From positions 620,001-684,000 of the forward strand of contig JACRLZ010000002.1 in assembly GCA_016235125.1 (NCBI GenBank): 64,000 nt of DNA, in the 5' to 3' direction. Position 1 is the first letter of the stretch. The number at the start of each line of letters is the position of its first letter. This stretch comes from Sphingobacteriales bacterium (GTDB taxonomy: Bacteria > Bacteroidota > Bacteroidia > Chitinophagales > Chitinophagaceae). Below are positions 1 to 64,000 of this stretch, piece by piece. Both the position numbers and the translations under genes were made by a program. The notes under the pieces were generated by a model, which was not told the DNA's origin, did no database searches, and saw only the letters and a program-made list of their open reading frames with translations.

Positions 1-201
1 GGCGATGCGGTGCCGTTCTATTTCTTCACTTCTTACGGCAGCTTCTATTAATTGGTTTTGTTGTTGCTCCCGCAGTTTGTCCATGGCTATGCGGTGCTGT
101 GTTTTTTTCTTCTGGTTATAAATAACCGCAAGCAGGATGCTTACCACCATCAGCAGCATCACGCCAATACCAACACTTACCAGGTAGGTTATATCATTCA
201 T
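1..201 (-). CDS. Sensor histidine kinase, HisKA_3 type (5' end only)
   Basis: The gene runs off the left edge; only its first 67 codons are present. It opens with one membrane segment (about residues 5-27), followed by a basic, Gln/Glu-rich stretch ending in EEIERHRIA. In NarX/DesK-type (HisKA_3) kinases that run leads straight into the phosphoacceptor histidine. The catalytic part is outside the window, so the call rests on this short pattern and on context. Its ATG overlaps the TGA of the preceding membrane-protein gene (ATGA at 198-201), so the two are probably translationally coupled. Kinases of this type usually pair with a LuxR/NarL-family response regulator, which would lie to the left and could read the boxes at 1781-1817 and 3217-3253 (inference). 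Confidence 0.6.
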   Translation of the reverse strand, partial: MNDITYLVSVGIGVMLLMVVSILLAVIYNQKKKTQHRIAMDKLREQQQNQLIEAAVRSEEIERHRIA

Positions 202-881
202 TGCTTAACTTGTTTGGCATCCCGGTGAAACTGAATGGCTATGAAAATACAAAGAAAAATGAAAGCGATATTGTGAACATCCCAAATATCAACCGCAAAC
301 TCCCAATCTTCATTAACAAGATGAGTATAAAATAGAAAAATAAAAAAACTGACGGCAACGTAAAAAGTAAGACTAGTGACTATCCAGAAGCCAGGTTGTT
401 TCTTTAGTGAAGTGCTTCTGTCCTCCAGCATAAGAAAAATGTAATATTGCAAACAATAAAAAAGCAATATAGCCGCTTCGGTTGCCAGCAGGCGGCTGCT
501 TAGCATCTGCCGGTTAAAAAAATCTTCAAAGAAAATAAAGTTGACTGCAACTAAAATGAGAAACAGGAAAGGTAAGACAGCTTTTATCCTGTGCATGAAT
601 CTTTGTTTCAATAGAATAAAAAACCAGCTGAATAAAAGCAGCCGAATGATCGAATGGATATTATATAGAAAGTTATTACTCCATAAAAAATCGCCTTCTT
701 TAATGCCCCACGCAACTTTATATTTCCATAAAAGGGTAGCAGCAAGATTCAGCAGCAAAGCAACCCATATATAAATGCTTACAGGTTTAAGCCAGGGAAT
801 TTTGTTTTTCTTCCGCAGGATGAAAAACAAAGGTATAAGAGGTGCCCATGCCTCTGCCCAGTCAATAATTAAGTGATACAT
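198..881 (-). CDS. Multi-spanning membrane protein, copy 1, coupled to kinase
   Basis: This 227-residue protein is almost entirely hydrophobic, with about seven membrane segments separated by short loops. No enzymatic motif is visible and no named family is recognised. It is a clear paralogue of the product of 1811-2509: the runs EAWAPLIPL / EVWALLIPL, FLYNIHSIIR / ILYNLHSVLR, LLVAVNFIFFE / LFVVVNFIFWE and SSRLLATEA / STRLLSAES line up without gaps. It ends in an ATGA overlap with the truncated histidine kinase gene, so it may act as the membrane sensing partner of that kinase (inference from context only). It lies about 195 bp downstream of the exported-protein gene 1077-1667, with a terminator-like hairpin between them. 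Confidence 0.7.
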   Translation of the reverse strand: MYHLIIDWAEAWAPLIPLFFILRKKNKIPWLKPVSIYIWVALLLNLAATLLWKYKVAWGIKEGDFLWSNNFLYNIHSIIRLLLFSWFFILLKQRFMHRIKAVLPFLFLILVAVNFIFFEDFFNRQMLSSRLLATEAAILLFYCLQYYIFLMLEDRSTSLKKQPGFWIVTSLTFYVAVSFFIFLFYTHLVNEDWEFAVDIWDVHNIAFIFLCIFIAIQFHRDAKQVKQ

Positions 882-1026
882 GGTTTATGCTTTGTGTAAC
901 AAGAAAGGGAATGCCAGATTGGGCCTTACAGTTTTTAATCTGACCGAAAATAGAGCACATCAATTCTTGCAGTGACATTGAGTCTAAAAAAAATATAATT
1001 TTATTTTTCACAATAATATTTTTTAT

Positions 1027-1070
1027 AAAGCAGCAAGAAAGTTTCACTTGCAGATTTTTCTTGCTGCTTT
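1027..1070 (-). terminator. Hairpin downstream of the exported-protein gene
   Basis: Perfect 14-bp arms AAAGCAGCAAGAAA (1027-1040) and TTTCTTGCTGCTTT (1057-1070) enclose a 16-nt loop, 7 bp past the stop of the gene at 1077-1667. On the minus strand the hairpin is followed by an A/T-rich run without a clean T-tract, so termination may be partial. That would let the downstream membrane-protein and kinase genes be read at a lower level. Confidence 0.55.
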
Positions 1071-1076
1071 AATAAT

Positions 1077-1667
1077 TTATTTTATTGAAGGTGGCGGCGC
1101 AGGTGGCGATGGTTTCAGATAATTGTCATCAGTAAAATCTTTTTGTAACACTACCGGGTTTTCATTATCATCAACCGGAAAAATCTCATAAGTTATATAG
1201 TTGGGGTATGTGTGAGGATCTCCGTCTTTAACCGGATTAAATTTTAATTTTGTAAATACTTTGCCATTTGTAATAGCTACATATTGTGACTTCTTCATTA
1301 AATAATTTGAATTAATTATCTCATCATCTCTGTATGTATTCATCCCTTTTTTGGCAATATCTAACAATTCAATATTCCCCGAATTCATTATATTTCCAGC
1401 ATTATCATAGGCGTATACAATTAGTTTATAGAGATGCCTTGCCCCATTTTTGTCATAAAATTTTTGTTGAAAAACAAAATGACTAAAATTAGCATTATTA
1501 ACATATGTTTCAATTTTAGTTTTATCAAAAACCATTGCCATGTATCTAGACTTCGTTGTAGAAGGATCGGGATTAAAACTTAACAATGGGATTACTAATA
1601 TAAATGCCAACAGGAATAAATAATTTTTCCTTTTTTTTTGCTGAATAACCAAATTAAATAGTTTCAT
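1077..1667 (-). CDS. Exported protein of unknown function, Pro-rich C terminus
   Basis: This is a 196-residue protein with a basic N-terminus and one hydrophobic segment (about residues 16-30), consistent with a signal peptide or membrane anchor. The middle is polar and Tyr/Asn/Lys-rich without a recognised domain, and the last residues are proline-rich (SPPAPPPS). The DNA is visibly richer in A/T than its neighbours. It sits in the same relative position as the lipoprotein gene 2487-3092: exported protein first, multi-spanning membrane protein next. Its upstream DNA (1781-1817) carries the same box-plus-palindrome unit found upstream of 2487-3092, 114 bp before the start codon. The function is unknown; a periplasmic or surface partner of the downstream membrane protein is an inference. 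Confidence 0.6.
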   Translation of the reverse strand: MKLFNLVIQQKKRKNYLFLLAFILVIPLLSFNPDPSTTKSRYMAMVFDKTKIETYVNNANFSHFVFQQKFYDKNGARHLYKLIVYAYDNAGNIMNSGNIELLDIAKKGMNTYRDDEIINSNYLMKKSQYVAITNGKVFTKLKFNPVKDGDPHTYPNYITYEIFPVDDNENPVVLQKDFTDDNYLKPSPPAPPPSIK

Positions 1668-1780
1668 TTTTTTTAACTTTTAAAGTAAATAATCGGTTTG
1701 CAGTTCTCTTCAGGCAGGATTAAAAAATTTTATCTAAAATAGGATGCATCAATCAACTTTCAAACGGGCTAAAATCAGAT

Positions 1781-1817
1781 TGCGTACATACTCACGGATA
1801 TTGCGTAGTTCTACGCA
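1781..1817. promoter_or_regulatory. Composite box A: TGCGTACATACTC, 8 bp, 16-bp palindrome
   Basis: TGCGTACATACTC (1781-1793) is followed after exactly 8 bp by the perfect palindrome TGCGTAGTTCTACGCA (1802-1817). The same arrangement with the same spacing is found at 3217-3253. Here it lies 114 bp upstream of the start of the exported-protein gene 1077-1667, and the palindrome contains the stop codon of the preceding membrane-protein gene. The symmetry fits a dimeric regulator, plausibly the response regulator of the kinase at the left edge (inference). Confidence 0.6.
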
Positions 1818-2509
1818 GCTGCCAGATCCTTACGGGAACGGTACAGCGACAGTGCCAGTAATATGCAAAAAATGATATAGGATACGGAGAATATCTTCAT
1901 CGTCAGCATTCCGAACTGGAGATTGTTTTCAAGAAGCGGATAAAAAAACAGGAAAATAAAAAAATTGACAGCTTCATAAAAACAAAGACCTATGCAAATG
2001 AGAAAAGACGGGTGCTTTAACCAGTTGGTATCGCTGTCATCCCGCATTGAACTGATCAAAAAGAAAAGACAGAGGATAAGCAATACAATACTTTCAGCAG
2101 ACAAAAGACGGGTGCTCAGGAATAAAGGATTTTCCCAAAAAATGAAATTGACCACTACAAAAAGCAGGTATACCGGCAGAATAAATTTTGAAAGCCAGGA
2201 AAGGCGGATCAGCTGAAGGCTGTTAATATACCAACCTAATAATATTACCCGTAATACAGAATGAAGATTGTATAATATATTATTGTTTTGCAGAAAATCA
2301 GGCAAACTCAGACGATATATAGAGATTAGTATGGCCACAAGGTTAAGTATCAGACCAGTAATAACATAAATTATCACCGGACGCATTGACCGGTGATTTA
2401 TTTTATACCGGACAAAAATGGTCAGGGGTATAAGCAAAGCCCATACCTCTGACCACATCAATACATTTGCGATAACTCTGCCCAATTCAGAAATTTTGTA
2501 TAGTATCAT
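1811..2509 (-). CDS. Multi-spanning membrane protein, copy 2
   Basis: This is a paralogue of the 198-881 product, about 232 residues, with about seven hydrophobic segments and no recognised catalytic motif. The ATG at 2509 was chosen because it gives an N-terminus of similar length to copy 1; the frame stays open further upstream to 2575, inside the preceding gene. With this start the gene overlaps the end of the lipoprotein gene (stop 2487-2489) by 23 bp, so translation is probably coupled. Another start nearer 2458 cannot be excluded. Unlike copy 1, it is followed by the next exported-protein gene rather than by a kinase. Confidence 0.6.
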   Translation of the reverse strand: MILYKISELGRVIANVLMWSEVWALLIPLTIFVRYKINHRSMRPVIIYVITGLILNLVAILISIYRLSLPDFLQNNNILYNLHSVLRVILLGWYINSLQLIRLSWLSKFILPVYLLFVVVNFIFWENPLFLSTRLLSAESIVLLILCLFFLISSMRDDSDTNWLKHPSFLICIGLCFYEAVNFFIFLFFYPLLENNLQFGMLTMKIFSVSYIIFCILLALSLYRSRKDLAAA

Positions 2510-3092
2510 TAATCGGGCAACAAGGACCCGGGCAACAATAGGGCGGACAAGGCCAGGGACTTTTTGTAGTATCAATCAGGCCTTTTGTGTTTTTAACTTC
2601 CATTTGATAGGCAACATATCCTTCAGTGTTTACATATGGGCTGAAATTCACCGATTCAAAATCGCCAAGACTTCCATCGGGGTTCATGATGCCTATTTCT
2701 TCCAGGCATACCAGGCTGCTTGCCATCATTGCAGGTCCGGAAAAAGTTTGAGCATTAACAGCCCTGTCAACTTCGAGAATGGTTTTGCCTTTCAGGTTCA
2801 CATTTGTAAAACTACTTGCAGGAAATGCTACTAACTGCATGTTCGACCCGGATTTCGCATCACCGGTATAGAACTGCAGCAGCAGGTACCTTTTGCCGGC
2901 AGAGTCCCCGGGTTTGATCATGCCATTATCAATCCAGGCTTTTACCTGTTTCTTTGTTAATGTAACAGTGCTGAGACTTAAACTTTTTTGCGATTTGTCG
3001 CAGGAGGCGATCAATAAAGTAACCGGAAGCAGGAAAAGGAAAACAAATTTTAAGAACCCTCCATTCCGCTTAATTGCATGTTTCTTTTGCAT
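2487..3092 (-). CDS. Lipoprotein with Cys/Pro-rich C-terminal tail
   Basis: This is a 201-residue predicted lipoprotein. Its basic N-terminus and hydrophobic core end in LLIASC, so the acylated cysteine would be about residue 30. The body has no recognised domain. The C-terminus is odd: a short run CPPYCCPGPCCP puts six cysteines and six prolines into twelve residues, followed by about eight more residues. Such a tail could bind metal or form disulfides; nothing in the sequence decides this. It overlaps the downstream membrane-protein gene and lies 125 bp downstream of composite box B. Together with 1811-2509 it forms the second copy of the exported-protein/membrane-protein pair. Confidence 0.65.
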   Translation of the reverse strand: MQKKHAIKRNGGFLKFVFLFLLPVTLLIASCDKSQKSLSLSTVTLTKKQVKAWIDNGMIKPGDSAGKRYLLLQFYTGDAKSGSNMQLVAFPASSFTNVNLKGKTILEVDRAVNAQTFSGPAMMASSLVCLEEIGIMNPDGSLGDFESVNFSPYVNTEGYVAYQMEVKNTKGLIDTTKSPWPCPPYCCPGPCCPINDTIQNF

Positions 3093-3216
3093 ACTAGTTG
3101 GTTTTAGGTGGTTAAAAATAAACGGGAGGATTAAGACCGGGTGGGGACGGGCGGGCAGGAGAATGTTTACTAATGTAAGCCGACATTATGGATTTTCAAA
3201 GCTTTAACGGGATAAT

Positions 3217-3253
3217 TGCGTAGATACTCTCCGCTTATGCGTAGTAGTACGCA
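3217..3253. promoter_or_regulatory. Composite box B: TGCGTAGATACTC, 8 bp, palindrome
   Basis: TGCGTAGATACTC (3217-3229) is followed after 8 bp by TGCGTAGTAGTACGCA (3238-3253; 6-bp inverted arms TGCGTA/TACGCA). Spacing and order match box A at 1781-1817. It lies 125 bp upstream of the lipoprotein gene start at 3092. Confidence 0.6.
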
Positions 3254-3279
3254 GTCATTCAAATCATTCTGCGCCAATA

Positions 3280-3303
3280 TACGCAGCGCCTGCGTAGATA
3301 CTC
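3280..3303. promoter_or_regulatory. Third box: TACGCA, 5 bp, TGCGTAGATACTC
   Basis: An outward-facing inverted pair TACGCA (3280-3285) and TGCGTA (3291-3296) continues into TGCGTAGATACTC (3291-3303), the same 13-mer as in box B. It lies about 190 bp upstream of the lipoprotein start. The 3093-3462 gap otherwise shows no gene. Confidence 0.5.
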
Positions 3304-3462
3304 TTTGTATTTAAAAGTAATGATGCGGATGGCTTTCCTGACCGCATTCCCACGCAGTTGTTAATGCTTTTTACAGTTCATCTACGGGATATTTTTTTCC
3401 CGCATTTCCTACCTTGATTCAGGGTCATCGCTGAAGAAAACTTGTGTCATAAAACATTTTTT

Positions 3463-3849
3463 ATGACAACGAAAATCTTCTTCAGCATCTTCTTCCTGGT
3501 GATGATCCTTAAAACCAGTTTAAATGCTTCAGCCAATGTAAATACTGTGGTATCGTCAAAAGTTGCCGCTACAAAAGAAATGGAAAGCAAGACTTCACAG
3601 GAAGCTCCTGCTTCTGCTGCAACCGTTCCTCTTGCACCGGCCACCAAACCGGTTCCTCAGCAGCATTCAGAAGAGAAGAGCCATGCTCCTAAAACAGATG
3701 AGCTGCCTCATATTCACCGTTATCATAAAGAAAGAGTGAAGAAGATAAAACGTCATCATAAAAAATACTGGTTCCTGGGTATGCTGCTTGTAGTGATATG
3801 CCATGCTATTATTCTTCTCATGGCTTACATGCATACCATTCACCCATGA
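3463..3849 (+). CDS. Small secreted/anchored protein with C-terminal membrane helix
   Basis: This 128-residue protein starts at the ATG at 3463; an in-frame TTG 21 bp upstream is less likely because the ATG places a signal peptide (TTKIFFSIFFLVMIL) directly at the N-terminus. The middle is low-complexity Ala/Pro/Ser/Lys. A His/Lys/Arg-rich block (HIHRYHKERVKKIKRHHKK) precedes a second hydrophobic helix near the C-terminus. No family is recognised. It stands alone between the box region and the convergent mqnE operon. Confidence 0.55.
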   Translation: MTTKIFFSIFFLVMILKTSLNASANVNTVVSSKVAATKEMESKTSQEAPASAATVPLAPATKPVPQQHSEEKSHAPKTDELPHIHRYHKERVKKIKRHHKKYWFLGMLLVVICHAIILLMAYMHTIHP

Positions 3850-3864
3850 TCGATAAAGAGAAGA

Positions 3865-4140
3865 TCAAAAACGTACAATTGAAAAATGTTCAAATTGTTG
3901 CAAATCCAGTTCTGCAACTTCCACCCCGGTCACCATGGCACGGGGTGGTCCTTTTTTACAGTATTTTATTAACGCCCCCAACTGTTCTTTGCTGCCGGTG
4001 GCAACGATATTAACTGTTCCGTCCCGTTGGTTTCTGACCTCGCCTGTCACCCCGAGTTCAATAGCCTTTTCTTTGGTATACTGGCGGTAATAGACTCCCT
4101 GCACTTTGCCACTGACAATAATCGAAATAGTTTGAAACAT
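3865..4140 (-). CDS. acyP: Acylphosphatase
   Basis: This 91-residue protein has the full acylphosphatase fold length. The phosphate-binding loop GKVQGVYYR ends at the catalytic Arg19, and the catalytic Asn37 follows in GVTGEVRNQRDG. It hydrolyses carboxyl-phosphate bonds of small acyl phosphates in the cytoplasm. It is the last gene of a tight three-gene minus-strand cluster after msrC (4-bp gap) and mqnE. The C-terminal residues FSIVRF match the usual ending of the family with minor change. Confidence 0.92.
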   Translation of the reverse strand: MFQTISIIVSGKVQGVYYRQYTKEKAIELGVTGEVRNQRDGTVNIVATGSKEQLGALIKYCKKGPPRAMVTGVEVAELDLQQFEHFSIVRF

Positions 4141-4144
4141 AAAA

Positions 4145-4645
4145 TCAGAATTGTAGCAGGCTAACTATTTTTTCAAGATAGGTTTGATCTGTTTCATCAA
4201 ACCGGTTGTACTCGTTGCTGTCAACATCGAGCACAGCAATCACATCATTATCCCGCATAACCGGTATAACAATTTCCGATCTGGATAAACTGCTGCAGGC
4301 GATATGGCCGGGAAATTTTTCTACATCGGGAACAATTAATGTTTTGGCCTGCGCCCATGAAGTACCACATACTCCTCTGCCTTTTTTTATTCTTGTGCAG
4401 GCCACCGGACCCTGGAAAGGAGCTAATACCAATTCATCTTCGCCTTTCGGAGCTTTAGCGAAGGAGGGCTTTACCACATAGAATCCTACCCAAAGCCAGC
4501 CGAATTGTTCTTTTAGTGCGGCCACAACATTTGCCATATTAGCTACTAAATCTGTTTCACCTTCCAGCAATCCTTTGATCTGCGGAATCAGTGATTGGTA
4601 TTGTTCTGCTTTTGTGCCGGGGATGATGGATAAGTCTTCAGCCAT
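4145..4645 (-). CDS. msrC: Free methionine-(R)-sulfoxide reductase (GAF domain)
   Basis: This single-GAF-domain enzyme reduces free L-methionine-(R)-sulfoxide in the cytoplasm using thioredoxin-type reductant. The diagnostic run FQGPVACTRI...GRGVCGTSW...FPGHIACSS is complete, with the three functional cysteines at residues 83, 93 and 117, as in E. coli fRMsr. Residues 60-69 (PSFAKAPKGE) are an insertion between two strands of the domain, where homologues have a short turn. The DNA for it (4439-4468) is a repeat element found elsewhere in the window. The insertion keeps the frame and leaves all active-site residues intact, so the enzyme is probably functional. It is the middle gene of mqnE-msrC-acyP, with gaps of 3 and 4 bp. 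Confidence 0.92.
   Translation of the reverse strand: MAEDLSIIPGTKAEQYQSLIPQIKGLLEGETDLVANMANVVAALKEQFGWLWVGFYVVKPSFAKAPKGEDELVLAPFQGPVACTRIKKGRGVCGTSWAQAKTLIVPDVEKFPGHIACSSLSRSEIVIPVMRDNDVIAVLDVDSNEYNRFDETDQTYLEKIVSLLQF
4439..4468. repeat. Short palindromic repeat inside msrC, in frame
   Basis: Thirty bases in the msrC coding sequence share AGCTTTAGCGAAGGAGG with the intergenic copy at 23108-23131 and are closely similar to the inverted copy at 59813-59832. The insertion encodes PSFAKAPKGE and does not disturb the frame. Confidence 0.6.
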
Positions 4646-4648
4646 TTC

Positions 4649-5794
4649 TTAATTCATTTCTGGATTTAATACCATTTCTGTTGAAGGACCGTAGTTCTTT
4701 ATTTCTTTATACAACGTATCCCTTTCCACCGGCACCCTTTTCACCTGTTGTATCAGTGCGACCAGTTCAGCAGTTGTCATCGAAGGATTTTGTTCTTCAG
4801 CGCCGGCCATTGAATAGATTTTTGTAGTATCATCAATTGTTCCGTCAATATCATTCACGCCAAATGAAAGAGAGAGTTGTGCATTCTGCCGGCCGAGCAT
4901 GGGCCAGTAGGCTTTCAGATGGGGGAAATTGTCCATGTAAATTCTTGACACGGCATACATCTTCATGTCTTCCACAATGCTGCATTCAGAAACATTGCTC
5001 ATGTCATTATCCTTATTGCGGAATTTCAACGGGATAAATGTATTGAAGCCATTTGTTTTGTCCTGTAACTCTCTTAATCTTCTCATGTGGTCAATCCGAT
5101 GCTGATAATTCTCAATGTGACCGTATAAAATTGTCGCATTGGAATGCAATCCCAGTTTGTGTGCGGCTTCATGTATGGCGAGCCAGCCCTCTGTAGCTAC
5201 TTTATCTGCACAGATCTTTTCTCTTATGACCGGGTCAAAAATTTCGGCGCCACCACCGGGAATGGAATCCAATCCGGATTCATGCAGATATTTTATTCCT
5301 TCTTCATTGGTCATTTTGGCCTTGCGGAACATATAGTCGAGTTCAACAGCCGTAAATCCTTTAATATGCAGCCCGGGACGATGAGCTTTTATTTTTTTTA
5401 GTAGTTCTGCAAAGAACTCAAGATTCATTTTGGGATGCACGCCGCCAACGATATGAACTTCAGTTACGGGTTGCCCATCATAACTCTTAACCATGTTCAG
5501 CATTTGGTCCATGCTCAGTTCCCAGCCTTCATCACGATGGGCATACAGGCGGCTATAGGAACAGAAGTTGCAACTGAACACACATACATTAGTAGGTTCA
5601 ATATGAAAATTCCGGTTGAAGAAAACTTTATTACCATGAAGCTTTTGTTTTATTTCATTGGCCAGGCTGCCAACAAAACCAAGGCTGGCTTTTTCAAAAA
5701 GCATGAGGCATTCTTCGTCGTTTATTCTTTCTCCGGCTTTTATTTTTCCGGCTATTTGTTTTAGGTCAGCAGGAAGGATATCGTTTGTAATCAT
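4649..5794 (-). CDS. mqnE: Aminofutalosine synthase (radical SAM)
   Basis: This 381-residue radical SAM enzyme converts 3-[(1-carboxyvinyl)oxy]benzoate and S-adenosylmethionine to 6-amino-6-deoxyfutalosine in the futalosine route to menaquinone. The [4Fe-4S] motif CVFSCNFC (Cys71, Cys75, Cys78) follows FHIEPTNV, and VGGVHPKM and PGGGAEIF are typical of MqnE rather than the related MqnC. The length is normal. It is the first gene of the mqnE-msrC-acyP cluster; the other two have no known role in menaquinone synthesis. It diverges from the permease gene at 5917 across 122 bp. Confidence 0.9.
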   Translation of the reverse strand: MITNDILPADLKQIAGKIKAGERINDEECLMLFEKASLGFVGSLANEIKQKLHGNKVFFNRNFHIEPTNVCVFSCNFCSYSRLYAHRDEGWELSMDQMLNMVKSYDGQPVTEVHIVGGVHPKMNLEFFAELLKKIKAHRPGLHIKGFTAVELDYMFRKAKMTNEEGIKYLHESGLDSIPGGGAEIFDPVIREKICADKVATEGWLAIHEAAHKLGLHSNATILYGHIENYQHRIDHMRRLRELQDKTNGFNTFIPLKFRNKDNDMSNVSECSIVEDMKMYAVSRIYMDNFPHLKAYWPMLGRQNAQLSLSFGVNDIDGTIDDTTKIYSMAGAEEQNPSMTTAELVALIQQVKRVPVERDTLYKEIKNYGPSTEMVLNPEMN

Positions 5795-5916
5795 ATATCA
5801 CTATTATCTTATCGCAAAGTTAAGGCCGAATGAGTTGTCAGCCCGGTTACAATTGCCGGATTCAAAAATCCCTTATCTTCCCTTTTCATTGTGTTTAATT
5901 AACCAAAATAACTCAC

Positions 5917-7173
5917 ATGAATATCAAATTAAGGCTGACTATTCTGAGCTTCTTCCAGTTTTATGTTTGGGGTGCATGGCTGATAACTATTGCCACTTAT
6001 TTCTTTTCCAATAATATGGGAACCGGGGTTCAGTTTGGGGCCATTTTCTCCACTCTTGCTATTTCTTCTCTTATCATGCCGGCTTTGACAGGTATTATCG
6101 CCGACAAGTGGGTGAATGCTGAAAGGCTTTATGGGATTTTGCATATTCTTTACGGTGCTGCGCTGTTTTACTTACCACAGGTACACGATGCAGATACAAT
6201 GTATTGGGTAATTCTGGCAGCCATGCTTTGTTACATGCCCACCATTTCGTTGTCCAATTCCATCTCTTATTCAATTCTGAAGCGAAACGATTATGATGTT
6301 GTAAAAGTATTTCCGCCCATCAGGGTTTGGGGAACGATTGGTTTCATTGCAGCTATGTGGACCACCAATCTTTCCGGGAGCAAGGCTAATTCAAATCAAT
6401 TCCTGATCGGGGCAGTGGCAGCTATTGCGTTGGGAATTTATTCCTTTACATTACCAAAATGCCCACCTGCAAAATCCATTTCAAAAGATGCATCCGTTGC
6501 TGAACAACTCGGATTGAATGCATTTAAACTGTTTTCGAAATATAAAATGGCTTTGTTTTTCATATTCTCCATGTTTTTGGGAGCTGCTTTGCAATTAACT
6601 AATATGTACGGTGATGTGTTTCTAAGTGATTTTGGAAAAGTGAACGAGTACAAAGATTCATTTGTAATCGAGTATTCTACTATAATCATGTCAATTTCAC
6701 AAATATCGGAGACCGTTTTTATCCTTACCATTCCTTTTTTCCTGAAACGGTTTGGAATTAAGAAAGTAATGCTGTTTTCCATGATCGCATGGGTGTTGCG
6801 GTTTGGCCTGTTTTCTTTTGGAAATCCCGCAGATGGTTTATGGATGATCATTCTATCCTGTATTGTTTACGGAATGGCTTTTGACTTCTTCAATATCTCC
6901 GGTTCTTTGTTTGTGGAAACCACCACAGATTCCAAAATACGTTCCAGTGCACAGGGATTATTTATGATGATGACAAATGGAGTGGGAGCTTTCCTTGGAA
7001 GCAAAATAAGCGGCTTTATAATTGACAAATATTTTACTGTTAATGGGGGTGATAAGGATTGGCATAATATCTGGCTTACTTTCTCAATCTATGCCGCTGT
7101 GATTGCTGTGTTGTTTGCAATTATGTTCAGGCATAAACATAATCCAAATGAAATAAGTGAAATAAAACACTAG
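5917..7173 (+). CDS. MFS permease, nucleoside:H+ symporter (NupG-like) family
   Basis: This 418-residue integral membrane protein has about twelve membrane segments. Its N-terminus (LSFFQFYVWGAWLITIATYF) and the WGTIGFIAA run match the NHS nucleoside permease branch of the major facilitator superfamily, which also includes sugar-permease-like Bacteroidota members. Substrate is probably nucleosides, inferred only from the family. The ATG at 5917 sits just after an A-rich leader. It is transcribed alone, convergent with trxA, with a terminator and a palindrome between them. Confidence 0.8.
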   Translation: MNIKLRLTILSFFQFYVWGAWLITIATYFFSNNMGTGVQFGAIFSTLAISSLIMPALTGIIADKWVNAERLYGILHILYGAALFYLPQVHDADTMYWVILAAMLCYMPTISLSNSISYSILKRNDYDVVKVFPPIRVWGTIGFIAAMWTTNLSGSKANSNQFLIGAVAAIALGIYSFTLPKCPPAKSISKDASVAEQLGLNAFKLFSKYKMALFFIFSMFLGAALQLTNMYGDVFLSDFGKVNEYKDSFVIEYSTIIMSISQISETVFILTIPFFLKRFGIKKVMLFSMIAWVLRFGLFSFGNPADGLWMIILSCIVYGMAFDFFNISGSLFVETTTDSKIRSSAQGLFMMMTNGVGAFLGSKISGFIIDKYFTVNGGDKDWHNIWLTFSIYAAVIAVLFAIMFRHKHNPNEISEIKH

Positions 7174-7183
7174 CTATAGTAAT

Positions 7184-7209
7184 GAAAAAACCCCACCATA
7201 AGCGGGGTT
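7184..7209 (-). terminator. Rho-independent terminator after trxA
   Basis: AACCCC (7189-7194) pairs with GGGGTT (7204-7209). On the minus strand the stem is followed by a run of six T (7185-7190 read in reverse), so it serves thioredoxin. On the plus strand, after the permease, it lacks a T-run. Confidence 0.7.
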
Positions 7210-7214
7210 GTAAT

Positions 7215-7247
7215 AAGTATGCCACGGTTTCAAACCGTGGCATACTT
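7215..7247. repeat. Perfect palindrome, REP-like
   Basis: Arms AAGTATGCCACGGTTT (7215-7230) and AAACCGTGGCATACTT (7232-7247) are perfect 16-mers separated by a single C. Hairpins of this form resemble REP elements handled by Y1-type (RAYT/IS200-like) transposases, but no such transposase gene is in the window. Confidence 0.65.
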
Positions 7248-7565
7248 TTAAATATGTGCCTCAATCTTTTTTACAAAGTTTCCTTTGGGTTGGGCGCCTA
7301 CTAATTTATCGACTACCTGTCCGCCTTTAATAAACAGGATAGCAGGAATGGATGTGATACCATAGTTCATGGATACTTCGGGATTGTGGTCAACATTCAG
7401 TTTGCCCACATTTACCTTGCCATCATATTCCTTACTCAGTTCTTCAATTACCGGACCGATAGCTCTGCAGGGGCCGCACCATTCCGCCCAAAAGTCAATT
7501 ACCGTCAGTTTATCCGATGCCAGTACATCTGTCTGAAAATTTCCATCTGTGAATTCTTTTGCCAT
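7248..7565 (-). CDS. trxA: Thioredoxin
   Basis: This 105-residue thioredoxin has the redox motif WCGPC (Cys30, Cys33) and the cis-proline loop TSIPAILF. It reduces disulfides and sulfoxide-reductase intermediates in the cytoplasm, plausibly including those of MsrC and MsrA. The ATG at 7565 (MAKEFTDGNF) gives the normal family length; a longer frame to 7667 is rejected because it would place the TAAATTTG promoter box at 7593-7600 inside the gene. Confidence 0.95.
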   Translation of the reverse strand: MAKEFTDGNFQTDVLASDKLTVIDFWAEWCGPCRAIGPVIEELSKEYDGKVNVGKLNVDHNPEVSMNYGITSIPAILFIKGGQVVDKLVGAQPKGNFVKKIEAHI

Positions 7566-7592
7566 TTTTATCAATTTAGATTTTAGGGATTG

Positions 7593-7600
7593 CAAATTTA
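7593..7600 (-). promoter_or_regulatory. Bacteroidota -7 element for trxA
   Basis: On the minus strand the box reads TAAATTTG, matching TAnnTTTG exactly, 27 bp before the trxA start codon. No clear TTG is seen at -33. Confidence 0.45.
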
Positions 7601-7732
7601 AGTCCGTTACACTTAACATGAAGCGATGGCACAAAGTTGTGTAAAACTTGTCATTGATTTTGGTCATACACCTTACAAAACTGCTAAAACGGCAAATTAT
7701 GCATCAGGCCGCTTTCAGCGTTCCGATGCAAC

Positions 7733-10700
7733 TTATACTGTCATCACCTGCACATCCAACTCCGGCTTCTTTTCCAGGAAATGGATCATCTCTTCGTTCA
7801 TTTCAAAGCCGTTGTTCATGGAAAGCAGGCTGATTCTCATTTTTTTCCCGGGTTCAGTCAAAGTAAACTTCAAGGTGGACTTGCCGGGATGATGTTTCAT
7901 GTTTTTCTCGAAAAAACTTACAACATCCTTATTGATGTCTTGCGGATGGGCTTCAATCACCAACTGTTTTGTCAGTTGTTTTTTCATCGTCTCTGCCAGC
8001 GATACCGTCATTACTTTAAATTCAAATTCATCTTTATTGAAGCGCTGTTTATAGAATCCGGTAATAAAAACCGTGCTGCCTTGTTGCAGAAAAGGGGACA
8101 TGCGTAAATAATCTTCGGTGAATAAAAGAATTTCTGTTTTGCCGGAATAATCTTCGATCACAAAATTTCCATATTTATTTCCGCTTCTTGCTATTTTATG
8201 TTGCGCATCGGCTACCAACCCAAGCAAACGGAATGGCCTGTTTGGATTAGGATGCATACGGATGGCTTCTTTAAATTCATTAAAGTCGGCCAGCGGAGTT
8301 ACATTATAATGTTTCATTTCAAACCGGTAATGATCCAGCGGATGACCGCTGATGAACATGCCGGTAACTTCTTTTTCCCTGTCAAGTTGTACGGTCAGTG
8401 GCCAGGGATCGCATTTGGGAAGTTGTGGCGGAGGAATTTCCATGGTGATGGGCAGATCGCCAAACAGGGTATTGGCAGTGCTTGCATTTTGTGTCGCAAT
8501 AATTTGTCCATATTTAATTACTCTCTCAAGTCCATTGATCGTTTCCCCTTCGGGTGTTTGAAAATACTGCGCCCGGTGATATTCTTTAAAACAATCAAAC
8601 GCCCCGGCATAGGCAAGACTTTCCAGTGTTTTTTTATTGACTGTTCTGTGATTGATGCGTTTGATGAAATCAAATATGGTTTTAAAGTTGCCATTCTTTT
8701 GTTTTTCTGAAATAATGCTTTCCACTGCAGCTTCACCAACTCCTTTTAATCCCCCCAGACCAAAACGGATTTCTCCTTTATCATTTACTGCAAAACCTTT
8801 TTGCGATTCATTAATATCCGGCCCAAGCACTTTTAATCCCATCCGCTTACACTCTTCCATGAAAAAAGTGATCTTTTCAATGTTGCCGGCATTGTTCAAC
8901 ACTGCTGACATGTATTCAGCCGGATAATGAGACTTGAGATATGCAGTTTGATAAGCCACATAGGCATAGCAGGTGGAGTGAGCTTTGTTGAAGGCATATT
9001 GCGCAAATGCTTCCCAGTCTGTCCATATCTTTTCCAGTTTTTCAGGAGGGAATAATTTTTCAGTAGCGCCGCTGATAAACTGTGCCTTCATTTTGTCAAG
9101 CACAGACTTTTGCTTTTTGCCCATTGCTTTACGCAATACATCTGCATCACCTTTGCTGAAACCGGCCAATTTTTGCGCCAGCAACATTACCTGCTCCTGG
9201 TAAACGGTAATGCCATACGTTTCTTCAAGATATTCCTGCATCTCGGGCAGATCATAAGTGATCGCTTCACGGCCATTTTTGCGGTCAATATAATTGGGAA
9301 TGTATGCGATGGGGCCCGGACGATACAAGGCATTCATCGCAATCAGGTCGCCGAACTTATCAGGTTTTAATTCTCTTAGATATTTCTGCATCCCCGCACT
9401 TTCAAACTGGAAAGTGCCGATGGTGGAACCGTGCTGGTATAGTTCAAATGTTTTTTTGTCGTCAAATGGAATTTTATCAATGTCAATTTCCACTCCATGA
9501 TTTTGTTTTATCAACGCCAGTGCATTTTTGATAATCGTCAATGTTTTCAATCCAAGAAAGTCCATCTTGATAACACCGGCTTCTTCAATGATGTTTCCTT
9601 CGATCTGTGTTACCCAGAGATTGGAATCTTTTGCTGTAGCAACAGGAATTAATTCTGTCAGATCTTTGGGAGCAATGATGATTCCTGCGGCATGTATGCC
9701 TGTGTTTCGTACAGAACCTTCGAGCCTTTCTGCTTCATGCAAAACTTTTCCCGCAAGTGAGGTATCCTGCTTATAAATTTCTCTCAGTTTTTTTGCGTTT
9801 TCAATATCGTCATTGCCCAGGCCATCTTTTTCTTCCAGCGATTTTTCGCCGTCTTTTATTTTTAAAGGAGCATGCAACACTCTTTTCAATTCAATCCCCG
9901 GACGTTCAGGAACAAGTTTGGCCAAGGCATTTGATTCCGGTAATGGCAGATCCATAACCCTTGCCACATCCTTAATACTCATTTTTGCTGCCATGGTGCC
10001 GTAAGTGATGATCTGTGCCACCTGGTTTTTTCCATATTTATCAACTACATAGTCAATCACTTTCTGCCGGCCTTCATCATCAAAATCGGTATCAATATCC
10101 GGCATTGATTTACGATCGGGATTCAGAAATCTTTCAAACAGTAAATTGTATTTGATGGGGTCAATATTGGTGATGCCGATGCAATAAGCAACAACAGAAC
10201 CTGCAGCTGAACCACGACCTGGCCCGATATAAACATTTCTGTCCCGGCCTGCTTTAATAAAATCACTTACAATAAGAAAATAACCAGCGAAGCCCATTGT
10301 TTTGATGGTGAATAATTCAAAACGGATTCGTTCATCCAATTCACTGGTGATCTCAGGGTATCTTTTTCTTGCACCTTCCCATGTGATGTGTTCCAGATAT
10401 TCATCCTGTGAAGAGAATTCCTTTGGAACAGGAAAGAAGGGAAGAAGTATTTCTCTTTTCAAATCGAGCAGATCAATCTTGCCAACTATCTCATTGGTGT
10501 TCTCAATCGCTTCCGGCAAATCTTTGAACACTTTACCCATCTCTGCAGTTGTCTTGAAGTAAAACTGGTCGTTGGGAAAAGCAAAGCGTTTGTCTTTTAC
10601 ATGCACATCGTCATCGGTGAATTCACGCAGGGCAGGGGTCGCCACTTTTTCCCCCGTATTAATGCAAAGCAAAATATCATGAGCATTGAAATCGCTTTGT

Positions 10701-11353
10701 TCCACATAATGCGAGTCGTTACTCGCAATGATCTTTACATTGTATTTGCGGGCCAGTTTTACCAGCACATCATTCACCTTGTCCTGTTCGGGCATTCCAT
10801 GGCGCTGCAATTCCACATAATAATCCTGCTGAAAAACATTCAGCCACCATTTAAATTCATTCTCGCCTACTTCTTCTCCTTTTTTCAAAATAGCCTGGGG
10901 AACCATAGCGCCGAGGCAGCAAGTTGTTGCAATTAATCCCTCATGATATTTCAGGATAAGTTCTTTATCAATTCTGGGATACTTGCTGTACATGCCTTCA
11001 ATAAAACCGAGTGATGTCAGCTTGATAAGATTCTTATAACCCTGTTCATTTTTTGCCAGTAATATCTGGTGATGCCGGGGGTCCCTCTGGTCTTTGGTAA
11101 ACGTTTTTTGATGACGGTCGGTGGTAATGTAAAATTCGCAGCCCACTATTGGTTTTACTTTCAGGCTGCCATCTTCATTTTTATGTTTGTAAGCCTCAGC
11201 TACAAATTCAAAAACGCCGAACATATTGCCATGGTCGCTGATGGCCAACGCCGGCATCGCATCGTTGATTGCTTTTTTATAAAGGTTTTGAATAGAAGCA
11301 GCTCCGTCAAGAAGGGAGAACTGGGTATGTACATGGAGATGGGAAAATTTCAT
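7733..11353 (-). CDS. dnaE: DNA polymerase III subunit alpha
   Basis: This is the catalytic subunit of the replicative polymerase, 1206 residues, as usual for DnaE1. An N-terminal PHP domain (FSHLHVHTQFSLLDG, ISDHGNM) is followed by the palm with GPGRGSAAGS (377-386) and the catalytic aspartates in MPDIDTDF (418-424), then MDFLGL with the third acidic residue, helix-hairpin-helix sequences, and a C-terminal OB-fold (FRLLGLVADAQ...GNFVIEDYSG). All key residues are present. The first 13 codons and 32 bp upstream are duplicated at 12031-12103, on the far side of the DUF4160/DUF2442 pair, so this gene's leader may have been rebuilt. The immediate upstream DNA (11386-11458) is short and has no clear promoter. 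Confidence 0.96.
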   Translation of the reverse strand: MKFSHLHVHTQFSLLDGAASIQNLYKKAINDAMPALAISDHGNMFGVFEFVAEAYKHKNEDGSLKVKPIVGCEFYITTDRHQKTFTKDQRDPRHHQILLAKNEQGYKNLIKLTSLGFIEGMYSKYPRIDKELILKYHEGLIATTCCLGAMVPQAILKKGEEVGENEFKWWLNVFQQDYYVELQRHGMPEQDKVNDVLVKLARKYNVKIIASNDSHYVEQSDFNAHDILLCINTGEKVATPALREFTDDDVHVKDKRFAFPNDQFYFKTTAEMGKVFKDLPEAIENTNEIVGKIDLLDLKREILLPFFPVPKEFSSQDEYLEHITWEGARKRYPEITSELDERIRFELFTIKTMGFAGYFLIVSDFIKAGRDRNVYIGPGRGSAAGSVVAYCIGITNIDPIKYNLLFERFLNPDRKSMPDIDTDFDDEGRQKVIDYVVDKYGKNQVAQIITYGTMAAKMSIKDVARVMDLPLPESNALAKLVPERPGIELKRVLHAPLKIKDGEKSLEEKDGLGNDDIENAKKLREIYKQDTSLAGKVLHEAERLEGSVRNTGIHAAGIIIAPKDLTELIPVATAKDSNLWVTQIEGNIIEEAGVIKMDFLGLKTLTIIKNALALIKQNHGVEIDIDKIPFDDKKTFELYQHGSTIGTFQFESAGMQKYLRELKPDKFGDLIAMNALYRPGPIAYIPNYIDRKNGREAITYDLPEMQEYLEETYGITVYQEQVMLLAQKLAGFSKGDADVLRKAMGKKQKSVLDKMKAQFISGATEKLFPPEKLEKIWTDWEAFAQYAFNKAHSTCYAYVAYQTAYLKSHYPAEYMSAVLNNAGNIEKITFFMEECKRMGLKVLGPDINESQKGFAVNDKGEIRFGLGGLKGVGEAAVESIISEKQKNGNFKTIFDFIKRINHRTVNKKTLESLAYAGAFDCFKEYHRAQYFQTPEGETINGLERVIKYGQIIATQNASTANTLFGDLPITMEIPPPQLPKCDPWPLTVQLDREKEVTGMFISGHPLDHYRFEMKHYNVTPLADFNEFKEAIRMHPNPNRPFRLLGLVADAQHKIARSGNKYGNFVIEDYSGKTEILLFTEDYLRMSPFLQQGSTVFITGFYKQRFNKDEFEFKVMTVSLAETMKKQLTKQLVIEAHPQDINKDVVSFFEKNMKHHPGKSTLKFTLTEPGKKMRISLLSMNNGFEMNEEMIHFLEKKPELDVQVMTV

Positions 11354-11385
11354 AACTCACAAAGTCATTAAATCAGACTAATCAG
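11313..11385. repeat. dnaE 5'-end direct repeat, gene-proximal copy
   Basis: Seventy-three bases covering dnaE codons 1-13 and 32 bp upstream match 12031-12103 with 8 mismatches and no gaps (about 89% identity). This is the copy that belongs to the intact gene. Confidence 0.85.
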
Positions 11386-11458
11386 GAGCGATAAAAAAGG
11401 GAATTATTCCAACATTTTTTCAACAAAGAACTTCGGTATTTATAACATTCAAGGCACT

Positions 11459-11773
11459 TTAAGCAGCGAGGGTATCCTTTTTTACCATATTCAATAATTC
11501 ATCCCGTAAAAAACCTTTCAGGCTCAGGTCTTCATCAAGAAGCGGCCAATGAATGCCTGTGCCGTCCCCAATTAATTCAAAATGCAGCAAAGATTTTTTA
11601 TCTGCCTCCTTTAATCGTTTGTAAGAAGATATTTTTTGGCGCAGCACTGCCTTTGTATTTAAGATAATAAGCATTACATCCAACTCAGGATGGATGTCAA
11701 CGGTTTCAATAGATACGCCGTCGTCATAAATAATTTTCTCTATTGAATCAAAATTATTTGCCGAAGTATTCAT
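11459..11773 (-). CDS. DUF2442 protein of a DUF4160/DUF2442 pair
   Basis: This 104-residue protein carries the DUF2442 C-terminal signature, here GIHWPLLDEDLSLKGFL; the N-terminal part is less typical. DUF2442 genes are habitually paired with DUF4160 genes and are often predicted to be toxin-antitoxin-like, with the DUF2442 member the likely antitoxin or DNA-binding partner; this is a prediction, not a known activity. It overlaps the end of the DUF4160 gene by 20 bp, indicating coupled translation. The pair lies between two copies of the dnaE 5' end. Confidence 0.75.
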   Translation of the reverse strand: MNTSANNFDSIEKIIYDDGVSIETVDIHPELDVMLIILNTKAVLRQKISSYKRLKEADKKSLLHFELIGDGTGIHWPLLDEDLSLKGFLRDELLNMVKKDTLAA

Positions 11774-11993
11774 GCCATTTGTCTTTAAATAATTGTATGT
11801 TATCGGTTGTTATCTGCCAAACAGAATTTTCTTCCTGTTTTGTAAATCCCAACATCCATGCAATTTGTATTGCCGGTTCCAACCAGATTTTACCTTCACC
11901 CTTTCCTTTTCTTACATGAATGTGTGCCGGTTCATTATTTTCATTGCTGTAAAAGAAAAACCGGAAACCATTCAGGAAAAGGACTGTTGGCAT
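11754..11993 (-). CDS. DUF4160 protein
   Basis: This complete 79-residue DUF4160 protein has the diagnostic run NEPAHIHVRKG followed by GKIWLEP. The biochemical role of the family is not established; its pairing with DUF2442 and its mobility suggest a toxin-antitoxin-like or stress module. The start ATG at 11993 lies 15 bp downstream of the end of a 20-codon reading frame left from the duplicated dnaE start (12009-12071), so the old dnaE leader may now drive this pair. Confidence 0.8.
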   Translation of the reverse strand: MPTVLFLNGFRFFFYSNENNEPAHIHVRKGKGEGKIWLEPAIQIAWMLGFTKQEENSVWQITTDNIQLFKDKWHEYFGK

Positions 11994-12008
11994 TTTCTCA
12001 AAGTTAAA

Positions 12009-12071
12009 TTATTTATTCCAGAATAAATACAGGGAAAACTGGGTATGTACATGCAGGTGGGAAAACTTCAT
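12009..12071 (-). pseudogene. Truncated dnaE 5' remnant (20 codons)
   Basis: Reading from the ATG at 12071 gives MKFSHLHVHTQFSL, the exact first 14 residues of DnaE, then six unrelated residues and a TAA at 12009-12011. The match stops abruptly and the DUF4160 gene starts 15 bp later. If translated, it would be a short leader peptide for the DUF4160/DUF2442 pair. Confidence 0.8.
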
Positions 12072-12103
12072 AACTCACAAATTCATTAAGTCAAACTAGT
12101 CAG
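12031..12103. repeat. dnaE 5'-end direct repeat, distal copy
   Basis: This is the partner of 11313-11385, in the same orientation, 718 bp further upstream. It contains the remnant start codon and the 32 bp that precede it. Mismatches are scattered and within the coding part are synonymous. Confidence 0.85.
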
Positions 12104-12132
12104 ATAAGTCATATTGGTCAAAAATTTGCTGT

Positions 12133-13341
12133 TCAATCTTTCTTTTTAAAAGTAAAAACGGTTATTGAACCACTGTAACTGCAAACCCAGGCTTCCAGTT
12201 TATTATTGTCTTCAAACACATCCACACCAACCGGATGACCCGGGCATGGCAAAGATGCTATTTTCTCAAAGTTGTCAGCATTGATTTTGTACACATCCAC
12301 ATAATCGCTGGTGTAGCAGGTTACAAAAATGAATTTGTAATTTTTGGAAAGTACAATTGTTCTTGGTTGGGAATGAGTGGAGGCAGTGAATAATGACTTT
12401 CCTGTTTTTGCATCCAGGCAGGCAATAGTGGCAAGACTGTTGTACGAAACGAAAATATGGCCGCTGGGATCCATCACAATATGCCGGGGGCTGCTCCATA
12501 CATTCAGAACCGTATCAGCTTTCCATGTATTGTTATCAATCACCGCAAGGCTGGAACCACCCATAATGGCGATGTAGGATTTTTTATTCCCATCATCCAC
12601 TGCAATTCCTCTTGGAATAGCTGAAACGGGAACAGTACTAATAATTTTTCCGAAGGGATAAACTTTATCATCCATTTCCAGCACACTTACATTTCTGGAA
12701 TGCCAGTTACTTACCAGCAAGTGTTTGCTGTCAGTAGTTCTCGCAATTACTTTTGGGGTCTTGCCTGTTTCGATCAACGGTACCCGAAAAGAATCTCTCT
12801 TATTTGTTTCAGGATAAATAACAGTTACCGGTTTTGTTTTCTGTTCTTTTGAAATGGTTCCGGTATTTTTTGAAATATCATCCACCCAAATCGGAACTAA
12901 ACCTTCAGCATTATGGAGCGAGACCCAGAGAATTTTATCATCATGGCTAAGGCAGGCTTCCACCGGTTTTTCCTGGAATGAAGCAATGGGTCTGCTTCGG
13001 GCATAATCCCAACCCATTCCTCTGGTAGGAGTGAATTTAAATTCCCTTGATATTTTTTTTGACTCCCGGTTAAATTCATACACACTCATTCCTTCGAGGT
13101 TCATGGCATATAACTTGGAGCCGGATGAATTAAATAATACTGATTTGGTACCGGGAGCTGAAACAAGCACTTCTTTGTCTTTATACTTCAGCTCATCATA
13201 CGGCTTTATTTTTTCAGGCTTGGTTGAATCAATTAAAGATTTTTGTGGTAAAGCTTCAACAGTTATTTTATTACTGCTGCCCGAACTTTGACAGCCGGTT
13301 GTAAAAAGAAATATTGTGATGATGGAAAGGATGGCCTGCAT
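12133..13341 (-). CDS. Lipoprotein with YVTN/YncE-like beta-propeller
   Basis: This 402-residue predicted lipoprotein has a lipobox ending FLFTTGC (Cys17). The rest is repeated blade sequences such as GKTPKVIARTTDSKHLLVSN, IPRGIAVDDGNKKSYIA and SPRHIVMDPSGHIFVSY, the pattern of YVTN-type propellers (YncE-like). Such proteins are usually periplasmic or surface-exposed and bind ligands rather than catalyse; the ligand is not evident. The gene stands alone; its stop is 29 bp before the distal dnaE remnant repeat. Confidence 0.75.
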   Translation of the reverse strand: MQAILSIITIFLFTTGCQSSGSSNKITVEALPQKSLIDSTKPEKIKPYDELKYKDKEVLVSAPGTKSVLFNSSGSKLYAMNLEGMSVYEFNRESKKISREFKFTPTRGMGWDYARSRPIASFQEKPVEACLSHDDKILWVSLHNAEGLVPIWVDDISKNTGTISKEQKTKPVTVIYPETNKRDSFRVPLIETGKTPKVIARTTDSKHLLVSNWHSRNVSVLEMDDKVYPFGKIISTVPVSAIPRGIAVDDGNKKSYIAIMGGSSLAVIDNNTWKADTVLNVWSSPRHIVMDPSGHIFVSYNSLATIACLDAKTGKSLFTASTHSQPRTIVLSKNYKFIFVTCYTSDYVDVYKINADNFEKIASLPCPGHPVGVDVFEDNNKLEAWVCSYSGSITVFTFKKKD

Positions 13342-13512
13342 TGTACCGATTGATCGAAGTGGTAAAAAATATCCTGTAATTTAGGTTGATTTGAGGCAAT
13401 ATTCACAGGATGTGCGAAATTCTAAATCACTTTGTTACAGTTATTTGTTCCTGTGGCAATTTCAATCATAGAAATTCGTTTAAATATTATGGTTTTTTAA
13501 GGCATTTCCCTA

Positions 13513-13633
13513 TATTTTTGCACGGCTCCTGAAGGAGAGAGTTATTCTGGCACCGGAATTGGTGGCTACGGCTGGTAAACCAGTGTCAGATTTTTGGAAA
13601 ACCCCATGAAATCATCCTAAAAAGAAAGACGTA
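13513..13633 (+). promoter_or_regulatory. Promoter box and candidate structured leader of the NlpC/P60 gene
   Basis: TATTTTTG at 13513-13520 matches TAnnTTTG. The roughly 107-nt leader that follows can fold: CTCC/GGAG closes a small hairpin at 13526-13537. CTGGCAC (13547-13553) pairs along its full length, with one G-U, with GTGTCAG (13583-13589). CTGGTAAACCAG (13572-13583) is an alternative hairpin inside it. No Rfam family is recognised, so this is a candidate cis-regulatory RNA only. Confidence 0.35.
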
Positions 13634-14395
13634 ATGGTCAGGCAAATATTACCAGCTTTATTGATTGTAGTTTTTTTAAGCAGTTGCACTGCTTTTAAGT
13701 CATTGAATTTTTCGGGCAACCGGCAGGCAATTTCTGTTGTTCCTCCAACAACCGGAAACTCAACAGCAAGATTTATTGACGATATTTCTGTTACCGCACA
13801 AAATGTAACAGATAAAACTGAGGTCAGGACTGAGCCAAAATCTGAGGTCTTGCTGCAAGATCAGAATTCTTCTCCTGCTATATCTGCAAAAGAAGAAATA
13901 AAGCCTGCTACAGATTTAATGCCTATCCGTACATCATCTGTTGAATCAGCTTCCCCTGTTCAGCTTAAATATTCGGTGCTGCTGAATACTGAAGTTGAGT
14001 TTCTTCCTCATAAGTCATTGCTTGAGGCAGTGGATGAGTACTATGGAGTAAGATACCGCAAAGGCGGTAATGGCGATAAAGGAATTGACTGTTCAGGATT
14101 TACCTGTGCAGTATATGCCGCAACTTATGGTATTACTCTGCCACGGGTTTCAAAAGAACAATACAGGATCAGCCGGAAGATATCTACTACTGAACTGCAG
14201 GAAGGCGATCTTTTATTCTTTAATACTGTTGGCCGTGGCGTATCGCATGTCGGCGTTTATCTTGGCAACAACAAATTCATACATGCCACCGTACACAAAG
14301 GCGTGATGGTGAACAGTCTTTTTGAACCTTATTATGTACAGCGGTTTCTCGGTGCCGGAAGGATTGATGACAAACAGGTAGTAGCCACCTATTAA
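13634..14395 (+). CDS. NlpC/P60 peptidoglycan hydrolase lipoprotein
   Basis: This 253-residue lipoprotein (lipobox FLSSC, Cys18) has a low-complexity linker of about 100 residues and a C-terminal NlpC/P60 domain. The catalytic Cys153 is in GIDCSGF, His205 in GVSHVGVYL and the third polar residue is His217 in FIHATV. The family cleaves peptide stems of peptidoglycan, usually the gamma-D-Glu-diaminopimelate bond, so the protein probably acts in the periplasm, anchored to a membrane. It has its own promoter and a possibly structured leader, and its last 4 bp overlap the convergent flippase gene. Confidence 0.9.
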   Translation: MVRQILPALLIVVFLSSCTAFKSLNFSGNRQAISVVPPTTGNSTARFIDDISVTAQNVTDKTEVRTEPKSEVLLQDQNSSPAISAKEEIKPATDLMPIRTSSVESASPVQLKYSVLLNTEVEFLPHKSLLEAVDEYYGVRYRKGGNGDKGIDCSGFTCAVYAATYGITLPRVSKEQYRISRKISTTELQEGDLLFFNTVGRGVSHVGVYLGNNKFIHATVHKGVMVNSLFEPYYVQRFLGAGRIDDKQVVATY

Positions 14396-15900
14396 TTCCC
14401 TTTTATTCCAAATCTTTTCTTTATTGTCTGCAATACCGGCTGTATATCAGGTGAAAGTTTCAGGTACATAGCCCCCGCTCCGTAAAGAATAATAAATACC
14501 ATGCTTCTTATTATCATACCTGCAAGGCCATGTATCTCCCTGAAAGAAAAATAGCAGATGAAATAACAGGCCGCTGCAAGCAATAATGTATGAATACTGT
14601 GAACCGTGAAAGGGAAGAGTTTGAATTTTTTCCAGAGAAATAGTATACGGATGATATTGTAGATAGTTATTGAAACCAGGCTCCCGATGGCAGGGCCAAT
14701 AATATCATATTGCTTTGCGAGGATATAGGTGAGCGGTAGCATAATGACAATAAGTATGATGCCGCTGAACAATTCAAACTTCCAGAAAGTGGAAGTGGCG
14801 ATGATCTGGGAATTTACTCCTGTGCCCATATCCACAATTTTGGTAAGCCCGAGGATAAAGAAAACCCATGCACCAGCAAGATAACTGGGCTTTAATTGAA
14901 ATGTATTGATGGCATCCGTGAAGTTGAGCCAGATAAGTAAAAAAATAGCACAGGCAAAGATCAGCTGATTTATAGATGAACGTTGATACACTTTTTGCAA
15001 AAGGGCCATATTTTTTTCTTTCCATGCTTTTGATAAATGAGAGATGGATGATGCAATGATCCCTCTTTGCGGAGCCTGAATAACACTTGTCATAACAGTG
15101 GCCAGTGCAAAAATGCCAGCCTTGCCCAGTCCATTATCCAATACAGAAGCAATTACAAGGGAATCAAAAATCTGGGAAAGGGTGAATATGAGAGTGCCTC
15201 CATAGAAATACAGGCAAAGGGCAAGTATCTTATTAAAGAACCTGCGACTTACTTTGCTTACAGAAAAAGTGAAATGAATTTTTTTCTTTACGAGCAGGTA
15301 GATGAATAATGAAACCGCAATGCCAGGATAAGTAAATGCAAAAAATTTTATGAACAGGTCAAAATCTTTTATAAAACCGGTTATGAAAAGCACAATAAAT
15401 ATTGTGATGAGCAAACGCCATTGTACCTCCTTGATAAAGCTGGTAATGATGGGTTTGCCAATGCTCCATGTATAAGCTTCCAGCACACTGTAAATGGTGA
15501 GCCCTAACCCCAAAGGAAAGACCCAGTAATAGTAAACAACAAGAAGCTGGGAATTGGCGCTGAATTTTTGAATAACAAGATTTTTAAAAATCAGCCCTCC
15601 GGCAAGCACTAATAAAAAACCAAACAGGCTTACCAGCAACGACCAGGTTATCATGTCATTTTTTCGGGGAGGCAGGTTATCATTGTAGTAGTGATAGAAC
15701 TTGAAAATAAAAGCAGGCATAGCCATATTGGCAAGGGAACTCATCAGCATAGCGATGGCTATGAAAACAGTGGTAAGTCCGTATTGTTCTTCGGTGAAAT
15801 ATTCTTTGCTGGTAAAAATATAAGTATTGATCATGCCGACGGCAAAACCAATGTAAATCACAATGGAAGAAATGATGCTTTGGCGCCGGATATTGCTCAT
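14392..15900 (-). CDS. Polysaccharide flippase-like membrane protein (MATE/MOP superfamily)
   Basis: This 502-residue protein has about fourteen hydrophobic segments in the pattern of Wzx-type flippases and related exporters of the MOP superfamily. It would flip lipid-linked oligosaccharides or similar substrates across the inner membrane; no glycosyltransferase genes flank it, so the substrate is not indicated. It is the second such protein in the window; the product of 62661-63971 is only distantly similar. It lies 41 bp downstream of the M1 peptidase gene on the same strand. Confidence 0.8.
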   Translation of the reverse strand: MSNIRRQSIISSIVIYIGFAVGMINTYIFTSKEYFTEEQYGLTTVFIAIAMLMSSLANMAMPAFIFKFYHYYNDNLPPRKNDMITWSLLVSLFGFLLVLAGGLIFKNLVIQKFSANSQLLVVYYYWVFPLGLGLTIYSVLEAYTWSIGKPIITSFIKEVQWRLLITIFIVLFITGFIKDFDLFIKFFAFTYPGIAVSLFIYLLVKKKIHFTFSVSKVSRRFFNKILALCLYFYGGTLIFTLSQIFDSLVIASVLDNGLGKAGIFALATVMTSVIQAPQRGIIASSISHLSKAWKEKNMALLQKVYQRSSINQLIFACAIFLLIWLNFTDAINTFQLKPSYLAGAWVFFILGLTKIVDMGTGVNSQIIATSTFWKFELFSGIILIVIMLPLTYILAKQYDIIGPAIGSLVSITIYNIIRILFLWKKFKLFPFTVHSIHTLLLAAACYFICYFSFREIHGLAGMIIRSMVFIILYGAGAMYLKLSPDIQPVLQTIKKRFGIKGN

Positions 15901-15941
15901 GTGGTAAAGGTAAGAGGGAGATAAGGAAGTGGCAAGTGGGG

Positions 15942-17648
15942 TTATTTCAGCTTTTCAAAATTTATATAATAATTCCTGCTTACATCTTCTATTCTATAAT
16001 TCAGGGGCAGCTCTGTTTCCTGCCAGTTGGTTTTAGGGCTTATCAGGAATCCTTTGCCGGTTCCAATGAGGAGGGGCATGTCAAACCCTTCCACACAATT
16101 ATTCCAGCGATATTTCAATTTTCTGCCCTCCATCTTATATTCCAGTACAGGAATTTTTGTATTCCGCAGATACTGATCGAAAATCTTTGACAGACCCATT
16201 CCTGATTCTTTAGAGATATAGTCTTCTACGTCTTTTGAATCAATGGTACGGTGATAGAACTCCTTGTTCAGCCCCCGCAGAATTTTTCTGAACAAGGAAT
16301 CATCATTAATCACCTGTCTTATCGTATGTAACATGTTGGCGCCTTTGTTATACATATCGCCGCTGCCTTCCTTGTTTACTCCATACAGGCCAATTACAGG
16401 TGTGGTGTTACTTATGTTGTTTCTGATCCCCAGCACATATTCATCCGCCGCTTCTTTTCCATAATAGTATTCAATAAATAATGCCTCTGAATACATAGTG
16501 AAACCTTCATGTACCCACATGTCGGCAATATCATTGGTGGTAATGCTGTTGCCAAACCACTCATGTCCGCTTTCATGTATAATGATATAATCCCATTTCA
16601 ATCCCCAGCCGCTGCCGGAAAGATCAGAACCAAGATAGCCGTCTTCGTAGTGATTGCCATAAGCCGTTGCGCTTTGATGTTCCATTCCGAGATGAGAGGA
16701 TTCCACCAGCTTATATCCATCTTCATAAAAAGGATAGGGGCCGAACCAGTATTCAAATGCCTTTATCATTCTTTTCACATCCCTGCCGAATTGTTTTTTT
16801 GCTTTTTCAAGATTGTAATCAAGCACCCAGTAATCCAATGAAAGATTTTTCTCCGTTTCCCCGATATAGCTGTCTGAAAAATTCACATACTTGCCGATGT
16901 ACGGAACAATATCGTAATTGTTTATAGGGTCTTTTACCTGCCATGTATAAAGTACCGAACCATTATGCTGATCTTCCTTAGAGATCAGTCTTCCATTTGC
17001 AACAGCCACCAATGTATCCGGAATTTTTACCTGTATAGTGGCACCCTGGTCAGGCTCATCACTCTGATGGTCTTTACAGGGATACCAAACACTGGCGCCA
17101 AGTCCCTGGCAGGCCACCGTCATCCACGGACGTCCTTTTTGGTCTTTGGTAAATATCCAGCCACCATCCCATGGCGGATAAACTGCTTCACGGGGCTTGC
17201 CGTGATAGTAGATAAGGATTTTATATAATGTAACAGGTATTTTCCTGCTCAGCGATGTTTTGGCAGAAATAAAATTGTAATCACCAAAATCAATGTAATA
17301 CACATTGCCGTTGCGGGATAATGAATTTATTTTTTTGCCAAAGAAAATAATACTGTCAATTTCCAGGGGCTGTTGCAGGTCAATCTGCATCTTTTTATTT
17401 TTTCCGTCGGTGTTTACATCAAATTCAATTCTATTAGATGCGCTGATGGTTTTTAATTTGTAATCAGGAGCTACATAGATGTTATACGAAACTACATTCC
17501 ACCATTCTCTTTCAGGAGTAATGCTTCCGCGGAGTGTATCTTGTAATGTGAGCTTTCCTCTTTTGTTAAGCGGCTGTGCACAGGAAGAATTCAGGAGGCA
17601 GGTAGTAAGAATAATTATTATGAATGACTGAACAATGTATTTGGTCAT
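15942..17648 (-). CDS. M1-family metallopeptidase, exported
   Basis: This 568-residue zinc aminopeptidase-like protein has a signal peptide with a possible lipobox (LLNSSC). The zinc site is complete: HESGH, then the glutamate 18 residues later in WVHEGF. The substrate-anchoring tyrosine lies in DMYNKGANML. The GAMEN exopeptidase motif is replaced by LGMEHQSATAYG, common in the Bacteroidota branch of the family. It probably trims peptides in the periplasm or at the surface. It diverges from the peptide-binding lipoprotein gene across 32 bp. Confidence 0.88.
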   Translation of the reverse strand: MTKYIVQSFIIIILTTCLLNSSCAQPLNKRGKLTLQDTLRGSITPEREWWNVVSYNIYVAPDYKLKTISASNRIEFDVNTDGKNKKMQIDLQQPLEIDSIIFFGKKINSLSRNGNVYYIDFGDYNFISAKTSLSRKIPVTLYKILIYYHGKPREAVYPPWDGGWIFTKDQKGRPWMTVACQGLGASVWYPCKDHQSDEPDQGATIQVKIPDTLVAVANGRLISKEDQHNGSVLYTWQVKDPINNYDIVPYIGKYVNFSDSYIGETEKNLSLDYWVLDYNLEKAKKQFGRDVKRMIKAFEYWFGPYPFYEDGYKLVESSHLGMEHQSATAYGNHYEDGYLGSDLSGSGWGLKWDYIIIHESGHEWFGNSITTNDIADMWVHEGFTMYSEALFIEYYYGKEAADEYVLGIRNNISNTTPVIGLYGVNKEGSGDMYNKGANMLHTIRQVINDDSLFRKILRGLNKEFYHRTIDSKDVEDYISKESGMGLSKIFDQYLRNTKIPVLEYKMEGRKLKYRWNNCVEGFDMPLLIGTGKGFLISPKTNWQETELPLNYRIEDVSRNYYINFEKLK

Positions 17649-17680
17649 AGTATGGTTTGTTGCTGTAAATTTAAGGCCTG

Positions 17681-19324
17681 ATGCCCAACCTGAAAGTTAA
17701 AAGTGATTATTGGTTATTTCTGCTGACGATGATTGCAGTCATTACCGTTGCAGGATGCTATCGCCCGGGCAAGAGCAAAAAGAAAATATTTCATTACAAT
17801 GAATTTAATGGCATAGCATCGCTTGATCCCGCCTTTGCTAAAAGCCAGGCTACCATGTGGCCGGCACATCAGTTGTTTAATACGTTAGTTGAAATAGACG
17901 ATAGCCTGCACATAAAACCATCACTTGCAAAAAACTGGGGGGTTTCAGATGATCGAACTATTTATACTTTTCATTTAAGATCAGATGTTCTTTTTCATGA
18001 CGATGAAGCGTTTCCCGGAAATAAAGGAAGACCACTGATAGCGGCAGATGTGGTTTACACATTTAACCGCATACTTGATAAGCAAACAGCCAGTCCCGGT
18101 TCATGGATATTTAACCGCAAGGTTGATTCGCTGCAACCTTTTGCTGCAATCAATGACAGTACTTTTCAGTTGAAACTGCTAAGACCTTATAACCCGATAC
18201 TCGGTATTCTTTCCATGCAGTATTGTTCTGTTGTTCCAAAGGAAGCTGTGGAAAAATACGGGACTGATTTCCGCCGCCATCCTGTGGGTACCGGGCCCTT
18301 TCAATTTGTAGCATGGGAAGAAGGACAAACACTGGTGCTGAAAAAAAATCCAAACTATTTTGAAATTGACAGTATGGGCAGGAGGCTTCCTTATGTTGAC
18401 GGAGTAAAAGTTTCTTTTTATGACAGCAAGGCCACTGAATTTCTTTTATTCCGGCAAAAACAGCTTGAGTTTATCAATGATATTGATGCTTCATTTAAAG
18501 ATGAAATTCTGACCAAGCAGGGAGAGCTTAGAACTGACTGGAAGGGAAAGTTAGAATTGCAGGTGAATCCCTACCTGAATATTGAATACCTCGGAATATT
18601 GGTTGATACGGCTAATGAACTGCTGAAAAATTCTCCAATGCGGATAAAAAAGATCCGGCAGGCTATCAATTATGGATTTGACAGAAGAAAGATGGTTTTA
18701 TACCTGCGCAATTCATTGGGCACGGCAGCGGAATCAGGATTTGTGCCTTTGGGTCTGCCTTCATTTGATTCATCCGTGGTGAAAGGATATCATTATGATC
18801 CGGTCAAAGCAAAACAACTTTTGATGGAAGCCGGTTATCCTGATGGAAAAAATTTACCCGCCATAAAACTGCTTACAATTGCCATCTATGCTGATATGGC
18901 AAACTTTATTGCAAAACAGTTAAGCGAATCAGGCATACAGGTGCAGGTGGATGTGGTGCAGAAATCATTATTACTCGAAATGACGGCATCATCCCGGGCA
19001 TTATTCTTCCGGGGAAGCTGGATAGCCGACTACCCGGACGCAGAAAATTATCTGTCAGTCTTTTATTCAAAAAATCCTGCGCCGCCTAATTATACCCGGT
19101 ATAAGAATCCTCAGTTTGATGAACTCTTTGAACAGGCAATACGGGAAACCAATGACTCATTGCGCTATAAACTTTACCAGCAGGCCGACCAGGTGATGAT
19201 TGAGGATGCTCCTGTGGTTCCATTATGGTATGATAAAGTGGTGAGGCTGGTGCAGCCGGATGTAAAAGGCTTCAGACCCAATGCATTAAACCTTCTTGAA
19301 CTCAGATGGGTTATTCTTGATTAA
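17681..19324 (+). CDS. Peptide-binding lipoprotein, SBP family 5 (orphan)
   Basis: This 547-residue extracellular solute-binding protein of the DppA/OppA family has a lipobox ending VAGC (about residue 26). Typical landmarks are LDPAFAKS near the N-terminus, DVVYTFNRILD, RHPVGTGPFQFVAWEEG, KKIRQAINYGFDR and a C-terminal APVVPLWYDKVV. No permease or ATPase genes are adjacent, so it either uses a transporter encoded elsewhere or acts as a scavenger. It diverges from an exported peptidase across 32 bp, which makes a joint role in peptide use plausible. Its end overlaps the convergent gene by 14 bp. Confidence 0.88.
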   Translation: MPNLKVKSDYWLFLLTMIAVITVAGCYRPGKSKKKIFHYNEFNGIASLDPAFAKSQATMWPAHQLFNTLVEIDDSLHIKPSLAKNWGVSDDRTIYTFHLRSDVLFHDDEAFPGNKGRPLIAADVVYTFNRILDKQTASPGSWIFNRKVDSLQPFAAINDSTFQLKLLRPYNPILGILSMQYCSVVPKEAVEKYGTDFRRHPVGTGPFQFVAWEEGQTLVLKKNPNYFEIDSMGRRLPYVDGVKVSFYDSKATEFLLFRQKQLEFINDIDASFKDEILTKQGELRTDWKGKLELQVNPYLNIEYLGILVDTANELLKNSPMRIKKIRQAINYGFDRRKMVLYLRNSLGTAAESGFVPLGLPSFDSSVVKGYHYDPVKAKQLLMEAGYPDGKNLPAIKLLTIAIYADMANFIAKQLSESGIQVQVDVVQKSLLLEMTASSRALFFRGSWIADYPDAENYLSVFYSKNPAPPNYTRYKNPQFDELFEQAIRETNDSLRYKLYQQADQVMIEDAPVVPLWYDKVVRLVQPDVKGFRPNALNLLELRWVILD

Positions 19325-19961
19325 GTTTTTTCAGAAGCTTTCTTATTTCATAGATCTTTTTCTCACAGATGTTCATCAGGAATGCAGGAGTAATTACAGA
19401 GAATGGGTCTATTCGTGGAATATATGTGTTTACCGGTGGCGCTTCCTGTACCAATCTCCGGCCCACAGGTCTTCCCAAATTGTTATATACTGTTTCATAC
19501 CTGTAAACGGCATTTTGCGGCAGGGTGCTGAATTGCCTGGTATAGGTCATTGTTTCTTCTGCCGAAACAAGACGAAGTGATGAAACAGGTTTGTTCATGC
19601 TATCGCTTACAAGCAATGCAGCGTTGAAATTATAGTTGAATGAGAAAGTGTAATGTGGTATTGAACCAATTTCGATCGGTGGACTGGTTTGCTGGTTGCT
19701 GATAATGAGAGAATCAATAACCAGTTTTACATAGTAAGCTGCTTTTCCTTCGGTAGAAAAATCCCTGTTCTTAAGTTCGTCAATGGTTTGAGACAAAACA
19801 TCCGTGACAGCTTCGATAAGTTTTGGCCTGTTCCATTCTTTGGGTAAATCCAGCCGGTACCGGTCAGGGTGATAAAACAGGCTGTCAGTGCGCTGAGGAA
19901 ATGAACATAGCGGCAGAACTATCACCAGTAACAAAAATTCTATTTTGTACCGGAAGTCCAT
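19311..19961 (-). CDS. Exported protein of unknown function
   Basis: This 216-residue protein has an N-terminal hydrophobic segment (about residues 8-22) consistent with a signal peptide. No known domain is recognised. The middle has alternating short strands (HYTFSFNYNFNAALLV) and the C-terminus is basic and helical (ICEKKIYEIRKLLKKLN). It overlaps the convergent SBP gene by 14 bp and is 46 bp downstream of msrA, so it may be co-transcribed with msrA. Confidence 0.55.
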   Translation of the reverse strand: MDFRYKIEFLLLVIVLPLCSFPQRTDSLFYHPDRYRLDLPKEWNRPKLIEAVTDVLSQTIDELKNRDFSTEGKAAYYVKLVIDSLIISNQQTSPPIEIGSIPHYTFSFNYNFNAALLVSDSMNKPVSSLRLVSAEETMTYTRQFSTLPQNAVYRYETVYNNLGRPVGRRLVQEAPPVNTYIPRIDPFSVITPAFLMNICEKKIYEIRKLLKKLNQE

Positions 19962-20007
19962 AAAAGACTTATTTGGTATAAATCTACATCAATTATGCTT
20001 AATTGTT

Positions 20008-20679
20008 CTAATGCAATTCTGTTTTTAATTTGTCTTTAAACACTTTTCTGAATTTATCAAGTTTTGGCCGTATCACTATCCTGCAATAAGGATTATTACC
20101 TTCATTGTTTTCAAAATACTGCTGGTGATAATCTTCTGCGGGATAGAACGTAGTGAAGGGGGTGATCTCGGTAACAATCGGGTTATTGAAAGCGCCGCTT
20201 TTGTCTAATTCGCCTTTATATTTTTCAGCTTTTTCTTTTTGCTCCGGGTTATGATAAAAAATGGCGCTGCGATATTGCGTACCCACATCTGCTCCCTGGC
20301 GATTCAGTGTTGTGGGGTCATGCGTTTCCCAGAAAACTTCAAGCAGTTCATCAAAACTGACCTTTGCAGGATCATAAACGATCTGCAAACATTCTGCATG
20401 GCCTGTTTGTCCTGTACATACCTCTTTATAAGTTGGATTTTTCGTTTGCCCTCCTGAGTAACCGGATCTGGCGCTGATAACTCCTTCGAGTTCTTCAAAG
20501 ATGGCTTCGGTGCACCAAAAACAGCCGTTGGCAAAGGTGGCAGTATCTGTATTTGTTGTACTTACACTTTGGCCGGTTTTATTTTTACTATCCATTGTTG
20601 TTTTATTGTTGGTTGATTGCTGTGCACAGGAAATTAAACTGGAAAGTCCTATGATAGCAGAAATTATTAGAGGTTTCAT
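20008..20679 (-). CDS. msrA: Peptide methionine-(S)-sulfoxide reductase, exported
   Basis: This MsrA domain of about 170 residues follows an N-terminal extension with a lipobox-like ISC (Cys18). The catalytic motif GCFWC (Cys53, Cys56) and the family runs GYSGGQTKNPTYKEVC, TGHAE and FYPAEDYHQQYF are all present. It repairs methionine-S-oxides in proteins; the signal sequence places it outside the cytoplasm. Together with the cytosolic MsrC, both stereoisomers are covered in different compartments. Confidence 0.95.
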   Translation of the reverse strand: MKPLIISAIIGLSSLISCAQQSTNNKTTMDSKNKTGQSVSTTNTDTATFANGCFWCTEAIFEELEGVISARSGYSGGQTKNPTYKEVCTGQTGHAECLQIVYDPAKVSFDELLEVFWETHDPTTLNRQGADVGTQYRSAIFYHNPEQKEKAEKYKGELDKSGAFNNPIVTEITPFTTFYPAEDYHQQYFENNEGNNPYCRIVIRPKLDKFRKVFKDKLKTELH

Positions 20680-20903
20680 TGTTGCCGGGTATTAACGATT
20701 GTAAAATTGCTGCAATTTATTTCAACTGCCAATGCCTGTTCTGTAAGCCAGATGACATTCGGGAGGATTTTCATTTATTATTAACGGATAACATACGTAT
20801 GAATGTGCTTTGCAGTTTTGTATTTTATGCTGTAGCAATAAAAAAGCAAAGCTTTACGGGGGCTCCGCACGGTATTTAATGATGTGTAACCCAATACTAC
20901 TTT

Positions 20904-20915
20904 CCTGCCGGCAGG
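20904..20915. repeat. Short palindrome CCTGCCGGCAGG
   Basis: This perfect 12-bp palindrome lies in the msrA/CBS intergenic gap, just past the CBS stop. It is the same type as the in-gene copy at 26059-26078. Confidence 0.5.
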
Positions 20916-20925
20916 CAAGGTCGGG

Positions 20926-21354
20926 TCAGCTTTGAATATAGCTCTGCAGATGGTTGATGGTTTCTTTCTGTGCCAGGATGGTTTCTTTCACCACATCACT
21001 CATCGATACGATGCCGGTAAGTTTATTATTTTCAAAAACAGGCATGTAACGGATGTTTTGTGCAGTCATCATTTCCATGCAATAGTCAATGGTGTCTCCG
21101 GGTTTGGCAAAAGGTAGATTGGTTGACATGATCTCTGAAACTTTTGTGGCAGCAGAATTTTTTCCCTGCAAAATCACTTTTCTGGAATAATCTCTTTCTG
21201 TTACAATCCCAAGAAATTTCTCATCCTGCATTACAATTACGGCGCCGATATTTTTTTCAGCCATAAGTTTCAATGCATCCAGTACATTGGCTTCAGGAGA
21301 AATCGTAACAGCGTTTCTTGCTTTTCTGGAAAGTAGAGATGCAACAGTATTCAT
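20926..21354 (-). CDS. CBS-domain protein
   Basis: This 142-residue protein consists of two CBS repeats with the usual landmarks: EANVLDALKLMAEKNIGAVIVM and LGIVTERDYSRKVI in the first, GDTIDYCMEMMTAQNIRYMPVF and LTGIVSMSDVVKETI in the second. Stand-alone CBS pairs bind adenine nucleotides and regulate partner proteins. The target is not indicated here; the only close neighbour on the same strand is the PqiA-like gene, 51 bp upstream. Confidence 0.9.
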   Translation of the reverse strand: MNTVASLLSRKARNAVTISPEANVLDALKLMAEKNIGAVIVMQDEKFLGIVTERDYSRKVILQGKNSAATKVSEIMSTNLPFAKPGDTIDYCMEMMTAQNIRYMPVFENNKLTGIVSMSDVVKETILAQKETINHLQSYIQS

Positions 21355-21405
21355 ATCACAAAATTTCCGAATGAAATTTACGAAAAGAATTAACCCGCAA
21401 AAAAT

Positions 21406-21906
21406 CTATTTGTCCAGATTTTGCTGACGGATTTGTTTTCCTGCAACCAAAGAACAGAGCATTAGTAAAACTACTGATATGGCAAAAAGTGTTGTACCGG
21501 CTTCAAGACGGGAGATGATGATATCGGAGTCAAATTTCATATTCAATATCAGCACAGCCACCACAAAAACATCCAGCATAGCCCATTTGTTGATTATTTC
21601 CAGCAGGTTGGCCACCCAATGATGGCGTGGAAACCGGCGATTGGCCAAAGTCAGGATTAAAAAAATATATTTCAGCATTGGAAAGATAATGGTGAAAAAC
21701 AACAGTAGCAGACCGATAAATACTTCCCCTTTGTCAAAAAAATACCGGAAAGAAGTGGCCAGGTAAATGTAATCTATCTTCAATGTAAAAGGGCCAATGC
21801 CAAAGCCGGATTGAAGTAGCGGATACATAAACCCCAGGACAAAAAATATTATCGACGCAACAAGCAGCAACACTGCTATCCATTTTCTTTCAGTGGCCTG
21901 TTTCAT
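21406..21906 (-). CDS. PqiA-like integral membrane protein
   Basis: This 166-residue protein has four membrane segments and matches a single PqiA domain; the run INKWAMLDVFVVAVLIL is typical. PqiA proteins work with MCE proteins in envelope lipid handling in proteobacteria. No pqiB/MCE gene is adjacent, so the role here is open. It diverges from the LacI regulator across 108 bp. Confidence 0.8.
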   Translation of the reverse strand: MKQATERKWIAVLLLVASIIFFVLGFMYPLLQSGFGIGPFTLKIDYIYLATSFRYFFDKGEVFIGLLLLFFTIIFPMLKYIFLILTLANRRFPRHHWVANLLEIINKWAMLDVFVVAVLILNMKFDSDIIISRLEAGTTLFAISVVLLMLCSLVAGKQIRQQNLDK

Positions 21907-22014
21907 AGCCTCAAGTTATTAAGAACATCGGTAAAGTCGCTGCCCTGCCCGGCTATTTTCGTTTATTATTATGGTGGTCAGGCGGGCTTTTTATACCTTG
22001 CAGGTAATTATTAT

Positions 22015-23049
22015 ATGGAGCAGAAGCCTGCGACCATAAAAGAAATTGCCCGGAGACTGAATGTTTCGGTTTCCACCGTTTCAAGGGCATTACACAATCA
22101 CCCGAGCATTGGGTTGCGTACCCGGATGAGGGTGCAGCAGCTGGCAAAAGAACTTCATTACGAACCCAACCTTGCTGCGGTTTCTTTTAAACAGGGCCGG
22201 ACGATGACACTCGGAGTCATTCTTCCTAATCTCGGGGAAGAATTTTTTTCTATGGCCATAAATGGAATTGAGGATGTGGCTACCCGGAATAGCTATACAG
22301 TACTCATAGGTCAATCACATGATGATGTGGAAAGGGAAAAGCAGATCGCTGATACCATGCGCCGTCACCGGGTGGATGGGTTGATAGTATCGCTTTCAAA
22401 AACTACCAGGACCTATGATCATTTTTTGCAATTAAGAAAATATAATATTCCCGTTGTCTTCTTTGACCGGGTGCCTGATCTGCCGGATGCCTATACCGTT
22501 TCATGCAACCTGGAAAACAGTTCGGTGGCCCTGGTTGACTGGCTGGTAAAGCAAGGACACAAAAAAATTGGTTTTATCAAGGGCCCCGACATGATTATTC
22601 AATCAGGCCACCGGCTGGATGGTTATAATGAAGGATTGAAGAAAAATAAACTGAAAGCCGAAAACTCATACATCGTACAAACTGATCTCAGCAAAAAGAA
22701 AACCGAAGATGCGATTCACAAACTGCTTGTATTGAAAAATCCTCCGACGGCTGTAGTTGCTTTTAATGATTATGTAGCGCTGGATGCAATTAAATATTGC
22801 CGCAAACAGGGTTTGAAGATCAACAAGGATATTTTCTTTGTAAGCTATGCCAATCTTCCCGTCACCAGTTATCTGGATGATCCTCCTGTTGCTTCGGTAG
22901 AACAATTTCCTTATGAACAGGCAGAAAAAGCGACTGATATTTTACTTCGGCTGATACAGTCAAAGGGGAGTGATGAAAGTATTCCTCATAAAGTATTACT
23001 GGAAAGTGATGTGGTTGTAAACTCCGAGAAATTAAATCATAAAAACTGA
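22015..23049 (+). CDS. LacI-family transcriptional regulator
   Basis: This 344-residue regulator has an N-terminal LacI helix-turn-helix (ATIKEIARRLNVSVSTVSRAL, about residues 5-25; hinge follows) and a periplasmic-binding-protein-like effector domain. The effector is probably a sugar or a sugar derivative, as usual for the family. No sugar-use operon adjoins it, so its targets are likely elsewhere. The ATG at 22015 directly precedes the helix-turn-helix. Downstream lies the tRNA-remnant region. Confidence 0.92.
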   Translation: MEQKPATIKEIARRLNVSVSTVSRALHNHPSIGLRTRMRVQQLAKELHYEPNLAAVSFKQGRTMTLGVILPNLGEEFFSMAINGIEDVATRNSYTVLIGQSHDDVEREKQIADTMRRHRVDGLIVSLSKTTRTYDHFLQLRKYNIPVVFFDRVPDLPDAYTVSCNLENSSVALVDWLVKQGHKKIGFIKGPDMIIQSGHRLDGYNEGLKKNKLKAENSYIVQTDLSKKKTEDAIHKLLVLKNPPTAVVAFNDYVALDAIKYCRKQGLKINKDIFFVSYANLPVTSYLDDPPVASVEQFPYEQAEKATDILLRLIQSKGSDESIPHKVLLESDVVVNSEKLNHKN

Positions 23050-23101
23050 AACCCATCTCCGCAAGGTTACGAAGGGTGAAAGCGGAGAGTCAGGGATTCG
23101 A
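23049..23101. repeat. Copied tRNA-Ser 3' end (distal repeat)
   Basis: Positions 23068-23101 are identical over 34 bp to 23410-23443, which contain the last 19 bases of tRNA-Ser(CGA) and 15 bp beyond it. Weaker similarity extends left to 23049. The copy stops in the middle of the T-arm, so it is not a functional tRNA. Confidence 0.85.
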
Positions 23102-23107
23102 CATTGT

Positions 23108-23131
23108 CCTCCGAAGCTTTAGCGAAGGAGG
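23108..23131. repeat. Short palindromic repeat, intergenic copy
   Basis: CCTCC and GGAGG arms flank GAAGCTTTAGCGAA. It shares AGCTTTAGCGAAGGAGG with the in-frame insertion in msrC (4439-4468). Confidence 0.6.
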
Positions 23132-23137
23132 AATCAT

Positions 23138-23375
23138 TTACACAAAGTGCTTGTTCCTGAAAGCATATCCGGAACCGGATTTCAAATACTTTTCAAATTC
23201 AAAAGCTTTGTATTTGTTTACAAAAGCACAATAAAATACCAATTCAACCGGAAGTTTTGTTTTTTGTTGTTTGAACATAACCTTTGATATGTCTTTCAAT
23301 CCGAAGTTCTATGTTTTCTGTACAGCCTGTATAATAACTTCCGTCGGTGCATTTCAGAATATAAACGTAGTGCAT
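23138..23375 (-). pseudogene. GIY-YIG nuclease (UPF0213-like), frameshifted
   Basis: From the ATG at 23375 the frame reads MHYVYILKCTDGSYYTGC, the GIY-YIG domain start, through LRIERHIKGYVQTTKNK, then hits a stop. One base removed from the A-run near 23260 restores KLPVELVFYCAFVNKYKAFE and a normal family C-terminus ending RNKHFV with a stop at 23138. So this is a complete UPF0213-type gene broken by a single-base insertion in an A-rich tract. It fills the space between the two tRNA-Ser 3'-end copies, as expected for a small mobile unit that targets tRNA ends. Confidence 0.85.
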
Positions 23376-23389
23376 AAATGAGGTGTAAT

Positions 23390-23443
23390 AAACCCTTCTT
23401 CGCCGAGGCTACGAAGGGTGAAAGCGGAGAGTCAGGGATTCGA
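23390..23443. repeat. Proximal repeat overlapping the tRNA-Ser(CGA) 3' end
   Basis: This is the partner of 23049-23101. It holds the inverted pair CTTCG/CGAAG just beyond the tRNA, then the tRNA acceptor and T-arm half (23425-23443). Confidence 0.85.
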
Positions 23444-23511
23444 ACCCTGGATACCATTGCTGGTATAACGGTTTTCGAGACCGCCCCATTCGGCCACTCT
23501 GGCAACTCTCC
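23425..23511 (-). tRNA. tRNA-Ser (anticodon CGA)
   Basis: This 87-base class II tRNA is read on the minus strand. Its acceptor arms GGAGAGT/ACTCTCC pair, the anticodon loop CTCGAAA gives CGA (codon UCG), it has a long variable arm and the T-loop GGTTCGAATCC; the discriminator is G and CCA is not encoded. Its 3' end is duplicated at 23068-23086. Confidence 0.95.
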
Positions 23512-23524
23512 GGATAAACAAAAA

Positions 23525-23553
23525 TAAAAAAAGCAGCATTTTGCTGCTTTTTT
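23525..23553 (-). terminator. Terminator between the two tRNA-Ser genes
   Basis: AAAAGCAGCA (23529-23538) pairs with TGCTGCTTTT (23542-23551) around a 3-nt loop. On the minus strand a T-rich tract follows, ending transcription from tRNA-Ser(TGA). It implies that tRNA-Ser(CGA) is read partly by read-through or has its own promoter. Confidence 0.75.
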
Positions 23554-23554
23554 G

Positions 23555-23638
23555 CGGAGAGAGAGGGATTCGAACCCCCGGACCTTTTGGGTCAACGGTT
23601 TTCAAGACCGCCGCATTAGACCGCTCTGCCATCTCTCC
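23555..23638 (-). tRNA. tRNA-Ser (anticodon TGA)
   Basis: This 84-base class II tRNA on the minus strand has acceptor arms GGAGAGA/TCTCTCC, anticodon loop CTTGAAA giving TGA (codon UCA), a long variable arm and T-loop GGTTCGAATCC. It lies 43 bp upstream of tRNA-Ser(CGA). Confidence 0.95.
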
Positions 23639-23757
23639 GGCGCAAAAATAGCCTTGCAGGGCTTAATGGCAAAATGAATTCAGCGAATGCAATTCTGTTT
23701 ATCACAAATGTTCTTTGAGTTCTGTTGCACAAAGTATTTTCGCAGTAAATTCTGTTC

Positions 23758-25587
23758 TTGAAGCACCTCAAAGCCCTCAACAAATATTTCTGGAAATACC
23801 GCATCCGCTTGGGTATCGGAATTCTGTTTGTATTTCTTTCCAACTATTTCAACGTACTGGCGCCGCAGGTTACGGGTTTTGTGGTTGATTTCGTTCAGCA
23901 AAAATTGCCTGATTATAAAGCCCCGGCACAGCCTCCCCGGTATGATATTGTTGTACTAAAGATTACGAAGTGGATATCCAATCCTGCAAACGGATGGATA
24001 AAGGTGGTGGCATTATGTGGCATTGTTATCCTGGTGCTTGCATTACTGAGAGGCTTCTTTCTTTTCCTGATGCGGCAGACGATTATTGTTATGAGCCGTC
24101 ATATTGAGTTCGATCAGAAGAATGAAATCTATAATCACTACCAGCAACTGGATACCGCATTTTATAAAGTGCAGAGCACCGGCGACCTGATGAACCGCAT
24201 TGCGGAAGATGTAAGCCGTGTAAGGATGTTCACAGGACCATCCATTATGTATTTAGCAAACCTTATCGCAGTTATTTCACTGAGTGTTTTTTTTATGATG
24301 AAGAGGGATGCAGAACTTACAATGTATGTGCTGGCGCCTTTACCCATTCTTGCCATTACAATTTATTTAGTGAATAACACGATAAATAAAAAGAGTGAAA
24401 AGATACAGGCTGCTTTATCTGATCTTACCACCAATGCGCAGGAATCTTATTCCGGTATCAGGGTGATAAAATCATTTGTTCAGGAAAAAGCCATGCTTGG
24501 TTTCTTCAGCAGGAACAGTGAAGAGTATAAAAAAAATGCAGTAGGCCTGGCCAAAGTGGAAGCGATATATTTCCCTTCCATCACCTTGCTGATTGGCCTC
24601 AGCACATTGCTGACGATAATGATCGGGGGGCTTTATTATATCCGGGGAGGTCATAATATCGGTTTGAACACTATCGTTGAGTTTGTGATTTATATCAACA
24701 TGCTTACTTTTCCTGTCAGCGCCATCGGGCTTACAGCAAGCATGATCCAGCGGGCAGCAGCATCGCAAAAAAGGATCAATGAGTTCCTGGAAACAAAACC
24801 TGTTATTCAGAATGCAGAGAAGGTCATCAAGCCGATTTTGCAGGGAAATATCCGGTTTGAAAACGTAAATTTTATTTATCCGCATACCGGAATTCATGCA
24901 CTAAAGAATTTTACTCTCGGAATAAAGAAGGGAGAGAAGGTTGCCATCGTTGGCCGTACAGGCAGTGGCAAATCAACCATTGCACAGTTGCTCCTGAGAA
25001 TGTACGATCCATCAGAAGGCAGGATATTTCTGGATGAGAATGAGATAGGACGCATTGATTTAAAAACATTGAGAGAACAGATAAGCTATGTTCCCCAGGA
25101 TGTTTTTTTATTCAGCGATACGGTGACAAATAATATTGGTTTTGGTTTGAATGAAGCAACGATTTCCGCAACCAAAAAAGCAGCTGCTCAGGCCAGTGTT
25201 GACAAAGAGATCGCAGGCTTCGCCGAGCAATATGATACCATGATCGGTGAAAGAGGAGTTACCCTGAGTGGCGGACAGAAGCAAAGAATATCTATAGCAA
25301 GAGCATTGGTAAAAGATCCGGGAATGGTGATCTTTGATGACTGCCTCAGCGCCGTGGATGCCCGCACTGAAAAAGAGATCATCAGTAACCTGAATGAATA
25401 TTTGAAAGATAAAACTGCCATCATCATCACTCACCGGATATTTTCACTCTTTGCCTTTGATAAAATCGTGGTTCTTGAAGATGGTGAAATGGTGGAGCAG
25501 GGTACTCATGCACAATTACTGGATTTAAAAGGATATTATGCAGGATTGTATGCCCGTCAACAGGAGCAGGAGGGAAGTCGGGAGTAA
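23758..25587 (+). CDS. ABC exporter, MsbA/MdlA-like half-transporter
   Basis: This 609-residue protein has six membrane segments followed by an ATPase domain. Walker A is GRTGSGKST, the signature is LSGGQKQR, and the switch histidine is in IITHR. Walker B ends IFDD, so the usual catalytic Glu is Asp; this change marks the degenerate half of heterodimeric exporters (MdlA/BmrC type), yet no partner gene adjoins it. The substrate, lipid or drug, cannot be told. The start is a TTG at 23758; no ATG exists near the conserved N-terminus KHLKALNKYFWKYR. Confidence 0.9.
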   Translation: MKHLKALNKYFWKYRIRLGIGILFVFLSNYFNVLAPQVTGFVVDFVQQKLPDYKAPAQPPRYDIVVLKITKWISNPANGWIKVVALCGIVILVLALLRGFFLFLMRQTIIVMSRHIEFDQKNEIYNHYQQLDTAFYKVQSTGDLMNRIAEDVSRVRMFTGPSIMYLANLIAVISLSVFFMMKRDAELTMYVLAPLPILAITIYLVNNTINKKSEKIQAALSDLTTNAQESYSGIRVIKSFVQEKAMLGFFSRNSEEYKKNAVGLAKVEAIYFPSITLLIGLSTLLTIMIGGLYYIRGGHNIGLNTIVEFVIYINMLTFPVSAIGLTASMIQRAAASQKRINEFLETKPVIQNAEKVIKPILQGNIRFENVNFIYPHTGIHALKNFTLGIKKGEKVAIVGRTGSGKSTIAQLLLRMYDPSEGRIFLDENEIGRIDLKTLREQISYVPQDVFLFSDTVTNNIGFGLNEATISATKKAAAQASVDKEIAGFAEQYDTMIGERGVTLSGGQKQRISIARALVKDPGMVIFDDCLSAVDARTEKEIISNLNEYLKDKTAIIITHRIFSLFAFDKIVVLEDGEMVEQGTHAQLLDLKGYYAGLYARQQEQEGSRE

Positions 25588-25662
25588 TGGGGTAATAAAA
25601 CACAAAGTATCATTTCACAAATCATATTTACTCCGGATTAACTGCTAAAGATTCTTGGTTAG

Positions 25663-25790
25663 AGTGGGTCAGTTTCAGTGTTTCTGTGCTTCTGTGGCCA
25701 AATTTTGCCACTGAGACACTGAAACACAGAATTCTTGATTCTGCGTTACAATAAAATTTTTCAAACTCGATTGCTATCGGGTGACCCACT
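25663..25790. repeat. 128-bp element with 9-bp terminal inverted repeats and inner hairpin
   Basis: AGTGGGTCA (25663-25671) and TGACCCACT (25782-25790) are perfect inverted ends. Within them, 25672-25725 forms an imperfect hairpin of TTTCAGTGT / ACACTGAAA sequences. No open frame is plausible. Nested inverted repeats like these resemble a small non-coding mobile element (inference). Confidence 0.5.
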
Positions 25791-25810
25791 ACATATTCCT
25801 GGGTCTTGGT

Positions 25811-25903
25811 ACAGTTTAAGAACATTTCCCACAAAGGACACAAAGATCACCAAGGAATTCAGTCTTTTGTCTTTGTGAACTTAGTGTCTTTGTGGGAAAC
25901 TGT
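25811..25903. repeat. 93-bp imperfect hairpin of CTTTGTG-type repeat
   Basis: ACAGTTT...TTCCCACAAAGGACAC on the left is mirrored by GTGTCTTTGTGGGAAACTGT on the right, with an internal CACAAAG/CTTTGTG pair. It occupies the gap between the ABC exporter and the PUR gene; no gene is seen in 25588-26038. Confidence 0.5.
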
Positions 25904-26038
25904 GCCACTACCGACTCCTGGCTCTCATTTGGCTGTATCAAAAACATATCTATATTTGTGAGTTCCGAAAAAACCGTTCCTGCATTTGTAATAACGGAAC
26001 GAAACCAAAACAATTCTTTAACTGCTAAAACTACTACT

Positions 26039-26482
26039 GTGGCGTACGAGAACAACGACCTGCCTAACGGCAGGCAGGCAAAACAAATGGAGAGCATTTA
26101 CAGCAAACGCATCCGTGCCGGAAAAAGAAGAACTTATTTTTTTGATGTAAGAGCTACCCGTGGCAACGATTATTATCTTACTATCACTGAAAGCCGCAAA
26201 CGTTTTGATGATAACGGGTACGACCGGCACAAGATATTCCTGTACAAAGAGGATTTCAACAAATTCATCAAAGCATTGGGCGAGGCTGTGGATTATGTAA
26301 AGACTGAATTGATGCCTGATTTTGACTTCGATGCCTTCAACCATGATGAAGTGCATGAGGAGGCTGCTTCAAACGGAAGCCCGGTGGCAGAATCTGATAC
26401 CGACAAGCAGAAGGAAAACACTACTGTTGAAGAAATTTCAGCCGAACAGGATAAGAATGCCGGGGATGTGGATAAATGGTGA
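26039..26482 (+). CDS. PUR-alpha-like nucleic-acid-binding protein (DUF3276)
   Basis: This is a small Bacteroidota-specific protein of about 147 residues. The core MESIYSKRIRAGKRRTYFFD, VRATRGNDYYLTITESRKRF and HKIFLYKEDFNKFIKAL is near-universal in the family, which folds like PUR-alpha and binds single-stranded nucleic acid. The GTG at 26039 gives the usual N-terminus (AYENND); the longer open frame from 25892 runs through repeat DNA and is rejected. Between AYENND and the core sits LPNGRQA, encoded by a palindromic repeat at 26059-26078. The C-terminal tail of about 55 residues is acidic and low-complexity. Confidence 0.88.
   Translation: MAYENNDLPNGRQAKQMESIYSKRIRAGKRRTYFFDVRATRGNDYYLTITESRKRFDDNGYDRHKIFLYKEDFNKFIKALGEAVDYVKTELMPDFDFDAFNHDEVHEEAASNGSPVAESDTDKQKENTTVEEISAEQDKNAGDVDKW
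26059..26078. repeat. Palindromic repeat within the PUR gene, in frame
   Basis: CCTGCC (26059-26064) and GGCAGG (26069-26074) arms surround TAAC. The repeat encodes LPNGRQA in the N-terminal tail of the PUR protein and is of the same type as 20904-20915. Confidence 0.55.
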
Positions 26483-26484
26483 AT

Positions 26485-26520
26485 CCCTTCAAATTAGCCG
26501 CTGGAGCAATCTTTGAAGGG
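26485..26520 (+). other. Hairpin after the PUR gene
   Basis: CCCTTCAAA (26485-26493) pairs with TTTGAAGGG (26512-26520) right after the stop codon. No T-run follows, so it may protect or weakly end the transcript rather than act as a classic terminator. Confidence 0.35.
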
Positions 26521-26669
26521 CAGATTTCGGCAAATCTTAACTGATACAGTCTTAATAATTTATATTCAGGATTATTTTTTTAAAATATTCCAAAAAAAAT
26601 TACCTTACAGCCCGATTCCGGGTTTTGCTGCTATTACCCGGTGTCGTTTCACAATTTAAAAATTCTAAT

Positions 26670-29600
26670 ATGCAACCAAAATTTACGCTTAACACAATGA
26701 GAAAAGTGTTGACGGGAATCATTGCTATGTTGGCGATTCTCTTTGTATCAACACAAATTTCTTTTGCGCAGAAGACGGAAGAGATGCGTCAGCAGGCTAC
26801 CCTGCGTGATGCAGACATCAACCCTCCACCACCCAATACTAATCCTCCGGTGCCTGTGTTTATACCGAAGAGATCAAATGTATCGGAGAGGGTTTTTGCT
26901 CCTTCTCAAATTTGTACTCCCCCGGTAGGTACATTGGGATATACAGGTGCAAATTCCCGCGGCTTTGTAAATTCAATGGTAACCTTTGTTATTATAAATA
27001 CAAATGGCTATGCGATTAAACTGACTGACCTCAGCGCTTATTTTAATCCTGCGGTTATCGGAGGTAACCCTACAGGTTCAAATATGACTTTGTGGTATTC
27101 TACCACATCATTGGCAGGTGATCCGGGTCTGCTTGCCGGTCCGACCTGGGTATCGGGTGCCACAAGCGTACTGGGCGCCATTGGTGCGGCTGGTGTATAT
27201 CCTGTTTTTACGGGGATAAACATACAGATCCCTGCCGGCGCCACTTTCCGTTTTGCCATGCAATCCACTTTGGGAGTTACGTATTCAGGTGGCAACAGTA
27301 CACCTACGGTAAATAATTTTACAGGCGGTGGCGCTATACTTGCCGTTGGTGATTATAAAATTGGAGGTATCAATGTTGGTTATGCCGGTGATGCTCCTGC
27401 AGGTACAAGATTTAACCCCAGATTCTTTATGGGTTGTGCAACAATTGACCAGGCAGTATGTATTCCCAATGTATCATCGCAGCCCGTTATTTCATCTGTT
27501 CCTTCTAATACTTGTGCAGGTTCTCCTATTACGTTAAATATTATTGGTGGTTCATTAAACGGCGCTGCTAACTGGGTTTGGTATGCAGGCGCAGCTTGCG
27601 GTGTTGGTGCACCAGTAGGTACCGGTACTTCCCTTACTGTTAGCCCCGGTGCTACTACTACATATTCTGTAAGAGGCGAAGGTGGTTGTGCTCCTGCACC
27701 CGGTCCTTGTGCTTCACAAACTGTAACGGTAACTCCATGTACCTGTTTAACGCCTGATGTGGCCACAATATGTACGGGTACTATACAAAGATTATCCGTT
27801 ACTCCGCCTGTGGCTCCTGCTACAGTTACTTTCGGACCCACTGGCCCGATAACCATACCTTCATCCGGTAATGGCAACCCATATCCTTCTGTTATTAATG
27901 TAGCAGCATTACCTACTGCCGGTGTATATGTACAATCTGTGGCTATTAACGGATTTTCTCATACATGGCCGGGAGATGTTGACATTGCCTTACGTTCTCC
28001 ATCGGGACAAACAGTGATCCTGATGTCAGATATAGGCGATGCAGGGCCGAATGGTGTTGCCGGTAGAAACCTTGTTTTTGTTGATGGTGCGGGAGCAATA
28101 CCTGTTCCTATTCAAAGCGGTACATGGAAACCCACCAACTCTGTTGGTACATTTGGCGTAGAGCCTGATGTTTTCCCTGCTCCGGGTCCGGGATCATTAC
28201 CTCAACCTAATCCCACACTTTCCATGTTCTCGAGCAGCGCTAATCCGAATGGAAATTGGCAATTGCTGGTATTAGATGATACCGGTGGCGATGCAGGTTC
28301 AATCACCAGCTGGAGTATTACTTTCAAGATCGTACCAACTGCATCATGGACGTCGAACCCCGCAGCGCCAAATACTATGTGGACAGACCCAGGTGCATCA
28401 ACCAGTCCTTATGTGTTAGGCTCTCAGGCTGATGCTATTTATGTAAATCCGACTGTTACCACTACTTATACAGCAACTTTTGCAGCAGGGCCTTGTGCTC
28501 CAACGCAAAGTGTAACGGTAACTGTGTTGCCGAATCCTAATATTACCATCAGTCCTAATGGCGGATGTGCTCCTGTGACCCTTACAGCTTCCGGAGCTAA
28601 CCCGTTAACTTATGTATGGTCGCCCAGTGCAGGTTTAAATACCACTACCGGTGCAACTGTGACTGCTACACCCACTTCTAACCAAACCTATACAGTACTT
28701 GGTTATGGATTGAATGGATGTAAGAATACTGCATCGGTGAATGTGGGTGGTATTTCCACTTCTTCAGTAATAACAGCGGCAGTACCTGAACAACTTTTAT
28801 TAAGTGAAAGTTTTGATGCAGCCCCATTGCCTTCCGGTTGGTCCGAGAATAACCTAAGTAATCCTGTTGGTACAGGTGTTTTCTCAACCTGGTGGCAGGG
28901 TACAGTGGGTGGAGTATTATTACCTCCTCCATTCGGGTCTGACTATCGTGGCTGTGCCTTCCTTTCAGGATCCGGCTTATCCACTCTCAGCAACTGGTTG
29001 ATCTCTCCTGTGGTAACAACCCAGGTTGGTGATAAACTGACCTTCTGGACCAATGGAGCTCCTCCTGCATTCCCCGACAGGTTGCAGGTAAGATGGAGTA
29101 ACAATGGTGCAAGTACAAATGTTGGAGCCACCGCCACAAGTGTTGGAGACTTCAGCAATTTGTGGGTAGATATTAATCCCACTTATTCACCTACCGGTTA
29201 TCCATCTACATGGACCAGGTTTACAGTTAATATCACAGGTGTTGCTCCATTCGTGGCAGGAACAGGACGCCTTGCTTTCAGGTATTTTGTAGAGGGTGGC
29301 GGCCCTGCTGGTGCCAACTCCAACTTTATCGGGGTTGATTCGGTTCGCATAGCACGGCCATTACCGGGATGGTGTCCGAACACTGTTTCTACAATATCCG
29401 TAAATATTACAGGTGGTGTTCCTCCCTATACTCTTGTTTATTCAAATGGATCAACGCAAACAATTTTCCCGGGTTATACAAGTAACACACCGATCCAGGT
29501 TTCACCTAATACTACTACTACTTATACTGTGGTTTCCGTAACAGGAGCTAATGGTTGTCCGGGTATTGGTAATACAGGCAGTGCAACGGTAGTTGTGATA

Positions 29601-30725
29601 CAGCCTCCTTCCATTACAGCTCAGCCAGCCAACACTACTGTTTGCGTAGGCACTACAGCAGTTATTTCTGCCGGCGTAAGCCCTGTTGTTTCTACAACAA
29701 CTTACCAGTGGCAGGAAAGCACCAACGGTGGAGCTACTTATTCCAATGTAACCAATGGTGGTATTTATAGCGGAGCTACAACAAACACTCTTACTCTTAC
29801 AGGAGTTACTGCGGGTATGAACGGATACAGGTACCGCATAGTTGTGAACGGACAATGTCCTCCATCACCTGTCACAAGCGCCGGTGCTATACTTACCGTC
29901 AATCAGCCGCCAACTATAACTACCAATCCGGTTAACAGAACAGTTTGTACGGGTAGCACTGCTACATTTACTGCTGCCGGTACAACAGCGGTTGGTACTG
30001 TTACATACCAGTGGCAGGTAAGTACCGATGGCGGTATAAATTGGAACAATATCAGTGGGGCTACTTCCGCCAGTTATTCCGTTGTGACCACTTTATTGAT
30101 GACAGGTAACAGGTATCGTTGTATATTAACTGTGGCGCCATGTGCTACAACAGCTACAACTACGGTGGCTACGCTTACAGTTAATCCATTGCCTAATGTT
30201 GTAATCAGCAGCGCTGATCTGGCTATCACTCCGGGAGTGACAACAACTATCAATGGAACCAGCAATCCTGCAGCAGTAGCATGGTCATGGACATTGAACG
30301 GATCAGTATATCCTGCTCCGCCAAACGCACCAGCTGCCACTTCAAGCATTTCAGTTGGCATTGATGCTTTGGGTACTTACCAGGCAAGAGCTACGGATGC
30401 CAATGGTTGCTCAGCCCTGTCGAATGAACTGGTGATTGGCGCAGAAGCATCTGACCATCTCTGGATATACCCCAACCCGAACAATGGTAACTTCCAGATC
30501 AGGTTGTATTACGATGGCGCTTTTGCTGAGAGAAGAAAGGTTCGCATTTACAATGCCCTTGGTCAGTTAGTCGCTCAGAAAGAGTTTGACATGGTAACCG
30601 GAAGTCCTTCTTACCTGAAGATGGAATTCAACTTACCGAGACTGGCTGCCGGTACGTATGTGGCTAAAGTTTCTTCTTTACACGGAGGTACTATTGCTTC
30701 AGGATTGTTTGTTATTGCACAATAA
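26670..30725 (+). CDS. Large T9SS-secreted multidomain surface protein
   Basis: This is a 1351-residue secreted protein. A signal peptide (about residues 10-33, ending QISFAQ) is followed by an N-terminal beta domain, an Ig-like domain (about 275-355), a P/proprotein-convertase-type domain (about 395-552; FSHTWPGDVDIALRSPSG, NWQLLVLDDTGGDAGSI), a further Ig-like domain, a cleaved-adhesin/choice-of-anchor-J domain (about 707-895; ESFDAAPLPSGW, NWLISP), two more Ig-like domains with YQWQ cores (about 980-1175) and a C-terminal type A sorting domain (about 1262-1351; IYPNPNNGNFQI, YNALGQLV, AAGTYVAKV). No protease domain is present, so it is probably an adhesin or matrix protein. ATG 26670 is preferred; ATG 26697 is possible. 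It is Ser/Thr/Gly-rich. Confidence 0.9.
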   Translation: MQPKFTLNTMRKVLTGIIAMLAILFVSTQISFAQKTEEMRQQATLRDADINPPPPNTNPPVPVFIPKRSNVSERVFAPSQICTPPVGTLGYTGANSRGFVNSMVTFVIINTNGYAIKLTDLSAYFNPAVIGGNPTGSNMTLWYSTTSLAGDPGLLAGPTWVSGATSVLGAIGAAGVYPVFTGINIQIPAGATFRFAMQSTLGVTYSGGNSTPTVNNFTGGGAILAVGDYKIGGINVGYAGDAPAGTRFNPRFFMGCATIDQAVCIPNVSSQPVISSVPSNTCAGSPITLNIIGGSLNGAANWVWYAGAACGVGAPVGTGTSLTVSPGATTTYSVRGEGGCAPAPGPCASQTVTVTPCTCLTPDVATICTGTIQRLSVTPPVAPATVTFGPTGPITIPSSGNGNPYPSVINVAALPTAGVYVQSVAINGFSHTWPGDVDIALRSPSGQTVILMSDIGDAGPNGVAGRNLVFVDGAGAIPVPIQSGTWKPTNSVGTFGVEPDVFPAPGPGSLPQPNPTLSMFSSSANPNGNWQLLVLDDTGGDAGSITSWSITFKIVPTASWTSNPAAPNTMWTDPGASTSPYVLGSQADAIYVNPTVTTTYTATFAAGPCAPTQSVTVTVLPNPNITISPNGGCAPVTLTASGANPLTYVWSPSAGLNTTTGATVTATPTSNQTYTVLGYGLNGCKNTASVNVGGISTSSVITAAVPEQLLLSESFDAAPLPSGWSENNLSNPVGTGVFSTWWQGTVGGVLLPPPFGSDYRGCAFLSGSGLSTLSNWLISPVVTTQVGDKLTFWTNGAPPAFPDRLQVRWSNNGASTNVGATATSVGDFSNLWVDINPTYSPTGYPSTWTRFTVNITGVAPFVAGTGRLAFRYFVEGGGPAGANSNFIGVDSVRIARPLPGWCPNTVSTISVNITGGVPPYTLVYSNGSTQTIFPGYTSNTPIQVSPNTTTTYTVVSVTGANGCPGIGNTGSATVVVIQPPSITAQPANTTVCVGTTAVISAGVSPVVSTTTYQWQESTNGGATYSNVTNGGIYSGATTNTLTLTGVTAGMNGYRYRIVVNGQCPPSPVTSAGAILTVNQPPTITTNPVNRTVCTGSTATFTAAGTTAVGTVTYQWQVSTDGGINWNNISGATSASYSVVTTLLMTGNRYRCILTVAPCATTATTTVATLTVNPLPNVVISSADLAITPGVTTTINGTSNPAAVAWSWTLNGSVYPAPPNAPAATSSISVGIDALGTYQARATDANGCSALSNELVIGAEASDHLWIYPNPNNGNFQIRLYYDGAFAERRKVRIYNALGQLVAQKEFDMVTGSPSYLKMEFNLPRLAAGTYVAKVSSLHGGTIASGLFVIAQ

Positions 30726-30747
30726 CAATTAATCTAACAGATATTCA

Positions 30748-30780
30748 AAGCCGTTCCGATTTAATCGGGACGGCTTTTTT
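30748..30780 (+). terminator. Rho-independent terminator after the T9SS protein
   Basis: AAAGCCGTTCCGAT and ATCGGGACGGCTTT pair along 14 bp (one G-U) around TTA, followed by a T-run. Confidence 0.85.
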
Positions 30781-30837
30781 CTTTGATCAAATTTTTAATT
30801 TGTGCTTGTTCTGTTTGGAGAAGAAATGCTGGAAAAA

Positions 30838-32490
30838 TTATTTCTTCATCTGCTTCCATGCATTGATAAGCCCGTTGGTGGAAGCGTCATGATTTGCTAC
30901 AGGATCGTTGTTGTTCAGTTCCGGAAGAATTTTATTGGCGAGTTGTTTGCCCAGTTCCACACCCCATTGATCGAAGCTGAATATATTCCAGATGATTCCC
31001 TGAGTAAAAATTTTGTGTTCATACAGAGCAATCAATCCGCCCAGGGAGTAAGGGGTTATTTTTTTCAGAAGAATGGAATTGCTGGGCTTATTGCCTGCAA
31101 AAATTTTATAAGGAAGCAGTCTTGCGATCTGTTCCGCTTTTAATCCCTGCTTTTCCAGTTCCTTCTCTGCTTCTCCTTCAGTTTTTCCATTCATTAATGC
31201 TTCTGTCTGTGCAAAAAAATTACTCAGTAACTTTTGATGATGATCGCCAACAGGGTTATGCGTTTGTGCGGGGGCAATAAAATCGCAGGGTATTAGTGTT
31301 GTTCCCTGGTGAATCAGCTGATAAAAAGCATGCTGCCCATTGGTGCCGGGCTCACCCCAGATAACCGGCCCGGTAGCATAGTCAACCGGTTCGCCGTTTC
31401 TGTCAACCGATTTACCATTGCTTTCCATGTCTCCCTGTTGGAGATAAGCTGCAAAGCGATTTAAATACTGATCGTAAGGAAGAATGGCATGGCTTTGTGC
31501 ACCGTGAAAATTAATATACCAGATGCCCAGTAATGCCATCAGCACCGGAATGTTCTGATCAAAATCTGTATTTCGGAAATGATTATCGGTATGGTGGGCG
31601 CCTTTCAGTAATTGTTCGAAATTCTTATACCCGATAGTTAACGCAATGGACAAACCAATTGCACTCCACAGGGAATAACGGCCACCCACCCAATCCCAGA
31701 ATTCAAACATATTCTTTTTGTCGATGCCGAATCTGATTACTTCGGCTTCATTAGTGGAAAGCGCCGCAAAATGCCTGGCAATATGCTTTTCCTTTCCGGC
31801 TGTTTTCAGAAACCATTCTCTTGCTGTATGAGCATTGGTCATGGTTTCCTGTGTAGTAAAAGTTTTGGAGGCAACCAGGAATAAAGTTCTGTCCGGCACA
31901 ACTTTTTTTAAAGTTTCAGCAATATGAGTGCCGTCGATATTGGAAACAAAAAAAGTTTCTATACCTCTTATCCAGTAAGATTTCAAAGCTTCCGTTACCA
32001 TCTGCGGGCCAAGATCGCTGCCCCCGATGCCTATGTTTACAATGTACTTTATTTTCTTTCCTGTATATCCCCTGAGTTTACCATTATGAATGGCATTGAC
32101 AAAGGCTTTCATTTTGTTCAGCACTTTCTTAATACCGGGCATTACATTATTGCCTTCGGAGTACACAGGCTCACCTGAAAGATTCCGTAAGGCTGTATGT
32201 AAAACTGACCGGTGTTCTGTTTCATTGATCAGTTCACCGCTGAACAGGGCATCAATTGCTTTTTTTAATTCACATTCTTCCGCCAGTTGTAATAAGTAAT
32301 GTATGCTGGTGTCGTTGATAATATTTTTTGAATAATCAAAGACTAATTCATCAAGGCAAACAGAAAATTTGCTGAAGCGCAGGGGATCTGTTTTAAAGAG
32401 GTCCCTCATGTGCACACTCTTCATTTCGGCAGCATGCTGCTGAAGAAGATGCCATGCTTTAGTGTTGCCGGGATTAATTTTGGGAAACAT
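30838..32490 (-). CDS. pgi: Glucose-6-phosphate isomerase
   Basis: This 550-residue enzyme interconverts glucose-6-phosphate and fructose-6-phosphate. The family runs [45 protein letters not shown] and [19 protein letters not shown] are present, with the catalytic Glu in GGRYS...GEPGTNGQH and the His in that segment. The length and C-terminus ([12 protein letters not shown]) are normal for the long PGI type. It lies 13 bp downstream of ltaE on the minus strand and is probably co-transcribed with it. Confidence 0.97.
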
Positions 32491-32503
32491 ATTGTCTAAG
32501 ATA

Positions 32504-33520
32504 CTATAGTTGATTGAAGACCTGTATTGTTCGTTCCGTCATTTCCTTACTAATGTCGAGATGCAATACCAGCCTCACTCTGTTGGGCGAAATGGCATAG
32601 CCCAATATGTCAGATTCTTTCAGTTTAGCTACAAGAACAGGAGCTGAGATGGATTCATCCAGTTCAAAAATGATGATATTGGTTTCTACCGGTAATATCA
32701 TTTTTACAAATTGCTTTGACCCAACAGCTCCGGCAATTTGTTTTGCATGCCTGTGGTCTTCAGCCAGCCGTTCAATATTATTTTGAAGCGCATAAATACC
32801 TGCAGCAGCAAGGAAGCCAGCCTGCCGCATGCCACCGCCAAAGACTTTCCGTACCCTTCTTGCTTTCTTAATAAGATCTTTTTTGCCAAGCAACAGGCTG
32901 CCAACAGGACAACCCAGGCTTTTGCTCAGGCAAACTGAAATACTGTCAAATATTTCTCCGTACTGTTTTGGCGTTTCTTTTTTTGCGACCATAGCATTCC
33001 AAAGTCTTGCGCCGTCTAAATGAAAGGCTAATTTTTTTTCTGAACAAACGGCTTTTATTTTTTTTATTTCTTCAAAATCATAACAGCTTCCGCCACCACG
33101 GTTACTGGTATTTTCCAAAGCAACCAAACTTGTGTGCGGACGATGCGGATCATCCGGTTGAATGGCAGCCAATACCTGTCCGGCATTAATTCTTCCGAGG
33201 TCGCCGTGCAATAACTTAACTGATGCACCGGAATTAAATGCAATGCCACCTCCTTCATATTGATAAATATGGGAAGTTTCATCGCATATCACTTCATCAC
33301 CGGCTTGTGTATGGCATTTGATGGCGATCTGGTTGGTCATGGTGCCTGAAGGACAGAAGATCGCTGCTTCCATTCCGAACATACCGGCAGCCATATTTTC
33401 AAGTTCATTGATACTGGGATCTTCGCCAAACACATCATCACCCACTTTAGCTTTCATCATAGCTTCCATCATTCCGGGTGTGGGCCTGGTAACTGTATCT
33501 GACCTGAAATCAATAAGCAT
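32504..33520 (-). CDS. ltaE: Low-specificity L-threonine aldolase
   Basis: This 338-residue PLP enzyme splits L-threonine or allo-threonine to glycine and acetaldehyde. The N-terminus [17 protein letters not shown] and [15 protein letters not shown] are diagnostic, and the PLP lysine lies in [14 protein letters not shown]. The ATG at 33520 gives this conserved N-terminus; the open frame to 33589 adds unrelated residues and is rejected. It is upstream of pgi with a 13-bp gap and diverges from the LytS-like kinase gene. Confidence 0.94.
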
Positions 33521-33700
33521 CGGTATATTTTTCTGCAATATACTACTTCGCACAAAAGACATATGATAAAAGGAATTTGCGTAGATCATATCCTAAAAGT
33601 TGTAATTCAGGCTGTGCTTCGCAATACACCGTACTCTGTTTACTCCTCAAATTAAACAGTTGACGAAAGCAGGCTGTCAATTCACCTGCCATTTCCTATC

Positions 33701-34873
33701 TTGGCGAAGGTGAAAGGTCCTTCTACATTTGAATATATTCTGCTGGTAACTGCCTGCCTTCTTTTTGCACTGGCAGGTCTTTATTTGCTGGCCAATTTCA
33801 GCCGGCTTTTCAGGGGAACAATTAAGAATGAATTAATCAGAAAAAATCTTGCTGCCTGGATCATTATTCTTTGCATCTCTATCGCCATGTCGCCTTTGAG
33901 TGGAGGTTTTTTCTATCTTTTAGAAAAATATGGATGGGGCTGGACAATAACGGGTCAGCTTATTTCATCTTTAGCCGCTACATTGTTTATATACAATCCC
34001 GTTTGGATAGTGGTGGAGAACAAAAGCCTGAAGCAATTATCATTCATTAAACATAATCTGATTACCCTGTCTGTACTGATCGTTACAACAATTGCTGTCA
34101 ATATTCCGCTGAGTCTTTGGATGTATGGCGAACCAACAGTGATGAAATATGTAATATCAAACAGTATTTATATAGCCGTGGCTACCGGTTTGGTATACGG
34201 CGTTATTAATTACCAGGCCATTGAAAGAAAAAGAAAATTTGATCAGAAAGAACTTGAACTTAGCCGCCTCAGAGAGCTGAAGACGAAAGCAGAACTGGAT
34301 GCCCTTCATTCCAAAATAAATCCTCATTTTCTTTATAATGCGCTGAACTCAATTGCAGATCTATCCGTTACCGATGGAAAGAAAGCAAGAAAGATGACCA
34401 TTGCCCTTGCTGATTTGTTTCGTTACAGTATCAATTATAGTGATCATAACTACTCAACTGTAAAAGAAGAACTGGACATGTCAGAGGTTTATCTTCAGAT
34501 TGAAAAGATAAGATTTGAAGACCAACTTAATTATTCCATCCGGAATGAGGAGGTGGTTTCGAATTACCTGATCCCCCGGTTTCTTTTACAGCCACTGGTG
34601 GAAAATGCTGTGAAGCATGGATTAAAAGCAACTGGGAAAATGACGGAGATCACAATTGAAGTAAAAAAAGATGATCCCGGTTTGGCGATAATTGTATCAG
34701 ATAACGGACCGGCTTTTCCGGACGAGATAAACCCCGGGTATGGTGTCAAAAGTGTTTTTGATAAACTGGACTTATTGTTTCCCGACCAATATGCTGTTCA
34801 ATTCTGTAATGAGCCGGCGAAACAAGTAGTGATTCATATAAATAAATTAATAAAAAATGAGCCGGGTATATAA
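33701..34873 (+). CDS. LytS-like sensor histidine kinase
   Basis: This 390-residue kinase has about four to five membrane segments in its first 170 residues and a His_kinase domain with the phosphoacceptor in KINPHFLYNALNSIA. An HATPase segment follows, with LQPLVENAVKHGL (N-box) and VSDNGPAF (G-box). The usual ligand-binding domain is absent; the membrane part is the likely sensor. There is no ATG near the N-terminus, so it begins at TTG 33701 or GTG 33710. It overlaps the response regulator gene by 17 bp and forms a two-component pair with it. Confidence 0.9.
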   Translation: MAKVKGPSTFEYILLVTACLLFALAGLYLLANFSRLFRGTIKNELIRKNLAAWIIILCISIAMSPLSGGFFYLLEKYGWGWTITGQLISSLAATLFIYNPVWIVVENKSLKQLSFIKHNLITLSVLIVTTIAVNIPLSLWMYGEPTVMKYVISNSIYIAVATGLVYGVINYQAIERKRKFDQKELELSRLRELKTKAELDALHSKINPHFLYNALNSIADLSVTDGKKARKMTIALADLFRYSINYSDHNYSTVKEELDMSEVYLQIEKIRFEDQLNYSIRNEEVVSNYLIPRFLLQPLVENAVKHGLKATGKMTEITIEVKKDDPGLAIIVSDNGPAFPDEINPGYGVKSVFDKLDLLFPDQYAVQFCNEPAKQVVIHINKLIKNEPGI

Positions 34874-35621
34874 GGCAATTATTGTGGATGATGAGCCTGC
34901 CGCCCGCAGGCTGATGAAAAACCTGTTACTGGAACATACCGATACAGTAGAGGTGATAGGAGAGGCCGGCAATGGGAGAGAAGCGATAGAAAAAATAGAG
35001 TCGTTACGGCCTGATCTTGTTTTTCTTGATATCCAGATGCCCGATCTTACCGGGTTTGAAGTGATTGAAAAATTACAGCGGAAGCCCAATATCATTTTTA
35101 CAACGGCTTATGAACAATATGCTATTAAAGCCTTTGAAACTTTCTCAATTGATTATTTGCTGAAACCCATCAGAGAGGAAAGACTTGAGCAAAGCATTTC
35201 CAAGCTTAAAAATTTCGGGAAATTAGATTCGGGTATTGACATTACAGGCTTACAACAAATCATACAGCAATTGAAGGCGCCGCAAAAAGCTACTGCACTA
35301 CCTATAAAGACCGGTGACAGGATAAATCTTTTGCGATTTGAAAATATTTGTTACCTGGAAGCGCAGGATAAGTATGTATTTATTTTCACCACAGAGGGGC
35401 AGAAGCATTTGACCGATCAATCACTCACTTTATTAGAGGAGAAACTACCTCCCCAATTTTACAGGGTGCAGAAATCCTACATTATCAATAAAGAGAAAAT
35501 AAAAGAGATGCATAAGCATTTCAATGGGCGGTACCTGTTCACTATGGATGACAAGAACTCCACCAGGATAATTTCGGGCCGTACTTACAATGACTCAATT
35601 AAAGCAGAGTTTGATCTTTAG
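34857..35621 (+). CDS. LytTR-family response regulator
   Basis: This 254-residue regulator has a receiver domain with acidic residues DD (11-12), phosphoacceptor Asp58 in LVFLDIQMP, Thr in FTTAYEQYAI and Lys in YLLKPI. A C-terminal LytTR DNA-binding domain (about residues 145-250) includes LEAQDKYVFIFT and FYRVQKSYIINKEKI. Translation is probably coupled to the kinase gene. The next gene is the beta-barrel receptor at 35876; whether it is a target is unknown. An imperfect hairpin with AACGGCTG/CAGCCGTT arms (35755-35787) lies downstream. Confidence 0.93.
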   Translation: MSRVYKAIIVDDEPAARRLMKNLLLEHTDTVEVIGEAGNGREAIEKIESLRPDLVFLDIQMPDLTGFEVIEKLQRKPNIIFTTAYEQYAIKAFETFSIDYLLKPIREERLEQSISKLKNFGKLDSGIDITGLQQIIQQLKAPQKATALPIKTGDRINLLRFENICYLEAQDKYVFIFTTEGQKHLTDQSLTLLEEKLPPQFYRVQKSYIINKEKIKEMHKHFNGRYLFTMDDKNSTRIISGRTYNDSIKAEFDL

Positions 35622-35754
35622 TGCCTTCCGATAAGTATCATTTCCAGGTTAGCTTCTGATAATAACCTTTTATGGACTTTTTTGGCCTTTTATCTCAAAA
35701 AAACGGCCATTTGTAACCAGCTTTTTGCTTCTGCGTCTTAATAAGCAGGAAAAC

Positions 35755-35787
35755 AACGGCTGCCATTCATCAATAAATACAGCCGTT
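35755..35787 (+). terminator. Possible terminator after the LytTR regulator
   Basis: AACGGCTG (35755-35762) pairs with CAGCCGTT (35780-35787) over a 17-nt loop and is followed by TTAATTT. It is a weak candidate because the loop is long. Confidence 0.35.
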
Positions 35788-35875
35788 TAATTTAAAACAA
35801 TGTTCTATGTAATACAAAGTACTGAATTTTGACCTGTAATTAATAAAAACAAGTAGATAATCTTAAAACCATAAA

Positions 35876-38329
35876 ATGAGAAAGCTATTAACCTTACTGA
35901 CAGCTCTTAGCCTTACACTTATCAGCCAGGCTCAGTTGAAAAATGGAAAAGTGAACGGCACTGTAATTGATGGAAATGCCAAAACCATTGAATCGGCTAC
36001 TATTACTCTTTTAAGGGCCAATGATTCATCAGTGGCCAAGATGAGTGTGGCTGATAAAACAGGAAAATTTGAGTTTGATGCTGTTTTGGAGGGCAGGTAT
36101 ATTGTTTCGATAAGCGCTGTGGGGCATAACAAAGGTTTTTCTGAAACATTTGAAATAAATACTTCCAATCCGGTTGTGAATTTAAAAACGATTGAATTGA
36201 CGCCGTCAGCCAAAACTCTGGGTGCGGTAAATGTTTTATCCCGCAAGCCCCTGATTGAGCAAAAGATTGATCGTACCATAGTGAATGTGGAAGCATCTGT
36301 GACAAATGTTGGCAATTCAGCTCTTGAAGTGCTGGAAAAATCTCCCGGTATCACTGTTGATAAAGACGGCAATATTAGTCTGAAGGGAAAGCAGGGTGTA
36401 ATAGTGATGATAGATGGCCGGCAGAGTTATCTCGGGGGTGCTGACCTTGCGAACCTGCTCAGGAGCATGAGTGCAAGCCAGCTTGAGCAAATTGAGATCA
36501 TGACCAATCCCCCTGCCAAATACGATGCTGCCGGTAATTCTGGTGTCATAAACATTAAAACCAAAAAGAATAAGCAATATGGGTATAATGGCAGCATTAC
36601 CAGCAGCTACACACAAGGTATTTATCCCAGGTTCAATGAGAGTGGCAACTTTAATTACCGGAATGGTAAAGTAAATGTTTTCACCAGCCTTAACTACAAC
36701 AGAAATCATCGAAGGGAAGACCTTATTATTTCAAGAAACTTCAGGGATAATAACACAAAAGATATTTTGTCAATTTTCGACCAGACATCCAAGATGGCAA
36801 ATGAAAGCCACTTCTATAGTGCAAAAGTCGGGCTTGATTATTTTGCAACGAAGAAAACAACATTGGGATTTGTATTAAATGGTTATCAGAATCCACATAT
36901 CTGGAAAAGCAACACCAATACGGATATCTTCAATCCTAATTATGTTTTGACAAATCAAACAAAGGCTTCTTCCCGGAATGACGATAAGTGGAATAATTTC
37001 AGTGTGAATGGGTATTTGAAAACAGTATTGGATTCAGCAGGGCAGGAATTTTCCACCGACCTTGATTATATACAATACCGGTCAACCAGTATGCAATCAC
37101 TTATCAGCTCGTATTATGATAATGCGGGGAATCTGACTAAGATACCTGATACACTGAATGGCAATCTCCCACAAGACATAACTATTTATAGTGCAAAGGC
37201 TGATTATGTAAAGCCCTTAAAGAAAGGTGCAAAATTTGAGGCCGGACTTAAAGCCAGTTATGTAAAAACAGATAACAATGCGAATTATGATTCATTAAGA
37301 AACGGGCAATTGTATCACGACTATAACCGCAGTAATCATTTTGTTTACGAGGAGAATGTAAACGCTGCATATGTAAACTTCAGCAGCCCATTGGGTAAGA
37401 AATGGAACGGACAGTTTGGCCTCCGCGTAGAGAACACCAATGCAAAAGGTAATCAGCTAACCACAGGCACGGGTTTCAAAAGAAATTATACCCAGCTTTT
37501 TCCCACTGTTTATCTGCAGTATACTGCTAATGAAAATAACCAGTTTGGCATTAATTACGGCCGCAGAATTAACCGTCCCGATTATGAGGACCTGAATCCT
37601 TTCATTCATTTCCTTGATAGGTATACTTTTGAACAGGGCAATCCTGACCTGAAGCCACAGTTCAGCCATAATATTGAACTAAGCCATACATACAAAGGTT
37701 TTTTGACCACCACACTTAACTATAGCAACACCAGCGATATTATTCAGCAGGTAATAGAACAGCACGAAGCAACTAATGAAACATTTGTAAAAAAAGCAAA
37801 TATTGCCACCCAAAACCAGGTAGGTATAGCCATAAGTGCATATAAAGAAATTACTAAATGGTGGAGCGGCAGTGTATATGCCAATCTTGCCAATAACCAT
37901 TTTAAGGGGATTGTAAATAATGAGAATATTTCGATAGGTATCACCATGTTCATGGCTCAGGTTCAGCAGCAGTTTAAATGGGGAAAAGGCTGGGCCGCAG
38001 AGCTGAGCGGATTTTACAGGACAAAGGGGCTTGAGGGGGTGATTTTTATTGATCCCATTGCGCAGGTTAATGCAGGGATCAGCAAGCAAGTACTTAAAAA
38101 TAAAGGCACAGTAAAACTCAATTTCCGGGATATATTTAAAGGAGCAGTGTATACCGGATACAGTAAATACAGCAATGTAGATGCAAGATTTAAAGATGTG
38201 AATGATCAGCAGGCAGTAGGTATCAGTTTTACCTGGAGATTCAGCAAGGGAAAATTGAAAGCAAACGGTGGCAGAAGGGAGGGTGGCGCTGCTGACGAAA
38301 ATAGCAGGGTAAAGAAAGGAGATAATTAA
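35876..38329 (+). CDS. TonB-dependent-receptor-like outer-membrane beta-barrel protein
   Basis: This 817-residue outer-membrane protein has a signal peptide (about residues 1-19) and a carboxypeptidase-regulatory-like domain (about 22-110; GTVIDGNAKTIESATITLL). A plug-like region follows (LIEQKIDRTIVNVE, GNSALEVLEKSPGITVD, VMIDGRQSYL, EIMTNPPAKYDAAGNSGVINI), then a long barrel with outer_membrane_beta-barrel family repeats. It lacks a plain TonB box, so it is of the receptor-like OMP_b-brl_3 type common in Bacteroidota. The ligand is unknown. A strong terminator ends the transcript at 38357-38390. Confidence 0.88.
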   Translation: MRKLLTLLTALSLTLISQAQLKNGKVNGTVIDGNAKTIESATITLLRANDSSVAKMSVADKTGKFEFDAVLEGRYIVSISAVGHNKGFSETFEINTSNPVVNLKTIELTPSAKTLGAVNVLSRKPLIEQKIDRTIVNVEASVTNVGNSALEVLEKSPGITVDKDGNISLKGKQGVIVMIDGRQSYLGGADLANLLRSMSASQLEQIEIMTNPPAKYDAAGNSGVINIKTKKNKQYGYNGSITSSYTQGIYPRFNESGNFNYRNGKVNVFTSLNYNRNHRREDLIISRNFRDNNTKDILSIFDQTSKMANESHFYSAKVGLDYFATKKTTLGFVLNGYQNPHIWKSNTNTDIFNPNYVLTNQTKASSRNDDKWNNFSVNGYLKTVLDSAGQEFSTDLDYIQYRSTSMQSLISSYYDNAGNLTKIPDTLNGNLPQDITIYSAKADYVKPLKKGAKFEAGLKASYVKTDNNANYDSLRNGQLYHDYNRSNHFVYEENVNAAYVNFSSPLGKKWNGQFGLRVENTNAKGNQLTTGTGFKRNYTQLFPTVYLQYTANENNQFGINYGRRINRPDYEDLNPFIHFLDRYTFEQGNPDLKPQFSHNIELSHTYKGFLTTTLNYSNTSDIIQQVIEQHEATNETFVKKANIATQNQVGIAISAYKEITKWWSGSVYANLANNHFKGIVNNENISIGITMFMAQVQQQFKWGKGWAAELSGFYRTKGLEGVIFIDPIAQVNAGISKQVLKNKGTVKLNFRDIFKGAVYTGYSKYSNVDARFKDVNDQQAVGISFTWRFSKGKLKANGGRREGGAADENSRVKKGDN

Positions 38330-38356
38330 TTCAGTTAGCCATTTACTTATTCGAAC

Positions 38357-38390
38357 AAGTCCTGTCTCTTTTTTAGAGACAGGACTTTTT
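38357..38390 (+). terminator. Rho-independent terminator after the beta-barrel protein
   Basis: AAGTCCTGTCTCT (38357-38369) and AGAGACAGGACTT (38375-38387) are perfect 13-bp arms with a T5 loop and a trailing T-run. Confidence 0.9.
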
Positions 38391-38398
38391 TATATTTG
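38391..38398 (+). promoter_or_regulatory. Bacteroidota -7 element for yajQ
   Basis: TATATTTG matches TAnnTTTG and starts right where the preceding terminator's T-run ends, 23 bp before the yajQ ATG. The -33 region falls in the terminator stem and has no TTG. Confidence 0.45.
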
Positions 38399-38421
38399 CC
38401 ACTTAACCAAAACCAACTGTT

Positions 38422-38913
38422 ATGCCTTCTTTTGATATTGTCAGCAAAGTGGAAGCACAAGCACTGGACAATGCAGTGAATGTAACTGCAAAAGAAATAA
38501 CCAACCGGTTTGATTTCAAAGGTTCACATGTAGTAATTGATCTTGACAAAAAGGAATACCTGATCAAAATAGAAACGGAGGACGAAATGAAAATGCGGCA
38601 GTTGATTGATGTGTTGATCAGCCGGGCACATAAGCAAGGCATTGCTCCTGAGGCTTTCGATGCAACCAAAGAAGGAGCTCAAAGTGGCAAGGTGTGGAAG
38701 AAAGATGTGAGAATAAGAAACGGCCTGACACAGGAAGATGCGAAAAAGATTGTAAAGCTGATCAAAGACTCCGGAATGAAGGTTCAGGCCTCAATAAACG
38801 ATGATCTGGTAAGGGTGACCGGGAAAAAAATTGATGACCTTCAGGCTGTCATTCAGCTTTGCAGAAATGCAAACCTGGGAATTCCTTTGCAATATGTCAA
38901 TATGAGAAGCTAA
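38422..38913 (+). CDS. yajQ: YajQ-family nucleotide-binding protein
   Basis: This 163-residue protein has two RNP-like folds. The start MPSFDIVSKVEAQALDNAVN and the runs RFDFKGS, GKVWKKDVRIRNGL, IKDSGMKVQASINDD, VRVTGKKIDDLQAVI and PLQYVNMR at the C-terminus are typical. Members bind cyclic di-GMP in some proteobacteria and RNA or tRNA in others; which applies here is unknown. It is a single-gene unit with its own promoter box. Confidence 0.95.
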   Translation: MPSFDIVSKVEAQALDNAVNVTAKEITNRFDFKGSHVVIDLDKKEYLIKIETEDEMKMRQLIDVLISRAHKQGIAPEAFDATKEGAQSGKVWKKDVRIRNGLTQEDAKKIVKLIKDSGMKVQASINDDLVRVTGKKIDDLQAVIQLCRNANLGIPLQYVNMRS

Positions 38914-39078
38914 CGCCTGAATAAATCTGATTTTCCCGCTTTATATTGTTAATAACATGGTGCATAAGCGGTGCATATCAAAGTACCCAAAAATTTGGAA
39001 CCAGGCATTTGAGAAATTTATATTTGACCTACAACTGCACGGAATTTTAGCAATAAAAAGAAGTGCGGGGAGTGCACA

Positions 39079-39156
39079 GAAACCCCTCAAAAGGTGGATG
39101 TAACTCCCGGAGATATGGAAACCCCTCAAAAGGTGGAAATACTCCCGAAAGCGTCG
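39079..39156. repeat. Two-copy 39-bp tandem repeat
   Basis: Two copies (39079-39117 and 39118-39156) share GAAACCCCTCAAAAGGTGGA exactly, and both have ACTCCCG a few bases further on. They sit in the 410-bp gap between yajQ and rpmE2. No gene is seen in this gap. Confidence 0.65.
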
Positions 39157-39227
39157 GACAGGTAAACTGGCAACAGGATACAGGTTTGGCGCTTTCATCT
39201 TTTGGCACTTGCTTGTTTTATTAAGAT

Positions 39228-39258
39228 TTGGACAAAAAAAAGTTCAGGCCTATCTTTG
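39228..39258 (+). promoter_or_regulatory. Full Bacteroidota promoter of rpmE2
   Basis: TTGG (39228-39231), exactly 19 bp, then TATCTTTG (39251-39258): a full match to the consensus. The predicted transcript has about 60 nt of leader before rpmE2. Confidence 0.75.
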
Positions 39259-39281
39259 CCGCCCAAAAATTATCTTTTAAC

Positions 39282-39303
39282 CTATACGGCAAAATCCGTG
39301 TAG
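39282..39303 (+). promoter_or_regulatory. Leader hairpin upstream of rpmE2
   Basis: CTATACGG (39282-39289) pairs with CCGTGTAG (39296-39303), one T-G, in the leader of the L31 gene, 21 bp before the start codon. An autoregulatory site for L31 is possible but unproven. Confidence 0.4.
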
Positions 39304-39324
39304 CCTTTTAAAAATCATAGTATT

Positions 39325-39579
39325 ATGAAAAAAGGGATCCATCCCGATAAATATCGGTTAGTAGTTTTTAAGGATATGAGTAATGGCCATTCATTCCTCA
39401 GCCGCTCCACAGCCGCCTCAAAAGAGACAGTCAAATGGGAAGATGGCAATGAATACCCATTGGTTAAACTGGAGATATCAAGTACCTCTCACCCTTTCTT
39501 TACGGGCAAAAATATGCTTGTTGACACCGCAGGCCGGATAGATAAGTTTAAAAAGAAATACGCCAAAAAAGCGGATTAG
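39325..39579 (+). CDS. rpmE2: Ribosomal protein L31, type B (zinc-free)
   Basis: This 84-residue L31 of type B has [29 protein letters not shown] and a C-terminal [13 protein letters not shown]. It lacks the CxxC zinc ligands of type A, so it is the zinc-independent form; in many bacteria the two forms are swapped under zinc limitation, but no Zur box is obvious here. It has its own promoter and is followed by a strong terminator. Confidence 0.96.
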
Positions 39580-39617
39580 TATTATCTTAGAATGGTTCTT
39601 CTGATAGCAGGAATTGC

Positions 39618-39638
39618 ATTCTGAGCTTGACGAAGAAT
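39618..39638. repeat. Short palindromic repeat (GAGCTTGACGA core)
   Basis: ATTCT and AGAAT arms flank GAGCTTGACGA, just past rpmE2. It is closely related to the copy at 61696-61718. Confidence 0.5.
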
Positions 39639-39660
39639 TGTTTTTCATGGCTATACTTTG

Positions 39661-39696
39661 AAACCTCCCCGATTCATCGGGGAGGTTTTATTATTT
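39661..39696 (+). terminator. Rho-independent terminator after rpmE2
   Basis: AAACCTCCCCGA and TCGGGGAGGTTT (12-bp perfect arms, loop TTCA) are followed by a T-rich tail. Confidence 0.88.
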
Positions 39697-39712
39697 TTAC
39701 CCACTTATTTCT

Positions 39713-40891
39713 ATGCCTAAGATCATCTTTACTGAAGAGTTTTGCCAGCCGGAAAACCTGCATCCTTTTACGCTTACAAGGCAAATACAGGATATTCGGG
39801 TGGGCATTCTTACTATCCGGGAAAAATGGGAACTGATGCTGGGTTTTTCATCTTTTGACAGAAAAGAAGATGATTACAAAGACCTCGACAGATCAGTGAG
39901 TATAAATGAAGCGGTCGGCAATGATGTTTGCTTTATGATTCATGGCAATATATTGCCGGATACAGCCTTAATAAAGGCAGTCAGGAAGTTGAAGAATGGA
40001 GAATTCATCACTGCAGGCGGAAGTTCAGGGATCATTTTCCGGTTCACAAAAAAAGAGATGCAGGATAAGTACAAGATAAAAGTAACAAAGGCCATTTCTT
40101 TAAAAAGGAATCCGAAAAACATTTCTTACCCATGGGATATCTTTCAACTGAATGATTGGGCTATTCGCAAAGATTTTGCATTGCTGACCAAGAAAAGAAA
40201 ATCGCAACCTCTTTCAAAAGCAAATAGGGTTATAAAACCGTCGCAGGTATTTATTGAGAAAGGCGCAAAAGTTGAGAACAGTGTCATCAACGCATCCACC
40301 GGCCCGGTATACATTGGGAAAAATGCCGAGATTATGGATGGTTGTATCATTCGTGGTCCCTTTGCAATGGGAGAAAAGTCCTGTTTGAAGATGGGAACAA
40401 AAGTTTACGGAGCTACAACCCTGGGTCCCGCTTGTGTTGCAGGCGGTGAGATAAAGAATTCGGTGCTTTTTGGCTACAGCAATAAAGCACACGATGGTTA
40501 CCTCGGTGATTCAGTAATTGGTGAATGGTGCAACCTGGGAGCAGGCACTACTAATTCAAATATGAAGAACAATGCCAGCGAAGTAAGAATATGGACACCT
40601 AAAGGAGAAATGACTGCCGGTGTAAAGTGCGGAGTAATGATGGGCGATTACTCCAAAACGGCGGTAAACAGCGCTATTAATACAGGTACTGTGATCGGGG
40701 TTTGCTGTAATGTTTTTGGCTCAGGTCTTACTCCTAAATATATTCCCAGTTTTTCATGGGGAAGTGAAGGTGTAAACAGGTATGAATTTGAAAAAGCAAT
40801 ATTGGACATTGATGATTGGAAGAAACTGAAAGGAGAAAGCATCACAGATAATGAAAAAAGTATTTTGAAATATATATTTGAGAATTATTAA
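39713..40891 (+). CDS. GlmU-like sugar nucleotidyltransferase/acyltransferase-fold protein
   Basis: This 392-residue protein belongs to the Bacteroidota GlmU-related family. Its N-terminal domain (about 1-190) starts PKIIFTEEFCQPENLHPFTL rather than with a normal nucleotide-binding signature, and the C-terminal half (about 190-350) is a left-handed beta-helix with hexapeptide repeats (VFIEKGAKVENSVIN, VYIGKNAEIMDGCII, CNLGAGTTNSNMKNN). It probably makes or binds sugar nucleotides, but true GlmU activity is not certain because the LxxGxGTRM motif is missing. The frameshifted DUF4177 gene abuts its stop and tpiA follows, so the three probably share a transcript. Confidence 0.82.
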   Translation: MPKIIFTEEFCQPENLHPFTLTRQIQDIRVGILTIREKWELMLGFSSFDRKEDDYKDLDRSVSINEAVGNDVCFMIHGNILPDTALIKAVRKLKNGEFITAGGSSGIIFRFTKKEMQDKYKIKVTKAISLKRNPKNISYPWDIFQLNDWAIRKDFALLTKKRKSQPLSKANRVIKPSQVFIEKGAKVENSVINASTGPVYIGKNAEIMDGCIIRGPFAMGEKSCLKMGTKVYGATTLGPACVAGGEIKNSVLFGYSNKAHDGYLGDSVIGEWCNLGAGTTNSNMKNNASEVRIWTPKGEMTAGVKCGVMMGDYSKTAVNSAINTGTVIGVCCNVFGSGLTPKYIPSFSWGSEGVNRYEFEKAILDIDDWKKLKGESITDNEKSILKYIFENY

Positions 40892-41109
40892 GTGATACAA
40901 AAATTCGAATATAAAGTACTTGAAATATTCGAACAGGCGGAATATTCAGCAGCGGAGGGAAATTTAATTTCCAGGAAATAACCAACAGCCTGAATGATTT
41001 GGGTAAGGCAGGGTGGGAGGTAGTTGGTTGCACAGACATAAACCGGTATGGCGGAACTTCAAAGAATATAATGATAATTCTGAAAAGGCCAATCAACGAC
41101 AACGAATAA
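40892..41109 (+). pseudogene. DUF4177 small protein, split by a -1 shift
   Basis: From GTG 40892 the frame reads IQKFEYKVLEIFEQAEYSAA and stops at 40979-40981. In the -1 frame the rest of a DUF4177 protein continues (FNFQEITNSLNDLGKAGWEV, then DINRYGGTSKNIMIILKRP) to a stop at 41107-41109. The join lies in G_GGA_AAT_TTA (40957-40966), which contains two overlapping X_XXY_YYZ heptamers. A simple one-base indel is the default reading; programmed frameshifting is possible. The gene fills the space between the GlmU-like gene and tpiA exactly (2-bp gap to tpiA). Confidence 0.75.
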
Positions 41110-41111
41110 AT

Positions 41112-41873
41112 ATGAGAAAACAAATTGCCGCAGCAAACTGGAAAATGAATCTGACTTTTCAGCAGGCTGAAAAACTTATTGATGATGTACTTGATGCAAA
41201 TATTATGCTGTCTTCAAACCAGTTAGTATTGTTTGCAGTTCCTTATCCTTATTTACTGATGACCCGGAGTGATGTGGAAGATGAATACAATTATGAAGTG
41301 GCGGCACAAAACTGCCATCATGAAAAATCAGGGGCATATACAGGCGAAGTGTCTGCCGGGATGCTGCATTCCATAGGCGTTAATTATTGTATTGTCGGGC
41401 ATAGTGAGAGACGTGAATATTTTGGCGAAACAAATACAATGCTGGCTGAAAAAATAAATCTATGCCTCGGAAATAAGATTGTCCCTGTTTTTTGTTGTGG
41501 AGAACCTCTTGCTGTCAGGGAAGCAGGTACCCAGAATAACTTTGTGGCTAAACAATTGGCAGACTCATTATTTCACCTCCCTGCTGAAATAATCAGGGGG
41601 CTTATTATTGCTTATGAACCAATCTGGGCCATTGGTACCGGAAAAACGGCTACATCTGAGCAGGCACAAGAAATGCATCATCATTTACGTTCTGTTATTG
41701 CAAGGCAGTACGGCACTGCTGTAGCTAATGAAGTTCCGATTCTTTATGGAGGCAGCGTAAAAGCAAATAATGCCAAAGAGTTGTTTGGTTGTGCAGATGT
41801 GGATGGAGGGCTGGTAGGAGGGGCATCATTAGTTGCAGCTGACTTTATTGAGATCATAAAGGCCCTGAAATAG
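41112..41873 (+). CDS. tpiA: Triosephosphate isomerase
   Basis: This 253-residue enzyme interconverts dihydroxyacetone phosphate and glyceraldehyde-3-phosphate. The catalytic Asn9 and Lys11 are in AANWKMN, the electrophilic His in IVGHSERR, the base Glu in IAYEPIWAIGTG, and the phosphate loops YGGSV and GGLVGGASL are intact. The start at 41112 gives the conserved N-terminus; the longer open frame from 41013 runs through the DUF4177 remnant. Confidence 0.97.
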   Translation: MRKQIAAANWKMNLTFQQAEKLIDDVLDANIMLSSNQLVLFAVPYPYLLMTRSDVEDEYNYEVAAQNCHHEKSGAYTGEVSAGMLHSIGVNYCIVGHSERREYFGETNTMLAEKINLCLGNKIVPVFCCGEPLAVREAGTQNNFVAKQLADSLFHLPAEIIRGLIIAYEPIWAIGTGKTATSEQAQEMHHHLRSVIARQYGTAVANEVPILYGGSVKANNAKELFGCADVDGGLVGGASLVAADFIEIIKALK

Positions 41874-41934
41874 TTTCCGGCAGGCAAATCCGGTTATAAC
41901 AGCTAATATTATACAGGCTCCTTATCACATAGTA

Positions 41935-42327
41935 TTGCAAAGAAAAAACCAGATACTTCTGAGTTTTTTAAAGATCAGGGCAGTTGTAAATGGTAAAGAA
42001 ATTTATCCTTTGCTCAACACACGGCCTGTAGTAATTCCTGTATTTGAGAATAATCCACGGATAGTAGTTACGGATGGATATCATATCACCAAACCGCTCA
42101 AGCTGGTTTATAAAGACCTGCATACTTACTGTTTCAGAGTTTCCTGTACCATCTCCGATTTGCACCTGATCATCGGATTTGGAGTACTGGCTGTGTTGTA
42201 TCTGTCAGGAATGTTTACAGGCCTGATGCCATTAAAACTGTTTAGTTTTCTTCCTTTAATCTACCTGCTTGGATTTTATTACCTGAACAGAAAAGAGTTC
42301 ATCAGACTTGTGCCGGTAATTAATTAG
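41935..42327 (+). CDS. Small membrane protein of unknown function
   Basis: This is a 130-residue protein with a soluble beta-rich first half (LKIRAVVNGKEIYPLLNTRPVVI) and two membrane helices in the second half (about residues 75-117). The first half resembles a small carrier or PEGA-like strand pattern, but no family is recognised. There is no ATG, so it starts at TTG 41935. It lies 61 bp past tpiA and overlaps the convergent Kir channel gene by 4 bp. Confidence 0.5.
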   Translation: MQRKNQILLSFLKIRAVVNGKEIYPLLNTRPVVIPVFENNPRIVVTDGYHITKPLKLVYKDLHTYCFRVSCTISDLHLIIGFGVLAVLYLSGMFTGLMPLKLFSFLPLIYLLGFYYLNRKEFIRLVPVIN

Positions 42328-43307
42328 TTGGCTGCAGCCATTGCAGAGATGGGTAATTCTGCAGGGCTGTAATCATTCAGTTTTGCCAGATCAAGTATTG
42401 TTTTGCTTTTGTCGGTATCAGGATAAAACATCATGTTGAATTTTGCGCCCCAAACAATTTCGTTTGTGACATAAGAATATCTTGTCATAACAGTATTGGA
42501 AAAGACTTCATCGAAAGCCTTTAGAAAAACCAGCACCTCAAGTTTGGTATTTTTCAGATCGCTTTCCGATAAACCGTACAGGGGACTGTCTTCCGTAACA
42601 GGGTGCACAATCGTCCAGCTCAGAGCAAGCGAATTAAGCGTATCAAATTCCAGGGTAAGGTCATAAAACTTGTTTCTCATGCTGCCATTTTCATCGACCT
42701 GCATAGCAATCATCACATCGGCTTTCAGATCTGAAAGGTTATTGTTTTTGTATGGAGCCATGCGGAACATAAGTGCAGTTCCGTCTTTATAAGGAGCAAT
42801 CAGTGCATTATGACTGAAACGGACAAAGGCACGGGGCCTTGAAAATCTTCCATAAAACAAACCGGTAGCCAGGGCAAAACTTAATAAGCCGATAAATGCT
42901 TCGAAAGTTGCAACGGCGTTTGCTGCAAAACCTGTCGGGTGAATACGGCCATAACCTACGGTGGTAAAAGTTTGGGCGCTGAAAAAGAAAACCTCTGAAA
43001 AATTTTTCAGAGGTGAACCGGTGATCACCCCACCAAGATTTTCAATGCCGATAATATAATAGATCCCGGCAAAAAACATATTTATCATCACATATCCGAG
43101 AAAGATCAGTAGCAGAAATTTACCGGTTTTCATTCCAAGTAAGGTATGATACCAACTGAGGCGATTAAAGAATCCAAGCCCCTTTTTTGTTACGTTGGCA
43201 GTTTGTGTGGTTCGGCTATAGAAACGTCCGGCGCTGTCAGTGGTCTTGGCGCTATAGCCGGTATTTTCCTCAGATTTCAGATTTCGGAATCGCTTTATCA
43301 ATGCCAT
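42324..43307 (-). CDS. Inward-rectifier K+ channel (KirBac-like)
   Basis: This 327-residue channel has two membrane helices (about residues 62-85 and 135-155) flanking a pore loop with the selectivity filter TVGYG in FTTVGYGRIHP, then a C-terminal immunoglobulin-like cytoplasmic domain (about 170-310) with typical runs RPRAFVRFSHNALIAPYKDG and LMFRMAPYKNN. It conducts K+ down its gradient across the inner membrane. The gene diverges from the glycosyltransferase gene across 68 bp. Confidence 0.92.
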   Translation of the reverse strand: MALIKRFRNLKSEENTGYSAKTTDSAGRFYSRTTQTANVTKKGLGFFNRLSWYHTLLGMKTGKFLLLIFLGYVMINMFFAGIYYIIGIENLGGVITGSPLKNFSEVFFFSAQTFTTVGYGRIHPTGFAANAVATFEAFIGLLSFALATGLFYGRFSRPRAFVRFSHNALIAPYKDGTALMFRMAPYKNNNLSDLKADVMIAMQVDENGSMRNKFYDLTLEFDTLNSLALSWTIVHPVTEDSPLYGLSESDLKNTKLEVLVFLKAFDEVFSNTVMTRYSYVTNEIVWGAKFNMMFYPDTDKSKTILDLAKLNDYSPAELPISAMAAAN

Positions 43308-43338
43308 AATTCAAAAATATAATTTATTTCACTTTGTT

Positions 43339-43368
43339 TTGCTCAAAGCCCCGGTTGGGTTATTTTTA
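43339..43368 (+). promoter_or_regulatory. Promoter of the glycosyltransferase gene, near-leaderless
   Basis: TTG (43339-43341), 19 bp, TATTTTTA (43361-43368), one base off consensus. The start codon follows only 7 bp after the box, so the mRNA would have almost no leader. Confidence 0.45.
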
Positions 43369-43375
43369 ATAGACA

Positions 43376-44557
43376 ATGGAATCCCGCAATATTCTCTGGC
43401 TGCCCGGTTGGTATCCGTCGGCTTTAAATCCTTTTAATGGAGATTTTATCAAGCGACATGCAGAAGCGATGAGTCTGTTTGAAAATGTAACTGTTATCTA
43501 TGCAGTAAGAGATGAAAGGGGGATCATTACCCGGTCAATACACAAAGAGGAAAAACAGTCAGGAAGACTGACCGAAATAATTATTTACTATTATATAACT
43601 CCTCTGAAAGTAAAAATTATCGAGAAATTTTTCTCTTTCGTAAAATTCAGATCAATATATAAAAGCGTTATCGGAAGTTTTCTGAATGAAACCGGCAACC
43701 CGGATCTTGTTCATGTACATATGGGTATGCGGGTAGCTTCTTTGGCTACCTGGTTAAATAGAAAAACAGGTGCCCCGCTTGTAGTGACAGAACATTGGAG
43801 TGGTTTCTTAGCGCAAGCGGAGAAAAAATTTACTGATTTACCCGTTTATCTGAAAAATCCCTGGAAAAAACTGATCCGGAATGCAGCCGGGATAAGTGTT
43901 GTTTCTAAATTTCTGGCAAAAGGATTGTCAGATTTATTTCCACAGCTCGGGCCGGAAATTATTCCCAACGTAGTTAATGAAAAAATTTTTAATCCCATTC
44001 CGGAAAGAAAAAACAATAATCCTGTTTTCCTGCATGTTTCAGGTCTCGACGATTTGAAGAACCCCATACTTATTCTCAAGGCATTCAGGAAAACCAGGCT
44101 GCATCATTCTGGTGCAAAGCTTATTGTTATAGGTTCTCAAAGGAAAGAAATAACAGATGCGTCGGTACAAATGGGTATCGGAGATGCAGTACAATTTCTA
44201 CCTGAAATTCCACAGGATCAACTGGCAGATTTTATGCGGCTATGCGATGCACTCATTCTCTATTCCAGATATGAAACATTTGGCTGTGTCATTATTGAGG
44301 CCAATGCATGTGGCATACCTGTAATTGTGAGTGATATTCCTGTTTTTCATGAAACCGTTAAGGAAGGGGAAAATGGAATTTTTGCAGGAACTGAAAACCC
44401 GGATCTGCTGGCTGAAAAAATGAAATGGGTAATTGAAAACAAAAAACATTTCAACAGTATGCTTATGGCAGACAAGACGATTTCAAAATACGGATACGCA
44501 ACTGTTGGAAGACAGTTCAGCGATTGGTATAACAAAATTCTGGTTAACCACCCTTAA
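43376..44557 (+). CDS. Glycosyltransferase family 4
   Basis: This 393-residue GT-B enzyme has an N-terminal acceptor domain (LPGWYPSALNPFNGDFIKRH) and a C-terminal GT4 nucleotide-sugar domain with NPILILKAFR, VQFLPEIPQDQLADFM and the catalytic E-x7-E in FGCVIIEANACGIPVIVSD. It transfers a sugar from a nucleotide donor; the acceptor is unknown. It is a single gene, not in a polysaccharide cluster. It overlaps the convergent ACBP gene by 14 bp. Confidence 0.88.
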   Translation: MESRNILWLPGWYPSALNPFNGDFIKRHAEAMSLFENVTVIYAVRDERGIITRSIHKEEKQSGRLTEIIIYYYITPLKVKIIEKFFSFVKFRSIYKSVIGSFLNETGNPDLVHVHMGMRVASLATWLNRKTGAPLVVTEHWSGFLAQAEKKFTDLPVYLKNPWKKLIRNAAGISVVSKFLAKGLSDLFPQLGPEIIPNVVNEKIFNPIPERKNNNPVFLHVSGLDDLKNPILILKAFRKTRLHHSGAKLIVIGSQRKEITDASVQMGIGDAVQFLPEIPQDQLADFMRLCDALILYSRYETFGCVIIEANACGIPVIVSDIPVFHETVKEGENGIFAGTENPDLLAEKMKWVIENKKHFNSMLMADKTISKYGYATVGRQFSDWYNKILVNHP

Positions 44558-44804
44558 GTTTATTTACCAGCTCAATATATTCAGACATTGCTACTGTTGT
44601 GGATTTTCCTTTCAGCGCTGCCCATGCTTCGTATTTGGCCTTGCCCACAAAGTCAAAAGGGTTTGATGGAGGGTCTATATTTACATCACCTATGCTTCCC
44701 TGTTTATACAGGGAATAAAGTTGAAGCAGCGTATCATTATCCGGTTTTTCTGAAAGATTTTTGCTGTCAACAGCCGCTTTTTCAAACTGTTCTTTTAGAT
44801 CCAT
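44544..44804 (-). CDS. Acyl-CoA-binding protein
   Basis: This 86-residue ACBP with the four-helix fold has LKEQFEKAAVDSKNL, the ligand-binding LLQLYSLYKQGSIGDVN and the KAKYEAWAALKGKST run. It binds long-chain acyl-CoA in the cytoplasm. It lies 18 bp downstream of the exported-protein gene 44823-45851 on the same strand. Confidence 0.95.
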   Translation of the reverse strand: MDLKEQFEKAAVDSKNLSEKPDNDTLLQLYSLYKQGSIGDVNIDPPSNPFDFVGKAKYEAWAALKGKSTTVAMSEYIELVNKLKGG

Positions 44805-44822
44805 GAAAGGTTGTTTTAAAGA

Positions 44823-45851
44823 TTATTGAGTTCTGGCATTATCAATAAAAATGTTCTGAACTTCTTTTTTATTGTTTATCGTTGTATAGAATTGACTCAG
44901 GTACTCTACGGCTTCTTTTCTGGTTTTGGATGCAAGTAGTGAAAAATTCATGATCAGGGAAGTAATGGCTTCCTTATTTTTCCGGAATATGTCAAACGTC
45001 GTCTGCAGTTCTTCCATTGTTCTCGGGAAACCTCTGTATACTCTTTCCGTTACTGTTTCCGTTCCCAATAATTCATTGGGTAGCGCATAGCCTGCATTTA
45101 CAAAACCGGAGTGATCAAAGTCATAGGGAACCACAAAGGGTAGGGTTTGTTCATTTTTCCTGAAAATAAGCTTTGTATTATGGTTGTTGGGAACCGACCA
45201 ATCTCCATTGCTGATCATATATTCAAATACCGCTACCATTGTCATGGTTTCCCTGTCAGTGCTTTCGGTAAGAAACTGCGCTTTATCTCTTTTTTCGCAA
45301 CCGTTTCTTTCAGCCATGTCATTATCGTCTTCAATAAAAAACGCATATTGGCTGAATGATTTCAATTTATTTCTTGTGTCGCTGTAATTTACCCGCACAA
45401 GTCTTGCCCTGAAACTTTTTGGAGTGAGCAGGTTGTAGATTTTGTAACAAAGAAATTCTTTAAGTATCAGTTGCTCATCTGCAGTGGCCGTGCCGCAACC
45501 AATTACCAGTTTCAGTTTTCCAAGTGGTGAAAGAAGTAGCGAAGTTTCGTTATGAAAATTCAGCAATAATGGAGGTATTACGCAGTTATCTCTTCTGAAA
45601 TGACCCCGGGCTGCCGCCCGAATTGTTTCGTTAATAACTGTGCTGTCGGGAAAGCGTAAACTCACGGTAGCGGTTTGATATACTTCCTCACCTTTTGAAT
45701 TTTGTAATTCCCGGACATCTGTAGAGAAAGACATATTAATGATGCCTTCTTCGGTAAAAAACCGGGTGCTATCAACAGCTTTTGATTGTGGTTTTGCCGT
45801 GGAGGCAACTGAAACAAACAAAATTGCAAACAGCGTTTTAATTGTATTCAT
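44823..45851 (-). CDS. Exported protein with distant CotH-kinase-like features
   Basis: This 342-residue protein has a signal peptide (about residues 1-22). A segment RAAARGHFRRDNC followed by PPLLLNF recalls the Gly/Arg-rich start of CotH-type kinases, and YDFDHSGFVN recalls their metal-binding DFD; the region between them (LILKEFLCYKIYNLL, RARLVRVNYSD) is compatible. The similarity is weak and was judged by eye, so the kinase activity is only a suggestion. It lies upstream of the ACBP gene. Confidence 0.55.
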   Translation of the reverse strand: MNTIKTLFAILFVSVASTAKPQSKAVDSTRFFTEEGIINMSFSTDVRELQNSKGEEVYQTATVSLRFPDSTVINETIRAAARGHFRRDNCVIPPLLLNFHNETSLLLSPLGKLKLVIGCGTATADEQLILKEFLCYKIYNLLTPKSFRARLVRVNYSDTRNKLKSFSQYAFFIEDDNDMAERNGCEKRDKAQFLTESTDRETMTMVAVFEYMISNGDWSVPNNHNTKLIFRKNEQTLPFVVPYDFDHSGFVNAGYALPNELLGTETVTERVYRGFPRTMEELQTTFDIFRKNKEAITSLIMNFSLLASKTRKEAVEYLSQFYTTINNKKEVQNIFIDNARTQ

Positions 45852-45895
45852 TACCGTAAATTAATTCCAAAAGTTACTTTATTTTCTATGAAAAC

Positions 45896-47515
45896 TTATT
45901 TCAGTACTTCCTCAATGGGTTTACCAACACAGCCGCTGGGCATCTGGATATGAAGAAGAGCGGCTATTGTTGGGGCAATATCTGTCATCGAACATTCTTT
46001 GTTTGTTTTGCCAGGTTTAATTCCCCATCCCATCCATAGAAGCGGAATATGGGCATCATAAGGATTCCACAAACCATGGGTGGTTCCGGTGGATGAAAAT
46101 GCATCAATATACCCAGGCTTCAGGATAATTTGTATATCTCCGTTGCGGGGAGGATAATAGCCGTTATTCAGCATCGCCCGGATATTGGTGGGAAGCGGTA
46201 CATTATAAAGATCTTCAATTGGAAAAACTCTCGCAATTCCGGAGTCTGATGACAGTTTATCAACGATCCAACGGGTCACTTCTTTTTTTGAAACTTTGGC
46301 TGAGTCAAGTGCCGGATGATTCAGGTGTAGCTGGTAGTTCTCATCTGAAACGATGATATTGCTGATATTATATTTTTCATTAAGCAATTTATTCAACTGA
46401 TTCATCATGGTGCCCATAAATACTCTTCCACCAGGTAATTTGTTTTCCTGCATAAACTCAGGGATATGAGCTACTCCATGATCAGCAGATAAAAAAAGAA
46501 GGTATTGTCCTTTGCCAACTTTATTGTCAAGAAAATCAAGTAAGCTTCCAAGTTCTTTATCCAGGCGCAGAATTCCGTCTTCGGCTTCAACAGAATTCGG
46601 GCCAAAGCTGTGACCGATATAATCAGGCGATGAATAACTGATGGCAATAAAATCGGTGATATTGTCGGCGCCAAGCCGTTCATTATTTATAGCGGCTTTA
46701 GCAAATTCAGAGGTTAATGTGTTGCCCATCGGTGTACTGGCTATTTTACCATAATCTTTTCCTGCAAAGTTTTTCATATCGTAGGGAAACTTTGCACCAA
46801 AGGGTTTTGCTTCATAGTTTTTTTCGCCAGCCGTACTTTGCCCATATGTGTTAGCAGGGTAGAGCAGGCTCCATCCTTGCTGATAATATTTATCTGCATT
46901 TTTTTGTCCGTTAAAATCAACAACCCAAGCCGGCAATTCTTTCATATAGTAAGTGGAAGTAATCCAGTTGCCGTTTGTGTTATCATACCAGTAAGCAGCA
47001 TTGGCGCTGTGTCCAGCGGGCAGAATACCCCCCCTGTCTTTAAGCGAAATACCAATTACTTTACTTTTAAAATTGGTGGCCAGCCGAAGCTCATCGCAAA
47101 TCGTTGTCACCAGCATGTTTTTGGGACTCATCTTACCCAATGCCGAGTTGCTGCCTACAGTATTTACTGTTTTATCTTCTGTGCAATACACTGCCCGCAT
47201 TTGCTGCCTGTCCCACCAAACATTACCTGTAATGCCGGTAATAGCGGCCACCGATCCGGTATAAATTGAGCTATGACCACAGGCAGTTACTGTGGGAGTA
47301 TAGGGAATCATTGTGTTTTCACAGCTAAAACCCTGTCTAATCATTCTTTTAAAACCACCTTTAAGATCATACCTGTCATAGTACCGGTACAGGTAATCCC
47401 ATCGCATCTGATCAATTACGATTCCGACTACTAATTTGGGCCGCTGAACTGTTGTTTGTGATATTGAACAAAAAGAAACAGATAAAACGATCAATGGGGT
47501 AAGCAATCTTTTCAT
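45896..47515 (-). CDS. pafA: Alkaline phosphatase, PafA-type
   Basis: This 539-residue exported phosphatase of the alkaline phosphatase superfamily has a signal peptide, then RPKLVVGIVIDQMRWDY with the first metal Asp. The nucleophile Thr is in PYTPTVTACGHSSIYTG, followed by YSSPDYIGHSFGP and LSADHGVAHIPEF with metal ligands. PafA-type enzymes release phosphate from organic esters in the periplasm. The ATG at 47515 places the signal peptide first. It lies 45 bp upstream of the CotH-like gene on the same strand, without clear functional link. Confidence 0.92.
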   Translation of the reverse strand: MKRLLTPLIVLSVSFCSISQTTVQRPKLVVGIVIDQMRWDYLYRYYDRYDLKGGFKRMIRQGFSCENTMIPYTPTVTACGHSSIYTGSVAAITGITGNVWWDRQQMRAVYCTEDKTVNTVGSNSALGKMSPKNMLVTTICDELRLATNFKSKVIGISLKDRGGILPAGHSANAAYWYDNTNGNWITSTYYMKELPAWVVDFNGQKNADKYYQQGWSLLYPANTYGQSTAGEKNYEAKPFGAKFPYDMKNFAGKDYGKIASTPMGNTLTSEFAKAAINNERLGADNITDFIAISYSSPDYIGHSFGPNSVEAEDGILRLDKELGSLLDFLDNKVGKGQYLLFLSADHGVAHIPEFMQENKLPGGRVFMGTMMNQLNKLLNEKYNISNIIVSDENYQLHLNHPALDSAKVSKKEVTRWIVDKLSSDSGIARVFPIEDLYNVPLPTNIRAMLNNGYYPPRNGDIQIILKPGYIDAFSSTGTTHGLWNPYDAHIPLLWMGWGIKPGKTNKECSMTDIAPTIAALLHIQMPSGCVGKPIEEVLK

Positions 47516-47635
47516 GAAAGTATATTTGGACAAATGTAAGGGTTTGAAAGTTTCAGACCAGCCTTTTCACTGACGTAGTATAAGCCAACCCGGCTGCAAA
47601 CCTTTTGTAGAATACAAAAAAATAATTCAGATAAT

Positions 47636-48049
47636 TTAATGAACAGCCTTTATGTAGCCCCAACCTTCTTTTTGTTTGCTGATGATCTCATAGATACCAT
47701 CGGCCACAATCAGCGTTCCCGGTATCAGCTGGCTTTCATCAATTCCCTGTGCCTTTAATGCAACAGCACAAACTTTGAATGAGACGTTTTTGTTCGTCAT
47801 TAACTTTGCTATAGCATCCTGCACTACTGATTTCCCATTTACCATCATGTGCACACCCTGTCCATACATTACCACTTCCAGTTGCGCATCTTCAGAAGCT
47901 TTTGCCACTTCGCCTGTCCAGCGAAGAACGGCTTTATGATCCAATGTGTCTTTGCTGGTAAGGTCAAACACTACTTTATAATCTTTTTGTGCAGAGCTGC
48001 TGGTCAGAAAGAAGATCAGCAAACAAAAAATAAATAATGTCCTTTTCAT
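47636..48049 (-). CDS. Exported DsrE/DsrF-like protein
   Basis: This 137-residue protein has a signal peptide (KRTLFIFCLLIFFLTSSSAQ) and a DsrE-like domain (DYKVVFDLTSKDTLDHKAVL, VVMYGQGVHMMVNGKS, CAVALKAQGIDESQLIPG, VADGIYEIISKQKEGWGYIK). A single cysteine (in FKVCAVAL) is at the position used for persulfide transfer in related proteins. It probably acts in the periplasm in sulfur handling. ATG 48049 is chosen; an open frame to 48151 overlaps the MFS gene. Confidence 0.85.
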   Translation of the reverse strand: MKRTLFIFCLLIFFLTSSSAQKDYKVVFDLTSKDTLDHKAVLRWTGEVAKASEDAQLEVVMYGQGVHMMVNGKSVVQDAIAKLMTNKNVSFKVCAVALKAQGIDESQLIPGTLIVADGIYEIISKQKEGWGYIKAVH

Positions 48050-48092
48050 ATCTGTTGGTTTTACCACAAAAGGTACATAATAGACCTGATAT

Positions 48093-49304
48093 TTACCGGG
48101 GTAAACTGCCTGTTTTTCTGAAAAGCATAGCGGCAAATATCGATAAGCCACCTATTAGCCACCAGAGCACAGTAAAATTAAAGTGCTGTACAAGTTGCGC
48201 AGCTCCCATTGGTCCGAGTGTTTGTGCTGCCGACCATGCCATGGTGTACAACGCCGCATATTGTCCCCTGTTTCCGGCTTGTGTGCGGGCAATCCAATAA
48301 CTGTTCATAAAGGGCATTGACAAAATCTCACCAAGTGTTACAAGTACGATCATGCTCAAGGCAATAACAAAAGAATTTCCGGGGATATTGAGCATTAGAA
48401 ATGAAACTCCGACAATGAAAACACCAGTGGTGATGTATATGATATTCTTTCTCCGTCCTTCCAGTTTATAGATGAGCACCATTTCCAGCAAAGCGATGAT
48501 GATTCCGTTCATAGCCATAAGAACACCAATAAATGGTTCAGAAAAATGAAACTCTTTTTTGAAGTAAACAGGCAGATTGGTAAACAATTGGAAAAAACAG
48601 CAGGCAAACAGCATGGTAATGATTACAAATCGCAAATAGATTCTGTCATTATAGGCAGAAAGAACAGATTTAACTTTATTATCTGTCTTTTTATCCGGTT
48701 TGCTTTGCGCAGGTTTTAAGGTAAACCACATCAGTATTGCTGCAATAATATTGGTGCTGCCATCTACCCTGAACAATAGCTGGTAATCAATATGTGCCAG
48801 AAATCCACCGAGGCCACTGCCCGCTGCCCAACCAAGATTAATGGCCAGCCTGTTCAATGCATATGAACGGGTACGATTTTCTTCTTTGCTGTAAAAAGCA
48901 ATGGCTGTTGAGTTAGCAGGGCGAAATGCCTCGTTCACAAAACTCAGCAGGAAAGTGAAAACGTAGATAAGAGGAAAAGTCTTCATTTGCCCCAAAGCAA
49001 AAAATAAAAGCCCGCCGACAAACAATGTAAAAAGTTGTACAGGATAGAAACCGATCTTGTCTGTCATTCTTCCACCAAGCCAGGCTCCGCTGAAAGCCCC
49101 CGCACCAAAAAGTCCAAATACAAATCCTGCTTCGCCGACTGTGAATCCCATTTTCGGGCTGGTAAGGTATAATGTCATAAAGGGCACAACCATGGTGCCG
49201 CTGCGGTTGATAAGCATTATCATTGACAGCAGCCAGGTTTGGCTTGACAGGCCTGAATAAGCATTTCGGTATGTCCTTGTGGTTGCAGAAATCATGAGGT
49301 GCAA
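48093..49304 (-). CDS. MFS transporter
   Basis: This 403-residue major facilitator with about twelve membrane segments has the motif-A-like AWLGGRMTDKIGFYPV between helices 2 and 3. The subfamily is of the drug/metabolite exporter type and no substrate is evident. It lies 43 bp upstream of the DsrE gene on the same strand and diverges from the cytochrome gene. Confidence 0.85.
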   Translation of the reverse strand: MHLMISATTRTYRNAYSGLSSQTWLLSMIMLINRSGTMVVPFMTLYLTSPKMGFTVGEAGFVFGLFGAGAFSGAWLGGRMTDKIGFYPVQLFTLFVGGLLFFALGQMKTFPLIYVFTFLLSFVNEAFRPANSTAIAFYSKEENRTRSYALNRLAINLGWAAGSGLGGFLAHIDYQLLFRVDGSTNIIAAILMWFTLKPAQSKPDKKTDNKVKSVLSAYNDRIYLRFVIITMLFACCFFQLFTNLPVYFKKEFHFSEPFIGVLMAMNGIIIALLEMVLIYKLEGRRKNIIYITTGVFIVGVSFLMLNIPGNSFVIALSMIVLVTLGEILSMPFMNSYWIARTQAGNRGQYAALYTMAWSAAQTLGPMGAAQLVQHFNFTVLWWLIGGLSIFAAMLFRKTGSLPR

Positions 49305-49441
49305 ATGTACCGTGCAGATGATTCGGAATCGGGCTATAAGAATAATTATATGTCCAGTGGCAACTCTATGCTGCCGGTTATACGATATGAATTATTTTTT
49401 GAATCAAATTCTCTATATTTATCGCTTAACCAACATAGATC

Positions 49442-49801
49442 ATGAAAAAAATATTTGCAATTACCACAGCATTTATGAGTCTGATACTTCTTACTCAATG
49501 TGACCCTTCCAAAAAGATTGCTGAAACGCCGCCACCAACACCCAAACTGACCTATAACACCAATTTATCAACAGCTATCATGAACAATTGCACACCTTGC
49601 CATATTCCGGCAAAAGGAGGTCGTAAAAAGGCTTATGATACCTATGCCGCTGTGAAAACCGATATTGATGAAATAATCAGGCGTATTGAACTTAATCCTA
49701 CTGACAAAGGCTTTATGCCATTCAAAGGCACTGCCAAACTTCCAGACAGCACTATAAGCATATTTAAGCAATGGAAAACTGATGGTCTTCTTGAGAATTA
49801 A
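49442..49801 (+). CDS. Lipoprotein monohaem c-type cytochrome
   Basis: This 119-residue protein has a lipobox LLTQC (Cys20) and one haem motif CTPCH (Cys50, Cys53, His54). A distal Met (GFMPF) follows at a position suited to axial ligation. It probably carries electrons in the periplasm or senses redox state. Its stop overlaps the convergent membrane-protein gene by 4 bp. Confidence 0.8.
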   Translation: MKKIFAITTAFMSLILLTQCDPSKKIAETPPPTPKLTYNTNLSTAIMNNCTPCHIPAKGGRKKAYDTYAAVKTDIDEIIRRIELNPTDKGFMPFKGTAKLPDSTISIFKQWKTDGLLEN

Positions 49802-50301
49802 TTTATCTCAGTTCTGATTTTTGAATAGTATCGGTCTGCCATTAATGAAACGGGCAGGCCGATTGCTATTATAAGAATACCTGCAGCTATCAAAGCATCC
49901 GGAATTTTTACATTGATTTCCTTTCCAAAAGTTACAGGCACCACCAGCAGGTTCATTACTGACCACACAAAAAGACCATACAGGACAGCTGTTAAATATT
50001 TATCTGACAGCAGCATTTTTATCTGTCTGTAAAACAAAAAGAATAATAATGTGAATGACAGGGCTATCAGGAAATGAAATAAAAGTCCCCATGCCGCCAT
50101 GCCATATAGGTTTTTTGCAAGAGCTTCTTTACCGAATGCCCCGCTTGCAATATAACGGAATACTTTCGCCGGGTTATTCCCCGTTTTTATATAGTACTGG
50201 ATACATGCTGCGATGGCATCAAGGCTTCCGGCTATCAGGCCGGTTAGAAGCACAGCTTTGAAAAATTTCTTTGTCAATAGTATTATTTGACCGACTGACA
50301 A
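49798..50301 (-). CDS. Membrane protein, YagU-like
   Basis: This 167-residue protein with four membrane segments resembles YagU/DUF1440-like membrane proteins in its layout and in AAWGLLFHFLIALSFTLLFF, but the match is by eye. The function is not known. Convergent with the cytochrome gene. Confidence 0.55.
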   Translation of the reverse strand: MSVGQIILLTKKFFKAVLLTGLIAGSLDAIAACIQYYIKTGNNPAKVFRYIASGAFGKEALAKNLYGMAAWGLLFHFLIALSFTLLFFLFYRQIKMLLSDKYLTAVLYGLFVWSVMNLLVVPVTFGKEINVKIPDALIAAGILIIAIGLPVSLMADRYYSKIRTEIN

Positions 50302-50414
50302 GCTGTGTTGGCATTATGCTGCAACATTCAAATAAAATATGAAAAAATCTTGGTTTATGCTTCATATTGCTGTCAAACTTAGGGCATGTATAACCAATTA
50401 TGTAAATTGCATAC

Positions 50415-50987
50415 ATGAAAACTATTTTTTTCTCAATTGCGGTTTTGGGTATCCTGTTAGCGATTGCCTGCAACAAAGACACTAACAACAATTCTAATAA
50501 GCCGGTTGCTAAGTTCAGCATATCAGGTTATGAAAACCCGACGCCCTGTACCATTTCCTTTATTAATATTTCTTCCAATGCAACGAGCTTTGAATGGAAT
50601 TTTGGAGATGGCAGTACATCAACAGCTACCAACCCGACGCATACCTATAATTTCAACGGAAGTTATTTATTGAAATTAAAAGCTACCGGCCCTGAAGGTT
50701 CCGATTCTGTGTGCAAGCTGATGGCTATTGAAGCTCCTCCGCCGGCTAATAAATCTGCATTTTCTTATTATCAGGAAAAATGCAGTGGTATACCGGTCGG
50801 TATCAGTTTTAAAACTGTGAATCCTCTTTCAACCAATGTGGTTTGGAATTTCAGCAACGCTACAGGCTCCTTAGTAGAGAGAAATCCTATTATACAGTTT
50901 CTGCTGCCCGGGGATTATACCATTACATACAGCTCACAACTGGGTGGTGTGAGGGATACGGTGATCAGAATAATTCAAATTCAATAG
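50415..50987 (+). CDS. PKD-domain lipoprotein
   Basis: This 190-residue lipoprotein (lipobox LLAIAC, Cys19) has one clear PKD domain with FEWNFGDGSTSTATNPTHTY and probably a second, degenerate one with VVWNFSNATGSLV. PKD domains mediate protein or polysaccharide contacts at the cell surface. No catalytic domain or sorting signal follows. Confidence 0.85.
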   Translation: MKTIFFSIAVLGILLAIACNKDTNNNSNKPVAKFSISGYENPTPCTISFINISSNATSFEWNFGDGSTSTATNPTHTYNFNGSYLLKLKATGPEGSDSVCKLMAIEAPPPANKSAFSYYQEKCSGIPVGISFKTVNPLSTNVVWNFSNATGSLVERNPIIQFLLPGDYTITYSSQLGGVRDTVIRIIQIQ

Positions 50988-51071
50988 TGAAATAATTTTC
51001 AGCCTGACGTTAGTGCAATAATTTTTTATGTATTCCGGGATATTGTTTTTTTCGCATCAGCCAGATCATCT

Positions 51072-52613
51072 TTAAACGGCCAATTTGCTTGCTGATTTAT
51101 GGAAATATGCATTCTGGTCATGTACCAAAGCTCCCTGCGGAAGCCACCGCCACCAATGACCCAAACTTTTTCTTATTATTTTTTTATAAAAATCGGGCAG
51201 CTGATCTGTTTCACCTTCAAAATATTTTCTGAAGTTTTTATCATTTGTCAGATTAAATCTTATTTGTCTGTAAAATTTAAGCCGACCAAATCCTTCCGAT
51301 GAGATTGCACGCATAAAGTTCATCCATTTTGAAGTAAATCCGGTATTCGACATGAAACGCCGGTAAATGGATTTTGCTGAAAAAGAATATTCGGTAAGAT
51401 CAATTACCTTATCATAAAAATCGGGCCAGGAGTAGTTTTTGGGTTTCAGGTTCATAGCAAGATGATTATTGAGAAAATAAAACGGGAAGGGCAAAACCCT
51501 GCCTGATTTCTGATATTCCAGATTTTGAGCTGCTGCTTCACCAAATGCTGTGATAAGCGAATATCCCGGAAATGCAGCAGGCGTTTTACGGATAAACATT
51601 TTGGTTAATTCAAAAGGTTCATTTCCGATATCACTATCGAGTCCCAGAACAAAGTTTGTCTGCACATACGGAATATACCGGAAAATCATTTTTATATGCT
51701 CAGAAACCTGGTTCACTTTTTCCTTACCAGTCACACGGGAAGTATGCGATTTATTTCCCATGTCATACCAGGATTCAATTCCGGGAAGTAAAGCAACAAA
51801 ACCGGCCTGCTTCATTTTTTTCAGATGTTCTTCCGTTAATATAGACAAACTGCTTTCCCCAATGAATCGGAAACTTTTTCTGTGGGCCACAGAACGAATA
51901 GCATCAATAGTTTCGTTAAACTTTATTCCAAAATTCGGATCATGCCAGGCTACAAGGGGTTTTTTAAATTTCGTAAGAAGGAAGCGCAGATCGTCTTTCA
52001 ACATTCCGAAATTCAGTGGCTGGTAGGGAACTGTTGAATCAATACAAAAAGGACAGGTGTAAGGACATCCCATACTGGCCAGCATCGGTACTACTTTCAG
52101 GAAGGGTGATTTTCTCAGCGTAGGCTCAATATATTTCCAGCGTTCTTCTACGCCGGGCAGATCTGACGGATGATTGGCGGCGGAAAGATGAATTCCTGAG
52201 GGTCGTTGCGGAAAAGGGTTTCTTAAAATATCATTAATCGTGGATTTTTGCGTGAAGCCTGCTACATAGTCAAAATACCTGACAGCATCATCCGGATAGC
52301 AGCGGGCATGCGGACCGCCTAATACAGTTACTACTCCCTTGCTTCTGTAATAATTACTGAGAGAATAGGCGAGTAATGCAGACTGAGTAAAAGCGCTGAT
52401 AAATATGAGGTCTGTATTCTCCGGCAGATCTTTCTGCAAATCTTCTTTTCCGGTGTAGCAGATCATATTTATTTCATGTCCCTGCTGCTCACACCAGCTG
52501 GCGATTGCCTGGGGCATAATACTGGCCAGGTTGGCATGCATAATCTTTGACCATAATGTGCTGGCAGGCCCTTTTGCCACCAAATCAATAATACCGATTT
52601 TCAGTTTTTTCAT
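51072..52613 (-). CDS. B12-binding-domain radical SAM protein
   Basis: This 513-residue radical SAM protein has a cobalamin-binding-like N-terminal domain (about 1-140; TDLIFISAFTQSALLAYSLS, VVTVLGGPHARCYPDDAV), then a cluster motif CPYTCPFC (about residues 182-189). It lacks the DxHxxG motif of canonical B12 sites, so cobalamin may not be bound. The third part is a long C-terminal extension. Family members include methyltransferases and enzymes of natural-product or lipid modification; the reaction is unknown. It has no obvious operon partner. Confidence 0.82.
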   Translation of the reverse strand: MKKLKIGIIDLVAKGPASTLWSKIMHANLASIMPQAIASWCEQQGHEINMICYTGKEDLQKDLPENTDLIFISAFTQSALLAYSLSNYYRSKGVVTVLGGPHARCYPDDAVRYFDYVAGFTQKSTINDILRNPFPQRPSGIHLSAANHPSDLPGVEERWKYIEPTLRKSPFLKVVPMLASMGCPYTCPFCIDSTVPYQPLNFGMLKDDLRFLLTKFKKPLVAWHDPNFGIKFNETIDAIRSVAHRKSFRFIGESSLSILTEEHLKKMKQAGFVALLPGIESWYDMGNKSHTSRVTGKEKVNQVSEHIKMIFRYIPYVQTNFVLGLDSDIGNEPFELTKMFIRKTPAAFPGYSLITAFGEAAAQNLEYQKSGRVLPFPFYFLNNHLAMNLKPKNYSWPDFYDKVIDLTEYSFSAKSIYRRFMSNTGFTSKWMNFMRAISSEGFGRLKFYRQIRFNLTNDKNFRKYFEGETDQLPDFYKKIIRKSLGHWWRWLPQGALVHDQNAYFHKSASKLAV

Positions 52614-53062
52614 TAGTATTAATCATGTTCCTGATAACAGTTCCGGAATACGGCAGGCAGAAGTGTAAAAAGGAAGTGGGGTTAGATATACAAGGTACAT
52701 ATCTTTCTCATTAATAAGACTAAAATCAGGTTATTTTTAGGAATCGTTGTAAGGTTGCCGGAAATTCAATTACTGCTCTCTTATAATCATTACCTGCATT
52801 CATAAGATAAGAAATCCTGTAATGGTTACAACCGTTTATTAGCTTAGAAAAGAATGAATGATAAGAATTGAAATGGGAAAGAAAGAGGAGCAGCAAGCCT
52901 TACAAAAATGATTAAAATATCTGCCAGGTAAAATTTGAAAAATACTGCTTCTAAAACCGGCTTCTTTACTGGCAGAAGTTAAATCAATACTTATTTCGGG
53001 TTACTTTCATAAATCAATCTTTTTTTTGGTATTTTTTTGATAATTTAGTTTATTACCCCCAA
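52614..53062. other. 449-bp intergenic gap, no gene seen
   Basis: This gap between the divergent radical SAM gene and ppk2 was read on both strands. No plausible coding region, tRNA or strong hairpin was found. A half-copy of the GGCAGG-type repeat (ACGGCAGGCAG) lies near its left end, and the right end is T-rich with a possible weak promoter. Confidence 0.4.
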
Positions 53063-54037
53063 ATGTCTAAATCAAAAAAGAAGAAGAAGGACAAAAAAGG
53101 ATTGTCATCTGAGAACGGACAGGATTCAGGTGAATTACAGGTGGTACAGGATTCTTCCGCCGATGTTCAAAATGATGTTCATGCTGATTCGGATGAGGAT
53201 ACAATAAGTTTCAGCCAATTAAAACATCTCCTGAACAGGGACGATCTTCCTCATTTGCTGGATGGGGCAAAAGGAACTTACAAGAAACTATTGAACACCA
53301 TTCAATATGAAGAAGAACTGGAAAAACTGCAGATAGAGCTGGTGAAGATGCAGCGATGGGTGCAGGACGAAGGCAAACGTATCGCTATAATATTCGAAGG
53401 AAGGGATGCTGCCGGAAAAGGGGGAGCCATCCGTCGTTTTATTGAACATTTAAGCCCCCGTTATTTTCGTACAGTGGCTTTGCCAAAACCTACCGAAGAA
53501 GAAAAAGGCCAATGGTATTTTCAACGATATATTCGTCATTTACCAAATAAAGGAGAGATAGTTTTTTTCGATCGCAGCTGGTACAACAGGGCGATAGTGG
53601 AGCCGGTAAATGGCTTTTGTACTCCTGAACAATACCAGGTTTTCATGCAGCAGGTAAATGAATTTGAACAAATGATTAATGCAGATGGCGTCACTATTAT
53701 CAAGCTCTGGTTTTCCATCAGTAAAAAAGAGCAGATACGCCGTTTTACTTCCCGCCAGAAAAATCCGTTAAAACAGTGGAAACTTAGCCCCATTGATATG
53801 CATGCACAGGAAAAATGGGATGAATATACACGATACAAAAACCTGATGTTTAAGAAAACGTCCAACGCTTTTAGCCCCTGGGTAATTGTACAGGCGAATA
53901 ACAAACAGGAGGCAAGGCTGGAGTGTATAAGATATGTGCTTTCCGTGCTGCCATATCCCGGAAAAAATGAAAAGGTACTGCATTCAAAAATTTTTAAAAG
54001 AGTGATCAGGCTTTATAGGATGAAAGAATCTGCTTAA
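53063..54037 (+). CDS. ppk2: Polyphosphate kinase 2
   Basis: This 324-residue PPK2 (single-domain, class I-like) uses polyphosphate to phosphorylate nucleotides. Walker A lies in FEGRDAAGKGGAIRRF, Walker B in VFFDRSWYNRAIVEPV, the lid has ISKKEQIRRFTSRQKNPLKQWKLS and the DMHAQEKWDEYT run is present. The N-terminal 50 residues are Lys- then Asp/Ser-rich and dispensable in the family. It is the first gene of a phosphate operon with pit and a DUF47 gene, 27 bp before pit. Confidence 0.95.
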   Translation: MSKSKKKKKDKKGLSSENGQDSGELQVVQDSSADVQNDVHADSDEDTISFSQLKHLLNRDDLPHLLDGAKGTYKKLLNTIQYEEELEKLQIELVKMQRWVQDEGKRIAIIFEGRDAAGKGGAIRRFIEHLSPRYFRTVALPKPTEEEKGQWYFQRYIRHLPNKGEIVFFDRSWYNRAIVEPVNGFCTPEQYQVFMQQVNEFEQMINADGVTIIKLWFSISKKEQIRRFTSRQKNPLKQWKLSPIDMHAQEKWDEYTRYKNLMFKKTSNAFSPWVIVQANNKQEARLECIRYVLSVLPYPGKNEKVLHSKIFKRVIRLYRMKESA

Positions 54038-54064
54038 GATCTCAGTATTGCTGAAGAATTTATT

Positions 54065-55057
54065 ATGGATCCGCTTTATTGGTTAATCATACTGATTGCA
54101 TTTGCGCTGGTATTTGACTTTCTGAATGGTTTTCATGACAGCGCCAATGTGGTGGCCACCATCATTTCATCCCGTACCATGAGCAGCCGCATGGCATTAA
54201 CTATGGCAGCGCTGGCAGATTTTTCAGGACCATTTCTGTTTGGAGTAGCTGTTGCCAAAACGATCGGGCACGGGATAATGATACCCGAATCCATAACTAT
54301 CGAAGTATTAATAGCCGCATTGGTTAGCGCCTGCATCTGGAACCTGGTGACATGGTTTTTTGGCATTCCTTCCAGTTCTTCCCATGCCTTGATAGGGGGA
54401 TTAATCGGCGCCGTATTAATTGGTGGTGGAATAAAGGCTATCATTTCAAAAGGCATTATAAAAGTGACAATGGCTCTTTTCTTTTCACCAATCATTGGGC
54501 TGTTTTTTGGCTGGCTTGTGATGAAGCTCACTTATCACTTATTGAGAAAAGCATCACCCCGTGCTAATTACTTTTTTAAAGTTGGCCAGATCCCAACCGC
54601 TATCGCATTAGCTATCAGTCATGGCGCTAATGATGCGCAAAAGACAATGGGGGTTATCACACTCGGGCTGGTGATCACAGGGTACCAGCAGGAATTTTCT
54701 GTACCGCTGTGGGTGATAGTGATCAGCGCTTCGGCTATCAGTCTTGGTACTTTCTCCGGCGGCTGGCGGCTTATCAAAACACTTGGTTCAAAATTTTATA
54801 AGATAAAACCGATACATAGTTTTACTTCCCAGTTGGCATCAGCCATGGTTATCATCAGCGCCTCATTGTTTGGCGGACCGGTAAGCACCACACAGGTAGT
54901 TAGCATGTCCATCATGGGGGCAGGGGCAGGTGAGCGGCTTTCAAAAGTGAGATGGCTTGTGCTGAAAGAGATTTTTTTATCATGGGTGCTTACCATTCCC
55001 ATCACAGCTGTATTGGCCATTCCGATTTATCTTTTAATCAGGTTGTTTACACATTAA
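54065..55057 (+). CDS. pit: Low-affinity inorganic phosphate transporter
   Basis: This 330-residue PiT-family transporter contains the two signature repeats, GFHDSANVVAT at the N-terminus and SHGANDAQKTMGV in the second half, and FGIPSSSSHALIGGLIGA between them. It imports phosphate with a metal/proton gradient across the inner membrane. It is followed by the DUF47 gene after 10 bp. Confidence 0.95.
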   Translation: MDPLYWLIILIAFALVFDFLNGFHDSANVVATIISSRTMSSRMALTMAALADFSGPFLFGVAVAKTIGHGIMIPESITIEVLIAALVSACIWNLVTWFFGIPSSSSHALIGGLIGAVLIGGGIKAIISKGIIKVTMALFFSPIIGLFFGWLVMKLTYHLLRKASPRANYFFKVGQIPTAIALAISHGANDAQKTMGVITLGLVITGYQQEFSVPLWVIVISASAISLGTFSGGWRLIKTLGSKFYKIKPIHSFTSQLASAMVIISASLFGGPVSTTQVVSMSIMGAGAGERLSKVRWLVLKEIFLSWVLTIPITAVLAIPIYLLIRLFTH

Positions 55058-55067
55058 ATGATTTGTT

Positions 55068-55694
55068 ATGAGTTTATTTGGCAATTCAAAGAAGGAAGAC
55101 AGTTTTATCACCCAGTTAAGGACGCAGGCAGGTAAAACCTGTGACTGCCTTGCCTTTCTTCAGCAGAATATGAATGATATAACCGATGAAACGGTGAAAC
55201 AAAACAAGGAGATGATTGATGAGCTGATCGAAATCAAAATAGTGCTGGTGGATGATCTGCACAATACCTTCATCACACCCATTGACAGAGAGGATATTTA
55301 TAACATCTCCAATGCCATGTTCGATATGGCAAAATATTCACTCACCACCCTGGAAGAAATGTACCTGCTGAAAGTGAAGCCTGATATTTTTATTTCTGAT
55401 ATGGTGGAGAAAGTGAAAGCCGAAGCACATGAACTGCAGCTGGCTATTGAACGTATCATGAAAAACCCGAGGATAGCTTCGGAACATGTGGTGAATGTGA
55501 CCAAACTGGAAGGAAAGATCGATAAGAAATACAGGGAAGCAGTGAAAGATTTGTTTGGTGATAATACTATGTTGGAAAAAGATCTGAAAACTATCCTGTA
55601 TACCCGTGAGGTGTACCGTCATATCTCCAACATGTCAGACAGGGCGCAGGCAGCAGCCAATGTGCTGGGTATGGCCGTCATTAAGTTGTCGTAA
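55068..55694 (+). CDS. DUF47/PhoU-like regulator of phosphate transport
   Basis: This 208-residue protein of the DUF47 (TIGR00153) family, with the PhoU-like helical fold, matches in TFITPIDREDIYNISNAMFD and the EVYRHISNMSDRAQAAANV C-terminus. Partners of PiT transporters of this kind modulate or couple them. The order ppk2-pit-DUF47 ties uptake to polyphosphate. Confidence 0.92.
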   Translation: MSLFGNSKKEDSFITQLRTQAGKTCDCLAFLQQNMNDITDETVKQNKEMIDELIEIKIVLVDDLHNTFITPIDREDIYNISNAMFDMAKYSLTTLEEMYLLKVKPDIFISDMVEKVKAEAHELQLAIERIMKNPRIASEHVVNVTKLEGKIDKKYREAVKDLFGDNTMLEKDLKTILYTREVYRHISNMSDRAQAAANVLGMAVIKLS

Positions 55695-55751
55695 GATATT
55701 TGCCCATTGCAAATAGTTTTCCAGGGAACATAATCAGATGTTTTATAAGGA

Positions 55752-56138
55752 TCAGGAAAGCGAATGCCTGCTCTTTTTCCATACTTTGTAATTAACCCAA
55801 ACGCTTAAAACAAAACAAAGAAGGAAAACAATAAGGGTGACATTATCCACCAGGTTTGTGTCGAAATTTTTTCCTGTTAATTTTAATAATAGGAAATGTA
55901 TGTAGGAGTTTGACCTGTCGTGAATGCCCATTGCCTCCCGTACCTGCCAGTGCCAGTCGGTGCAGAAACAATATCCCCATCCATACCAGATACCGAGAAT
56001 AAACCATGATGCAGCTGTAAGTAATATAGTGATTAAATGCAGCTTCCTTGTTTTAGGAAAGGCCCATCCAGCGATATTGAATAAAGTGAATGTGGTATGA
56101 AATACAAAAAAGAAAATATTGAGGAAGGAGAGCCACAT
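55752..56138 (-). CDS. DUF2784-like membrane protein
   Basis: This 128-residue protein with about three to four membrane segments resembles DUF2784 (FHTTFTLFNIAGWAFPKTRKLH; a Cys/Trp pair in GYCFCTDWHW). Function is unknown. Convergent with the DUF47 gene. Confidence 0.7.
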   Translation of the reverse strand: MWLSFLNIFFFVFHTTFTLFNIAGWAFPKTRKLHLITILLTAASWFILGIWYGWGYCFCTDWHWQVREAMGIHDRSNSYIHFLLLKLTGKNFDTNLVDNVTLIVFLLCFVLSVWVNYKVWKKSRHSLS

Positions 56139-56215
56139 ATTTAACAGACTCTAAATGTAAACAATATTGTGCCGGGCATGGCTGTGATTAATTTGTCTTG
56201 TGACTATCTACCCCT

Positions 56216-56968
56216 TCAGGGTATATCATTGTGAAGAACAATCCCAATCAGTTTGTTGTTGCGGAAAAACAGGATAACCTGGTGGCCGTAACTATCTTTT
56301 GCAAGAAGCTTTCCTTTTAAATCCGCATTACCTTCGTAAACCTCATCTCCAATAAAATCCCATTCGCATTCTTCCACTCCGTCAACCGTTTTTGTTTTTT
56401 CAGGGTTGCCATATACCTGTAAGACTTTTTCTTTCGTATCGCCGAGCTTGAAACCTTTGGCGCTGGTAAAATATTCCGGATTTATTTTCTGACCAAAGGA
56501 CAAAAGACCTTTGAAATTTTGCAACTTCTGTTTTTCTCCTGCTTCCTCCCACTGACTATTGGACAATGACATTTCTTTGATTAAACCAGTGGGGATATCT
56601 GTATTACTGAAAAGAAAAAAACCTGTCCTGAAATAATCGGTATAGAATTCAACAACCAGTGTCTGGTTCAGGGCATCATTGGTGAACCATTTTTTCTCTG
56701 TCGAAATAAGGTCTTTATACCGGTATTCGCAATTGCTTTTGGGTGCGGCACATTCCAGCATCTTATCAGTAACAGGATAATCATCTGTTTCAAATTTAGC
56801 GATGCTGTCTTTTTTATTTGAACTGCTGTCTGCCTGTGTTGTTACATTGGTTGCCGGGCTGCTGCTGTCCTTTTTTGTTTCAGAGTCTTCATTCTTTTTT
56901 GAAGAGTTGTTGCAAGATATGATTGCTATAAAAAGAGGTAGTAATAGAATAGGTGCGTTATTTTTCAT
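56216..56968 (-). CDS. Lipoprotein of unknown function
   Basis: This 250-residue lipoprotein has a lipobox LFIAIISC (about residue 19), then a Ser/Thr/Lys-rich linker of about 45 residues and a globular part. No family is recognised; KGFKLGDTKEKVLQVYGNPE resembles the calcineurin-like/lipoprotein SmpA-type turn seen in many small exported proteins. Adjacent to another exported protein gene on the same strand (72-bp gap). Confidence 0.6.
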   Translation of the reverse strand: MKNNAPILLLPLFIAIISCNNSSKKNEDSETKKDSSSPATNVTTQADSSSNKKDSIAKFETDDYPVTDKMLECAAPKSNCEYRYKDLISTEKKWFTNDALNQTLVVEFYTDYFRTGFFLFSNTDIPTGLIKEMSLSNSQWEEAGEKQKLQNFKGLLSFGQKINPEYFTSAKGFKLGDTKEKVLQVYGNPEKTKTVDGVEECEWDFIGDEVYEGNADLKGKLLAKDSYGHQVILFFRNNKLIGIVLHNDIP

Positions 56969-57040
56969 ACAGCTTTGTTTTGGTCAGATGTATTGATTTT
57001 TTCTTCTTTGTGTTTCATAAGGAGATGGCGATTGAAAAAA

Positions 57041-57895
57041 TCAATCATTTTTTTCGCCCTTTTTCTGATGAGCATTGATTTTATCCATCGCTTCTTTTGT
57101 GATTGCAACAAGCCGATTATTTTTGCAATCCCAAATGTTCATATAATGAGCCGAAACAACAAAATGTTGTTCCCATCCGGCAAATTTTGCATATAACATC
57201 AGAGTGCATATGTCTGTGGCAGTCATAAATTCGCCGGTTTCCGGCAAATGAGTGTGTGCACCCCCTACCACTTTTTTCCCTTCTTTCATCTTTTCACCAT
57301 AGCTCATTGAAATGATGTTTTTATGCAGTTGTTTTTTACTTATCAGCTCATTTTGTTCATCAAATTTGAGCAGGTAATCATTGCCAAATATAACAACACC
57401 ATTTTTTTCAGGGCCTGTAAGTATATACATTTTTCTTTCGCCGTTAGAAATAAGGGGTATAAAATTATAATTAGTATTTGAGTAAAATTTAAAAAGTGTA
57501 TCGCCATCGTTAATAATATCAAGGGTCTTTTTGCGGATCACATAGAGATCTCTTTCTGTTTTAGTAAAGGATCTATCTGAAAAATTGGTTGTGGCTTTGC
57601 TAATGTCATAGGTAGAATCAAAAGAAATAGTCCCGATAACAACGGGATTGTCTGATTTGGAGAAGAAAATACATCGGGCTGAATCCCCATCCATATAGGA
57701 AAGGTAGCCGCCCCAGTCACTATTTCCTTTATACCTTTCAAGGAAAATATCAGTGCCATACCAGGATGCCATTTCGCTTTGATATAGCTTTTTCCCTTCT
57801 GTAGTTATTGAATCGGTTATGGCTTGAATATTGTCCTGCCCGACTGTGATCAGACTGCTCAAAAGGAATGGAAAAAAAAGAGTAAATTTTCTCAT
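57041..57895 (-). CDS. Exported protein with possible JAMM-like metal motif
   Basis: This 284-residue protein has a signal peptide (about residues 1-19). Near its C-terminus is GGAHTHLPETGEFMTATDI: His214, His216 and Asp228 in an HxH-x8-TxxD spacing close to that of JAMM/MPN zinc peptidases, whose Ser is Thr here. No other part of the JAMM fold was confirmed. If real, it would be a periplasmic zinc hydrolase. Otherwise it is of unknown function. Confidence 0.55.
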   Translation of the reverse strand: MRKFTLFFPFLLSSLITVGQDNIQAITDSITTEGKKLYQSEMASWYGTDIFLERYKGNSDWGGYLSYMDGDSARCIFFSKSDNPVVIGTISFDSTYDISKATTNFSDRSFTKTERDLYVIRKKTLDIINDGDTLFKFYSNTNYNFIPLISNGERKMYILTGPEKNGVVIFGNDYLLKFDEQNELISKKQLHKNIISMSYGEKMKEGKKVVGGAHTHLPETGEFMTATDICTLMLYAKFAGWEQHFVVSAHYMNIWDCKNNRLVAITKEAMDKINAHQKKGEKND

Positions 57896-57996
57896 GAATG
57901 GAAGATACTATTTTTTATCTTTCCTATTTGTAAATAGGGGCAATATTCCAGGGAATCCTTTTTTTACCCAAAGTCAAAATTTAATAATCAGTATTT

Positions 57997-58668
57997 ATGA
58001 AGTTTCTTTTTTTTGTCTTGTTGATAATTTCCTGCTCCGTTTCTTATGCACAAAAGAAGGAAATTGGCAAAGCAATTACTGCGGAGGGAAGACGCATTAT
58101 TTTATACGACGATGGTACATGGAGATACGAGTTAGACCCTGTCCCTTTTAAAAGGGGGACAACTATTCCTGATACTTCGGAAAACCTGTATAATAAACCA
58201 ATAGGGGAGCAATATCAAAAAAGCCCTTATGATAAAAAAGAATGGCATTCAAACCGAACACATTTCTCCGTCTGGTTTAATCCCAAGAAGTGGAAAATGG
58301 ACTTGATTAATAATACTCCCCCTACAGAAGTAAGTTTTCATTATATAGATAATGTTTGCATAGTTTTATCGGAGAGATTAGATGTAGATATGGAAACATG
58401 GATTCACGACACGAAACTGTTCCGCAAACAGAATTTCCCATCAATGAGGATTCAAACAGAAGAATGGAGAACGGTGAATGGACTCAACGTTTATTACATG
58501 AAATGGGAAACCGGCGACAACCGCAGCAATCTCCAATGCTATACTTATTTTGCCAAAAGCAGCACAGAATTGATTCAAATGAATGTCTCTGCACCTGCAA
58601 AATATGCTTCTGACTCAGAAGAAGAGATTTTCAGAATACTGAATGGATTGGTGCTGAATGAAGATTGA
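57997..58668 (+). CDS. Exported protein of unknown function
   Basis: This 223-residue protein has a signal peptide (about residues 1-19, ending VSYAQ) followed by AITAEGRRIILYDDGTWRYE, a short strand-turn-strand segment seen at the N-terminus of many Bacteroidota exported proteins. The C-terminal part is a mixed alpha/beta domain with no recognised family. It diverges from 57041-57895 across about 100 bp. Confidence 0.6.
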   Translation: MKFLFFVLLIISCSVSYAQKKEIGKAITAEGRRIILYDDGTWRYELDPVPFKRGTTIPDTSENLYNKPIGEQYQKSPYDKKEWHSNRTHFSVWFNPKKWKMDLINNTPPTEVSFHYIDNVCIVLSERLDVDMETWIHDTKLFRKQNFPSMRIQTEEWRTVNGLNVYYMKWETGDNRSNLQCYTYFAKSSTELIQMNVSAPAKYASDSEEEIFRILNGLVLNED

Positions 58669-58746
58669 TCTCAGAGGGGATATGAACGCTGCTATTCCTG
58701 TAATCAGGGATGAAAACACTGATCACAGAATAAAATCTGCGGATAA

Positions 58747-59730
58747 TTACAATTTCACTATTTGTACTATTTGGGCTACCATGTTGCAATTTTCAATATA
58801 GGTTGCCAAGTCTATTTTCTCAAATGTGTCCGTTGTTTTATGATAATCAGGATGATCTTCTACTCCGACATATAAAAAAGGGATATTATACCGATGAAAT
58901 GGAAAATGATCACTCAAACTTGTCCAGTTGTCCCTGTTTTCTCCTGTATCATGTCCCATCAGCAGTTTTGCATTGGTTTTCTTTTGTGCTTCTTTGACGA
59001 CATACGATAAGGCAGGATAATGAGCAATACCGCAAACAAATATTTCATTTCTATCGTTCCTGGCAATCATATCTATGTTTAGATTAAATTTTATATCGGG
59101 ATGATCTGGTTTTGACATGTTTTCATTTATAAAATAAAAGGAACCTTTTTCACCCGTTTCCTCTTTGTCAAAGGCAGCGAAAATTAATGAATATGGTTGT
59201 GGGTGCTGTTTGAAATATTTCGCCATCGACAGCACACAGGCAGTGCCACTGGCATTATCAGAAGCGCCGTGAAATATTTCCCCATTTGCGGTCTTACCCA
59301 AATGATCATAGTGAGCACTTATTACAATATATTTTTCAGGATAAGCTGTGCCCTTTATCCAGCCGATTATATTACCACTTTTATTCGTACCATTATTATT
59401 CCTTCTGAATTCAAGTTCCTGCAAAAGAGAATTATTAAAGCTGTCTACACCTGCTTCCCGCATCCGTTTGATAATTCTATCCATTGCAAGAGTATGTCCA
59501 TAAGAGCCCGGCAGCCTCCCCTCGCAACTGTCAGAGGACAAGAATTTAAGGTCTTCAACAATTTCGGCACTATCAAGTATTCTGACAGGAGTGATCGGCG
59601 ATTTACTGGACAATACTGCTCTTTGCAGATAAATAGCAGGATAGGGGGCTTTGGTTAAGAAATACTTTACGACCACAAGAACTGCGATAGCGATGAGAAG
59701 CAAGCCGTATTTGATTTTTTCTTTGGTCAC
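58747..59730 (-). CDS. M28-family metallopeptidase, membrane-anchored
   Basis: This 327-residue zinc peptidase has an N-terminal membrane segment (about residues 8-25) and the M28 metal ligands: His in VISAHYDHLG, Asp in GASDNASGTA, the base Glu in AFDKEETGEKGS, Asp in NLNIDMIARND and His in SLSDHFPFHR. It probably acts as an aminopeptidase in the periplasm. It diverges from lepA. Confidence 0.93.
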   Translation of the reverse strand: MTKEKIKYGLLLIAIAVLVVVKYFLTKAPYPAIYLQRAVLSSKSPITPVRILDSAEIVEDLKFLSSDSCEGRLPGSYGHTLAMDRIIKRMREAGVDSFNNSLLQELEFRRNNNGTNKSGNIIGWIKGTAYPEKYIVISAHYDHLGKTANGEIFHGASDNASGTACVLSMAKYFKQHPQPYSLIFAAFDKEETGEKGSFYFINENMSKPDHPDIKFNLNIDMIARNDRNEIFVCGIAHYPALSYVVKEAQKKTNAKLLMGHDTGENRDNWTSLSDHFPFHRYNIPFLYVGVEDHPDYHKTTDTFEKIDLATYIENCNMVAQIVQIVKL

Positions 59731-59786
59731 CTATTTTTGAAAGATAGTAAAGTATATCGGATACTATAGCTAGTGATGTGCATTCC

Positions 59787-59806
59787 GTACGGCTTAAAAA
59801 CCGTAC
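59787..59806. other. Hairpin upstream of lepA
   Basis: GTACGG (59787-59792) pairs with CCGTAC (59801-59806) in the divergent M28/lepA intergenic region. A role as operator or transcription stop is possible. Confidence 0.3.
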
Positions 59807-59812
59807 CTTCGC

Positions 59813-59832
59813 CCACCTTCGCTGAAGCTCCG
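59813..59832. repeat. Short palindromic repeat, inverted copy
   Basis: CCACCTTCGCTGAAGCTCCG, read on the other strand, differs by two bases from the AGCTTTAGCGAAGGAGG-type repeat in msrC and at 23108-23131. Confidence 0.5.
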
Positions 59833-59864
59833 TTGGGCAAGCCACCATCCTAAGCTTTGGTGAC

Positions 59865-59872
59865 TATTTTTG
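59865..59872 (+). promoter_or_regulatory. Bacteroidota -7 element for lepA
   Basis: TATTTTTG matches TAnnTTTG 22 bp before the lepA start codon. No TTG lies at the matching upstream distance. Confidence 0.4.
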
Positions 59873-59893
59873 AAAATTTGAGGTATAGAACAC

Positions 59894-61687
59894 ATGAAGA
59901 ATATCCGGAATTTTTGCATCATTGCACACATTGACCACGGCAAATCTACACTTGCTGACAGGCTTTTACAAAGCACCGGCACTATCAGCGACAGGGATAT
60001 GATGGACCAGGTGCTGGATGATATGGACCTAGAGAGAGAAAAAGGTATCACCATTAAAAGTCATGCAATACAGATCAATTATCAGCATAAAGATGGTCAG
60101 GAATACATTCTCAATTTGATTGACACTCCCGGTCATGTGGACTTTAGCTATGAAGTGAGCCGGGCACTGGCAGCTTGTGAAGGAGCATTACTTTTGGTAG
60201 ATGCCACGCAGGGCATACAGGCGCAGACCATCAGCAACTTATATCTGGCAATTGATAATGACCTTGAGATCATTCCTGTCATCAATAAGATAGATATGGA
60301 CGGGGCGATGATTGAAGAGGTGAAGGACCAGATCATTGATTTGATAGGCTGTAAAACTGAAGATATTTTATTGGCAAGCGGCCGCACCGGTATGGGTGTG
60401 GATGCGATACTGGAAGCCATTGTAAATAAAATTCCATCGCCAAAAGGTGATCCCGATACGCCACTTCAGGCGTTGATCTTCGATTCGGTATTCAATTCTT
60501 TCCGCGGCATTATTGTTTATTACCGGATACTGAATGGCTCGATCAGGAAGGGAGATAAAGTAAAATTTGTTTCTACCGGACAGGAATATGAAGCAGATGA
60601 AGTGGGAATATTGAAACTGAAGATGACGGAGAAAAGTGAAGTGGGTTGCGGTGATGTGGGCTATATCATCACCGGTATCAAGAATGCAAAAGAGGTGCAT
60701 GTGGGTGATACCATCACATTGGCGAGCAATCCGGATCCGCAGATGATACAGGGATTTGAAGAGGTAAAACCAATGGTGTTTGCCGGTATCTTCCCGGTAA
60801 ATACAGATGATTTTGAAGAACTGCGTGACTGCATGGATAAGTTGCAGTTGAACGATGCATCACTTACATATGAATTGGAAACATCACAGGCTCTTGGTTT
60901 TGGATTCCGTTGCGGCTTTCTTGGTATGCTGCATATGGAAATTATCCAGGAAAGACTGGAACGGGAGTTTGATCAAACAGTAATCACCACAGTTCCCAAC
61001 GTAAGTTTTATTGCATACACAACGAAGGGGGAGAGGGTGATTGTGAATAATCCAACCGAGTTTCCTGATCCTGTAAAGACAGAAAGAATAGAAGAGCCCT
61101 TTATAAAAGCACAGATCATCAGCAAGCCCGAATACATAGGCAATATCATGACTTTATGTTTGGGAAAAAGAGGAATATTGATGAACCAAAGCTATCTTAC
61201 CCAAACAAGAGTTGAGCTGATATTTGAGATGCCTCTTACCGAGATTGTCTTCGATTTTTATGATAAGCTGAAATCACAAACAAGGGGCTATGCTTCGTTT
61301 GATTATCACCCGATAGGTTATCGGGAAAGTGATATTGTGAAGATGGATATTTTGCTGAACGGTGATAAAGTGGATGCTCTGAGTGCTCTTATACACCGGA
61401 GCAGATCGCATGATTTTGGCAGAAAGCTTTGTGAGAAATTAAAAGAACTGGTTCCCCGCCAGCAGTTCCAGATTGCTATACAGGCTGCAATTGGCGCCAA
61501 AGTAGTTGCACGGGAAAATATTTCAGCGATGCGTAAAGATGTTACTGCCAAATGTTATGGTGGTGATATTTCCCGTAAAAGAAAACTGTTGGAAAAACAA
61601 AAAGAAGGAAAGAAACGTATGCGGCAGATAGGAAATGTGGAAGTGCCGCAGGAGGCCTTTCTCGCTGTTCTTAAGTTAGATGACTAA
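59894..61687 (+). CDS. lepA: Elongation factor 4 (LepA)
   Basis: This 597-residue translational GTPase back-translocates or remodels stalled ribosomes. The G motifs are AHIDHGKST (P-loop), [14 protein letters not shown] and the LepA-specific C-terminal domain with [28 protein letters not shown]. The length is standard. Confidence 0.97.
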
Positions 61688-61695
61688 TAATTTGT

Positions 61696-61718
61696 CACCC
61701 TGAGCCTGTCGAAGGGTG
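61696..61718. repeat. Short palindromic repeat (GAGCCTGTCGA core)
   Basis: CACCCT and AGGGTG arms flank GAGCCTGTCGA, in the convergent gap between lepA and the methyltransferase gene. It belongs with 39618-39638. It could also act as a hairpin transcription stop. Confidence 0.55.
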
Positions 61719-61737
61719 CTGAAGTGAAACTGGATGA

Positions 61738-62604
61738 TTAAGCCGAAAATGTTTTCATTGCTCGGCTTTTTGATGAATGAACCAGCAGCAGGTCAGCAGT
61801 ATCACTGATATTTTTGTTTTCTAGTTTTTCTAACGGTTGTTTTTCAGAAAGAATAAATGGCTCATAAGAGATTTCACTCACAAAGCTGAGCACATCGGCA
61901 GGGGTGAGGCTAAAGTAATTAAGTGTATGTGGGTTTAGTTCAATAATTATATATGGGTGAAACCTGCTTATGGTTTCTTTCATTCCTTTTAACGCCGAAA
62001 GCTCACTTCCTTCCACGTCTATTTTTATTACATCAATTTTCTTTATTTCTTTATATGCTGTCCATTTGTCAAGTGTGCTGACCTTTACCATCTCACTTTT
62101 GCCTGAATAATTTTCAGGTTGACTGAGAGAAGACATTCCTTCATTGTCCGGACCGGACAGATATATAATTCTGTTTTCTTCTTTTTCGCCTAATGCGAGT
62201 TTAACCATTTCAATATTATCAAACTTATTTAGTGCCACATTAGCCTGCAATGCATTGTATAAAAATGAGACAGGTTCAAAGGCAATCACTCTTCCCCTGG
62301 TTGCCTGGCAGGCTGCAAGCAGAGAGAAGTAGCCGGTATTGGCGCCAATGTCAACAAAAACACTGTCAGGTTTCAACAGTTTATTAAGGATTAACCCGGT
62401 TGGTTTTTCGTAATATCCATACCAGAATAGTTGTTGCTGAATATGTTCTTCCGGGTTGACGTTAATGAATATGTTGCCGGATAATTTTTTTTGGTATGTC
62501 TTACCAGCAATACCCAATACTTTCATCAGTTTCAGAAAAAAACGGAGTCCCCGATGCGGGAACCTGAACTTCCGGGTATATGAATTAAGTAATCTGTAGA
62601 ACAA
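61738..62604 (-). CDS. FkbM-family methyltransferase
   Basis: This 288-residue SAM-dependent O-methyltransferase of the FkbM family has SAM-binding VFVDIGANTGYFSLLAA, IAFEPVSFLYNAL, and the IDVIKIDVEGSELSALKGM motif with IIELNPH. Such enzymes often methylate surface sugars; it diverges from the flippase gene 62661, which supports that. It opens the right-hand polysaccharide locus. Confidence 0.9.
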   Translation of the reverse strand: MFYRLLNSYTRKFRFPHRGLRFFLKLMKVLGIAGKTYQKKLSGNIFINVNPEEHIQQQLFWYGYYEKPTGLILNKLLKPDSVFVDIGANTGYFSLLAACQATRGRVIAFEPVSFLYNALQANVALNKFDNIEMVKLALGEKEENRIIYLSGPDNEGMSSLSQPENYSGKSEMVKVSTLDKWTAYKEIKKIDVIKIDVEGSELSALKGMKETISRFHPYIIIELNPHTLNYFSLTPADVLSFVSEISYEPFILSEKQPLEKLENKNISDTADLLLVHSSKSRAMKTFSA

Positions 62605-62644
62605 GCTGTTTGATTTTCGGTATTGAATAAAATTATGTTTTATT

Positions 62645-62660
62645 TGCCTAAACTTAGGCA
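62645..62660. promoter_or_regulatory. Palindrome at the start of the flippase gene
   Basis: TGCCTAA and TTAGGCA are perfect 7-bp arms separated by AC, ending directly before the GTG start at 62661 in the 56-bp divergent spacer. Its position fits an operator or a translation-blocking hairpin. Confidence 0.4.
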
Positions 62661-63971
62661 GTGAGATTCCTGTTAAAAGGTTTTGCTTTCAGGGTAATTT
62701 ATATGGCGGCGGTTTCGCTGGCCAATCTTGTTATTGCAAAAATTGCAGGTACAACTGAGTTCGGTCTTATCTCGATGCTGGTGGTAAATGCTGCTCTCAT
62801 CCAAATTATCACAGGATTGGGAACTGATTCAGCTATTGTATGGCATGGAATAACCGGAAAGCAGGAAGAAAAGAATAAGATTTATTCGCTTACAATTTAT
62901 GCATCATTGCTGCAGCTATTTCTTTTCACTGCAGCGGCAGTTATATTTTTCCGTTCAACAGGCAAGACAATTCTGAGTGGGGCCGACCGCTCCGGATATT
63001 TTTATATTGAACTGGGTTACTTTGCCGGACTTATACTCACCGATAAATTTACATCACTATTCTATTCGCAACAGTCGGGTGTATTTTGCAATAAACTTCT
63101 TGGTGGAACCGTATCCGCCTTGTTTACTATTTTCCTGATTTTTATTTTAACTAATCCCGTTCTTACTCCTGCTATTCCCGCAATAATACTTTGCATTTTT
63201 ATGCTGGTGCCGGCAATTGTTTTGATCCTGGTTTATCAGTTCAGTTACAAGCCCAGGTTAGAAAGACCCGGGAAGAGCAGCCTTGGCTCATTTGCAAGTT
63301 TCTCATTTATAGTGCTGGTCACAAATCTTGTACAGTTTGTTGCTTACCGGGCTGATTACTGGTTTATCAATTATTATCATAGCAAACCAGATGTCGGGAT
63401 CTATGCTCAGGCATCTAAATTCATGCAGATGTTATGGATCATGCCGGTAATTCTTGCCGGATTCATTGTTCCGGCTCTTAAAAACAGAGACAATAAGATG
63501 TCAGTTGCCCAACTGGTCACTGTAAGCCGACTGCTGTTTTTTTCGCATATCATTTTAGGAATATTGATTGCCGCTGGCAGTTACCTGGTCTATCAATTCT
63601 TCTTACCTGTTGATTTTTCAAATGGATTTGAATCACTGCTTATCATGATGCCGGGATATTTGTTATTTATTTTTCCCACGGTACTGGCTGCTTATTTTTC
63701 GGCTAACAGAATGCTCAAGATAAACCTGGCCGGCTCTGTAATTTGTTTCGCTATCATACTTATAGCTGATTTGTTGCTCATTCCCCGATACTCCTTTAAG
63801 GGGGCGGCACTGGCTAATTTAATTTCCTATTCCCTTACTTCCATATTTTTTCTTGTCATGATAAAGTATAAAGAAGATATATCGCTGAAAAGCTTTTTTG
63901 TGCTAAATAGGAGGGATTTCAAAAACCTTTTTTCAGGATTTAGAGGTACCGGTAATGAAAGTGAAAAATGA
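62661..63971 (+). CDS. Oligosaccharide flippase (Wzx-like)
   Basis: This 436-residue membrane protein has about twelve segments in the Wzx/O-antigen flippase pattern (AVSLANLVIAKIAGTTEFGL, and a second-half YFSANRMLKINLAGSVICF). It flips undecaprenyl-linked oligosaccharides to the periplasm. It starts with GTG and overlaps the next gene by 4 bp (ATGA). Confidence 0.85.
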   Translation: MRFLLKGFAFRVIYMAAVSLANLVIAKIAGTTEFGLISMLVVNAALIQIITGLGTDSAIVWHGITGKQEEKNKIYSLTIYASLLQLFLFTAAAVIFFRSTGKTILSGADRSGYFYIELGYFAGLILTDKFTSLFYSQQSGVFCNKLLGGTVSALFTIFLIFILTNPVLTPAIPAIILCIFMLVPAIVLILVYQFSYKPRLERPGKSSLGSFASFSFIVLVTNLVQFVAYRADYWFINYYHSKPDVGIYAQASKFMQMLWIMPVILAGFIVPALKNRDNKMSVAQLVTVSRLLFFSHIILGILIAAGSYLVYQFFLPVDFSNGFESLLIMMPGYLLFIFPTVLAAYFSANRMLKINLAGSVICFAIILIADLLLIPRYSFKGAALANLISYSLTSIFFLVMIKYKEDISLKSFFVLNRRDFKNLFSGFRGTGNESEK

Positions 63972-64000
63972 TTGAAGATATCTTTTTTTGGACGAATCAA
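63968..64000 (+). CDS. Next gene of the surface-polysaccharide cluster (5' fragment)
   Basis: An ATG overlapping the flippase stop (ATGA at 63968-63971) opens a frame of 11 codons (MIEDIFFWTNQ) that runs off the right edge. Too short to identify; the tight coupling suggests a polysaccharide gene. Confidence 0.5.
   Translation, partial: MIEDIFFWTNQ

Follow-up and report, generated by a model that had tools for sequence, protein, structure and literature searches.

Direct repeats recur around toxin–antitoxin (TA) modules, far above the level in controls, and we describe them from a locus at which a 645-bp TA cassette without a transposase of its own is inserted at dnaE with duplication of that host-gene end.

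The duplicated 5′-end of dnaE

In the window, which is the whole 64,000-nt stretch of DNA that was analysed, the minus strand carries in order lac, an outer copy of the dnaE 5′-end, a DUF4160 gene, a DUF2442 gene and the intact dnaE gene; all coordinates below refer to minus-strand features. The lac gene (12133..13341) encodes a lactonase/YncE-like beta-propeller protein (Pfam Lactonase, 2e-07), and dnaE (7733..11353), taken from the ORF list and aligned to relatives, encodes 1206 aa. The outer copy (12031..12103) is a remnant of 32 bp of upstream sequence and 41 bp of coding sequence, and the inner copy (11313..11385) belongs to the intact gene and is the functional one. A repeat search aligned the copies over 73 nt without gaps at 89% identity (65/73) and 718 bp apart; four differences fall in the coding part, all of them synonymous, and four within the 32 bp upstream. 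From the outer copy a 20-codon ORF can be read (MKFSHLHVHTQFSLYLFWNK-stop, 12009..12071, coordinates counted from the translation), which consists of 14 dnaE codons, then six other codons and a stop, and ends 15 bp before the start codon of the DUF4160 gene. The 73-bp repeat was found at exactly two places in the 3.6-Mb genome (E-values 4.8e-32 and 1.8e-21, with matches considered up to 0.001), and when 205 positions of the window were scanned with one fixed geometry, the dnaE repeat scored 96.9 bits and the next one 41.9, making it the sole repeat above 42 bits. A chance origin of the repeat was rejected by this genome-wide search and by the mismatched-pair and random-position controls given below.

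The segment between the copies (11386..12030, 645 bp) contains the gene pair and short spacers. The DUF4160 gene (11754..11993, 79 aa) encodes a DhiT-like putative toxin that matches PF13711 with an E-value of 5.4e-15 (55.8 bits, cut-off 23), and the DUF2442 gene (11459..11773, 104 aa) encodes a DhiA-like putative antitoxin that matches PF10387 with an E-value of 1.3e-11 (45 bits, cut-off 23.9). The toxin gene comes first, and the two genes (11993-11754 and 11773-11459) overlap by 20 bp. Judged by these domains the pair is a DhiTA-type (DUF4160/DUF2442) type II TA module, the toxin role being putative here. Hence the initial annotation, made from the letters of the window, was right in its anatomy: it had described an ungapped 73-bp repeat of the dnaE 5′-end with eight mismatches (11313-11385 and 12031-12103), a single DUF4160/DUF2442 pair between the copies, which the two Pfam matches bear out, and an inner copy that belongs to the intact dnaE with an outer copy that breaks off.

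All genes from lac through dnaE point in the same direction, and read-through from lac is likely. Scanning of positions 11300-12250 for promoters and terminators gave one promoter-like sequence (3.0 expected) and one terminator-like sequence (0.6 expected), which is no excess over shuffled sequences. The initial annotation had proposed that the pair is coupled to the dnaE promoter; in 7 of 29 relatives no more than ∼20 bp separate the end of the upstream gene from dnaE, so that transcription of dnaE may well begin further upstream.

Flanking repeats at other toxin–antitoxin loci

DUF4160 loci were gathered by similarity to the present toxin, one search taking the best 80 of 521 relatives, and were tested for direct repeats whose two copies lie on opposite sides of the toxin gene. 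One locus with a partial match (L011) was left out beforehand, 112 loci entered, and 103 remained after removal of four duplicates and five loci with short flanks; a DUF2442-like gene lies downstream of the toxin gene in all 103. With the narrower upstream window, repeats of at least 58 bits flanked 19 of the 103 loci; with the wider one, 20 of 103 were flanked, the present locus included, and 83 had no repeat at the threshold. Repeat length at flanked loci ranged from 38 to 285 bp. In 309 mismatched combinations of upstream and downstream DUF4160 flanks no repeat reached 50 bits and the highest scored 32.8 bits, and when positions were drawn at random from the flanking DNA of 67 of these loci, again with the narrower window, 1 of 268 reached at least 50 bits. 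The initial annotation had proposed a search for other such pairs bounded by duplicated host-gene 5′-ends. Direct repeats bound 19 further loci of 102, and a duplicated host-gene end is convincing at 9 of the 20 flanked DUF4160/DUF2442 loci, the present one included.

ParE loci of the same order were flanked in 9 of 27 cases, two of which (L151 and L152) look like one insertion seen in two genomes, and the highest score among 108 mismatched ParE pairs was 28.3 bits. A mechanism specific to DUF4160 was therefore rejected, since ParE loci show the same flanking repeats. No flanking repeats were found at any of 28 loci of DUF1801, a patchily distributed non-TA family. Three of 30 ParE loci and two of 30 DUF1801 loci had been dropped as short. 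Fisher tests gave 1e-10 for DUF4160 versus random positions, 0.005 for DUF4160 versus DUF1801 and 0.0007 for ParE versus DUF1801.

Apart from the orthologous pair L151/L152 and chance words of 11–12 bp, the repeats of this main set (29 flanked loci) have nothing in common from one locus to another; thus they are host DNA and not the ends of an element. A reading frame leaves the repeat away from the pair in 18 of the 29 loci, and there is none in the other 11. The host-gene end is convincing in 13 of 29 (nine DUF4160 and four ParE loci), and 12 of these 13 are 3′-ends, dnaE being the sole 5′-end. Ten host genes were tested against Pfam, and nine had a match and one had none. The named ones are a BatD-like protein, a mannosyltransferase (below the cut-off), ribonucleotide reductase parts, the RNase P protein, a 3-hydroxyacyl-CoA dehydrogenase (3HCDH), an HTH regulator, an aconitase and a further TPP enzyme besides one that we read, from its three TPP domains, as of the acetolactate-synthase type.

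A phylum-wide sample gave a softer result. It started from 70 loci, 40 of which were places picked by hand from a list (one of them a repeat of an existing place), and 55 remained after removal of 12 without a tblastn match to the toxin, two duplicates and one short flank; they come mainly from one distant family with many copies per genome. Flanking repeats were present in 15 of the 55, with 3 of 220 mismatched pairs also matching and 8 of the 15 repeats common to several loci. The antitoxin profile detected no partner in the 55 phylum loci, yet the two that were tested by Pfam are DUF2442. In Escherichia coli the pair query matched 5 of 5426 genomes, of which four have the pair and the fifth matches its antitoxin part only; a comparison of occupied and empty sites led nowhere there, all five matches lying inside an integrating conjugative element.

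At two loci, that of dnaE and L008, an empty site with a single copy was seen in relatives. For L008 we compared seven loci from six relatives. In the empty genomes (G110 and G140) the gene end is directly joined to a hairpin with a T run, and the occupied genome (G052) has the intact gene end, the pair 14 bp later, a second 47-bp gene end and then the native hairpin. Relative to dnaE, this arrangement is mirrored. Two of the relatives (L292 and L293) have, ∼1 kb or more beyond the first, a second match that is weak and partial (29 and 32 bp) and was taken as chance.

Age and origin of the duplicate

Of the 42 genomes of the genus, 39, the present one (G000) among them, yielded a dnaE start, and 30 loci were inspected, 29 of them from relatives. 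In none of the 29 relatives did a peptide scan of the same strand detect another dnaE 5′-end in the 1.5 kb upstream. The lac gene is a frequent neighbour of dnaE in the genus: it lies upstream within 1.5 kb in 19 of the 29, and the other 10 had no lac match in that interval. In 17 of the 19 lac-bearing relatives the gap between the end of lac and dnaE is 15–189 bp, too short for the pair, which is absent. The prediction of a single dnaE 5′-end without the pair in relatives thus held for 17 of the 29 inspected, where dnaE is joined to the same upstream gene. The initial annotation had named two outcomes that would count against it, the same duplication in relatives without the pair and pairs elsewhere that are never flanked; no such duplication was seen in the relatives, and pairs elsewhere are flanked.

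The two exceptions among the 19 are G005, with a DUF2442 gene at the junction, and G015, with a PDDEXK_3 gene (PF13366). A DUF2442 antitoxin gene is present in 2 of the 42 genus genomes, G000 and G005, in both at the lac–dnaE junction. The G005 antitoxin is 81% identical to that of G000 and its gene ends 108 bp before dnaE, compared with 109 bp in G000; only the last codons of a toxin gene are left upstream of it. Fourfold identity between the two antitoxin genes is 0.37 (over only 19 codons), and because their synonymous divergence is about that of dnaE and lac, the shared position of the pair looks old, a view that rests on this small fourfold count. A recent direct transfer between G000 and G005 was not supported, synonymous sites being as different as in the neighbouring genes. 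Nor was G005 supported as the sister of G000: it groups with G061 (100/100; six genes, 3455 columns), and a tree of dnaE only left G000, G001 and G005 unresolved. Since G061 is without the pair, losses or old transfers of the pair must have occurred.

In the 32 bp upstream, the inner and outer copies are identical at 28 positions, and any of the 29 relatives at 14 or fewer to either copy (ungapped, anchored at the start codon); in the coding part the copies share 37 of 41 positions and the closest relatives 36–37 of 41. Because of this 28/32 between the copies against at most 14/32 for relatives, the duplicate is probably of far more recent date than the shared position of the pair, unless the copies were kept alike by gene conversion. 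The initial annotation had seen here an insertion that duplicated the 5′-end. That the pair lies at the dnaE 5′-end and that this end is duplicated is supported, but the duplication need not date from the arrival of the pair: the junction of G005 bears the antitoxin and no duplicate, and the non-coding parts of the two copies resemble each other far more closely than this genome resembles any inspected relative.

Differences between copies bear on how the repeats arise. Copying in place predicts copies that are identical at birth, with the outer copy drifting afterwards, and import predicts that the pair arrives with the gene end of another allele, so that the copies differ as two working alleles do. 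Pooling of 12 host-gene loci gave 45 synonymous and 37 non-synonymous changes between the copies, and the non-synonymous number falls short of that expected from decay in place (P 2e-6 to 0.03, varying with the constraint assumed and with the transition/transversion weight, from 1 to 6). These 12 are the host genes that we chose as convincing from the 18 of 29 flanked loci that were assigned one; L152 was left out because it is the orthologue of L151, and L147, L060, L126, L058 and L066 because of doubtful frames. All 18 together have 51 synonymous and 52 non-synonymous differences, with one stop in the other copy of L060. The pooled differences suggest that part of the divergence between copies predates the event. 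The statement of the initial annotation that the outer codons changed only synonymously is correct for all four coding differences at dnaE, and it carries little for that locus alone, where four synonymous and no non-synonymous differences (P 0.02 to 0.11) are not decisive. At L151/L152, the same ParE position in two genomes, the outer copy gains amino-acid replacements and the functional copy hardly changes, the pattern expected from copying in place.

For the dnaE case we prefer import, which has somewhat better than an even chance in our judgement, mainly because the duplicate looks younger than the position of the pair. The pair would have resided for long at the lac–dnaE junction in some lineages, and DNA carrying the pair together with a dnaE 5′-end would later have recombined with a pair-less dnaE allele in this lineage, with the two pairing by homology on the dnaE side and being joined illegitimately at codon 14 of that gene. 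The recipient's own dnaE 5′-end would have stayed behind as the outer remnant, and dnaE would have remained intact because the incoming DNA brought its own 5′-end. The direct repeats would permit a precise excision of the pair, at a cost imposed by the toxin. Neither a pair-less strain of this species nor a donor allele was found. Also against this reading stand the coding part of the repeat, in which the copies are no closer to each other than to the nearest relatives, the 83 of 103 DUF4160 loci without a repeat at the threshold and the 11 of 29 flanked loci from which no host gene leaves the repeat. Insertion in place with a long target duplication, that is one entry with the 73-bp target copied and the outer copy drifting since, is a serious possibility, although we lean against it. 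It has the simplest anatomy, the repeats of 38–285 bp fit the ‘order of 100 bp’ given for restriction–modification (R-M) systems in the accessible part of PMC3874152, and the outer copy at L151/L152 does decay in place. It agrees less well with G005, which has the same position, yet the duplicate looks far younger than the split of G000 and G005, and with the pooled shortage of non-synonymous differences; gene conversion would have to be invoked to reconcile it with both, and such conversion might likewise have kept the copies young. For TA loci in general we favour neither import nor target copying.

Other origins were given little weight. If the 73 bp were the attL and attR of a gene-regenerating element, with a tyrosine recombinase moving the cassette in trans, direct repeats of a host-gene end would restore the gene as they do in such islands; site-specific integration of this kind was judged very unlikely, as the ORFs of the 645-bp insert include no integrase, the repeats at the 29 loci vary in length from 38 to 285 bp, and they have no common core beyond 11–12-bp words (except L151/L152). 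The arrangement at dnaE comes from one genome with no second strain, as might befit a segmental duplication of the ordinary kind that has nothing to do with the pair, or a fault in the assembly. Either is hardly credible, since the locus is internal to a contig of 1.08 Mb (the assembly has nine contigs), the copies differ at eight positions, and flanking repeats recur at TA modules of other genomes far above controls. A separate proposal concerns the 20-codon remnant, which might have been kept as a translated leader coupling toxin translation to the dnaE start signal. Its open frame, its solely synonymous changes and its stop 15 bp before the toxin start fit this role, which is nevertheless improbable: there are only four coding changes, and the copy is present in 1 of 30 inspected dnaE loci, leaving no relative for comparison.

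Beyond the dnaE case, import could be extended to a wider and rather doubtful proposal, in which chromosomal TA modules would be transposase-free mobile units that travel with a host-gene end. An incoming module and a homologous gene end would be joined at that gene by host recombination, the gene would survive since its end is supplied, and the repeats would permit an exact excision that is punished by the toxin. Core genes such as dnaE, rnpA and ilvB would then be homology tags common to related genomes.

Implications and relation to known systems

The flanking duplications hint at how TA pairs enter genomes without a transposase, and they offer an approach to the spread of solitary chromosomal modules that encode neither transposase nor integrase. 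The scar, seen in between a fifth and a third of the sampled modules, consists of direct repeats that often take in a host-gene end; it marks insertion sites, permits comparison with empty alleles and makes target copying and recombinational import separately testable. Moreover, essential genes can serve as landing sites because their end is supplied again.

Tyrosine-recombinase islands insert at gene ends, and the host gene is restored by the duplicated end. The present loci resemble them in this restoration and differ in that the insert has no recombinase gene and the repeats no common attachment core. As for integron cassettes, attC sites can differ widely in sequence; the main-set repeats are private, though such variation weakens the comparison, and in the phylum set 8 of 15 repeats are common to several loci.

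DhiTA of Dickeya dadantii is described in the available text of PMC8198452 as a toxin that inhibits growth and a complex that represses the promoter of the operon. For Thermus plasmids, the part of PMC12724237 at hand reports no transformants without the second gene and improved plasmid persistence with the two genes. Neutralisation of toxicity by the partner is reported for both relatives of the pair in these portions of PMC8198452 and PMC12724237. The present module is like those of Dickeya and Thermus in its two Pfam domains and in having the toxin gene first; toxicity and plasmid upkeep are what the accessible portions describe there (PMC8198452, PMC12724237), whereas flanking duplications are described here. 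In the open-access literature, as far as the available parts of PMC3031569, PMC3874152 and PMC2654758 go, we recognised no description of target duplications or direct repeats around TA pairs, which is a weak negative.

The closest likeness is to R-M systems, for which insertion with long, variable target duplication has been described (Nobusato et al. 2000; Furuta et al. 2010, as cited in the accessible text of PMC3031569 and PMC3874152). Both are cases of selfish genes without a transposase, with long and variable direct repeats and an empty site in relatives. Unlike what those portions of text relate for R-M systems, the cargo here is a type II TA pair, the repeat includes a convincing host-gene end in 13 of the 29 flanked loci, and the pooled differences suggest that part of the divergence between the copies predates the event.

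Changes at the lac–dnaE junction in two relatives

In the genus relative G005, an orphan DUF2442 putative antitoxin gene is present between lac, the lactonase/YncE-like gene, and dnaE (L020, oriented positions 1050–1500), and the toxin gene has been deleted except for its last codons, which immediately follow the lac stop codon. The lac–dnaE spacer of a second genus relative, G015, carries a PDDEXK_3 gene (PF13366, the GxxExxY family) on the minus strand at L026:1987–2370. A short stretch near the PDDEXK_3 gene occurs again in inverted orientation. The lac–dnaE junction appears to be a site at which small genes tend to settle.

Flanking repeats shared between loci

Loci L151 and L152, in two genomes, look like one ParE-type insertion with a duplicated gene end. 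The functional copy is almost identical between them whereas the outer copies are divergent, and this pair of loci is a natural record of remnant decay.

The phylum-wide sample comes mainly from one distant family, in which up to 15 DUF4160 matches per genome were present among the matches listed. Here flanking repeats are common to several loci, in two groups (L211, L213, L223 and L227; L218, L219, L235 and L237), in contrast to the repeats of the main set of 29 loci, which are private to each locus except for those of L151/L152 and for words of 11–12 bp. The loci that share repeats may be orthologous, or they may represent tandem cassettes or dispersed repeats.

The pair in enterobacteria and relatives of the toxin on plasmids

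In Serratia rubidaea, a stretch matching E. coli hemW (L131:5516–5600) directly adjoins the DUF4160/DUF2442 pair, and no flanking direct repeat was found at this locus at the threshold used for the repeat survey. The pair was matched in 5 of 5426 E. coli genomes (L208, L300, L301, L302 and L303), and all five loci sit within an integrating conjugative element. At L303, the annotation identifies just the antitoxin gene of the pair, and an IS4 element lies behind it. Relatives of the toxin are also present in 38 plasmid records; among the eight listed, six are plasmids of 3.4–3.7 kb (H21–H26), five of them from Aeromonas.
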